A stretch of DNA of 23,813 nt from a virus: IMG/VR virus record IMGVR_UViG_3300044623_000265, positions 1 through 23,813 of that record. One strand, 5' to 3'. Under the pieces are notes generated by a model, which did no database searches, was not told where the DNA came from, and saw nothing but the letters and a program-made list of their open reading frames with translations. This document shows, in pieces, positions 1 to 23,813 of this stretch. The translations under genes were made by a program, and so were the position numbers. How positions within the stretch are numbered: position 1 is the stretch's first letter; each line of letters opens with the position of its first letter.

Positions 1-400
1 CAGAATAAACGTTCTTGATGATGTATGTGTATGAACGGGAGTGAATCATCTCCATAAACTCCCAGACCTTCATACAGGCTTCCAGTTCAGGCAGTGAACA
101 GTATGGTGCAAATGCCATACCAGGCCCGCGCCCCTGAACAGAGTCCAACATAATCTGATACTTCAGATTGGAAGTAAAGATGTGTTTCTGTTCTGGTCGA
201 AGAGATTGATAGTCACCACGATCCTTCTGTAGAGAGACCTCTTCAGGTCTCCAGAAGTATCCAAGTTGTTGTTGAGTCAGTTTTTCAAAGACAGGATATT
301 TGGAACCATCATATCGTTGTACTCCCAAAGGTTGCCCAAAAAACATTGGTTGTTTCTTAGTATCAACATCTTTTGTGTTGAAAACAGTCATACCTTCCAT
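1..400 (-). CDS. nrdB: Ribonucleotide reductase class I beta subunit, 5' part (cut by window edge)
   Basis: NrdB carries the diiron-tyrosyl radical that NrdA needs to reduce ribonucleotides to deoxyribonucleotides. Only the first 133 codons lie in the window; the gene runs off the left end. The visible part matches E. coli and T4 NrdB closely: QPMFFGQPLGVQRYD near the N-terminus, FFWRPEE-type signature (YFWRPEEVSLQKDRGDY), HIFTSNLKYQIMLDSVQGRGP and EMIHSRSYTYIIKNVYS. The Asp of MLDS and the Glu and His of EMIHS match the iron ligands Asp84, Glu115 and His118 of the E. coli enzyme. Start: ATG at 400, with AGAGGG seven bases upstream. A second ATG at 391 (MTVFNT) aligns better with the N-terminus of T4 NrdB but has AAGG only one base upstream, so either is possible. 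It lies 12 bases after nrdA in the same operon. Identification is very secure. Confidence 0.96.
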   Translation of the reverse strand, partial: MEGMTVFNTKDVDTKKQPMFFGQPLGVQRYDGSKYPVFEKLTQQQLGYFWRPEEVSLQKDRGDYQSLRPEQKHIFTSNLKYQIMLDSVQGRGPGMAFAPYCSLPELEACMKVWEFMEMIHSRSYTYIIKNVYS

Positions 401-412
401 TTAATTTCCCTC

Positions 413-2707
413 TTAGATTTTGCAGGACTCACAATCTTCTTCTTGAACAGAAGTAATCTCATCCAACAGTTTACTTAAACTTTCTTTGGTGTCAACCTCA
501 TCCGTCTTCATATCATTGGTGTTTTGATAGTAGGAAGTTTTCCAACCGTACTTGTATGTAGTCAGAAAGTCAGTTGCCATTACCGACACAGGAACTTCAT
601 TATCGGCATAATGTTCTGGATTATATGACCAGTTTCCAGAAATCGCCTGATCAAAGAACTTTTGCATAACAGCAACAACGTTAATATAACCAGTATTGCT
701 AGGCATATCCCAGAGGAGCGTATAATGATTCTTAAGAGTCTGATACTGGGGAACAATCTGTTTGAGTGGGCCCTTCTTCGACTTCTTAATGGACAGATAA
801 TCTCTGGGTGGTTCGATTCCATTGGTAGCGTTTGACACAACGGAACTGCTCTCCGAAGGCATTTGTGCGGACAGTGTTGAGTTCCTAAGACCGTGTTCCA
901 GGATGGATGCTCTAAGTGACTCCCAATCATAATTAAGGTGGTGAGGTACGATTTCGTCTACTTCTTTCTTGTAGGTGTCGATGGGAAGAATTCCATCAAC
1001 ATATTTGGTACGGTCAAAGTAACCACATTTACCTTTCTCTTTGGCAAGTTGATTAGATGACTTCAACAGATAATATTGGAACGCTTCAGTTAACCCGTGT
1101 ACAATGTGTGACGATGCACCATCAGAATATTTCACTTGATGTTTGGCAAGGAAATGAGCCAAACCAATGTATCCAATACCCAGAGACCGTCTGTTTTCCG
1201 TTGAAATACGTGCGGCCTCTACTGGATACCCTTGATAGTCAATAAGTTCGTCCAGGGCGCGTACAGACAGGTCACAGAGTTCTTCCAGATCGTCCAGGTG
1301 TTTGATTCTTCCTACGTTAACAGCAGAAAGAATACACAATGCAATCTCACCGTTAGGATCATCGATGTGTTGAAGTGAATTTGTAGGTAGAGTGATCTCT
1401 TGACAAAGATTACTCATATTCACTTTGTCCTTGAAGGATGAGTGAGAATTGCAATGGTCGATGTTCATAATGTAGAGACGACCTGTCTCAGCCCTTTCTT
1501 TAAGGAGGTTGAGAATGAGTTCTTGTGCTTTAATAGTTTTTTTCGGAATGGACGAATCTTTCTCATATTGTAAGTAGAGATCATCAAAACCAGGGAGTCC
1601 GAAAGCATCATATAATCCAGGTACATCGTGTGGGGAGAAAAGTGTGATCTCACCGTCTTGAATGAACCTTTCATAGAAAAGTTTACTGATTTGAATTGAG
1701 TAATCAAGTTTACGAACACGATTATCCTCCGTACCTTTATTGTTTTTAAGAACAATAATATCTTCTATCTCTTGGTGCCAGATTGGGAAGTGGACAGTCG
1801 CTGATCCACCACGGATGCCATTTTGAGTGCAGCATCGGACAGTCGCTTCAAACTTCTTGAGGAATGGGACAACACCCGTGTGTTGAACTTCTCCACCTCT
1901 GATTTTAGCGTTGATGCCCCTGATGCGGCCTGCGTTGATACCGATACCCGCCCTTTGTGCAACGTATCGGCCAATAGCCATATCAGAACTAAAGATACTA
2001 TCGAGGGTGTCATCAACATCAACAAGGACACAACTAGCAAATTGTCGAAGCGGAGTTCGCACTCCCGCCATAACTGGTGTCGGGATGTTGATTTTGTGTT
2101 TGGAGATTGCATTGTAATAACGGCGAACGTAATCTAAACGTTTTTCTCTTGGATATCTAGCAAAGATAGTCAGAGCAATCATCATATATGCAAACTGAGG
2201 AGTTTCATAAACTCTTCCAGAACTACGATCCTGTACCAGGTACTTATCTACTACTTGGCGCAGGCCTGCATAAGTAAAGAGATAATCACGTTCGTGATCA
2301 ATAAATCTTTCCGCAGTTGCAATTTCATCCTCCGTATAGTTCGAAAGAATCTCCTCATCATATACTCCATTCTTAACACACTTTTTAATATGATCATAGA
2401 ACTTCGGCGTTTCGTGCATCTTCCCAAAGAGACTCTTGCGAAGAGAGAAGAGAAGAAGTCGAGCAGCCACATATTGATAGTTTGGATTGTCCAAACTGAT
2501 GAGGTCACTTGCCGAACGAATCAGAATTTCTTGAATCTCAGCGGTCGTAATGCCATCATAGAACTGAATACCAGAAGTCATCTCAACTTGCGAAGCAGAT
2601 ACGCCAGCAAGATCCTTACAGGACTCATCTACCATCTTATGCATCTTTTCCAAGTCGAGCAGTTCAATTGAACCGTCACGTTTTTTTACTTTGATGCCGT
2701 TTGTCAT
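413..2707 (-). CDS. nrdA: Ribonucleotide reductase class I alpha subunit
   Basis: Catalytic large subunit of aerobic ribonucleotide reductase, which makes dNTPs for phage replication together with NrdB just downstream. It is 764 residues long, full length for the family, and resembles E. coli NrdA throughout. The N-terminal KKRDGSIELLDLEKMHK and SQVEMTSGIQFYDGI stretch is the ATP-cone region. Catalytic residues are visible: Cys226 in RQFASC, the SNLCQE motif giving Asn433, Cys435 and Glu437, Cys458 in ALCILSAVNVG, and the radical-transfer tyrosine pair in TSYYQNT. PSESSSVVSNATNGIEPP matches the conserved substrate-phosphate loop. The C-terminal tail CESCKI supplies the redox-shuttle cysteines with a CxxC spacing, shorter than the spacing in E. 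coli. The ATG at 2707 overlaps the primase stop by four bases (ATGA) and has GGAAG upstream. A TTG at 2719 would add four residues and is less likely. Confidence 0.97.
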   Translation of the reverse strand: MTNGIKVKKRDGSIELLDLEKMHKMVDESCKDLAGVSASQVEMTSGIQFYDGITTAEIQEILIRSASDLISLDNPNYQYVAARLLLFSLRKSLFGKMHETPKFYDHIKKCVKNGVYDEEILSNYTEDEIATAERFIDHERDYLFTYAGLRQVVDKYLVQDRSSGRVYETPQFAYMMIALTIFARYPREKRLDYVRRYYNAISKHKINIPTPVMAGVRTPLRQFASCVLVDVDDTLDSIFSSDMAIGRYVAQRAGIGINAGRIRGINAKIRGGEVQHTGVVPFLKKFEATVRCCTQNGIRGGSATVHFPIWHQEIEDIIVLKNNKGTEDNRVRKLDYSIQISKLFYERFIQDGEITLFSPHDVPGLYDAFGLPGFDDLYLQYEKDSSIPKKTIKAQELILNLLKERAETGRLYIMNIDHCNSHSSFKDKVNMSNLCQEITLPTNSLQHIDDPNGEIALCILSAVNVGRIKHLDDLEELCDLSVRALDELIDYQGYPVEAARISTENRRSLGIGYIGLAHFLAKHQVKYSDGASSHIVHGLTEAFQYYLLKSSNQLAKEKGKCGYFDRTKYVDGILPIDTYKKEVDEIVPHHLNYDWESLRASILEHGLRNSTLSAQMPSESSSVVSNATNGIEPPRDYLSIKKSKKGPLKQIVPQYQTLKNHYTLLWDMPSNTGYINVVAVMQKFFDQAISGNWSYNPEHYADNEVPVSVMATDFLTTYKYGWKTSYYQNTNDMKTDEVDTKESLSKLLDEITSVQEEDCESCKI

Positions 2708-3702
2708 ACCTTCTTCCAATAATTGAGTTTAAGTTTTGCTTCTAAACCTTGATAGGTGTTAGATTCTATCACACGTTGCACGTCTCGTCCAGCGAGAATC
2801 ATATCGTTAATATCTTTTTCTTTTATGTCAGAATCCCAAATGACGACTCTTTCTCCTCTATCAATGGTACGGGAGATACGGGATACAATTTCTGCATTTC
2901 GCGGTTCGTTATCATAGATCCACACACGATTGCCAATGCCCCAGTCATCAAGATGAACATCACTTCCACACATAGCAATCGAATTGCGAATGAAGAGTGA
3001 GTCGAAGGGCCCTTCGACAATGTAAACTGTTTCTTTTTCATTTACTCGATCCAACCCGTATAGTTTTGGTTTGTCCTCAAGCATAACCGTGATGTACCGT
3101 AGTTGGTTTCTGGGATCAAGCGATCTCCCTTGATAACCAAACAGATCTCCATCAGAGTCTCTGAGAGGAATAATAATTCTTGCGTCGTCGTTGTTGGTTT
3201 CCTTGAAGATTTTCTTGTGTTTGTTAGTCCACTCTTTAAAGTTAGGGCAGAAATACAGTTGTCTAAGATGTTCTTCGGAAATGCCACGGTCAACAAGATA
3301 ACGCTTTGCTGGATGCGTAGTATTTAGTGATGAGATCTTATCAAGTTCATCACAGATATCTTTATCCTTAAACTTAGGTGAATCAAATATAAAATTTGGT
3401 TCAGGTGTAACAGTTCCTTTTCCAGTTAAACCTTCAGTATAACGTTCCAACACATATTCATCGTACAGAGGTCTATCTCTGTCCTTCAGAAAATATGTAA
3501 ACGAGCGAGACATTCCGCAGTTGTGACACTTAAAATTGTAGTCAGTTTTTGTGCGGTAAATGTATCCTCTAGTTTTGTTTTTGTTTCTTGTTGAGTCGCC
3601 ACAATACGGGCAACGAAAGTTATAAAGACCTTCTCTGACTTTCTTAAACTTCTCTAGTCGAACCGAAATGAGACCAATATATTTTGCGTCAAGATAACTC
3701 AC
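2704..3702 (-). CDS. 61: DNA primase, T4 gp61-like
   Basis: Primase that makes RNA primers for lagging-strand synthesis in a primosome with helicase gp41, which is encoded elsewhere in this window. About 332 residues; T4 gp61 has 342. The N-terminal zinc ribbon shows CPYCGDS (Cys31, Cys34) and CHNCG (Cys59, Cys62). The TOPRIM core shows YIVEGPFDSLF with its Glu near residue 230, then WIYDNEPR near 265 and the KDINDM acidic motif near 298. These match T4 gp61 (VLEGPIDSLF, VLDNEPR, KDVNDM). The start is uncertain. GTG at 3702 (reading MSYLDAKYIGL) gives the expected N-terminus, while TTG at 3708 adds two residues. Neither has a clear ribosome-binding site. It overlaps the preceding coiled-coil gene by 14 bases and nrdA by four, so translation is probably coupled. 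Confidence 0.93.
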   Translation of the reverse strand: MSYLDAKYIGLISVRLEKFKKVREGLYNFRCPYCGDSTRNKNKTRGYIYRTKTDYNFKCHNCGMSRSFTYFLKDRDRPLYDEYVLERYTEGLTGKGTVTPEPNFIFDSPKFKDKDICDELDKISSLNTTHPAKRYLVDRGISEEHLRQLYFCPNFKEWTNKHKKIFKETNNDDARIIIPLRDSDGDLFGYQGRSLDPRNQLRYITVMLEDKPKLYGLDRVNEKETVYIVEGPFDSLFIRNSIAMCGSDVHLDDWGIGNRVWIYDNEPRNAEIVSRISRTIDRGERVVIWDSDIKEKDINDMILAGRDVQRVIESNTYQGLEAKLKLNYWKKV

Positions 3703-4087
3703 GAACAAGAGGGCTAACTTGTTCCATTGTACCAGAAGTTTGAGTGGATGACAATGACTTGAGGTTGATGATCTTGGTATTAACTAAGAATGTGATGACT
3801 GCAATAGCACCAATTGCAGACCAGACTTTTCTTTCTAAAAAGTTTATTTTAGCAAGCAACTTGTTATTGTCGTCGTCAATTTTGTCGCGTAACTTATCAA
3901 GTTTGTCAAATAATATTTCGTCGGTTTTTTCCTGTTGGGATATTCTTTCTTCATGGACGGCGAGCATACGAGATACATTCGTATTTACCTCGCTCATTTT
4001 CATAATTGTATGGTCTAGTTTTAAAACTAAACGTTCAAAGTCAGTTATTTTTTGTTCCAGAATTGCAACCTTAATTTCCTCAGACAT
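3689..4087 (-). CDS. Small coiled-coil protein with C-terminal membrane anchor (XhlA-like layout)
   Basis: A 132-residue protein of unknown function. Residues 1 to 90 are charged and heptad-rich (IKVAILEQKITDFERLVLKL, LFDKLDKLRDKIDDDNNKLL), predicting a long coiled coil. A single hydrophobic segment follows at about 92 to 110 (VWSAIGAIAVITFLVNT), then a short polar tail. This order, including the LERKVW junction, resembles the XhlA-like hemolysin/holin-associated family and similar small proteins I recall from marine T4-like phages. A role at the membrane or in lysis is inference only. It sits between small structural-type genes and the primase. Its ATG overlaps the previous stop by eight bases (ATGTCTGA), and its end overlaps the primase start. 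No strong ribosome-binding site is visible, so translational coupling is likely. Confidence 0.8.
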   Translation of the reverse strand: MSEEIKVAILEQKITDFERLVLKLDHTIMKMSEVNTNVSRMLAVHEERISQQEKTDEILFDKLDKLRDKIDDDNNKLLAKINFLERKVWSAIGAIAVITFLVNTKIINLKSLSSTQTSGTMEQVSPLVRELS

Positions 4088-4328
4088 TTTTGATAGACCT
4101 TAAGACATTTTTGCCTTTCATCAGGTCACGGTACATTTTAACATATCCCTTTGGATAGTTTTGATATCTTTTCTTTCTTCTATCTACGGTTCCAAGTACA
4201 GGATCATAACCAGCAACAGGGCCTTGTGGAGCTGCAGCACCAGTGTATCCACCGGCACCAACAGACATTGTTGGTTCCTCTTGCAAATATCGAACAATAT
4301 TAATAATTTTCTCTAGGCGATAGTCCAT
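4080..4328 (-). CDS. Conserved hypothetical protein, 82 residues
   Basis: I do not know its function. The N-terminus (MDYRLEKIINIVRYLQEEPT) looks like an amphipathic helix. A flexible Gly/Ala/Pro stretch follows (VGAGGYTGAAAPQGPVAGYD), then a basic C-terminal half with a KKRYQNYPKGYVKMYRDL stretch. I recall proteins of this layout in cyanomyoviruses beside the 123-residue gene upstream. The start codon shares one base with the previous stop (TGATG), and its own stop overlaps the next ATG by eight bases, so it belongs to a coupled cluster. A small virion or assembly component is possible, because the cluster begins with a virion-like protein behind a late promoter, but nothing in the sequence proves it. 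Confidence 0.75.
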   Translation of the reverse strand: MDYRLEKIINIVRYLQEEPTMSVGAGGYTGAAAPQGPVAGYDPVLGTVDRRKKRYQNYPKGYVKMYRDLMKGKNVLRSIKNV

Positions 4329-4699
4329 CAGACCTTGTTAAGTAACTCTAAACAATGAAGATCTACAGGTATATCATTAATAATTGATTTAGGGTATTCT
4401 GGTATTCTTTGTAAAAACATCAGAAATGTTTTAAGAACCGACCAGAGATCTCTATCAATTTTATAAAACAACAACGGTGTTGCTGCATCATCAAATACAT
4501 TGTATAAACAGATGAAATGATTTAAAAGAAGGTGAGTTTTAAGTTCACCAGTCTTCTTGTATCGTTTCAAAAGACGTTTGATATACTTGAACTTTTTTAA
4601 GTCCTCGTAAAAATCTTCCTGAGTTACAGCTTGAGGATTCTCATAATGTTTAATAGCAAACATTAGATAGTTATCTTCATTCAATTCATCAAATCTCAT
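4328..4699 (-). CDS. Conserved hypothetical protein, 123 residues, helical
   Basis: A compact, helix-rich protein of the kind conserved in T4-like cyanophages; function unknown to me. Visible features are MRFDELNEDNYLMFAIKHYE at the N-terminus, a basic patch FKYIKRLLKRYKKTGELK, a hydrophobic core HLLLNHFICLYNVFDD, and a Leu-rich C-terminal part with VLKTFLMFLQRIPEYPKS. There is no signal peptide and no recognisable catalytic motif. The ATG at 4699 lies nine bases after the stop of the virion-like gene, without a clear ribosome-binding site, and the stop shares a base with the next ATG. It is probably transcribed from the late promoter at 5318 to 5325. The layout suggests an assembly accessory protein; this is inference. 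Confidence 0.8.
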   Translation of the reverse strand: MRFDELNEDNYLMFAIKHYENPQAVTQEDFYEDLKKFKYIKRLLKRYKKTGELKTHLLLNHFICLYNVFDDAATPLLFYKIDRDLWSVLKTFLMFLQRIPEYPKSIINDIPVDLHCLELLNKV

Positions 4700-4708
4700 A
4701 CCATACTA

Positions 4709-5284
4709 TCAGGAACGTCCAGCGTCAGTTGGATAAGGAATCGAAGGAGTTTGATTGATGGCGCTAAGACCTGTAGAAATACCAGACATTGCCACCAGAA
4801 CCTCATTCTTTACTCTCAGGTTTCCGTGATTATCAATGTAGGTGGTAACACCAACCCAACCTTGATGAGTAGCGGAATAAGTTGTTGATGAAGTTGTGGA
4901 AATACCATAAACAACGGCATCAGCATCAGTTCTTCTATGAGAGAAAGCTGAATCAAGAACCGAATAACTAGGCAGTCTGCTGATGGAGATGTGTGTGGTA
5001 AAACCAATTGCACTCATACCAGCACTTGATCCAATGGTAATCGATCCACTGTTAGCAATTGAAACGATAACAGCATCACCATAGTAGGTGTGACCAGCAC
5101 CCGTAACACCTCTACTTGGAGCACCGAAACGAATTACGTCACCAGTTCTAGCACAACCAGCAAGACCAAATGAGGTTCCAGTGCCTGTTACAACGATAGA
5201 TCCATTATCAGCAAAGGTGCTTCCGACAGTAACTCTTGCTGTACTCAGAGATGGTACTGAATCGGTATCCGCCCAAAGAGCCAT
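4709..5284 (-). CDS. Probable virion structural protein, 191 residues
   Basis: A Ser/Thr/Gly-rich, beta-strand-rich protein with few charges: GSIVVTGTGTSFGLAGCARTG, then GDVIRFGAPSRGVTG, TYYGDAVIVSIANSGSITIG and LPSYSVLDSAFSHRRTDADA. This composition, and the MALWADTDS start, are typical of small structural proteins in T4-like cyanophages as I recall them, but I cannot name a T4 counterpart. The ATG at 5284 follows an AAGGAA ribosome-binding site five bases upstream. A perfect T4-late box (TATAAATA) lies about 35 bases upstream of the start, which supports late expression and therefore a virion role. It is the first gene of a short late unit that reads on through the small conserved genes towards primase and NrdA. 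Confidence 0.82.
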   Translation of the reverse strand: MALWADTDSVPSLSTARVTVGSTFADNGSIVVTGTGTSFGLAGCARTGDVIRFGAPSRGVTGAGHTYYGDAVIVSIANSGSITIGSSAGMSAIGFTTHISISRLPSYSVLDSAFSHRRTDADAVVYGISTTSSTTYSATHQGWVGVTTYIDNHGNLRVKNEVLVAMSGISTGLSAINQTPSIPYPTDAGRS

Positions 5285-5317
5285 GTTTCCTTACCTATAG
5301 AATTCCTTGTATAATGA

Positions 5318-5325
5318 TATTTATA
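5318..5325 (-). promoter_or_regulatory. T4-type late promoter (perfect consensus)
   Basis: The minus strand reads TATAAATA, identical to the T4 late promoter recognised by the gp55/gp33 system. It lies 34 bases upstream of the ATG at 5284, which leaves room for a leader of about 25 bases. It directly continues the T-tract of the terminator at 5329 to 5356, so transcription stops and restarts at nearly the same place. Confidence 0.8.
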
Positions 5326-5328
5326 AAA

Positions 5329-5356
5329 AAGGGAGACCCTACTTTTTGGCTCCCTT
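5329..5356 (-). terminator. Rho-independent terminator ending the late block
   Basis: On the minus strand AAGGGAG pairs with CTCCCTT around a 14-base loop and is followed at once by TTTTTTATAA. The upstream arm and loop lie inside the last codons of the 54-residue membrane protein gene, whose stop TAG falls in the loop. It closes the unit that starts with the late genes on its right. Confidence 0.75.
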
Positions 5357-5503
5357 GTAGACCACTATTCTTAAAAAGTTAATTACAAAACATAAAATAC
5401 TATTTTCTTTTAAATTTTTGTTCCTACCAATCCATTCAGAAAGAGTAAGAAGAAATCCAAGAAGAACAGTCAATCCCCAGTTGGTGACTAAACAGGTAAT
5501 CAT
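5339..5503 (-). CDS. Tiny membrane protein, 54 residues
   Basis: A short gene that is easily missed. Its product starts MITCLVTNWGLTVLLGFLL and has one clear hydrophobic segment at about residues 8 to 22, then a charged turn (SEWIGRNKNLKENS), then a second moderately hydrophobic stretch (ILCFVINFLRIVVY) and a basic end (KGAKK). Two helices with a polar turn and a basic tail resemble a small holin or other membrane peptide, but this is inference and I cannot name a family. The ATG overlaps the stop of the previous 59-residue gene by four bases (ATGA), so translation is probably coupled. Its last codons form part of a terminator hairpin. It follows late genes and is probably expressed late. Confidence 0.72.
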   Translation of the reverse strand: MITCLVTNWGLTVLLGFLLTLSEWIGRNKNLKENSILCFVINFLRIVVYKGAKK

Positions 5504-5679
5504 CCCTCAGTTTGTGGAGTAAAGAGTTTATCCTTAACCAGTTCATAGACAACATTATCAATACTGTTATCTGTACTGTCAACATACTTTTTGAGAAGAT
5601 CCAGTACAAGATTTTTAACTGCAGGATGAGTTGCAATCGAAATCAGAATTGGTTTTACAACCGATACTACTGCTCCCAT
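5500..5679 (-). CDS. Small conserved protein, 59 residues
   Basis: The product begins MGAVVSVVKPILISIATHP and continues AVKNLVLDLLKKYVDSTDNS and IDNVVYELVKDKLFTPQTEG. It is an amphipathic, mostly helical peptide, with an N-terminal half hydrophobic enough for membrane association. Function unknown. The start is well supported: GGAGG stands five bases before the ATG, one of the best ribosome-binding sites in the window. A late-type box (CTAAATAA) lies about 30 bases upstream. It overlaps the following membrane-protein gene by four bases. The two small proteins look like a translationally coupled pair that may act together at the membrane; this is inference from the layout only. Confidence 0.78.
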   Translation of the reverse strand: MGAVVSVVKPILISIATHPAVKNLVLDLLKKYVDSTDNSIDNVVYELVKDKLFTPQTEG

Positions 5680-5707
5680 AGTTACCTCCGTAAGAGAGTA
5701 TCCTGGG

Positions 5708-5715
5708 TTATTTAG
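5708..5715 (-). promoter_or_regulatory. Late-type promoter box CTAAATAA
   Basis: The minus-strand CTAAATAA shares the TAAATA core with the T4 late consensus. It lies in the short gap between the basic protein gene (stop at 5721) and the well-initiated 59-residue gene (ATG at 5679). The placement supports it more than the sequence does, since TAAATA can arise by chance in AT-rich DNA. Confidence 0.5.
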
Positions 5716-5720
5716 AAGAA

Positions 5721-7397
5721 CTATTGTGGATTTTGTCTTCTTCCGATCTTACCGCCTGGTTGATCTGGGAATCCGAGACCAGGTAAACCACGTCTTCTCT
5801 TTCCATCTGGTCTACTACCAGGTTTTCCAGTTCCTCTTAAGGTTGGTGGAATAGTGGGAGTAAGTTGTGGAGATGGTTGTCTTTGTAATCTAGGAGCGGC
5901 ACCTTGTCTTGTACCAACTGCGGTTCTACCTGCCTTTCTTTGTTTTTCGGCTTCGAACTCAGCTTGAGTAAGTTGTTTGACTTTACCCGTGACTGGATCC
6001 ATCGTACTGATGGTGGTTCCTTTCTTAATGGGTTTCAGAGCCTCAAGTTCCTTCTTAGAGATTTCCATTTCTCTACTTACTCTACCCAGTTCTTGACCAA
6101 GAGCAAGCCCTTGAGTTACCACTCCAGCGATGTCTTTTTTATAAACTGAACGAGCAAGACCAGTTCCCAATCCAAGTAATTTTGGAATTCTATTTGGGCG
6201 ACCACCAGGTACATTCATATCAACTTTGACTTTAGTAACCTTATCGGGAGCAACTAAAGCACCAGGTTTTGTGGATGGAGCTAATGCACCACCTTTTGAC
6301 TTGGTTGCCTTTGGAGGCAGAGCACCTTTTACTTCTTTTGCTGGAGGTAACGCTTTGGTACTTGGTCCAGCTTTCGGTTCTGGTTTTGGAAGACCATATT
6401 GTTTTTGTGGTTTCTTTGGAAACTGTTTCCAAGGATCTCTTGCAGCACCAGATACAGGTCTAGTTCCTTTTATAGCTTTTGCAAGATCTTTAAATCCTGC
6501 TTCTTTTCTTTGTTGTTTTGCAATATCAATTGCAGCATCTTGTGCAGCAGATGCTCTTCTTTCTGCACCTCTACCAAATGATTTACCCATACCTGGGAAA
6601 GATAACTGACCCTTTGGTGTTTTTGGTGGAGTTTCACCTTGTATCTGTTTTAAGACTTTTGGCCCTTCTTGTTTAGCAAACTTATCAACGGCCTTACCCA
6701 TTCTCTTTTCAAGAGCTTTTCTTCCCTTCGATTGTTTTTGCATCTGGGAGAGAAGTTCACTACCAGCCTTTCTAACTTCTTTTCCTCTAGATTGTCTTGC
6801 AATTTGTTCCTTCTTTTCAACAGCTCTTCTTGCAGAAGCCTTTAAGGCTCTTTTTCTACCTGCAGTCAGTTCTGCACCAGAACCAGGTTCAACTCGGAGT
6901 GGGTTTTGACCTACACCACCAGAAGATTGAGCATACTTTCTAAGAATAGAAGCTTCTCTCTTACCAATTGGAGTGGCGCCTTTAAACTTACCACCAGTCA
7001 GAGTTTGACCTTTAAGAGATTTCGTTTGACCAGCTCCAGGTTTTCCACCTGCACCACTTTTTTCTTCAGCAGCTTTACCAGCGATGTCAATATCAAACTG
7101 TTGAACTTGTTTGCCAGAAACTGGTTCGTTAGTTTGATACTTATCGATTCTACTGGTTTTTAAAAGTCTCTTCAGTTTTTCCCGAGGATCTTCTTGACTT
7201 GAAGGTTGTTGTTTTTTGATTGTTCTTTTACCAGTTCCAGGCAAACTAGGTTGTACAACTTCAGCTTCTGCAATAATGCCACCAAAAGCCTCTGCAACCA
7301 AAGAGAGATCTAACTCCTCTCTATTGAGCATCTGTTTGTGTTTTTTACTTACAACGTCTTTGGTTGTTTTTGGATCTTCATCATCTTTAGGGGGCAT
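5721..7397 (-). CDS. Large basic, low-complexity protein, probably head-internal
   Basis: A 558-residue protein that is very rich in Lys, Arg, Gly, Pro, Gln and Ala and looks mostly disordered; I recognise no enzyme domain. Near the N-terminus FGGIIAEAE contains an Ile-Ala-Glu triplet (about residues 41 to 43), which fits the T4 prohead protease cleavage rule (Ile or Leu, any residue, Glu). Residues around 348 to 385 hold a repeated motif (KALPP, GALPP, GALAP, GALVAP). One more hydrophobic stretch lies near 405 to 440 (KLLGLGTGLARSVYKKD). Basic disordered proteins in a late block are often DNA-bound head-internal or prohead core proteins, so that is my best guess. Start: ATG at 7397. GTG codons at 7400 and 7403 are in frame but less likely. 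No clear ribosome-binding site is visible. The antisense frames also look open only because the gene is repetitive. Confidence 0.85.
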   Translation of the reverse strand: MPPKDDEDPKTTKDVVSKKHKQMLNREELDLSLVAEAFGGIIAEAEVVQPSLPGTGKRTIKKQQPSSQEDPREKLKRLLKTSRIDKYQTNEPVSGKQVQQFDIDIAGKAAEEKSGAGGKPGAGQTKSLKGQTLTGGKFKGATPIGKREASILRKYAQSSGGVGQNPLRVEPGSGAELTAGRKRALKASARRAVEKKEQIARQSRGKEVRKAGSELLSQMQKQSKGRKALEKRMGKAVDKFAKQEGPKVLKQIQGETPPKTPKGQLSFPGMGKSFGRGAERRASAAQDAAIDIAKQQRKEAGFKDLAKAIKGTRPVSGAARDPWKQFPKKPQKQYGLPKPEPKAGPSTKALPPAKEVKGALPPKATKSKGGALAPSTKPGALVAPDKVTKVKVDMNVPGGRPNRIPKLLGLGTGLARSVYKKDIAGVVTQGLALGQELGRVSREMEISKKELEALKPIKKGTTISTMDPVTGKVKQLTQAEFEAEKQRKAGRTAVGTRQGAAPRLQRQPSPQLTPTIPPTLRGTGKPGSRPDGKRRRGLPGLGFPDQPGGKIGRRQNPQ

Positions 7398-7432
7398 CAC
7401 CACACAGTAGGGCGACTTAGGCGATACCCCAC

Positions 7433-8449
7433 TTACTTTTTTACTTCTTCGTCAAATGAAAGATCGATTCTCCAGTTTGAATAACCTTCTTTCATTCTTT
7501 TCTTTGCAATCGCCTTACCGATTGCCTTACGACGATTATGCAGATACTTATCCGACTTATCAGTGTCACCATCATTATCGATGTCGGAATCTTCTTGACC
7601 AACTGCATCCATCGCTTCCTTCATAGCCATCTTAGTTGCGGTTGCGTACATTACTTCTTTAGCTCTTGATCCATAACGTTGTTCAAATCCCTTCTTGGAT
7701 TTCTTCATACCCTTTACATATTCTTCTCTCTTCTTCATTTCACCTTCGGTCATTTTTTTCTCGTCAATGATTTCGATTTCTTCTTTCATTTCATTGTGCT
7801 TTGGATCTTTACCAATTTCATCGAATCTCTTTCTCTCGGTTTCTCTATTAATGGCACTGACAATCTTCGATGATCTTTCCATTGCCTTTTCTTTCTTCTT
7901 ACCTTTGGAAGCGAGAGCGGTTCTGGCAAGATTACCAGCCTTACGATACATCTTGGACTTGGGAAGATCTTTCTTCTCTTCACCAACCAGTTCAAGTTGT
8001 TCCTTCATATCGTCATCGTCATCTTCTTCTTCTTTCTCCTTCGACCAACCACCTTGCATCACACCTCTCATTGGGATCTTTGTCTTCTTACGCTTCTTCT
8101 CTGGCATATCACTGCCAAGTTTTTTATCTCTCATACGATCATACTCTTCCTCACCAAGAAACTCTTCACCAAGAAGTTTTTTCTTAGCAAGAGCCTTAAC
8201 AGGAGCTGAAGCGGGTGAAGAACCCAAGAGGGACATATAAACTTTTTTCACTTCCTCTTTATTTGCACCAGGCTTAACTTTTCCCTTAGCCTTATACTTG
8301 ATGTCAGAGGCTAACTGTGATGCCTGTTTTTGAATATTTGTAGCACCAGCAGCGTGACCTTTACGCACCGTTGTTGGGGCAGCTTCATGGATGGAAAGGT
8401 ATGCATCCATTAACGATTTGTCAAGTTTGTTAGAGCTTTCAGGAAACAT
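7433..8449 (-). CDS. Highly charged late protein with calcium-loop motif
   Basis: A 338-residue Lys/Glu-rich protein of a type common in marine T4-like phages; function unknown. It starts MFPESSNKLDKSLMDAYLSI, followed by HEAAPTT. The Ile-His-Glu triplet fits the T4 prohead protease rule, as in other head-internal proteins. A strongly acidic run (KEEEDDDDDMKE) lies near residues 139 to 150. Near 270 the segment GSRAKEVMYATATKMAMKEA is one I recall as widespread in these phages. At about 287 to 300 the sequence DSDIDNDGDTDKSD has the DxDxDGDxD spacing of EF-hand/dockerin/thrombospondin calcium loops. Start: ATG at 8449. A GTG at 8461 adds four residues but would leave only a few bases of leader after the late promoter at 8477 to 8484. 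It overlaps the preceding gene by 11 bases. Confidence 0.85.
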   Translation of the reverse strand: MFPESSNKLDKSLMDAYLSIHEAAPTTVRKGHAAGATNIQKQASQLASDIKYKAKGKVKPGANKEEVKKVYMSLLGSSPASAPVKALAKKKLLGEEFLGEEEYDRMRDKKLGSDMPEKKRKKTKIPMRGVMQGGWSKEKEEEDDDDDMKEQLELVGEEKKDLPKSKMYRKAGNLARTALASKGKKKEKAMERSSKIVSAINRETERKRFDEIGKDPKHNEMKEEIEIIDEKKMTEGEMKKREEYVKGMKKSKKGFEQRYGSRAKEVMYATATKMAMKEAMDAVGQEDSDIDNDGDTDKSDKYLHNRRKAIGKAIAKKRMKEGYSNWRIDLSFDEEVKK

Positions 8450-9635
8450 TTCTCTTGGCACGTTTTCTTCTAAATTTATTTATAAAATTAAGAATGGGTG
8501 CGTTGCTTGTAAGACGTTGCACATATTCACGATACTCATCAGTCGCAACTAATCTCTGATCAGAAGGAACACCCGAGACATCTGTAAACTTTTCAGTGAT
8601 GTCTTTGATCCAAGACTTGAACATAATATTATCTTCGGTTACGGCAATGATGTAATTTGCACCTTTACGAATAATCTTACCAACTAATCCAGTGTTATCG
8701 TTCTCAACCAAGTCACCAACCTGAAAGAGATTACCTTTGATGTAATTCTCTCTCAAAGTTTTCCATTCAAACTTAGGAGCGATTCTCCACATTTCAGTTT
8801 GAACTTCTTTCTCTTTCACTCCCATATTCTTTCTCAGAGTTGCATATAACTTCTGAGTGTTTTCATCATCAAGGGCTTTGGGTACACCTTTTCTAAAGGT
8901 ATCAAAATCACCCTTCACGGCAGCTGCACGAAGTTTCGATGCAGACATTCCTTCAACACCCTCAGATTCTGCATCTCTTTCTCCTGCAGAGATCACACGA
9001 ATGCGATCAAAATCATACAGGTCTCCATTGTATTTGTTTGCAAGATTCTCAAACTCTTTAAGTCGATCAGCACCAACAACGATGTTTACAGTTTTGGCAC
9101 CACGACCATAGGCACCTTTAAGAACATCAAAGATTGTTTTTGCACTTGGATCATTTACAATATGTTCCGCGTGTTTGGGGAACATTGATTGCATATAGGA
9201 GATCTTAGTGTTTGGATCTAATGGATTCTTCTTCGGATCATTTGATCGAGAAGGATAGATGATGTAGTCTCCTTTACCTGCAACTTGTTTTACACGATTC
9301 AGAAGTTTTTCGTGACCAACAGTAGGAGGATTGAAACGACCAAATGCAATCGTCAGATCTGCAGCCTCTCCTTCTTTCTTTCGAATCTCTTCTCTTTCAG
9401 CCTTTTCTTGTTCTGCAGCAGCTTGTTGTTGTTGAACTCCAATCTCAGCCCTTTCTTGTGGAGTTGGAGGGCGTTGTTTGCCGAAAAACTTTAATTTTCC
9501 GTTCACAGTTTTAGCGACAAGATTACCATCACGATCATACCAGTCGCCGTGACCATCTCCTTTCAAGCCCATTTGTTTGGCTTGATTAGATGCTTGTGTC
9601 ACAACTTCTGCAATAAATTGACTAAAACTCTTCAT
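8439..9635 (-). CDS. HIGH-superfamily nucleotidyltransferase with capsid-targeting-like N-terminus
   Basis: A 398-residue, probably multi-domain enzyme. Residues 1 to 10 (MKSFSQFIAE) closely resemble the capsid targeting sequence MKTYQEFIAE of T4 internal head proteins, and the Ile-Ala-Glu fits the prohead protease cut site. Residues 24 to 52 include DGHGDWYDRDGNLVAKT, a segment I recall from other marine phages. A Gln/Glu/Ala linker follows to about 90. Residues 93 to 275 form the nucleotidyltransferase domain: AFGRFNPPTVGH (the T/HxGH nucleotide-binding motif), IVVGADR, and GMSASKLR at 229 to 236 in place of the (I/S)STxxR motif. The substrate could be NMN, phosphopantetheine or another phosphate compound; motifs alone do not decide. 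Residues 305 to 346 (QVGDLVENDNTGLVGKIIRK) look like a KOW/SH3-type barrel. A late promoter lies at 9676. I infer that the enzyme is packaged and injected. Confidence 0.88.
   Translation of the reverse strand: MKSFSQFIAEVVTQASNQAKQMGLKGDGHGDWYDRDGNLVAKTVNGKLKFFGKQRPPTPQERAEIGVQQQQAAAEQEKAEREEIRKKEGEAADLTIAFGRFNPPTVGHEKLLNRVKQVAGKGDYIIYPSRSNDPKKNPLDPNTKISYMQSMFPKHAEHIVNDPSAKTIFDVLKGAYGRGAKTVNIVVGADRLKEFENLANKYNGDLYDFDRIRVISAGERDAESEGVEGMSASKLRAAAVKGDFDTFRKGVPKALDDENTQKLYATLRKNMGVKEKEVQTEMWRIAPKFEWKTLRENYIKGNLFQVGDLVENDNTGLVGKIIRKGANYIIAVTEDNIMFKSWIKDITEKFTDVSGVPSDQRLVATDEYREYVQRLTSNAPILNFINKFRRKRAKRNVS
8477..8484 (-). promoter_or_regulatory. T4-type late promoter (perfect consensus)
   Basis: The minus-strand TATAAATA matches the T4 late consensus exactly. 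It lies inside the last codons of the nucleotidyltransferase gene and 27 bases before the ATG at 8449, so the leader would be about 20 bases. It probably drives the charged protein and the basic protein downstream. Confidence 0.75.
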
Positions 9636-9675
9636 TACTTTTTAATATTACAGATCTTTTGTTCGTATATGTAGA

Positions 9676-9683
9676 TATTTATT
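9676..9683 (-). promoter_or_regulatory. Late-type promoter box AATAAATA
   Basis: The minus-strand AATAAATA differs from the T4 late consensus at the first base only. It sits in the 59-base gap before the nucleotidyltransferase gene, 40 bases upstream of its ATG at 9635, a spacing similar to the perfect box at 5318. Confidence 0.65.
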
Positions 9684-9694
9684 CTGTCACAATT

Positions 9695-10621
9695 TCAGAT
9701 ATATTCTTTGACGGTTCTTCCATCTCTCGGGTTGATTGTAATTCTGGCACCTTTGATACCGTGATCACTACGGTCACCTTTATAGACTGCAAGGAAAATT
9801 GGTTCGTATCCTCCTGTTATTGAACTACCATTTGCATTTTCGTGAGCAGATCCAATCAGTTTATACAATGATCCTTGTTTAACCAATGTTACTTTTCCTT
9901 GTAATGTTACATCCACATTATTGATACCTGGTTGAGAACCAAAGTTCGATCCATATACTGCTAGTTTTTGTAACTTCTCATCTTTAATTTTTCTCCCTAA
10001 CGTTGATGCTGGTGGTAATCCATTTGAATATCTTCTTTTCAGATCATTGATAAACGCTTGAGTTTCTGGATGTGCAAAGATACCAGGTTCAACTCGTTGT
10101 GATGTTCCAGACCATTGTTGAAATCCTCTTGGATTGTTTCCATCTTTGTGTGAAATGTGCCCTACTGGATTTCCTCTCGTATCAACAAAACTAAAGTCAG
10201 ACTTTGGTGTTCCTTTGGTTGAAGTTACTGATACAACTTCATAGATATTTTTTCCAACTTTGACACGAACAAAATCAGATCCATCCTTTTCTTTGATCTT
10301 ATCTAATTGTTCATTCAAACTTCTTACTTCTGCATCTTCCGCAGCGGTTGTTCTCTGTGTTCTACCAGAGAACTCAGAGTCTTTATAAAGATCAGTAAGT
10401 CTTATTTGACCTCTTGTTGAGGTGGGTAAGACAATACTTGTACCTTGTTTATACAGTTCAAGACCTTTAAGATCTTTGACTGTTTTTGCAATTGATTTAT
10501 CTAACTTTACTTTCTTTCCATTACCATTTGCAACGATAAAATCTTTACCAGTTTTTATCCTGTTGAGAAAGATATTAAAGTTATTTCTTTTGTTAAGTTC
10601 TGCAGGTGATAATCCAGCCAT
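9695..10621 (-). CDS. Late protein of unknown function, 308 residues
   Basis: I do not recognise a named family. The N-terminus MAGLSPAELNKRNNFNIFLN begins a helical region with a basic patch (NGNGKKVKLDKS). A central part shows FVRVKVGKNIYEVVSV and SDFSFVDTRGNPVGHISHKD, followed by FQQWSGTSQRVEPGIFAHPE, a pattern I recall as conserved in other T4-like marine phages. The C-terminal third is Gly/Ser-rich and beta-like (GKVTLVKQGSLYKLIG, YEPIFLAVYKGDRSDHG). A metal- or nucleic-acid-binding role for the Asp/His/Lys cluster around FVD to SHKD is only a guess. Start: ATG at 10621. A TTG at 10630 would add three residues. There is no clear ribosome-binding site. It is the first gene after the terminator/late-box element, so late expression is likely. 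Confidence 0.82.
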   Translation of the reverse strand: MAGLSPAELNKRNNFNIFLNRIKTGKDFIVANGNGKKVKLDKSIAKTVKDLKGLELYKQGTSIVLPTSTRGQIRLTDLYKDSEFSGRTQRTTAAEDAEVRSLNEQLDKIKEKDGSDFVRVKVGKNIYEVVSVTSTKGTPKSDFSFVDTRGNPVGHISHKDGNNPRGFQQWSGTSQRVEPGIFAHPETQAFINDLKRRYSNGLPPASTLGRKIKDEKLQKLAVYGSNFGSQPGINNVDVTLQGKVTLVKQGSLYKLIGSAHENANGSSITGGYEPIFLAVYKGDRSDHGIKGARITINPRDGRTVKEYI

Positions 10622-10627
10622 TGGATA

Positions 10628-10658
10628 CAAAAAGACCCCTTCTAGTATTTAGAAGGGG
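10628..10658 (-). terminator. Rho-independent terminator after mazG
   Basis: On the minus strand CCCCTTCT (10658 to 10651) pairs perfectly with AGAAGGGG (10643 to 10636) across a 7-base loop, followed by TCTTTTTG. It lies directly after the mazG stop and closes the long replication transcript. Its loop carries a late-type promoter box. Confidence 0.85.
10645..10652 (-). promoter_or_regulatory. Late-type promoter box CTAAATAC in terminator loop
   Basis: The minus-strand CTAAATAC, with the TAAATA core, occupies the loop of the terminator hairpin at 10628 to 10658. It stands 24 bases before the ATG at 10621 of the first late gene. Position and core fit a late promoter; the flanking bases differ from the perfect T4 box. 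Confidence 0.5.
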
Positions 10659-10664
10659 GTTGTA

Positions 10665-11081
10665 TCATCGATCGTCAGATGCTCGATTTTCAGAGAAGTA
10701 AACATCAAAAGCACCTTCAGGATAACGCTTGAGAAGTTTTTGAACATTACGAGCAACAACATCATCAAGTGTCGTATCCAGTGCCATACAAGCTTGGGCA
10801 ACATACCACATAATATCACCCAGTTCAATGATCAAGTGTTCACGATTATCTTCGGTATAGGGTTTACCTTGGAACACCATCTTCTTCACGATCTCCATAA
10901 ACTCACCACCTTCGGCATTGATACCAACGGCAGCGGTCAGAAGTCGTTCAATATTCGCACCTTTTTCATCCAGAGCAACTAGACGATCAGAGAGGGCAAG
11001 AAAGTCTTTCGATGCATCAGAAGTTACAGCATCTACAAACTCGGCATACTTATCAAAATTAACGTGTTTTGCGGTTTCCAT
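10665..11081 (-). CDS. mazG: MazG-like nucleotide pyrophosphohydrolase
   Basis: A single-domain all-alpha NTP pyrophosphohydrolase of 138 residues, as in cyanophages, whereas E. coli MazG has two such domains. The metal-binding pattern is visible as GINAEGGEFMEIVKK (ExxE-type helix) followed by HLIIELGDIMWYVAQ (ExxD helix), with KLLKRYPEGAF near the C-terminus. Host MazG affects NTP pools and stress signals. The enzyme of cyanophage S-PM2 was reported to act on dGTP and dCTP and not on ppGpp, which suits turnover of a GC-rich host genome by an AT-rich phage. The ATG at 11081 shares one base with the helicase stop (TGATG), and a TTG at 11084 is an unneeded alternative. It is the last gene of the gp43-UvsX-gp41 unit, just before a strong terminator. 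Confidence 0.9.
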   Translation of the reverse strand: METAKHVNFDKYAEFVDAVTSDASKDFLALSDRLVALDEKGANIERLLTAAVGINAEGGEFMEIVKKMVFQGKPYTEDNREHLIIELGDIMWYVAQACMALDTTLDDVVARNVQKLLKRYPEGAFDVYFSENRASDDR

Positions 11082-12457
11082 CAAAACTTAAATCCCTCGA
11101 ACTTTTTAGTAGTTTTTCTTTCTTCAGTATTATACTCTTCATCTTGACCATTGTCAAGAATGTCGTGTTGTGCTGATTGTTCACAATCATACAGTCTCAT
11201 CTTTGCACGATCAATACCAACAACAAATCGTTTGTTGATCGTGGGATCGTTATAACGATTCTTCAATTGTTTCACCATAATCTGACCCAGTTGTTCCAAC
11301 TCTTCTGTACTGATGAGAGCAAACATAAGATCGGCGGTAGCAGGAAGACCGAACGATTCTGAAGTGTCAGTGAGTTCAACGTCAGAAGAACCATATCCAG
11401 AACGAGTGGTCTGAGTGGCAGAAACAATCGGAACATTAAATTCAACGGCGAGACCCCTAAGTTCCTCAGCAATTGACTTGACAAATGTGTAGGAATTGAT
11501 ATTACTATTACCACGGTATCTGGACGATGCACAGATATTCAGATAATCGATAAAAATAATATCAGGTCTAAATGACTTCTTAAGAGCAAGTTCATTAAGA
11601 AGGGCTTTGAAGTGACCACTATGGGCAGAGGCAGTTGGGTATTCTTTAATGATCAACGATCCTTGTGTTTTCTTTGCAAGGTTGTTTACCTTGGTTTCAA
11701 ACATTTGTTTGGGGAGATCGATGATTTCCTGAATGTTGACGTTAAGAAGGTTGGCGTCAATTCTTTCAGCAATTCGTTCCTCCGCCATTTCAAGAGTGAT
11801 GTACAAAACGTTCCGGCCTTGCAATAGGACGGAAGAAGCCAAGTGGCACATAAAGAGACTCTTTCCGACACCCGTACCAGCCAGAGCGATATTGAGAGTC
11901 TTATTAGGTAAACCACCTTTTGTGATCTTGTTAAAGTAATCCAGGTCGAACTCGATTCGGTCTTCCTTCTTGTGATACGATTCATAACGTTGTTCGTAGT
12001 CTTCTAAGTAATCGTGACCAATGTGTTTGTTAAATGATACGGCTAAGGCCTTTGAGAGAATATCTGGAATAGCATCTCTTGTCTTCTTTGGATTCTCGTC
12101 GTTGGCGATTTGAATCGATTCCATCAGTGCAAGATAGATAGCACGATCACGACACCACTTCTCAGTGGTATCAACAATCCAGTTAAAATCACACTCAACA
12201 TCTTCGAGAGAGTTAATAATCTTGTTGATATTTACAAGTTCTTCTTGTGTAACATCACTTCGATTTTCTACCTCAATCGATAAGATTTCTGGGCTAATTA
12301 AACTATCATAACTGACTGCATACTTTGCGATCTGTTCGTAGATAACTCGTTCCTCTCTATTATTAAAATAAGGAGGTTCAATGAAAGGAAGAACCTTTCT
12401 TAGGTAGTTTTCTTTGAACACCAAGTTGCGAAGGATAATATTCTCGATTCGATCCAT
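11081..12457 (-). CDS. 41: Replicative DNA helicase, T4 gp41-like
   Basis: Hexameric DnaB-type helicase that unwinds DNA ahead of the polymerase and works with primase gp61. It has 458 residues; T4 gp41 has 475. The N-terminal domain begins [14 protein letters not shown]. The RecA-like core starts around FDLDYFNKITKGGLPNKTLN, with Walker A ALAGTGVGKSLF, then LYITLEMAEERIAERIDANL, Walker B region DIIFIDYLNICASS, and AEELRGLAVEFNVPIVSATQ followed by ESFGLPATADLMFAL, all very close to T4 gp41. The ATG at 12457 is chosen over a TTG at 12466 that adds three residues. No ribosome-binding site is evident. Its first 80 bases overlap the end of a small ORF in another frame. It forms part of the unit that begins at the early promoter near 16870. 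Confidence 0.95.
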   Translation of the reverse strand: MDRIENIILRNLVFKENYLRKVLPFIEPPYFNNREERVIYEQIAKYAVSYDSLISPEILSIEVENRSDVTQEELVNINKIINSLEDVECDFNWIVDTTEKWCRDRAIYLALMESIQIANDENPKKTRDAIPDILSKALAVSFNKHIGHDYLEDYEQRYESYHKKEDRIEFDLDYFNKITKGGLPNKTLNIALAGTGVGKSLFMCHLASSVLLQGRNVLYITLEMAEERIAERIDANLLNVNIQEIIDLPKQMFETKVNNLAKKTQGSLIIKEYPTASAHSGHFKALLNELALKKSFRPDIIFIDYLNICASSRYRGNSNINSYTFVKSIAEELRGLAVEFNVPIVSATQTTRSGYGSSDVELTDTSESFGLPATADLMFALISTEELEQLGQIMVKQLKNRYNDPTINKRFVVGIDRAKMRLYDCEQSAQHDILDNGQDEEYNTEERKTTKKFEGFKF

Positions 12458-12596
12458 TTTCGACAATTCTCAATTTAAAGTTTTCAATCACAAGAAGATA
12501 CCTCTTCGCATCTTCAAAAGTTAAATCATTATGTTGGGATAATATTATCCATTTACCCTCTCTCTTATTATAACACTCTAGTCTATAACTATTCTC
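12378..12596 (-). CDS. Small ORF between uvsX and gp41, start codon unclear
   Basis: After the uvsX stop an open frame codes for a protein-like sequence: [19 protein letters not shown], then [24 protein letters not shown], and a tail overlapping the helicase gene down to a TGA at 12378. The alternation of hydrophobic and charged residues and the AKRYL stretch look like real coding sequence, and small genes at this place would suit this phage. However, there is no ATG or GTG near the expected beginning. The codon before SYRLEC is AAT where an ATG would be expected, and one extra G (AATGAGTTAT) would restore an ATGA overlap with uvsX. TTG at 12620 or 12629, inside uvsX, would be the nearest in-frame starts. 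The span given begins near the uvsX stop. Function unknown. It may be broken, or it may start at a rare codon. Confidence 0.45.
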
Positions 12597-13593
12597 CGTA
12601 CGAAAACTCTTTCCTAGCAATTTGATCAAGTTGTTCCATAACTTCATCAGTGAAGTATTCTTCTGGGTTTGCAAGAATTTGTTTTCCATAAATTTTCTTG
12701 CCGTCTATTTCATATCTTCCAGCTACATTTTTCCATAATCCACCAATCTCACCAAGTTCAAGTAGCCCATAATATCTATCAAGACCACGTTCGTCATAAT
12801 AAAGACGAACTTCAACTTGTTGATTCTCCTTACTCAGACGCGACTTAGCAGTCTTAGCTTTGATAATATTGCCGACCACTTCTGTTCCATCTTTCTCTTT
12901 CTTTTTGCTGAGATAGATGATCGTAGATGCTGCGTATTTGAGTCCAGAACCTCCTCCCATTTCTTTAGTTGGTACGTAAGCTCCGATGACATCGTATGTA
13001 TGATTTGTGACAATGAGCGGGACATTTGCTTGACCTAGTTTCAGAGTTAACATTCGGAATGCACCTTTGACCAGTTGTGATTTGGTCATATCACGAACTT
13101 GTTTGTCGTTCAGTGCATCAGTGATTTCTTTCTCAGTAGAAAGCATACCCAGTGAGTCTAACACAAACATACAGGGTTTGCGTTCTTCTACAGGTTTTTT
13201 TAAGTAAATGTCTACCGCCTTAAGGGCCTTGGTACGAAACTCTTCAACAGTAACAACATTGACGACAACGAATCGAGAGGTATCAATACCACGAGATTCA
13301 ATCAATGACTTGTTAACGGCAGCTTCAGTATCAAAGTAGAGACAATAACCATCGGGGTGATTATCAAGAAAATTCTTAACCACAGCGAGAGAAAAGAAAG
13401 TCTTTCCAGTAGAAGACTCTCCAGCAATAGCAGTAATCTTATTCCCAGATACACCACCAAATATGCTACCTGAAACCAGTGCATTAAAAATGTATGAACC
13501 CGTGTCAACATAGGTTTCAGTATCATCAATGTCCGAAGCTAATTTAGTATAGTCGTCACCGATTTCTTTTACAATTTCTTTCAGAAAATCCAT
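12589..13593 (-). CDS. uvsX: RecA-like recombinase UvsX
   Basis: Strand-exchange protein for recombination-dependent replication and repair, binding single-stranded DNA as a filament. It has 334 residues, shorter than T4 UvsX (about 390), mainly at the C-terminus. Walker A is GESSTGKT at residues 58 to 65, and LYFDTEAAV and [11 protein letters not shown] (Walker B) follow. The segment [20 protein letters not shown] and the [20 protein letters not shown] loop with the [13 protein letters not shown] stretch match the family's DNA-binding loop region. The ATG shares one base with the stop of the 54-residue gene (TAATG), so translation is coupled. No separate promoter or strong ribosome-binding site is seen; expression depends on the upstream polymerase transcript. 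Confidence 0.95.
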
Positions 13594-13757
13594 TAGGCTA
13601 CCATCCCGTATTGTTCGCGTAAGATTTTTTTATAAGGCAAACCTTGTTCTTTAAGGTCTTTTACCAGTTTCAATTTTTGATACAGTGCTGCGTCTCCACC
13701 AAAAGCCATAGCACTCACAATTGTATTCAGTTCTTCATCGTTAATAGGCAAATCCAT
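13593..13757 (-). CDS. Small conserved protein between gp43 and uvsX, 54 residues
   Basis: A short gene that length filters would miss. The product starts [20 protein letters not shown] and continues [20 protein letters not shown] and [14 protein letters not shown]. It is acidic at the N-terminus and strongly helical and basic at the C-terminus, with no cysteine or known motif. Both ends overlap their neighbours by one base (TAATG at the gp43 stop and again at the uvsX start), which is strong evidence for coupled translation and a real gene. I recall a similar small gene at this place in cyanophage genomes. Function unknown; a partner of the polymerase or UvsX is possible from position only. 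Confidence 0.8.
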
Positions 13758-16255
13758 TAGGCAAAAAAGAGTTCAAGGTTTACAGTTTTTTCTACACTCC
13801 AACCAATGGAGTCTAGAATAGTTTTCAACGGTTCGAGAAATGACTTCTCAAACTGTAAGTCATAATCCACATATTTGTCAAGACCAAGTTCTTTGGGAAA
13901 CTCCTGAATGAAAGAGATAACATTTTCTTGAAGTGGATTTGGTTTTTTCAAATAACAAAATTTGATTTTCTCTCCGTTATTAATCAAAGAGTATTTCTGA
14001 GTCAGGTTATTCTTCTTGATGTAATGATTAAAGAGAAGAGCACCACGAGCGTGAATTGGAGTTCCTTTTTCATAGATTGAATTCACACTTTTGTGTTTGT
14101 CAACATTACTGACTGTACGAGGAAAAGAAATGTCTTCTGGAGGAAGTGACTTGAATTCTTTCCGACTTTTATCAATAAAGTTGATTACATCATCTTCAGT
14201 TCCACTCATCATCAACTTGAGACAATCCTTAATCATTTTACGACAAGGGCTAGGAGTTGATGATTTAACGGCTTCGATACCCATAATCTTGAGTTTGGGT
14301 TCTGCATATCGAACACCTTCACTATCCCATACATTGAGAATGTATCGTTTCTTTGCAGTCCAGATACCACGGTCAGCAATGTTTTCCCGTTTCATTGACA
14401 TCTTCTGGTCGTATGCATTCACATACTCAGCAAGTTCTTTGTAGTTCTTTTCAATGTAGGGTTCAATCTGATCCTCACAAGCTTTGTTGAGAAAGTCAAC
14501 AACTTTACTTCTGTCGGTGACTCCATTCGGAAAGACACGATCAACAAGTGGGCCAAGATTGAGATAGATACTATCCGTATCAGATGCAATTACATAATCC
14601 ACATCTTCTGTTTTGAGAATCTTATTGAGATACTCATTCATTCGATTCTCAATCCATCGAATACTAACTTGACCCGATAGAGTAATCGCTTCTGCATTTG
14701 CAAGTTTGTAGTATCGGAAGTATTGATTACCAATGGCACCATAAGCAGAGTTCAAAGAAATCTTTTTCGCCATCTGAATATTGTTGCATCGTGCGATCTC
14801 TTTCTTCAATGCAACAGATGGTGTCTTCTCATTCTGTTTCTTGGCTTCAATCATCTTCTTTTTGAAGATGACACGTTCATCATAATACTTCTGCATCAAC
14901 TCAGGAAGAAATCCTTGAGATGTTTTTGAATACATCGCACCATTCGCACAGACTGCATAGTCTTTGTAAAGTTCAAAGTTGATACTTTGATTCAGAATCT
15001 TTTCAACATTTGCAGTTGGATGTCTTTCTTCCAAGATGGTCTCTGGGGAGATGTTGTACTGCATAATAAGATGGGGATACAAGCTATTAAGATCAAAACT
15101 GACCACCCAATCATAACGCCCAGGAATCGGTTCCTTAACATAGGCTCCTGCATATTTGGAATCCTTGTCAGATTTTTCTCTGGGAGGAATCACAATGTTC
15201 TTCCTCTTTAGATAGTTATAAATGATCGTATCCCACATACGAACTTGTGAAAATATATCTTGATAATTCACCTTAGCGTCATAAGCCATAGTCAATGCAA
15301 GTTCAATCAACTTGAGTTTATCCTCAAGACGATCCACCAGTTCTACGTCGATGATGTTGTACTCTACAAACTTCTGCCACCCATTAGTGTAAAAATCCTT
15401 GAAAGTATCAAACTCAGAGTGATCAAGTTTCTTCTGACCAAGTTCTTGTTGAGCAATGTAATCCAATCGAAAACTTTCCTGATTGGGCGTTCCAGGAGAC
15501 CAACGATACAGACGCATATAATCCAGGATTGAAAGACCTCCAATATCAACCGTGTGATTTTTACGACCCTGAACAAACACTTCTGTTTGTGTAACAAGAT
15601 TCCACGGTGACATTCTTCGCATCAACTTTTCACCGATGACACGATCCATACGACCGATGAGGTAAGGAAGGTCGAAGAACTCACAGTTCCAACCAGTTAC
15701 CACATCAGGCATATTATTCGACCACCAAGCAACGAAGTCTGACAACATCGAATGTTCATCACTGAACTGTCGATATTCAACATTCTTCTGAGAGTTTTGA
15801 AATGGGCCTACACCCCAAGTTGTGATTTGTTTGGTGTTAAAGTCTTGAATTGTAATCAACAACAATTCTTCACTACAACTTTCAACATCAGGAAATCCAC
15901 CTTCAGATTTTGTTTCGATGTCAATCGTGAAAAGTTTGATCTTCTTGATGTCAAACTCTAATTGTTCTTCTGGATAGTTCTCAGAAATATACTGATACAC
16001 ATATCGTTCATTTCCATAGATGCGAAAGTTATCTACGTCTTTATATTTTTCATAGAACTCTCTGCAGTCACGCACAAAACCAGGTTGAATAGCTTCAACA
16101 CATTCACCTTCGAGAGTGCGATATTTAGTTTTCTTTTGAGAAGGAACGAAAAGAGTAGGTCTCCAATCTTCTCTCTTTGTTACAGACCTACCGTTTTCAT
16201 AACCTCGAACAAGAAACTGATTACCAATGAGTTGAACGTTAGTGTAAAATTTCAC
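13757..16255 (-). CDS. 43: Family B DNA polymerase, T4 gp43-like
   Basis: Replicative DNA polymerase with a 3'-5' proofreading domain; it acts with clamp gp45 and loader gp44/62. It has 832 residues; T4 gp43 has 898. Exonuclease motifs: FTIDIETKS (Asp112, Glu114, the same numbers as in T4), GWNCEFFDLPY (Asp195) and YNIIDVELVDRL (Tyr299, Asp303). Polymerase motifs: A, SFDLNSLYPHL (Asp388); B, KKISLNSAYGAIGN (498 to 510); C, ASDTDSIYL (Asp559, Asp561). KKRY follows at 635 to 638. The C-terminal LELFFA fits the clamp-binding tail of T4 (LDFLFG). The start is GTG at 16255, forming a GTGA overlap with the upstream gene's stop. No ATG lies upstream in this frame, so a weak, coupled start may limit expression. 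No inteins or introns are seen. Confidence 0.96.
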   Translation of the reverse strand: MKFYTNVQLIGNQFLVRGYENGRSVTKREDWRPTLFVPSQKKTKYRTLEGECVEAIQPGFVRDCREFYEKYKDVDNFRIYGNERYVYQYISENYPEEQLEFDIKKIKLFTIDIETKSEGGFPDVESCSEELLLITIQDFNTKQITTWGVGPFQNSQKNVEYRQFSDEHSMLSDFVAWWSNNMPDVVTGWNCEFFDLPYLIGRMDRVIGEKLMRRMSPWNLVTQTEVFVQGRKNHTVDIGGLSILDYMRLYRWSPGTPNQESFRLDYIAQQELGQKKLDHSEFDTFKDFYTNGWQKFVEYNIIDVELVDRLEDKLKLIELALTMAYDAKVNYQDIFSQVRMWDTIIYNYLKRKNIVIPPREKSDKDSKYAGAYVKEPIPGRYDWVVSFDLNSLYPHLIMQYNISPETILEERHPTANVEKILNQSINFELYKDYAVCANGAMYSKTSQGFLPELMQKYYDERVIFKKKMIEAKKQNEKTPSVALKKEIARCNNIQMAKKISLNSAYGAIGNQYFRYYKLANAEAITLSGQVSIRWIENRMNEYLNKILKTEDVDYVIASDTDSIYLNLGPLVDRVFPNGVTDRSKVVDFLNKACEDQIEPYIEKNYKELAEYVNAYDQKMSMKRENIADRGIWTAKKRYILNVWDSEGVRYAEPKLKIMGIEAVKSSTPSPCRKMIKDCLKLMMSGTEDDVINFIDKSRKEFKSLPPEDISFPRTVSNVDKHKSVNSIYEKGTPIHARGALLFNHYIKKNNLTQKYSLINNGEKIKFCYLKKPNPLQENVISFIQEFPKELGLDKYVDYDLQFEKSFLEPLKTILDSIGWSVEKTVNLELFFA

Positions 16256-16512
16256 GAAGTAAGACCTAAGTACATATTCAAGTATTTCTCGTTAGGATCA
16301 ACGAGAGTCAATATTTTATCAGAATGAATCATCATTTCACTCTGATCGGTATAGGATCTCATCCACTCAGAAAGTGAATCACCTACAACACTATAAGGGT
16401 TTATGAGTTTGCAGTTTGGTTCTCCAAGTTCTGCATAAATTTCTGCGATCTCAGAAATGACAAGTTCATTCGTTGATAACAATAGGATTTTGATTATTCG
16501 TTGGTCTTCCAT
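16252..16512 (-). CDS. Small beta-rich protein upstream of gp43 (possible Sm-like), 86 residues
   Basis: Product: MEDQRIIKILLLSTNELVIS, then EIAEIYAELGEPNCKLINPY, SVVGDSLSEWMRSYTDQSE and MMIHSDKILTLVDPNEKYLN. The pattern of short strands (KILLLSTNELVISEI, CKLINPYSVV, KILTLVDP) suggests a small Sm/SH3-like barrel. It parallels the N-terminal half of the gene just upstream, so the two may be diverged duplicates. I recall conserved cyanophage proteins of this type next to the polymerase gene, without a known role. It overlaps the upstream gene by 47 bases, which is unusually long for this window, and its stop overlaps the gp43 GTG start by four. The start is ATG at 16512, with GGAAAAGG before it. 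An RNA- or protein-binding role is inference. Confidence 0.78.
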   Translation of the reverse strand: MEDQRIIKILLLSTNELVISEIAEIYAELGEPNCKLINPYSVVGDSLSEWMRSYTDQSEMMIHSDKILTLVDPNEKYLNMYLGLTS

Positions 16513-16846
16513 TTACCTTTTCCTCATACAGTTTCTTAAGATTCTCAATCGGTTCTACAATTGTTACGACCCAATCTGCAGAACAAGGAATATTACGTTC
16601 TGCAGAAAGAGGAACCCAAGGGTAAAAGGTGACACCGAGTTTGGAACCAAATTGTTTTGTTACACCGTTTTCAGTTTCCACACCTTCGTGTTCACTCAAT
16701 ACCGTTGGTTCATCGGTTGAATAAATCTTCAACACCAATGGTTCATCAAAATAATAACCAACCACGTCTTCCGATGTTCCACGAATCTCTTTTACGTCTG
16801 CGATGATATCCTCACCAGATTTTAACATCACTAGTTTTACAGACAT
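16466..16846 (-). CDS. Small beta-rich protein (possible Sm-like), first gene after early promoter, 126 residues
   Basis: Product begins MSVKLVMLKSGEDIIADVKE and continues IRGTSEDVVGYYFDEPLVLK, IYSTDEPTVLSEHEGVETEN, GVTKQFGSKLGVTFYPWVPL and SAERNIPCSADWVVTIVEPI, ending in a polar tail. The LxSGEDIIADVKE strand-turn-strand start and the later FYPWVPLS and DWVVTIVEP strands suggest a small beta barrel. Related proteins of this pattern are, as far as I recall, conserved in cyanomyoviruses without assigned function. The start is secure: ATG at 16846 with GGAG five bases upstream. It follows a near-consensus sigma-70 promoter at 16869 to 16897, so it is the first gene of the polymerase unit and probably abundant early. 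In-frame upstream codons exist but belong to the promoter and hairpin region. Confidence 0.82.
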   Translation of the reverse strand: MSVKLVMLKSGEDIIADVKEIRGTSEDVVGYYFDEPLVLKIYSTDEPTVLSEHEGVETENGVTKQFGSKLGVTFYPWVPLSAERNIPCSADWVVTIVEPIENLKKLYEEKVNGRPTNNQNPIVINE

Positions 16847-16868
16847 TTTTACTCCTTTTCTCTTAGAC

Positions 16869-16897
16869 ATTATAAAGGGGAACTTGGTCTTAGTCAA
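16869..16897 (-). promoter_or_regulatory. Strong early promoter, host sigma-70 type
   Basis: The minus strand shows TTGACT (16897 to 16892), a 17-base spacer and TATAAT (16874 to 16869): five of six bases at -35, six of six at -10, and ideal spacing. The start of transcription would be near 16862, giving a leader of about 15 bases with GGAG before the ATG at 16846. It should let the host RNA polymerase express the gp43, UvsX, gp41 and MazG unit early. The -35 lies in the loop and arm of a perfect hairpin. Confidence 0.8.
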
Positions 16898-16906
16898 GTT
16901 CCCCTT
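16875..16906 (-). terminator. Perfect 12-bp hairpin overlapping the early promoter
   Basis: AAGGGGAACTTG (16906 to 16895) pairs perfectly with CAAGTTCCCCTT (16886 to 16875) around an 8-base loop. On the minus strand it is followed only by TTTATAAT, a poor T-tract, so termination may be partial. It would stop or slow transcripts coming from the Hsp20 and capsid-peptide genes while the DNA form holds the promoter's -35 and spacer. Confidence 0.6.
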
Positions 16907-16933
16907 GCCGACGATATTTGGGTTGCCCCTTTT

Positions 16934-16941
16934 TTATTTAG
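16934..16941 (-). promoter_or_regulatory. Late-type promoter box CTAAATAA
   Basis: The minus-strand CTAAATAA overlaps the TAA stop of the 60-residue peptide gene and lies about 90 bases before the ATG at 16846. It could allow late transcription into the polymerase unit, through the hairpin. Support is positional only. Confidence 0.35.
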
Positions 16942-17120
16942 TCTCCATCACCGCCGTCACCACCTCCACCATCACCACCATCACCATTTCCAGAATCACC
17001 ACCAGCACTTGATGCAGACCTCTTTGCATAGGCTTTTCCTTTCGGTAATCCTAATTGAGGTTTAGCCATTTTATAGGAAATTGTTTTAATCTCGGAAATG
17101 AACTGATGAAAAGATTTCAT
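16938..17120 (-). CDS. 60-residue peptide with capsid-targeting-like start and Gly/Asp tail
   Basis: The product starts MKSFHQFISE, very close to the T4 capsid targeting sequence MKTYQEFIAE, and the Ile-Ser-Glu fits the prohead protease cut rule. The middle is basic (KMAKPQLGLPKGKAYAKRS), and the last 20 residues are almost only Gly and Asp (GGDGGGGDGGDGD). On the plus strand the tail appears as repeats of CACCAC/CATCAC units, more GC-rich than the surroundings. If it is cleaved after residue 10, a short basic-acidic peptide would remain inside the head, like the small internal peptides of T4. No ribosome-binding site is visible before the ATG at 17120. A late-type box overlaps the hsp20 stop 13 to 20 bases upstream. 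An alternative start at the internal Met (MAKPQLG) would lose the targeting segment. Confidence 0.7.
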   Translation of the reverse strand: MKSFHQFISEIKTISYKMAKPQLGLPKGKAYAKRSASSAGGDSGNGDGGDGGGGDGGDGD

Positions 17121-17132
17121 TGTTTTTTATTT

Positions 17133-17140
17133 GTATTTAG
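17133..17140 (-). promoter_or_regulatory. Late-type promoter box CTAAATAC
   Basis: The minus-strand CTAAATAC overlaps the TAA stop of hsp20 and precedes the ATG at 17120 by 12 bases, so its transcript would have almost no leader. The same CTAAATAC octamer occurs at 10645 before another late gene. Confidence 0.45.
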
Positions 17141-17571
17141 AGATAATCTCTTCGAGCGTGATGATCAGGAACTACCTTACCAAGAACAATAGTCAAAAGC
17201 CCATCTTCAAATGTTACTGCTCGCACTTCCGTGTCATCGGATAATGTCCACGATCTCTTGAAAGATCGTTGAGCCAATCCCTTATGGACGTAGTGGGTAT
17301 CAGACTCTTTGTCTTCTTTTTGCCCTTCGACAAAAAGTTTTCCATACTCTGTGTATACATTGACTTCCTCCTTTTTAAATCCAGCAAGTGCAAGTTCTAA
17401 ACGAGATTCTACGTTACTCAGTTGAACGAGATTGTATGGTGGATAATTAGAAGTTGTTTCGTGAAGATTGAACAGACGATCAAAGTATTCATCAAGACCA
17501 ATACTATTGCGATTGATCCTGTCAAAAAGAGCAGGCAAATCCGCAGCAGTATACCTTGTAAGGTTAGTCAT
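17137..17571 (-). CDS. hsp20: Small heat shock protein, Hsp20/alpha-crystallin family
   Basis: A 144-residue ATP-independent chaperone. Genes of this family are a hallmark of T4-like cyanophages, where they may hold phage or host proteins folded during infection. The N-terminal arm is MTNLTRYTAADLPALFDRIN with a DEYFDRLFN helix. The alpha-crystallin domain runs from about residue 45, with LELALAGFKKEEVNVYTEYG, KLFVEGQKED and the family's C-terminal consensus as VTFEDGLLTIVL near 125. The end (GKVVPDHHARRDYL) lacks a clear I-x-I motif, which in cellular homologues links dimers into larger oligomers. The ATG at 17571 has GGAG eight bases upstream; an upstream in-frame start adding 17 residues has no such site. 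A late-type box lies at 17629, and a terminator separates it from regA. Confidence 0.93.
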   Translation of the reverse strand: MTNLTRYTAADLPALFDRINRNSIGLDEYFDRLFNLHETTSNYPPYNLVQLSNVESRLELALAGFKKEEVNVYTEYGKLFVEGQKEDKESDTHYVHKGLAQRSFKRSWTLSDDTEVRAVTFEDGLLTIVLGKVVPDHHARRDYL

Positions 17572-17628
17572 TATGGTAGCTCCTTTAAAAGCGAGTTTGT
17601 GTTTTGTGGACCCTTTCGGCATCCAATA

Positions 17629-17636
17629 TTATTTAA
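17629..17636 (-). promoter_or_regulatory. Late-type promoter box TTAAATAA before hsp20
   Basis: The minus-strand TTAAATAA lies between the regA terminator and hsp20, 57 bases before the hsp20 ATG, leaving a leader of about 50 bases. The neighbouring TAATAT could alternatively serve as a -10 element, but no good -35 is visible. Confidence 0.4.
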
Positions 17637-17648
17637 CCATAAAACGAA

Positions 17649-17682
17649 AAAGAGAGGAACGGTAAAAACCGAACCTCTCTTT
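17649..17682 (-). terminator. Rho-independent terminator after regA
   Basis: AAAGAGAGG pairs with CCTCTCTTT, with a further CGG/CCG stem inside and a TTTTTA loop, followed on the minus strand by TTTTTCGTTTT. It lies 47 bases after the regA stop and closes the clamp operon. The plus-strand side lacks an equal T-tract, so it probably works in one direction. Confidence 0.85.
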
Positions 17683-17725
17683 AGGGTGTTCCGACTTTTG
17701 TAGAGACCGCACGAAAGTCTCATCA

Positions 17726-17733
17726 ATATTTAT
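17726..17733 (-). promoter_or_regulatory. Late-type box AATAAATA at regA stop
   Basis: The minus-strand AATAAATA overlaps the regA TAA stop. A transcript from it would begin near 17718 and run straight into the terminator at 17649 to 17682, giving an RNA of about 70 bases. The same octamer precedes the nucleotidyltransferase gene at 9676. Confidence 0.35.
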
Positions 17734-18164
17734 TCTTCTTCGGGTTTCTTTCTTTTACCAATGTTATATTTGGTTTCAAGTTCCCATTCGTTCTTTTCTT
17801 TGTACGAAAGAACTTTAATCTGATTGAGAGGGGCAATGTCTCCACACTTTTCTGAAAACACAACACTAATCAATCCCCAATCAAGAAGAAGTTGAATAAT
17901 ACGATTACGACGTTGTACATCGTTTACCGTAATGTTAGCTCTCTTACCGTCTAGAGCAAACAGTTCTTTAAAGTGAACAATATAATACTTACCCTGTTTG
18001 TGTAGGATATGACAAGATTGGTAGAGTTTTTTCTCCTTTCTTGATGCAACTCCGATACGAGTCAGTGTTTCACGAACCTTCAAAAAATCATCTGGTTCAT
18101 TTAGTGTCACTTCAATCATTTGGTCAGGAGACCACCTGATTTCAGGTTCAACAATAGCGCTCAT
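17730..18164 (-). CDS. regA: Translational repressor RegA
   Basis: RNA-binding protein that blocks ribosome access to the starts of many early T4 messages, including the clamp and clamp loader genes upstream and its own. It has 144 residues against 122 in T4. Residues 16 onward align almost directly with T4 RegA: MIEVTLNEPDDFLKVRETLT, RIGVASRKEKKLYQSCHIL, GKYYIVHFKELFALDG, LLLDWGLISVV and YKEKNEWELETKYNIG. The start at 18164 is well supported by GGAGG six bases upstream, so the product carries a 15-residue N-terminal extension (MSAIVEPEIRWSPDQ). The internal Met that would match the T4 start lacks a ribosome-binding site. The C-terminus is a short charged tail (KRKKPEEE). It overlaps gp62 by four bases and is followed by a terminator. 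Confidence 0.95.
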   Translation of the reverse strand: MSAIVEPEIRWSPDQMIEVTLNEPDDFLKVRETLTRIGVASRKEKKLYQSCHILHKQGKYYIVHFKELFALDGKRANITVNDVQRRNRIIQLLLDWGLISVVFSEKCGDIAPLNQIKVLSYKEKNEWELETKYNIGKRKKPEEE

Positions 18165-18541
18165 TTTTTTCCTCCAGTTTCAAGTCGCTGTCTAATAGAT
18201 GAAAGTTGTTCTTGAGTCAGAATATTCAAAACTTGTTTGGCTTTCTCATTACTATAACCATAATATTGTTTAATAATGTCAAGGTCTTTAATCTGATCTT
18301 TTCGGAGCCAGGGAGAAAATCTCTTCTTTTTCCTCAGACTATTTAGTAAAAAGTCATACTGTAGTTTTTTTGACAGCCCGTGATTCTTGTTAAGTTCATT
18401 CACAAACATCACACAATCAATGTGACCAGACAGACAACGATTAATGATGTAAGGAGGATATTGTTTTTCCAGAAGAGGATCTTCATCTAGAAGATTCTCT
18501 TTGGATATATTAATTGAGTTCAACCAATCCTTGAGTTCCAT
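18161..18541 (-). CDS. 62: Clamp loader small subunit, T4 gp62-like
   Basis: Non-ATPase subunit that completes the gp44/gp62 clamp loader. It has 126 residues, clearly shorter than T4 gp62 (187), but it matches the cyanophage form I recall: LLDEDPLLEKQYPPYIINRC, GHIDCVMFVNELNKNHGL, YDFLLNSLRKKKRFSPWLRK and YYGYSNEKAKQVLNILTQEQ. The RGKRYGKWAK patch of T4 corresponds to KKKRFSPWLRK here. In T4 the gene follows gp44 directly and its translation is coupled to it, giving four gp44 per gp62. Here three genes lie between. The ATG shares a base with the stop of the 47-residue gene (TAATG), and its own stop overlaps the regA ATG by four bases. Confidence 0.88.
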   Translation of the reverse strand: MELKDWLNSINISKENLLDEDPLLEKQYPPYIINRCLSGHIDCVMFVNELNKNHGLSKKLQYDFLLNSLRKKKRFSPWLRKDQIKDLDIIKQYYGYSNEKAKQVLNILTQEQLSSIRQRLETGGKK

Positions 18542-18684
18542 TATTTAAATACCGCAGTGACACTGATAACATTTGCACCAGGATTTCTTGCAAGTGCAAC
18601 TTCCTTTGCATCCTTATAATCTCTGGCAATTACTTCTTCCTTAAAGACCGTACCAGCTTTGTAGAGAGTTACTTCACATTTCAT
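18541..18684 (-). CDS. Small conserved protein, 47 residues
   Basis: Below usual length limits but convincing. The product starts MKCEVTLYKAGTVFKEEVIA and continues RDYKDAKEVALARNPGANVI and SVTAVFK. A beta-alpha-beta plan is visible: strand (EVTLYKAG), strand (VFKEEVIA), helix (DAKEVALAR) and strand (ANVISVTAVF). The ALARNPGA motif is one I recall from small cyanophage proteins. Function unknown. The ATG overlaps the stop of the DruA-like gene by four bases (ATGA), and the stop overlaps the gp62 ATG by one, so it is translated as part of the clamp loader operon and may couple gp62 synthesis to the genes upstream. Confidence 0.8.
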   Translation of the reverse strand: MKCEVTLYKAGTVFKEEVIARDYKDAKEVALARNPGANVISVTAVFK

Positions 18685-19805
18685 CGGATAATATCAATCT
18701 CCATATCTTTACTCCAGACTTCAAGTTCAGTACGAAGAGTTCCTTCAGACTTCAGAGACTCATATCTCTTTGAAGACTTGTTCTTCCACCAAGTAATTAA
18801 GTTCTCCATATAAAACTTGTCAAAGTTGATTGGGTTTTCAATCAGTTTGTCTTCGTCACCACGAATAACTTCTCTGGAGTTAGCAAATCCGTAATCACTG
18901 AAGTAAGTTCTCTTTTGTTCTGTAAGTGATTTTGCAGTTGCAATTGCATCCTTGAACTGACTCAACTTCACATTCCCCTGCAAACTCTTGGAGATGATTG
19001 AGATCATTCTCTGTTGTGTTTTCAATTTGCGGCTGGATGCATTCTCCTTGACCAGAAGTTGATTGTTGTTCCTCTCGATAAACCATCGGTTTAGATCCTT
19101 AAAAATGTGATCGTGAAGTAGAGGAGTAAAATCACTCTGAGTCAGACCCTTGTATCGAAGATACGGTTTCAGACCATCATATTGTGAAGAAGACTTTGTG
19201 GAACCATACAGAGATGTGGTTTCAAACAAACAAATGTCTGTGTTGTACTTCTTGTTCAGTTCTAGTCTAGCTTCGTGAGAACAACAAAGCAGAGCGAGTA
19301 ATTTTCCTCCCAAGTAGTTATAACCGAAAGGTTGTGTGGGTACAATAATGAACCCCATAATCGAATGACGATTGAACCTAGACAACTCTGGAGGTTGTCC
19401 AAGCCAATCGTTACGAGGTTTTGAATTGATAGTGGGAGAACCAAATCGAATAAAACCAACGATCTTCTTGGTGTTGGTTTCTACAACAATCCACTTCAAA
19501 CTCTTACCGGGAATTGAATCTTCAATCGAGTGAGACGTTGTGATCTGCAGTCTTTCGTTGAAGTATTCATTTGTGAAGCTATAATCTTCCCCAGCGGTAT
19601 AAACCTTGAAGTTCATATCCTCTGGGCGCATATTGAATGCATCAAACATATCATCCTCTGGGCCACACCCAGGAATGTATGTTGGCATCTGTGACATTCT
19701 ATCAAGTTTTACGTTGCGAAGATATTCATCGATACGACCCATATTGGAGAAGTAATCAATGAACTGATCTGCAGCATACGTAGCATCATCAACACCTAAC
19801 ATCAT
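18681..19805 (-). CDS. DUF4338/DruA-like protein inside the clamp loader operon
   Basis: A 374-residue protein between gp44 and gp62. Residues 103 to 230 follow the DUF4338 plan known from the Druantia protein DruA and many transposon-linked proteins: LKWIVVETNTKKIVGFIRFG, then RNDWLGQPPELSRFNRH, a strand and helix SIMGFIIVPTQPFGYNYLGG, KLLALLCCSHEARLELNKKY, and NTDICLFETTSLYGSTKSS followed by YLRYKGLTQ. In the family these correspond to the GR(F/L)xIxP, NLxSxxL, RYGxxPxLxETF and GTxYxxxxW/GxT positions. The early strands also resemble GNAT or Mom-like acyltransferase folds. The C-terminal 140 residues are helical and basic (ASSRKLKTQQRMISIISKSL), perhaps for nucleic acid binding. The biochemical function of this family is not settled. 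The ATG at 19805 overlaps the preceding stop (ATGA). Homology by eye only. Confidence 0.62.
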   Translation of the reverse strand: MMLGVDDATYAADQFIDYFSNMGRIDEYLRNVKLDRMSQMPTYIPGCGPEDDMFDAFNMRPEDMNFKVYTAGEDYSFTNEYFNERLQITTSHSIEDSIPGKSLKWIVVETNTKKIVGFIRFGSPTINSKPRNDWLGQPPELSRFNRHSIMGFIIVPTQPFGYNYLGGKLLALLCCSHEARLELNKKYNTDICLFETTSLYGSTKSSSQYDGLKPYLRYKGLTQSDFTPLLHDHIFKDLNRWFIERNNNQLLVKENASSRKLKTQQRMISIISKSLQGNVKLSQFKDAIATAKSLTEQKRTYFSDYGFANSREVIRGDEDKLIENPINFDKFYMENLITWWKNKSSKRYESLKSEGTLRTELEVWSKDMEIDIIR

Positions 19806-20368
19806 ACGAAATGTTCCTCCAATGTTCCATAGTTTAACATAGTTTTAGAAGAGTATGAGTTCGGGTCTTTACCTTTACCATCAACCTGCATATTCATAAG
19901 AGGAGACTTACCAAACTTTCTTTGGTATTGATAAATCTCATAGTGTTCTCTACTAATTAACCAGGATTTAAAACAATAATCAGGATCCTCTTTTGGTGGG
20001 CAAATAAATCCAACCCACAACGGAGTGTCAGTTAGAGTTCCGTTTAGAACATCATCACCATACCCATACTTTTCAACAAAAAGTTCATACTTCTTTTCGT
20101 TACAAATACCAGTTGTCAAAGGTTTATGATGAGAAGTCATTCTTTTATGCAAATGAGTTCTCAACTTACCCTTATAACCATTTTGTTTATCATAATAAAA
20201 TCCTCCAGACTCTCCAATGTAAACACATTCTTCAAAATCAGAAGGGCAATCAGATGGTTTTGGTTTGGTTTCATTCCACACGAAACCATAAACAGCACCT
20301 CGCATTCCAACAATGTCAGCGAGTTTATGATAATCCGTAAAACGAATCCAATGAGTATAAGGAATCAT
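19802..20368 (-). CDS. GIY-YIG-like domain protein
   Basis: A 188-residue protein following gp44. Residues 22 to 155 fit a GIY-YIG nuclease layout: RGAVYGFVW (GIY position), ECVYIGESGG (YIG position) after a short insertion, KLRTHLHKRMTSHHKPL with the Arg/His-rich helix, and a distal REHYEIYQYQRKFGKSPLMN that supplies a Glu and the terminal Asn of the fold. The insertion between the two tyrosine motifs (NETKPKPSDCPSDFEE) and the long piece before the final helix are larger than in small family members. No extra DNA-binding domain is apparent. It could be a repair or restriction-type nuclease, a homing-derived enzyme, or a degenerate relative. The ATG at 20368 overlaps the gp44 stop by four bases; a GTG at 20380 is disfavoured. 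Its stop overlaps the DruA-like ATG, so the two are probably made together. Confidence 0.65.
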   Translation of the reverse strand: MIPYTHWIRFTDYHKLADIVGMRGAVYGFVWNETKPKPSDCPSDFEECVYIGESGGFYYDKQNGYKGKLRTHLHKRMTSHHKPLTTGICNEKKYELFVEKYGYGDDVLNGTLTDTPLWVGFICPPKEDPDYCFKSWLISREHYEIYQYQRKFGKSPLMNMQVDGKGKDPNSYSSKTMLNYGTLEEHFV

Positions 20369-21309
20369 TTGAATGCACACTCACACATAATTTCAGTCAA
20401 TGCAGCAAGAAGATTAATCTCTTGATCTGCTACGAACGCTGACTGGTACTGATATTTAGCCACAATAAGAACGCAAGCAGCAATACTAGGGCCGTCCAAG
20501 GTTGGATAAAGAGCATCGTAAATGTGACGCAGAAGTACAGAAGAATCGTTGTCCAAGTTATTGACACACCATTTACGTACCTCAGGAAAGTTTTTCTCTT
20601 TGAGGGCTTTAAGGAGATCATTTGTTTTTACCTCAGCAAATGCAGCAAGAATACCAGAGTCAATTTTACCACCAACAGAATATCTCTGACACTCATTCAA
20701 CACACGGCGCCAATCGGGAAAGTGTTTGTTGATCAGTTCAACAAGAACTTTTTCGTCGTATTCAATACCTTCTTGACCCAAGATGTCGCAGAGTCGTTTG
20801 AAGAATCGACTGGCAATCTTTGGTTTGTCTTTGTTTGAGATTGAGAAATCAAAGACGGCACATCGGGAGTGGAGGGGTTCGATGATTTTGTTTTTGTAGT
20901 TACAGGTAAAGATGAATCGGCAATTACGACTAAATTCCTCAATAGACGCCCGTAAGAGGAGTTGAACGTCTGGGGTTGTGTTATCTGCCTCATCAATGAT
21001 GATGACTTTGTGTTTAGCAGTTGACGAAAGCGAAACGGTCGAAGCGAAGTTCTTCGCATTGTTTCTGACAGTATCAAGGAATCTACCTTCGTCGGATCCG
21101 TTAATGACATAAAAATCTACTCCCAATTGATTACAAAGGGCTTTGGCAACCGTGGTCTTACCAATACCAGGCGGTCCAGCAAGAAGCATATTTGGAATTT
21201 CACCCTTATTTAGAAAGTCACTAAAGGTTTTCTTAATACTTTCTGGGAGAATACAATCTTCAATAGTACTAGGTCGGTACTTTTCAACAAAGAGAAACTC
21301 TTCTTTCAT
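20365..21309 (-). CDS. 44: Clamp loader ATPase large subunit, T4 gp44-like
   Basis: AAA+ subunit that opens the gp45 ring and loads it on primed DNA. It has 314 residues; T4 gp44 has 319. The N-terminus FLFVEKYRPSTIEDCILPES is diagnostic. Walker A is GPPGIGKTT at about 45 to 53, Walker B is VIIIDEAD with the DEAD at 106 to 109, and the SRC arginine finger (LHSRC) is at 148 to 150. The C-terminal collar region runs from about 180, with NKHFPDWRRVLNECQRYS. The start is ATG at 21309. GTG at 21321 would overlap the previous gene by ten bases. No strong ribosome-binding site is present, and the AT-rich start (TTTAATTATG) resembles the kind of site T4 RegA binds; this is inference. Confidence 0.95.
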   Translation of the reverse strand: MKEEFLFVEKYRPSTIEDCILPESIKKTFSDFLNKGEIPNMLLAGPPGIGKTTVAKALCNQLGVDFYVINGSDEGRFLDTVRNNAKNFASTVSLSSTAKHKVIIIDEADNTTPDVQLLLRASIEEFSRNCRFIFTCNYKNKIIEPLHSRCAVFDFSISNKDKPKIASRFFKRLCDILGQEGIEYDEKVLVELINKHFPDWRRVLNECQRYSVGGKIDSGILAAFAEVKTNDLLKALKEKNFPEVRKWCVNNLDNDSSVLLRHIYDALYPTLDGPSIAACVLIVAKYQYQSAFVADQEINLLAALTEIMCECAFK

Positions 21310-21311
21310 AA

Positions 21312-21821
21312 TTAAATCCACGAGGGTTTTCGTTCAGGCATACGAAGATAGTTGGTTGCAACCCAAGGTTTGGATGCAATGTATCGTTTGTATGCAGTAA
21401 ATGTATCGATGGTATCATCGTATTTCCATTCTTCGGGCATCGCACGAGCGAATGGTGTCACTTCTGTAATCTTACCTTTGGGAAACAAATAGTATGCATC
21501 CACAAGAGTTTTATAACAGGAGTGAGTTTTATTATATCGCAAAGTGTATTCATCGCACAAGTTAAGACCCCACTTGATCAACCAATATGCATTATTGATG
21601 GATTGTGCAGCCCATTGAGTGCAAGGATGATTACGAAAAGCCCCCTTCTCGGTTTGATAGGGAGTACCATCAGACTTAGGAAGAGGGCCGTAGTTATGAT
21701 ACCACTTGGATGCCACGATGGAAAGCATTTGACAACATTCCAGTGGCATTTTTACGATATGTTTGTCAGGCAATACCACTGCAGATTCTGCAGGATATTG
21801 ACTTGTCACAAAGATATTCAT
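21312..21821 (-). CDS. Conserved phage protein between gp45 and gp44, 169 residues
   Basis: The N-terminus MNIFVTSQYPAESAVVLPDK followed by HIVKMPLECCQMLSIVASKW belongs to a widespread phage protein family with a DKHxVKMxLE motif. Later parts are HPCTQWAAQSINNAYWLIKW, LNLCDEYTLRYNKTHSCYKT and FARAMPEEWK. It is rich in Trp, Tyr, His and Cys, and the conserved DKH, HPCTQW and AMPEEW positions look like an active or binding site. Some members have, to my memory, been linked to T4 endonuclease V (pyrimidine dimer glycosylase), but the catalytic Thr2 of that enzyme is Asn here, so I do not assign that activity. Its ATG overlaps the gp45 stop by four bases, and its stop lies two bases before the gp44 ATG. 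Confidence 0.8.
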   Translation of the reverse strand: MNIFVTSQYPAESAVVLPDKHIVKMPLECCQMLSIVASKWYHNYGPLPKSDGTPYQTEKGAFRNHPCTQWAAQSINNAYWLIKWGLNLCDEYTLRYNKTHSCYKTLVDAYYLFPKGKITEVTPFARAMPEEWKYDDTIDTFTAYKRYIASKPWVATNYLRMPERKPSWI

Positions 21822-22483
21822 CCGAAAGTCGAATCAGGTTCCAGAGCAATATAATACTTCAGATCAAAGTCTTGATTGGAGAAACGTGACAAAAGTTTAG
21901 AAGACACAACAACGTCATAAGAACCAGGAAGAATCTTGATGTTCTCAACTTTGAAGTTGAACACAAACTCAGAGTCAGTTTCACCAACGACAATCGAGAA
22001 GTCATTAGAGGTATCGTTTTTCTTATCACGAACCACCAGTTTCACAATACCAGCCTCTCCCACTGCAGACAAGTCAGGCAGTTGGTACACTGCAGCAGCC
22101 TTGAGCAGTTTGTCCAGTTGTTGAGTATTCAGTTGGAAACACACATCTTCACTGGGCAATGAAATCTCTTTGTCAGGAGGAACCACAATCACGTTCGGAT
22201 CTGCAAAGAAATACTTGGAACGCATCTTACCTTCACGGATAACTGCATATCCATCGTTGTTGAAATCCAGTTCAGGATGTTGGTGAAGATTCAAACCATT
22301 CAGAAATTGGTTCAGATCATAGATACCAAAGTCTTTGGGAATCTCTTCTTCGATTGCAGCTTCCGCCAAGATATTCTTCATCACAGAAATGGTGCGAAGA
22401 GAACTACCCTTCTTAAACAGAATGGACTGATTGATGGAGGAGAAGTTCTTGAGAAGAGTCAGAGTTTTTTCAGAAAGTTTCAT
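21818..22483 (-). CDS. 45: Sliding clamp, T4 gp45-like
   Basis: Processivity ring for the DNA polymerase; in T4 it also activates late transcription together with gp33 and gp55. It has 221 residues; T4 gp45 has 228. The N-terminus MKLSEKTLTLLKNFSSINQS aligns directly with T4 (MKLSKDTTALLKNFATIN). FGIYDLNQFLNGLNL, FADPNVIVVPPDKEISLP and YYIALEPDSTFG correspond to IYDLNGFLGILSL, ADPSTVVAPNKPIPFP and YVVALEADSTHDF of T4. The start is ATG at 22483, although an in-frame ATG at 22501 (MKLREP) and earlier codons are open. A weak CGGGAA stands before the chosen ATG. The start overlaps the end of the DUF3310-like gene by 14 bases. The late promoters in this window suit a clamp-dependent late transcription system. 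Confidence 0.93.
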   Translation of the reverse strand: MKLSEKTLTLLKNFSSINQSILFKKGSSLRTISVMKNILAEAAIEEEIPKDFGIYDLNQFLNGLNLHQHPELDFNNDGYAVIREGKMRSKYFFADPNVIVVPPDKEISLPSEDVCFQLNTQQLDKLLKAAAVYQLPDLSAVGEAGIVKLVVRDKKNDTSNDFSIVVGETDSEFVFNFKVENIKILPGSYDVVVSSKLLSRFSNQDFDLKYYIALEPDSTFG

Positions 22484-22817
22484 AGGTTCCCGTAGTTTCA
22501 TTGTGAAGACCAGCAAAGTGGTAGAGGAGAATACAGTAATGAATCGCCTTTAGAATGTCAAGACGCGACTTACCACCTTTCCTACCGAAGCGAGAAAGAT
22601 ATTTGATGGCGTTTGACCGAGTAAAAGGTTCAGCATCACCAATACTCTCAATCAAATCAAGAGTTTGAGTCTTGGATTGTTCAGAAGTATAGTGGGCTTT
22701 ATACGTACTGACAAGATACTCTTCAATGTTCTTCAGAGTCTTGTCTTCATTGTACTTCCAAAATCCATTTGGATTTGTGTTATCACTCATAGTAATAGTA
22801 AAAGTTGTGTCAGACAT
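22470..22817 (-). CDS. DUF3310-like small protein, 115 residues
   Basis: Residues 36 to 105 show the DUF3310 pattern found in many phages: KAHYTSEQSKTQTLDLIESI, then DAEPFTRSNAIKYLSRFGRK, GGKSRLDILKAIHYCILLYH. The family has the form HY, ID-I, GNAIKY(L/I)xRxGxKG and a final LKKAxxYL helix. Some members have been called nucleotide kinase-like, but the activity is not established. The N-terminal 30 residues (MSDTTFTITMSDNTNPNG) are polar and variable. Start: ATG at 22817, or ATG at 22790; neither has a ribosome-binding site at normal distance. A GGAGG 18 bases before the first ATG is locked in a hairpin. Frames upstream into the CobS-like gene are open but are shadows. The gene ends inside the start of gp45. 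Confidence 0.8.
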   Translation of the reverse strand: MSDTTFTITMSDNTNPNGFWKYNEDKTLKNIEEYLVSTYKAHYTSEQSKTQTLDLIESIGDAEPFTRSNAIKYLSRFGRKGGKSRLDILKAIHYCILLYHFAGLHNETTGTYETF

Positions 22818-22821
22818 TAGA

Positions 22822-22843
22822 GGGGAGGCACAATAACCTCCCC
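22822..22843 (-). other. GC-rich hairpin between cobS-like gene and DUF3310-like gene
   Basis: GGGGAGG and CCTCCCC form a perfect 7-bp stem around the loop TTATTGTG, ending four bases before the ATG at 22817. There is no following T-tract, so it is not a standard terminator. The stem hides the only GGAGG in the region and may control translation, RNA processing or stability. Confidence 0.55.
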
Positions 22844-22845
22844 CA

Positions 22846-22874
22846 ATTATATCAGAAAGGGGCGTCTTGAGCAA
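22846..22874 (-). promoter_or_regulatory. Possible sigma-70-type promoter before DUF3310-like gene
   Basis: The minus strand has TATAAT (22851 to 22846), perfect at -10, and TTGCTC (22874 to 22869) 17 bases upstream, which shares only TTG with the -35 consensus. It lies at the end of the CobS-like gene. It is weaker than the promoter at 16869, with a similar AAGAC stretch after the -35. Confidence 0.4.
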
Positions 22875-23813
22875 CCTCTTGCGAAGGCATTTGGAAATCA
22901 ACGTCCACTTTGTCATAAAGTTCCAAGAACGACTGTTTGGTTTCATCATCGAATCGAGCGGTACAAACATCGATCGCCTTTGCCTTGTTACCAAAGATAC
23001 TGTAGGCACGGATGATGTGAACCAAGCGACGAGTGGAAATGATCTCTTCGATACCACCATCGTAGAAGGTCTTACGGATGATATCAGCCCAATCAACAAG
23101 CCGTTTGCAGAAGTCACGATCTTCTACACCCAGATCCAGAGCGATACCTTCAAGGATCTTCTGTTCGGTTGCAGGAGCGGGATAGGACTGTTCAAAGGTC
23201 ACAGGGAAACGCTCAAGGAACGCTTCGTTGAGAACATTGGTGCCGATGAAGCGACCATCATCACTACCCTTACCTTTGGTATTGGCAGTGGCGATCACAT
23301 TGAAACCAGCAGCGGGTTTCACGAAACGACCGATCTTCTTCAAGAAGACACCCTTACCTTCAAGGATGGACTGAAGACACAGGATTTTGTTAGAAGCAAG
23401 GTCAATCTCATCCAGAAGCAGGATCGCTCCACGTTCCAGTGCCTCTACAACGGGGCCATTGTGCCAGGCAGTTTCACCATTCACCAGACGAAAACCACCG
23501 ATCAGATCATCCTCATCAGTCTCAATCGTGATGTTGACACGAATCATTTCACGTTTGAGTTGAGCACAAGCTTGCTCAACCGAGAACGTTTTACCGTTAC
23601 CCGAAAGACCCGTAATGAACGTAGGGTAAAAGATACGGGACTGAATAATTTTTTTAAGATCGTTAAAGTTACCAAACTTGACGAAGGTATCATCTTTATC
23701 AGGAATGAGATTTTGTTCAACGACAGGAATCACAGCGGGAGCAACAAAACTACGCTCGATCTGTTCAACACGTTCTTGAGTCACTTCCAGATTCCAGCGA
23801 CCACGACCAGTTT
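22852..23813 (-). CDS. cobS: CobS-like MoxR-type AAA+ ATPase (5' end outside window)
   Basis: Only the C-terminal 320 codons are visible. The reading frame stays open to the window edge (TGRGRWNLEVTQERVEQIER), so the GTG at 23784 is internal and not the start. AAA+ motifs: Walker A ITGLSGNGKTFS, Walker B AILLLDEIDLA, sensor 1 VIATANTKGKG, and an arginine-finger region LNEAFLERFPVTF. It is closest in pattern to CobS, the ATPase part of aerobic cobaltochelatase, and to MoxR proteins. CobS-like genes are core genes of T4-like cyanophages. A role in cobalamin synthesis has been proposed there, but no CobN or CobT partner is present here, so a chaperone-like or replication-related role is equally possible. 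It is immediately upstream of the clamp operon on the same strand. Confidence 0.9.
   Translation of the reverse strand, partial: TGRGRWNLEVTQERVEQIERSFVAPAVIPVVEQNLIPDKDDTFVKFGNFNDLKKIIQSRIFYPTFITGLSGNGKTFSVEQACAQLKREMIRVNITIETDEDDLIGGFRLVNGETAWHNGPVVEALERGAILLLDEIDLASNKILCLQSILEGKGVFLKKIGRFVKPAAGFNVIATANTKGKGSDDGRFIGTNVLNEAFLERFPVTFEQSYPAPATEQKILEGIALDLGVEDRDFCKRLVDWADIIRKTFYDGGIEEIISTRRLVHIIRAYSIFGNKAKAIDVCTARFDDETKQSFLELYDKVDVDFQMPSQEVAQDAPF

Follow-up and report, generated by a model that had tools for sequence, protein, structure and literature searches.

A T4-type capsid-targeting tag on a nucleotidyltransferase of a T4-like cyanomyovirus suggests packaging of the enzyme in the phage head

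A 398-residue enzyme of a T4-like cyanomyovirus is probably an internal head protein that is directed to the capsid by a T4-type capsid targeting sequence (CTS), cut and carried with the DNA, and that likely acts as a cofactor adenylyltransferase. Its gene lies in the window, which is the whole 23,813-nucleotide (23.8-kb) fragment of IMG/VR record IMGVR_UViG_3300044623_000265, derived from a T4-like cyanomyovirus with Kyanoviridae relatives. The initial annotation had proposed a nucleotidyltransferase that may be packaged in the head and injected and that could act on NAD, CoA or a related cofactor; as a whole this interpretation is partly supported, and the observation behind it, a T4-like tag on the enzyme, is confirmed and extends more widely than first claimed. 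The protein, whose N-terminal sequence reads MKSFSQFIAEVVTQASNQAKQMGLKGDGHGDWYDRDGNLVAKT, was assigned to PHROG 395 'cytidyltransferase' (1e-105), and relatives were found in 536 phage records, of which cyanophages are the majority. The features of the window are as follows.

8439..9635, minus strand: CTS-tagged nucleotidyltransferase gene, 398 aa, phrog_395 'cytidyltransferase' (ORF, start MKSFSQFIAEVVTQ)
9606..9635, minus strand: capsid-targeting-like propeptide MKSFSQFIAE, residues 1-10, with predicted protease cut after E10 (conservation in relatives)
9480..9578, minus strand: 'GDGHGDWYDRDGNLVAKT' (GDGHG) module, residues 20-52, predicted small beta sheet (pLDDT about 90)
9375..9461, minus strand: predicted long helix joining the module to the enzyme domain, residues 59-87 (AlphaFold)
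8826..9359, minus strand: adenylyltransferase-fold (HIGH-type) nucleotidyltransferase domain, residues 93-270 (pLDDT >90 in most blocks; Foldseek)
9312..9344, minus strand: catalytic motif 1 FGRFNPPTVGH, residues 98-108 (alignments)
8928..8948, minus strand: catalytic motif 2 MSASKLR, residues 230-236, ISSTxxR-type (alignments)
8592..8729, minus strand: SH3/KOW-like small barrel, residues 303-348 (five predicted strands; phrog_4808 match)
9676..9682, minus strand: ATAAATA, late-promoter-like, 41 nt upstream of the enzyme ATG (motif scan)
7433..8461, minus strand: downstream gene, 342-aa charged protein (ORF; own ATAAATA at 8477-8483)
17137..17622, minus strand: Hsp20 gene, ahead of the second CTS gene (phrog_432, 4.7e-57; ATAAATA upstream at 17727-17733)
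16938..17120, minus strand: second CTS-bearing gene, 60 aa, MKSFHQFISEIKTI..., Gly/Asp-rich tail (ORF)
17091..17120, minus strand: CTS-like propeptide of the second CTS gene (sequence)

The enzyme begins MKSFSQFIAE/V, the slash marking the predicted cut, and T4 IPII and IPIII begin MKTYQEFIAEA in the T4 record; F4, F7 and I8-A9-E10 are all present, bearing out the claim that the N-terminus mirrors the T4 CTS. A tag-like start is kept in 84 of 88 relatives, which were chosen by homology. Among 43 distinct relatives positions 1, 2, 7 and 10 are invariant (F7 in 43/43), position 4 is F in 41/43 and position 8 is I or L in 41/43, with positions 3, 5, 6, 9, 12 and 13 variable, and E10 is likewise invariant in alignments of 59 and 68 sequences. 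Residues 4 and 7 of the T4 CTS are needed for targeting and residues 8 and 10 for cutting, according to a review of Black's work (PMC9026906); as judged from the alignments, the tag in the enzyme relatives is constrained exactly at these functional positions. Residues 8-10 supply the (I/L)-x-E motif that had been taken for the cut site of the prohead protease, and the same motif recurs where the capsid protein is predicted to be cut on maturation. The predicted sites are SFLTE/AEI in T4, which we take to be the maturation site of its capsid protein, and LLTE/APT, LME/APT, LLSE/AVP and MLNE/VAV in the aligned counterparts of four cyanophages, so that the expected cut of the tag, E/A or E/V after L/I-x-E, follows the same consensus. 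The tag is kept in relatives from which the next 50 residues, including the GDGHG module, are absent (L025, L033-L041), and untagged homologues occur in Caulobacter phage Cr30, two jumbo phages and P-HM1; the tag is therefore a detachable element. The window also holds an 82-aa gene, MDYRLEKIINIVRYLQEEPTMSVGAGGYTGAAAPQGPVAGYDPVLG... (4080-4328, minus strand), which duplicates the stretch immediately past the cleavage site of the major capsid protein, its N-terminal arm (PHROG 696 major head protein, 1e-10), and shares its capsid-arm motif with the S-CREM2 virion protein gp160.

A degenerate tag pattern occurs twice in the window, both times at an ORF start, namely those of the enzyme and of the 60-aa gene beside hsp20. 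The latter (17120..16938, minus strand), which begins MKSFHQFISEI, answers the suggestion that the same start be sought elsewhere in the genome; it is a real conserved gene with 13 related loci, beside hsp20, and the tag is its best conserved part. Scanning of 20 phage records (about 3.3 Mb) with MK-x-[FY]-x-x-[FY]-[IL..]-x-E gave 24 matches versus 0 for a reversed control, those in T4 being the positive controls IPII and IPIII, and gp61.1. The stricter pattern MK-[S/T..]-F-x-[Q/E]-F-I-[A/G]-E-A was found in 117 IMG/VR stretches versus 0 for a control with positions 6 and 7 swapped, both scans being complete; a shifted-spacing control pattern matched 51 times, mostly in short ORFs. Among the matches listed for a looser IMG/VR scan, 105/124 had an in-frame stop at most 15 codons upstream and the median ORF was 331 aa versus 37 aa in the control, indicating that these matches sit at gene starts; positions left free by the looser pattern were still T4-like among the matches listed (S/T at position 3 in 71%, Q/E at position 6 in 61%). 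T4-like core genes accompanied 83/120 and 46/114 CTS loci among the matches listed, versus 6/50 control loci. As a separate observation, T4 gp61.1 (L106; NC_000866, 18966-19130, minus strand) has the CTS-like start MKTFKEFIKE followed by NISIGTTSGAVVNKGP, which resembles the gp23 arm NIAAGQTSGAVTQIGP, and is possibly an unrecognised T4 internal protein.

The late promoter proposed for the gene corresponds to ATAAATA at 9682..9676 on the minus strand, a motif that is kept upstream of relatives: it lies within 90 nt upstream of 31/60 distinct members of the enzyme family versus 3/240 windows inside the gene, and upstream of tagged ORFs overall in 48/118 versus 2/353 among the matches listed. At all four sites in the window (5318-5324, 8477-8483, 9676-9682 and 17727-17733, minus strand) the motif reads along the coding strand, and an ORF start follows within about 110 nt. 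Since ATAAATA is not over-represented across the whole window (4 found versus 4.6 expected), the evidence for a late promoter resides in its position and not in its number. The 342-aa downstream protein carries a C-terminal DIDNDGD..DKYLHNRRKAIGKAI segment in common with P-HM1_163, and in S-SZBM1 and S-CREM2 the gene adjoining the enzyme encodes a virion protein according to the published virion tables.

Orthologues of the enzyme have been detected in the virions of four cyanophages, and all four have CTS-like starts. They include T4-GC190, named citidylyltransferase, of S-SM1 (MKKFSAFLNEA; PMC3037559), ORF91 'NMNAT' of S-SCSM1 (MKSFLQFLKEA; PMC9602691), gp140 of S-SZBM1 (MRFRQFIIEA, a shifted tag; PMC9146016) and gp154 of S-CREM2 (MKNFSSFLTEA; PMC10665884), and a similar protein of S-CBWM1 is cited alongside the S-CREM2 proteome (PMC10665884). 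Packaging in the head, which the initial annotation had put forward, is strongly supported by the published proteomes, at least four and all of phages other than the present one, that place orthologues in purified virions, and by a tag that keeps the key positions of T4. The S-PM2 counterpart, which has no tag and is placed after a DUF6267-like segment, was not detected in S-PM2 virions according to Sullivan et al. (PMC3037559); this negative is weak and suggestive only, because the same proteome also missed real structural proteins. In S-CREM2, 4 of 219 CDSs start MK.[FYL]..F[ILM].E and every one of these 4 belongs to the 52 proteins of the virion (p = 0.003). Restricting the tag to its strict form (3/3 in the virion, p = 0.013) provides the safer figure, because position 4 was loosened after L had been seen in other relatives. 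The four tagged virion proteins are the nucleotidyltransferase, a SAM lyase (PF23780, 2e-19), an APH-like kinase and a small protein represented by one peptide. Taken by itself, the cut site ([IL].EA within residues 1-20) was not predictive of S-CREM2 virion proteins (1/4), from which it follows that the aromatic spacing matters. The tagged small proteins gp191 and gp192 of S-SZBM1 are absent from the 30 virion proteins detected in that phage, and a search of the accessible literature for a neo-N-terminus at residue 11, N-terminomics or a delivery experiment found none. The same S-CREM2 operon encodes gp12 (L083, 7704-10313, minus strand), published as a virion CRISPR-Cas9 nuclease; it contains an internal CTS-like motif, RFASFMAEA, and a GDGHG module and has no Pfam family matches, and its Cas9 name looks doubtful.

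The AlphaFold model of the 398-aa protein, calculated from a 59-sequence alignment (mean pLDDT 80), comprises a helix at residues 4-10, a beta module at about 20-52, a long helix at 59-87, a well-predicted domain at 93-270 and a five-strand barrel at 309-348, followed by a helical basic tail. Structural similarity search with Foldseek revealed that the central domain fits PPAT folds about as well as NMNAT folds, with PPAT (1o6b; E 6e-6, TM 0.70 on target), NadM (2qjo; E 1.3e-5) and also NadD all matched at probability 1.0. Together with a Pfam CTP_transf_like match above cut-off (PF01467, 6.7e-5), these results sustain the earlier reading of a HIGH-type nucleotidyltransferase. The signature of the HIGH superfamily, T105-x-G107-H108 and S231/R236, is present on the right fold. 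In motif 1, G99, R100, P103, P104, G107 and H108 are invariant among aligned members, about half of whose rows came from a pattern scan selecting on this motif, and S231 and R236 of motif 2 are invariant in aligned members. A single-sequence PDB search with the enzyme returned no match, and a PDB profile search returned weak matches only, to 3gmi, 1f9a and 2qjo. The enzyme domain passed none of the curated NMNAT and PPAT equivalog cut-offs, scoring 17.9 versus 112.45 bits for the NCBIfam NMN/NaMN adenylyltransferase model TIGR00482. For the name given in databases, a glycerol-3-phosphate or choline-phosphate cytidylyltransferase, matches came only from superfamily models (PF01467, TIGR00125), and the top-ranking structural matches use ATP; with the scores of the NCBIfam NMNAT models also falling far short of their thresholds, we treat 'cytidylyltransferase' as a label of the databases.

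The KOW-like barrel of the initial annotation corresponds to five predicted strands at residues 309-348, a region with no Pfam KOW or other Pfam match. This barrel occurs alone in S-PM2p141 (L200, 5559-5834), there named ribonucleotide reductase, and the 'ribonucleotide reductase subunit' genes of PHROG 4808, like S-PM2p141, represent the SH3/KOW-like C-terminal domain of the enzyme family under a misannotation. In the same phage (S-PM2 103025-104804; L182/L200) a DUF6267-like gene is split over S-PM2p138 and p139, and the nucleotidyltransferase domain is joined to the second part. The GDGHG-type module is also present in the S-CREM2 virion kinase gp14, in two copies, and in gp12. Fusions of CTS, nucleotidyltransferase and a P-loop kinase (AAA_33/zeta-toxin-like), 426-435 aa long, were identified in L209, L224, L231, L286 and L301; in the first three, on which Pfam was run, the arrangement loosely resembles NadR, and the nadR-type score of L231 (1.2e-7) is far below cut-off.

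We propose that the enzyme would be synthesised late from its ATAAATA-type promoter, a step supported at the level of the motif, and that its first ten residues would then dock it onto the prohead scaffolding core. During maturation a gp21-type phage protease would cut after Glu10, and the freed enzyme would be retained in the head with the DNA, as the virion proteomes support. By analogy with T4, it may enter the next host together with the DNA, where it would most likely act as an NMNAT/PPAT-type adenylyltransferase on a nucleotide cofactor before phage gene expression.

The principal competing reading makes the protein a structural component of the head interior whose enzyme domain some lineages can do without. 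Under this reading the tag would package a head-core or structural protein that carries the enzyme domain as a passenger, dispensable in many lineages, and that serves chiefly to assemble the prohead or condense DNA; the GDGHG module, KOW-like barrel and basic tail are perhaps the parts involved. Tagged relatives with a lost T/HxGH motif (SKEH in L254, L258 and L302; SKNH in L285) speak for it, as do L234, which keeps tag, module and barrel and lacks the enzyme domain, the basic C-terminus KFRRKRAKRNVS, and the place of the enzyme among the cyanophage core genes, where PMC3037559 lists it next to proteins known to be structural in virions. These degenerate or missing active sites argue against a universal catalytic role; however, both catalytic motifs are kept in most relatives, including all four published virion orthologues, and in S-CREM2 a second enzyme, a kinase, is found among the virion proteins that bear the module, and we regard a purely structural function as unlikely.

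An injected anti-defence factor that rebuilds NAD+ by the NMNAT salvage step, where hosts destroy NAD+ on infection, appears quite improbable. One of the other tagged virion proteins is a SAM lyase, of an enzyme type known to block restriction; NadM and NadD are among the nearest folds, and the P-loop kinase fusions L209, L224 and L231 are reminiscent of NadR. Phage NAD+ reconstitution does exist in the form of NARP1 (PMC12774641). Against this, the NMNAT equivalog cut-off is unmet and PPAT fits as well or better, NARP1 relies on a different, Nampt-like ligase, and the reading presupposes NAD-depleting defence in the host. NARP1-type rebuilding was dropped as the main reading since Namat is Nampt-like and of another fold (PMC12774641). 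An ordinary late auxiliary metabolic enzyme carried over into virion preparations, its N-terminus a generic amphipathic start without targeting role, is very improbable: the S-CREM2 (PMC10665884) and S-SCSM1 (PMC9602691) reports leave carry-over open and peptide counts are low (2-3 in S-SZBM1 and S-CREM2), but different groups detected the protein independently in four phages, the tag is conserved in a position-specific way (117:0 versus the two-position swap) and 4/4 tagged S-CREM2 proteins are in the virion.

The preferred reading, a CTS-directed head protein, may extend beyond this enzyme: the ten-residue tag may mark proteins that phages inject into hosts. Grouping the tagged ORFs of 60 aa or more that the strict IMG/VR scan yielded (117 ORFs) gave 25 unrelated clusters, and only three of these ORFs correspond to this enzyme; family search recognised DUF6267, GNAT, HAD-like, glucosaminidase and DPBB proteins among the tagged cargo. 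A cluster of 27 small tagged proteins (L414, L433, L399, L392 and others) displays an H-[GY]-T-[ST] motif, and the best 18 PDB matches to its predicted fold are all of the ADP-ribosyltransferase-type Tpt1/KptA, with E from 1.5e-3 and low TM; such ADP-ribosyltransferase-like cargo, if true, would parallel T4 Alt. DUF6267 proteins with a CTS-like start were also noted in L207, L241, L278 and L310, and DUF6267 proteins are neighbours of the enzyme in S-SZBM1 and P-HM1. We lean towards the view that T4-like phages in nature use the tag as a general label for cargo, by which dozens of unrelated proteins are loaded into heads and injected as first-response effectors. Such cargo would comprise a SAM lyase, a protein kinase, the NMNAT/PPAT-like enzyme, ADP-ribosyltransferase-fold, GNAT, HAD and DUF6267 proteins and many small unknowns, and the tag alone would therefore predict the injected effector repertoire from sequence. 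The searchable open literature yielded no paper on tagged cyanophage cargo, and the accessible part of a T4 review that mentions cyanophage does not discuss it; the link between CTS and virion appears new, because virion presence and the T4 signal are each known and searchable papers leave the link unstated. Unexpected enzymes recur in cyanophage virion proteomes, whose authors could not separate cargo from contamination, and a T4-type tag on such enzymes offers both a mechanism and a sequence test. If this is right, effectors delivered before gene expression by T4-like marine phages would be readable from genomes and metagenomes, and existing mass-spectrometry data could be re-searched for N-termini at residue 11.

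The closest parallels to the tag are T4 IPII and IPIII, whose CTS (MKTYQEFIAE) matches that of the enzyme in the length and register of the N-terminal peptide, in the aromatic residues at 4 and 7, in I/L-x-E at 8-10 followed by a small P1' residue, and in virion location, which for the enzyme is that of its orthologues. IPII and IPIII are small basic proteins, whereas the cargo here is a 398-aa folded enzyme with no sequence relation to them beyond the tag, and cutting and injection of the enzyme are proposed by analogy. S-SCSM1 ORF91 and S-SM1 T4-GC190 are orthologues over the full length (51% and 43% identity, respectively) with the same tag and domain order; in their accessible parts, both publications report presence and mention neither a targeting signal nor a cut site. 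The SAM lyase gp6 and the APH/ChoK-like kinase gp14 of S-CREM2 display the same kind of tag, gp14 together with its two GDGHG-type modules, although their catalytic domains are unrelated to the nucleotidyltransferase. T4 Alt, an ADP-ribosyltransferase that is packaged, injected and cut by the head protease (PMC9026906), resembles the proposed enzyme in being carried in the head and differs in having other propeptides and an unrelated fold. CoaD and NadM/NadD have the predicted fold and the T/HxGH and SxSxxR signatures in common with the enzyme, at 10-17% identity, while the enzyme adds the module, the barrel and the tag.

Follow-up and report, generated by a model that had tools for sequence, protein, structure and literature searches.

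The clamp-loader genes 44 and 62 of a T4-like marine phage flank a gene for a DruA-like protein, and in many relatives of this phage, the same slot holds a D12-class N6-adenine methyltransferase (Dam). We studied this phage from its IMG/VR record of 23,813 bases, and we will call this whole stretch the window. Our preferred reading, to which we give a probability of roughly 0.6, is that the DruA-like protein is a stand-alone DNA-modification enzyme of the phage, made with the replisome and interchangeable with Dam. DNA modification is favoured by the GNAT fold of the predicted structure, by a distant chain of profile similarities to Mom, by the alternation with the methyltransferase, and by a link to the avoidance of RGCY sites. 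The initial annotation of the window had listed replication, DNA modification, or anti-defence as possible roles and made no choice; our data favour DNA modification, short of proof.

A DruA family gene in the clamp-loader operon

The DruA-like open reading frame (18681-19805, minus strand) is a real gene (374 amino acids) that runs from ATG to TGA, and its coordinates and strand had been assigned correctly. The order on the minus strand is gene 45 (identified by comparison with phage S-SCSM2R), pyrimidine-dimer glycosylase, gene 44, a 188-aa ORF, the DruA-like gene, a 47-aa ORF, gene 62, and regA. Gene 44 (20365-21309, minus strand) encodes the large subunit of the clamp loader and is the upstream border of the slot; it matches AAA, Gp44_lid, and phrog_168, and we set its start at an ATG that is internal to the listed ORF. 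The downstream border is gene 62 (18161-18541, minus strand), which encodes the small subunit (Phage_clamp_A and phrog_225). The next gene in the chain is the translational repressor regA (17730-18164, minus strand; Translat_reg, E = 8e-46).

As the initial annotation had it, the DruA-like gene is embedded in a replication operon between genes 44 and 62. A chain of ATGA overlaps to the clamp loader had also been described. This chain exists, with ATGA at the junctions of 44 with the 188-aa ORF, of the 188-aa ORF with the DruA-like gene, of the DruA-like gene with the 47-aa ORF, and of 62 with regA. But the linkage is indirect: the 188-aa ORF (19802-20368, minus strand) and the 47-aa ORF (18541-18684, minus strand) intervene, and the junction of the 47-aa ORF with gene 62 is TAATG. 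At 94 of 157 other loci, the DruA-like gene shares 4 or 1 bases with gene 62 at its stop, and at 16/165 it directly follows gene 44 with a 4-base overlap. Purifying selection acts on the DruA-like gene (median dN/dS of 0.055 across 60 pairs, out of 1,276 eligible pairs), so its conservation is beyond chance.

The window protein matches Pfam's DruA family (PF14236, formerly DUF4338) across residues 88-198, with 45.2 bits (E = 9.1e-12; the cut-off is 27 bits). This stretch spans positions 68-180 of the 297 positions in the model. DruA was the sole family in the scan, and Mom was not listed. We aligned the window protein to 34 relatives (alignment A2), and all 35 members match DruA. The two motifs that the initial annotation had relied on do align to family columns: N163, G166, G167, and K168 (in YNYLGGKLL) and T196-G201 (TTSLYG) are invariant in A2, and the conserved phage positions line up with GGKL and TTS of bacterial DruA. 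This bears out the original assignment to DUF4338. The window protein also matches phrog_19197 (unknown function) over its full length. PADLOC gave a match to DruA at 1.7e-5, and PADLOC and NCBIfam contributed little beyond that.

A profile built from A2 matched a set of eight large DruA proteins, taken from plasmids and from genome records, at 99.94% (E = 2e-36, 242 columns, residues 80-350). Two of the eight (L370 and L371) are doubtful, as it was the phage profile that first led to their records, and they may be phage genes. With these two rows removed, the remaining six proteins still matched at 99.5% (E = 3e-23, 232 columns, residues 80-343), and three plasmid DruA proteins alone matched at 99.3% (E = 8e-21, residues 58-347). 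Since residues 80-343 or 350 align to bacterial DruA, the C-terminal part is not foreign to the family. The protein had been described as a captured domain, with about 100 N-terminal and 140 C-terminal residues outside of it. About the first 57-79 residues do lack a match to DruA, but most of the C-terminal 140 residues align, so foreign flanks are not a correct description of most of the C-terminus.

In viral contigs, we confirmed 383 relatives among 387 pattern matches, and we retrieved 80 (one selection step retained only ORFs above 330 amino acids). Relatives were also present in 31 phage records: 25 from Synechococcus phages, 3 from Pelagibacter phages, 2 from marine phages, and 1 from a cyanophage. 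DruA was found in 4/36 genomes of one genome set and, at E up to 0.001, in 11 of 150 sampled genomes (10 of them above the cut-off); these counts have no bearing on Druantia in the hosts of the phages.

Phage DruA-like proteins have been reported before, via Phold, in six Synechococcus phages, with S-PRM1 (NC_055761) as the example (TM-score 0.73; PMC12774648). The S-PRM1 protein and the window protein share 65.9% identity. The available excerpts of that report describe structural similarity only and are silent on the 44-62 slot, on alternation with the methyltransferase, and on RGCY. Thus, as far as those excerpts go, the proteins are already published and the operon logic is new here. Among the open-licence papers that our searches listed, we found no report of the slot alternation or of RGCY in cyanophages.

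The window protein and DruA of the Druantia anti-phage system belong to the same family and have the GGKL and TTS motifs in common, but unlike Druantia's DruA, the window gene sits in a phage replication operon. In Druantia, DruA is accompanied by the helicase DruE. We searched for MZB (PF09369), which we take to be a marker of YprA/DruE-type helicases, and it was absent from all 14 carrier genomes (a control was found in 8 of the 14). As judged by this marker, the DruA-like genes of these 14 genomes do not appear to be part of Druantia systems. We found no tested function for DruA in the portions of the literature available to us.

The AlphaFold2 model of the window protein (pLDDT 86.5, pTM 0.81) clearly has a predicted GNAT fold. 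With VIA-align, Mom of phage Mu (8bv8) ranked first among solved chains (Z of 9.6, 185 residues, rmsd 4.2). The 50 entries listed had Z of 8.7-9.6, and nearly all of them are acetyl- or acyltransferases. Because Mom's Z ties with those of other GNATs (the 49 others are within one Z unit), a specific kinship of the model to Mom is only suggested. Foldseek against PDB matched GNATs weakly (best E = 8e-3), including tRNA-acetylating toxins. DUF4338 is also called a GNAT domain in an excerpt of PMC10853773.

Mom (PF25680) carries out N6-adenine modification of phage DNA, and DNA modification is the role that we propose for the window protein, which is longer than Mom. The two can be joined through a chain of profiles: from phage proteins to DruA (99.94%), from DruA to small transposon-type DUF4338 proteins (97.6%, or 96.2% for the large DruA proteins with the two doubtful rows removed), and from small DUF4338 to Mom (95.7%, E = 1e-8). 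But direct comparisons with hhalign gave no match (4% for the phage proteins against Mom and 0.3% for large DruA against Mom). So, of the comparison with GNAT and Mom models that the initial annotation had proposed, the GNAT fold was borne out, Mom ranked first with a Z tied with those of others, and the direct profile comparison found nothing. By eye, the window protein has QxxG in the beta4-alpha3 loop, a motif that is not conserved in bacterial DruA, and the phage proteins have Gly at the site of Mom's Ser124 (this alignment is unsure). A sequence search of solved structures with profile A1 gave no match. The sole match of a single-sequence search of solved structures was DnaA (E = 0.04), which we took as chance.

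Occupants of the 44-62 slot

In annotated genomes with a DruA-like gene ("carriers"), the order is mostly 44, DruA-like gene, 62, with or without small ORFs on either side of the DruA-like gene; HTVC008M, Mosig, and S-B68 are exceptions. Phage S-RIM8 lacks the DruA-like gene and has 44, a D12-class N6-adenine methyltransferase, and 62, in the same order and with overlapping genes. The D12 methyltransferase is unrelated to the DruA-like protein in fold and chemistry; it performs SAM-dependent methylation. Among phage records, we found gp44 in 535, the methyltransferase in 421, and the DruA-like gene in 31. The methyltransferase adjoins clamp-loader genes in the 60 listed records of the 421.

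The initial annotation had suggested a survey of this slot in T4-like phages, and the survey revealed the alternation. We sampled loci by similarity to gp44 (the product of gene 44). DruA-like queries had led us to most of the DruA-like loci in our collection. Only the gp44-seeded samples are therefore blind to the content of the slot, and each of these spans gp44 types near its query. In the sample seeded by the window's gp44 (80 loci), 55 slots were complete: 36 had the methyltransferase, 14 had the DruA-like gene, 4 had other ORFs, 1 was empty, and none had both enzymes. In the sample seeded by S-RIM8's gp44 (80 loci), all 58 complete slots had the methyltransferase. A later sample yielded 66 new loci; excluding 14 whose gp44 was already in use and 24 whose slot was incomplete left 28, of which 21 had the methyltransferase, 7 had a DruA-like gene of the window protein's subfamily (which we named druW; druS is a shorter subfamily), and none had both. 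Across 561 collected loci, with some contigs counted twice, none had both enzymes in one slot. Exclusion within the slot is partly automatic, as the slot is a single position.

The two enzymes also tend to be found in different genomes. Just 1 of 16 named carriers (S-SCSM2R) encodes a D12 methyltransferase, far from the slot, so that both enzymes are present in that genome. None of 12 long carrier contigs had a D12 methyltransferase above the cut-off; one match fell just short of it, and its frame contains a stop. Conversely, none of 11 methyltransferase records contained DruA, though our control was silent in them too (the same model did match in carriers). The methyltransferase is also absent from HTVC008M, S-B68, and Mosig, whose DruA-like genes are outside of the slot. 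At HTVC008M-type loci, the gene is between 43 and uvsX, and in S-B68 it is near gene 47.

The slot has been exchanged repeatedly. On a tree of gp44 (152 of 231 distinct sequences, thinned at 93% within each label, with L358 left out), the label switches between DruA-like and methyltransferase at least 21 times, and at least 8 of these switches are forced by starred branches. The labels are nevertheless clustered on the tree (0/500 shuffles were as low), so the loci depend on one another, which P values do not take into account. In one close pair, L303 and L488, gene 44 is 97.7% identical (965 bases) and the sequence that starts at gene 62 is 92.3% identical (2966 bases), yet one has a druS gene and the other has the methyltransferase.

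The slot houses other ORFs as well, including PurS, GIY-YIG-like, endonuclease VII-like, and 2OG-Fe oxygenase ORFs. In L547, which has neither enzyme, there is a 303-aa ORF that looks glycosyltransferase-like by eye, along with small ORFs. Pelagibacter phage HTVC008M has two DruA-like paralogs (L083, 6001-7125, and L368, 3974-5116): one is between 43 and uvsX, and the other is near a recombination endonuclease gene. Relatives of this second paralog (the Mosig clade) are often beside gene 46 and 2OG-Fe oxygenases.

The 188-aa ORF of the window had no match above cut-off in a Pfam scan. By eye, it contains GAVYG...VYIGESG...KR...E...N (alignment A3), a pattern that we take to be GIY-YIG-like. 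This reading rests on the motifs because the ORF's structural model was too poor for a structure search (pLDDT 50.8). In complete slots, relatives of this ORF are beside the DruA-like gene 22 times and beside the methyltransferase 3 times, with some contigs counted twice; those beside the methyltransferase, in L348-L350, are 44-45% identical. The ORF may encode a nuclease, either of the homing type or acting as a partner.

Avoidance of RGCY sites

In a first comparison of palindromic tetramers across slot types, GGCC and AGCT stood out. In a scan of 136 tetramers, the top ones were CCGG, AGCC, AGCT, and GGCC in isolates and GGCC, AGCT, and AGCC in contigs, with CGCG among them. These top tetramers suggested RGCY as the motif; both this motif and the split into druW and druS were chosen after inspecting the data. 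For individual loci and pairs, we required more than 8 expected RGCY sites.

RGCY is avoided less in genomes with druW. In two parts of the tree, the observed/expected ratios (O/E) were 0.76 and 0.78 for druW, 0.31 and 0.27 for druS, and 0.34 and 0.32 for the methyltransferase. Among nearest pairs, druW exceeded the methyltransferase in 16/16 and druS in 13/15. There was no such relief for druS, which exceeded the methyltransferase in 3 of 11 nearest pairs, so druS would mark something else or meet another nuclease. If all DruA-like types are pooled, the difference from the methyltransferase in nearest pairs is not significant (15/23, P = 0.21), and across the three closest swap pairs it is inconsistent.

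In isolates (40 kb per genome), median O/E was 0.76 for druW (n = 7, 0.44-1.24), 0.33 for druS (n = 4), and 0.17 for the methyltransferase (n = 5, 0.09-0.57). The difference of druW from the methyltransferase had P = 0.010 and that from druS had P = 0.024, but the ranges overlap: two druW phages are at 0.44 and 0.46, and the methyltransferase reaches 0.57. In loci that we had not used previously, there was no overlap between druW (0.59-0.83, n = 6) and the methyltransferase (0.15-0.58, n = 20), with one-sided P = 4e-6 if relatedness is ignored; one druW locus and one methyltransferase locus of the 28 were below the limit on expected sites. The window itself has 114 RGCY sites, with 116 expected.

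The weaker avoidance is not confined to RGCY, as YGCR is also less avoided with druW (O/E of 0.88 against 0.67-0.68 for the others and, in the later sample, 0.84 against 0.70 for the methyltransferase). Methyltransferase carriers avoid GGCC (O/E of 0.19 and 0.27); because GGCC contains no adenine, an adenine methylase could not mark it.

We also considered GATC as the mark, but it is flat across slot types (O/E of 0.74-0.82). Methylophilales phage Melnitz-3 has a Mom homolog and almost no GATC (3 sites against 129 expected in 40 kb), and S-RIM8 has 18 sites against 162 expected, despite its own methyltransferase. (The loci behind these GATC observations are L395 and L398; L585 and L605; and L578 and L598.)

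Possible roles and distant relatives

Under our preferred reading, the protein would be an enzyme that falls in the DruA branch within the GNAT acyltransferase superfamily, and it would perform an acyl-type transfer. Because the gene belongs to the same translational chain as the clamp loader, the enzyme would be present while phage DNA is copied. It would mark the replicating DNA and thereby block cutting by nucleases. It occupies the same slot as the Dam-type methyltransferase of many relatives and would probably share its protective role, despite a different chemistry. A DNA-protecting role equivalent to Dam's fits the position, the exclusion, the exchange, and the composition link, and the slot alternation suggests that DruA-family proteins chemically mark DNA. 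The druW enzyme may itself be what shields RGCY.

The alternation could also arise if 44-62 were a general hotspot for recombination, with both enzymes as unrelated passengers and the DruA-like protein doing something other than modifying DNA. The variety of ORFs in the slot fits this idea, and 4 of the 55 blind slots had other ORFs and neither enzyme. We consider it unlikely, as exactly one of the two enzymes was present in 50 of those 55 slots, the exclusion extends to whole records (with one exception among the records searched), and carriers with the gene elsewhere still lack the methyltransferase. Purifying selection on the DruA-like gene counts against it as well. That selection and the conserved motifs also argue against a decoy that mimics the host's DruA and poisons Druantia complexes, which would account for the profile-level kinship with DruA but does not predict exchange with a methyltransferase; we find this very improbable. 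Alternatively, a GNAT acyltransferase could act on a protein, a tRNA, or a nucleotide and tune replication or host metabolism. GNATs that act on proteins, polyamines, or antibiotics fit the fold about as well as Mom does, and tRNA-acetylating toxins are among the Foldseek matches. But this predicts neither the alternation nor the RGCY association, and we think it quite unlikely.

A different possibility concerns RGCY alone and is compatible with a DNA-modification role: avoidance might track the host, with druW phages infecting hosts that lack an RGCY-cutting nuclease and the enzyme having a separate function. Slot type and host may correlate, and RGCY is avoided by druS phages, which nonetheless have a relative of the enzyme. 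Against this, among phages with WH8102 as the recorded host, RGCY O/E is 0.46 and 0.66 with druW and 0.09 and 0.28 with the methyltransferase, and on WH7803 it is 0.76 and 1.24 with druW and 0.21 with druS; these are few phages, and some are related. S-SCSM2R, which has both enzymes, has WH7803 as its host and is at 0.64. The host explanation is worth keeping in mind, but we regard it as doubtful.

Returning to the marking of DNA by the DruA-like enzyme, a broader form of this proposal is that DruA-family enzymes install a so far unknown mark that shields RGCY; that phages exchange this enzyme with Dam at a single epigenetic locus of the clamp-loader operon, so that their marks track the nucleases of the hosts; and that, by extension, Druantia's DruA marks DNA as well. 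We offer this broader form only tentatively, and we would not bet on it. Because the gene is in isolated and sequenced cyanophages and alternates with Dam, the idea that DruA marks DNA is a direct and testable hypothesis. If it is true, widespread marine viruses would have an identified locus at which DNA marks are swapped, and there would be a reason why some of these viruses avoid RGCY less.

A few relatives are in unexpected places or have unexpected names. A 5.2 Mb record titled as a Thermoplasmata archaeon MAG (CP070751.1; L359) encodes a relative that is 51% identical over residues 114-374, and this copy is perhaps a misbinned stretch of phage DNA. Giant-virus proteins from Faunusvirus, Yasminevirus, and Dasosvirus (A0A3G4ZXG3, A0A5K0UAJ3, and A0A3G4ZRA1 in BFVD) match most of the window protein's model; the best match has E = 9e-16, with 20% identity. 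Judging by these structural matches, it is possible that giant viruses have DruA-like proteins. Among orthologs in deposited phage genomes, SSCSM2R_152 (PQ898602) is named "methylcarbamoylase mom", which is also the name of the solved Mom chain, and SCREM1_203 (OP535465) is named "iron-binding protein".
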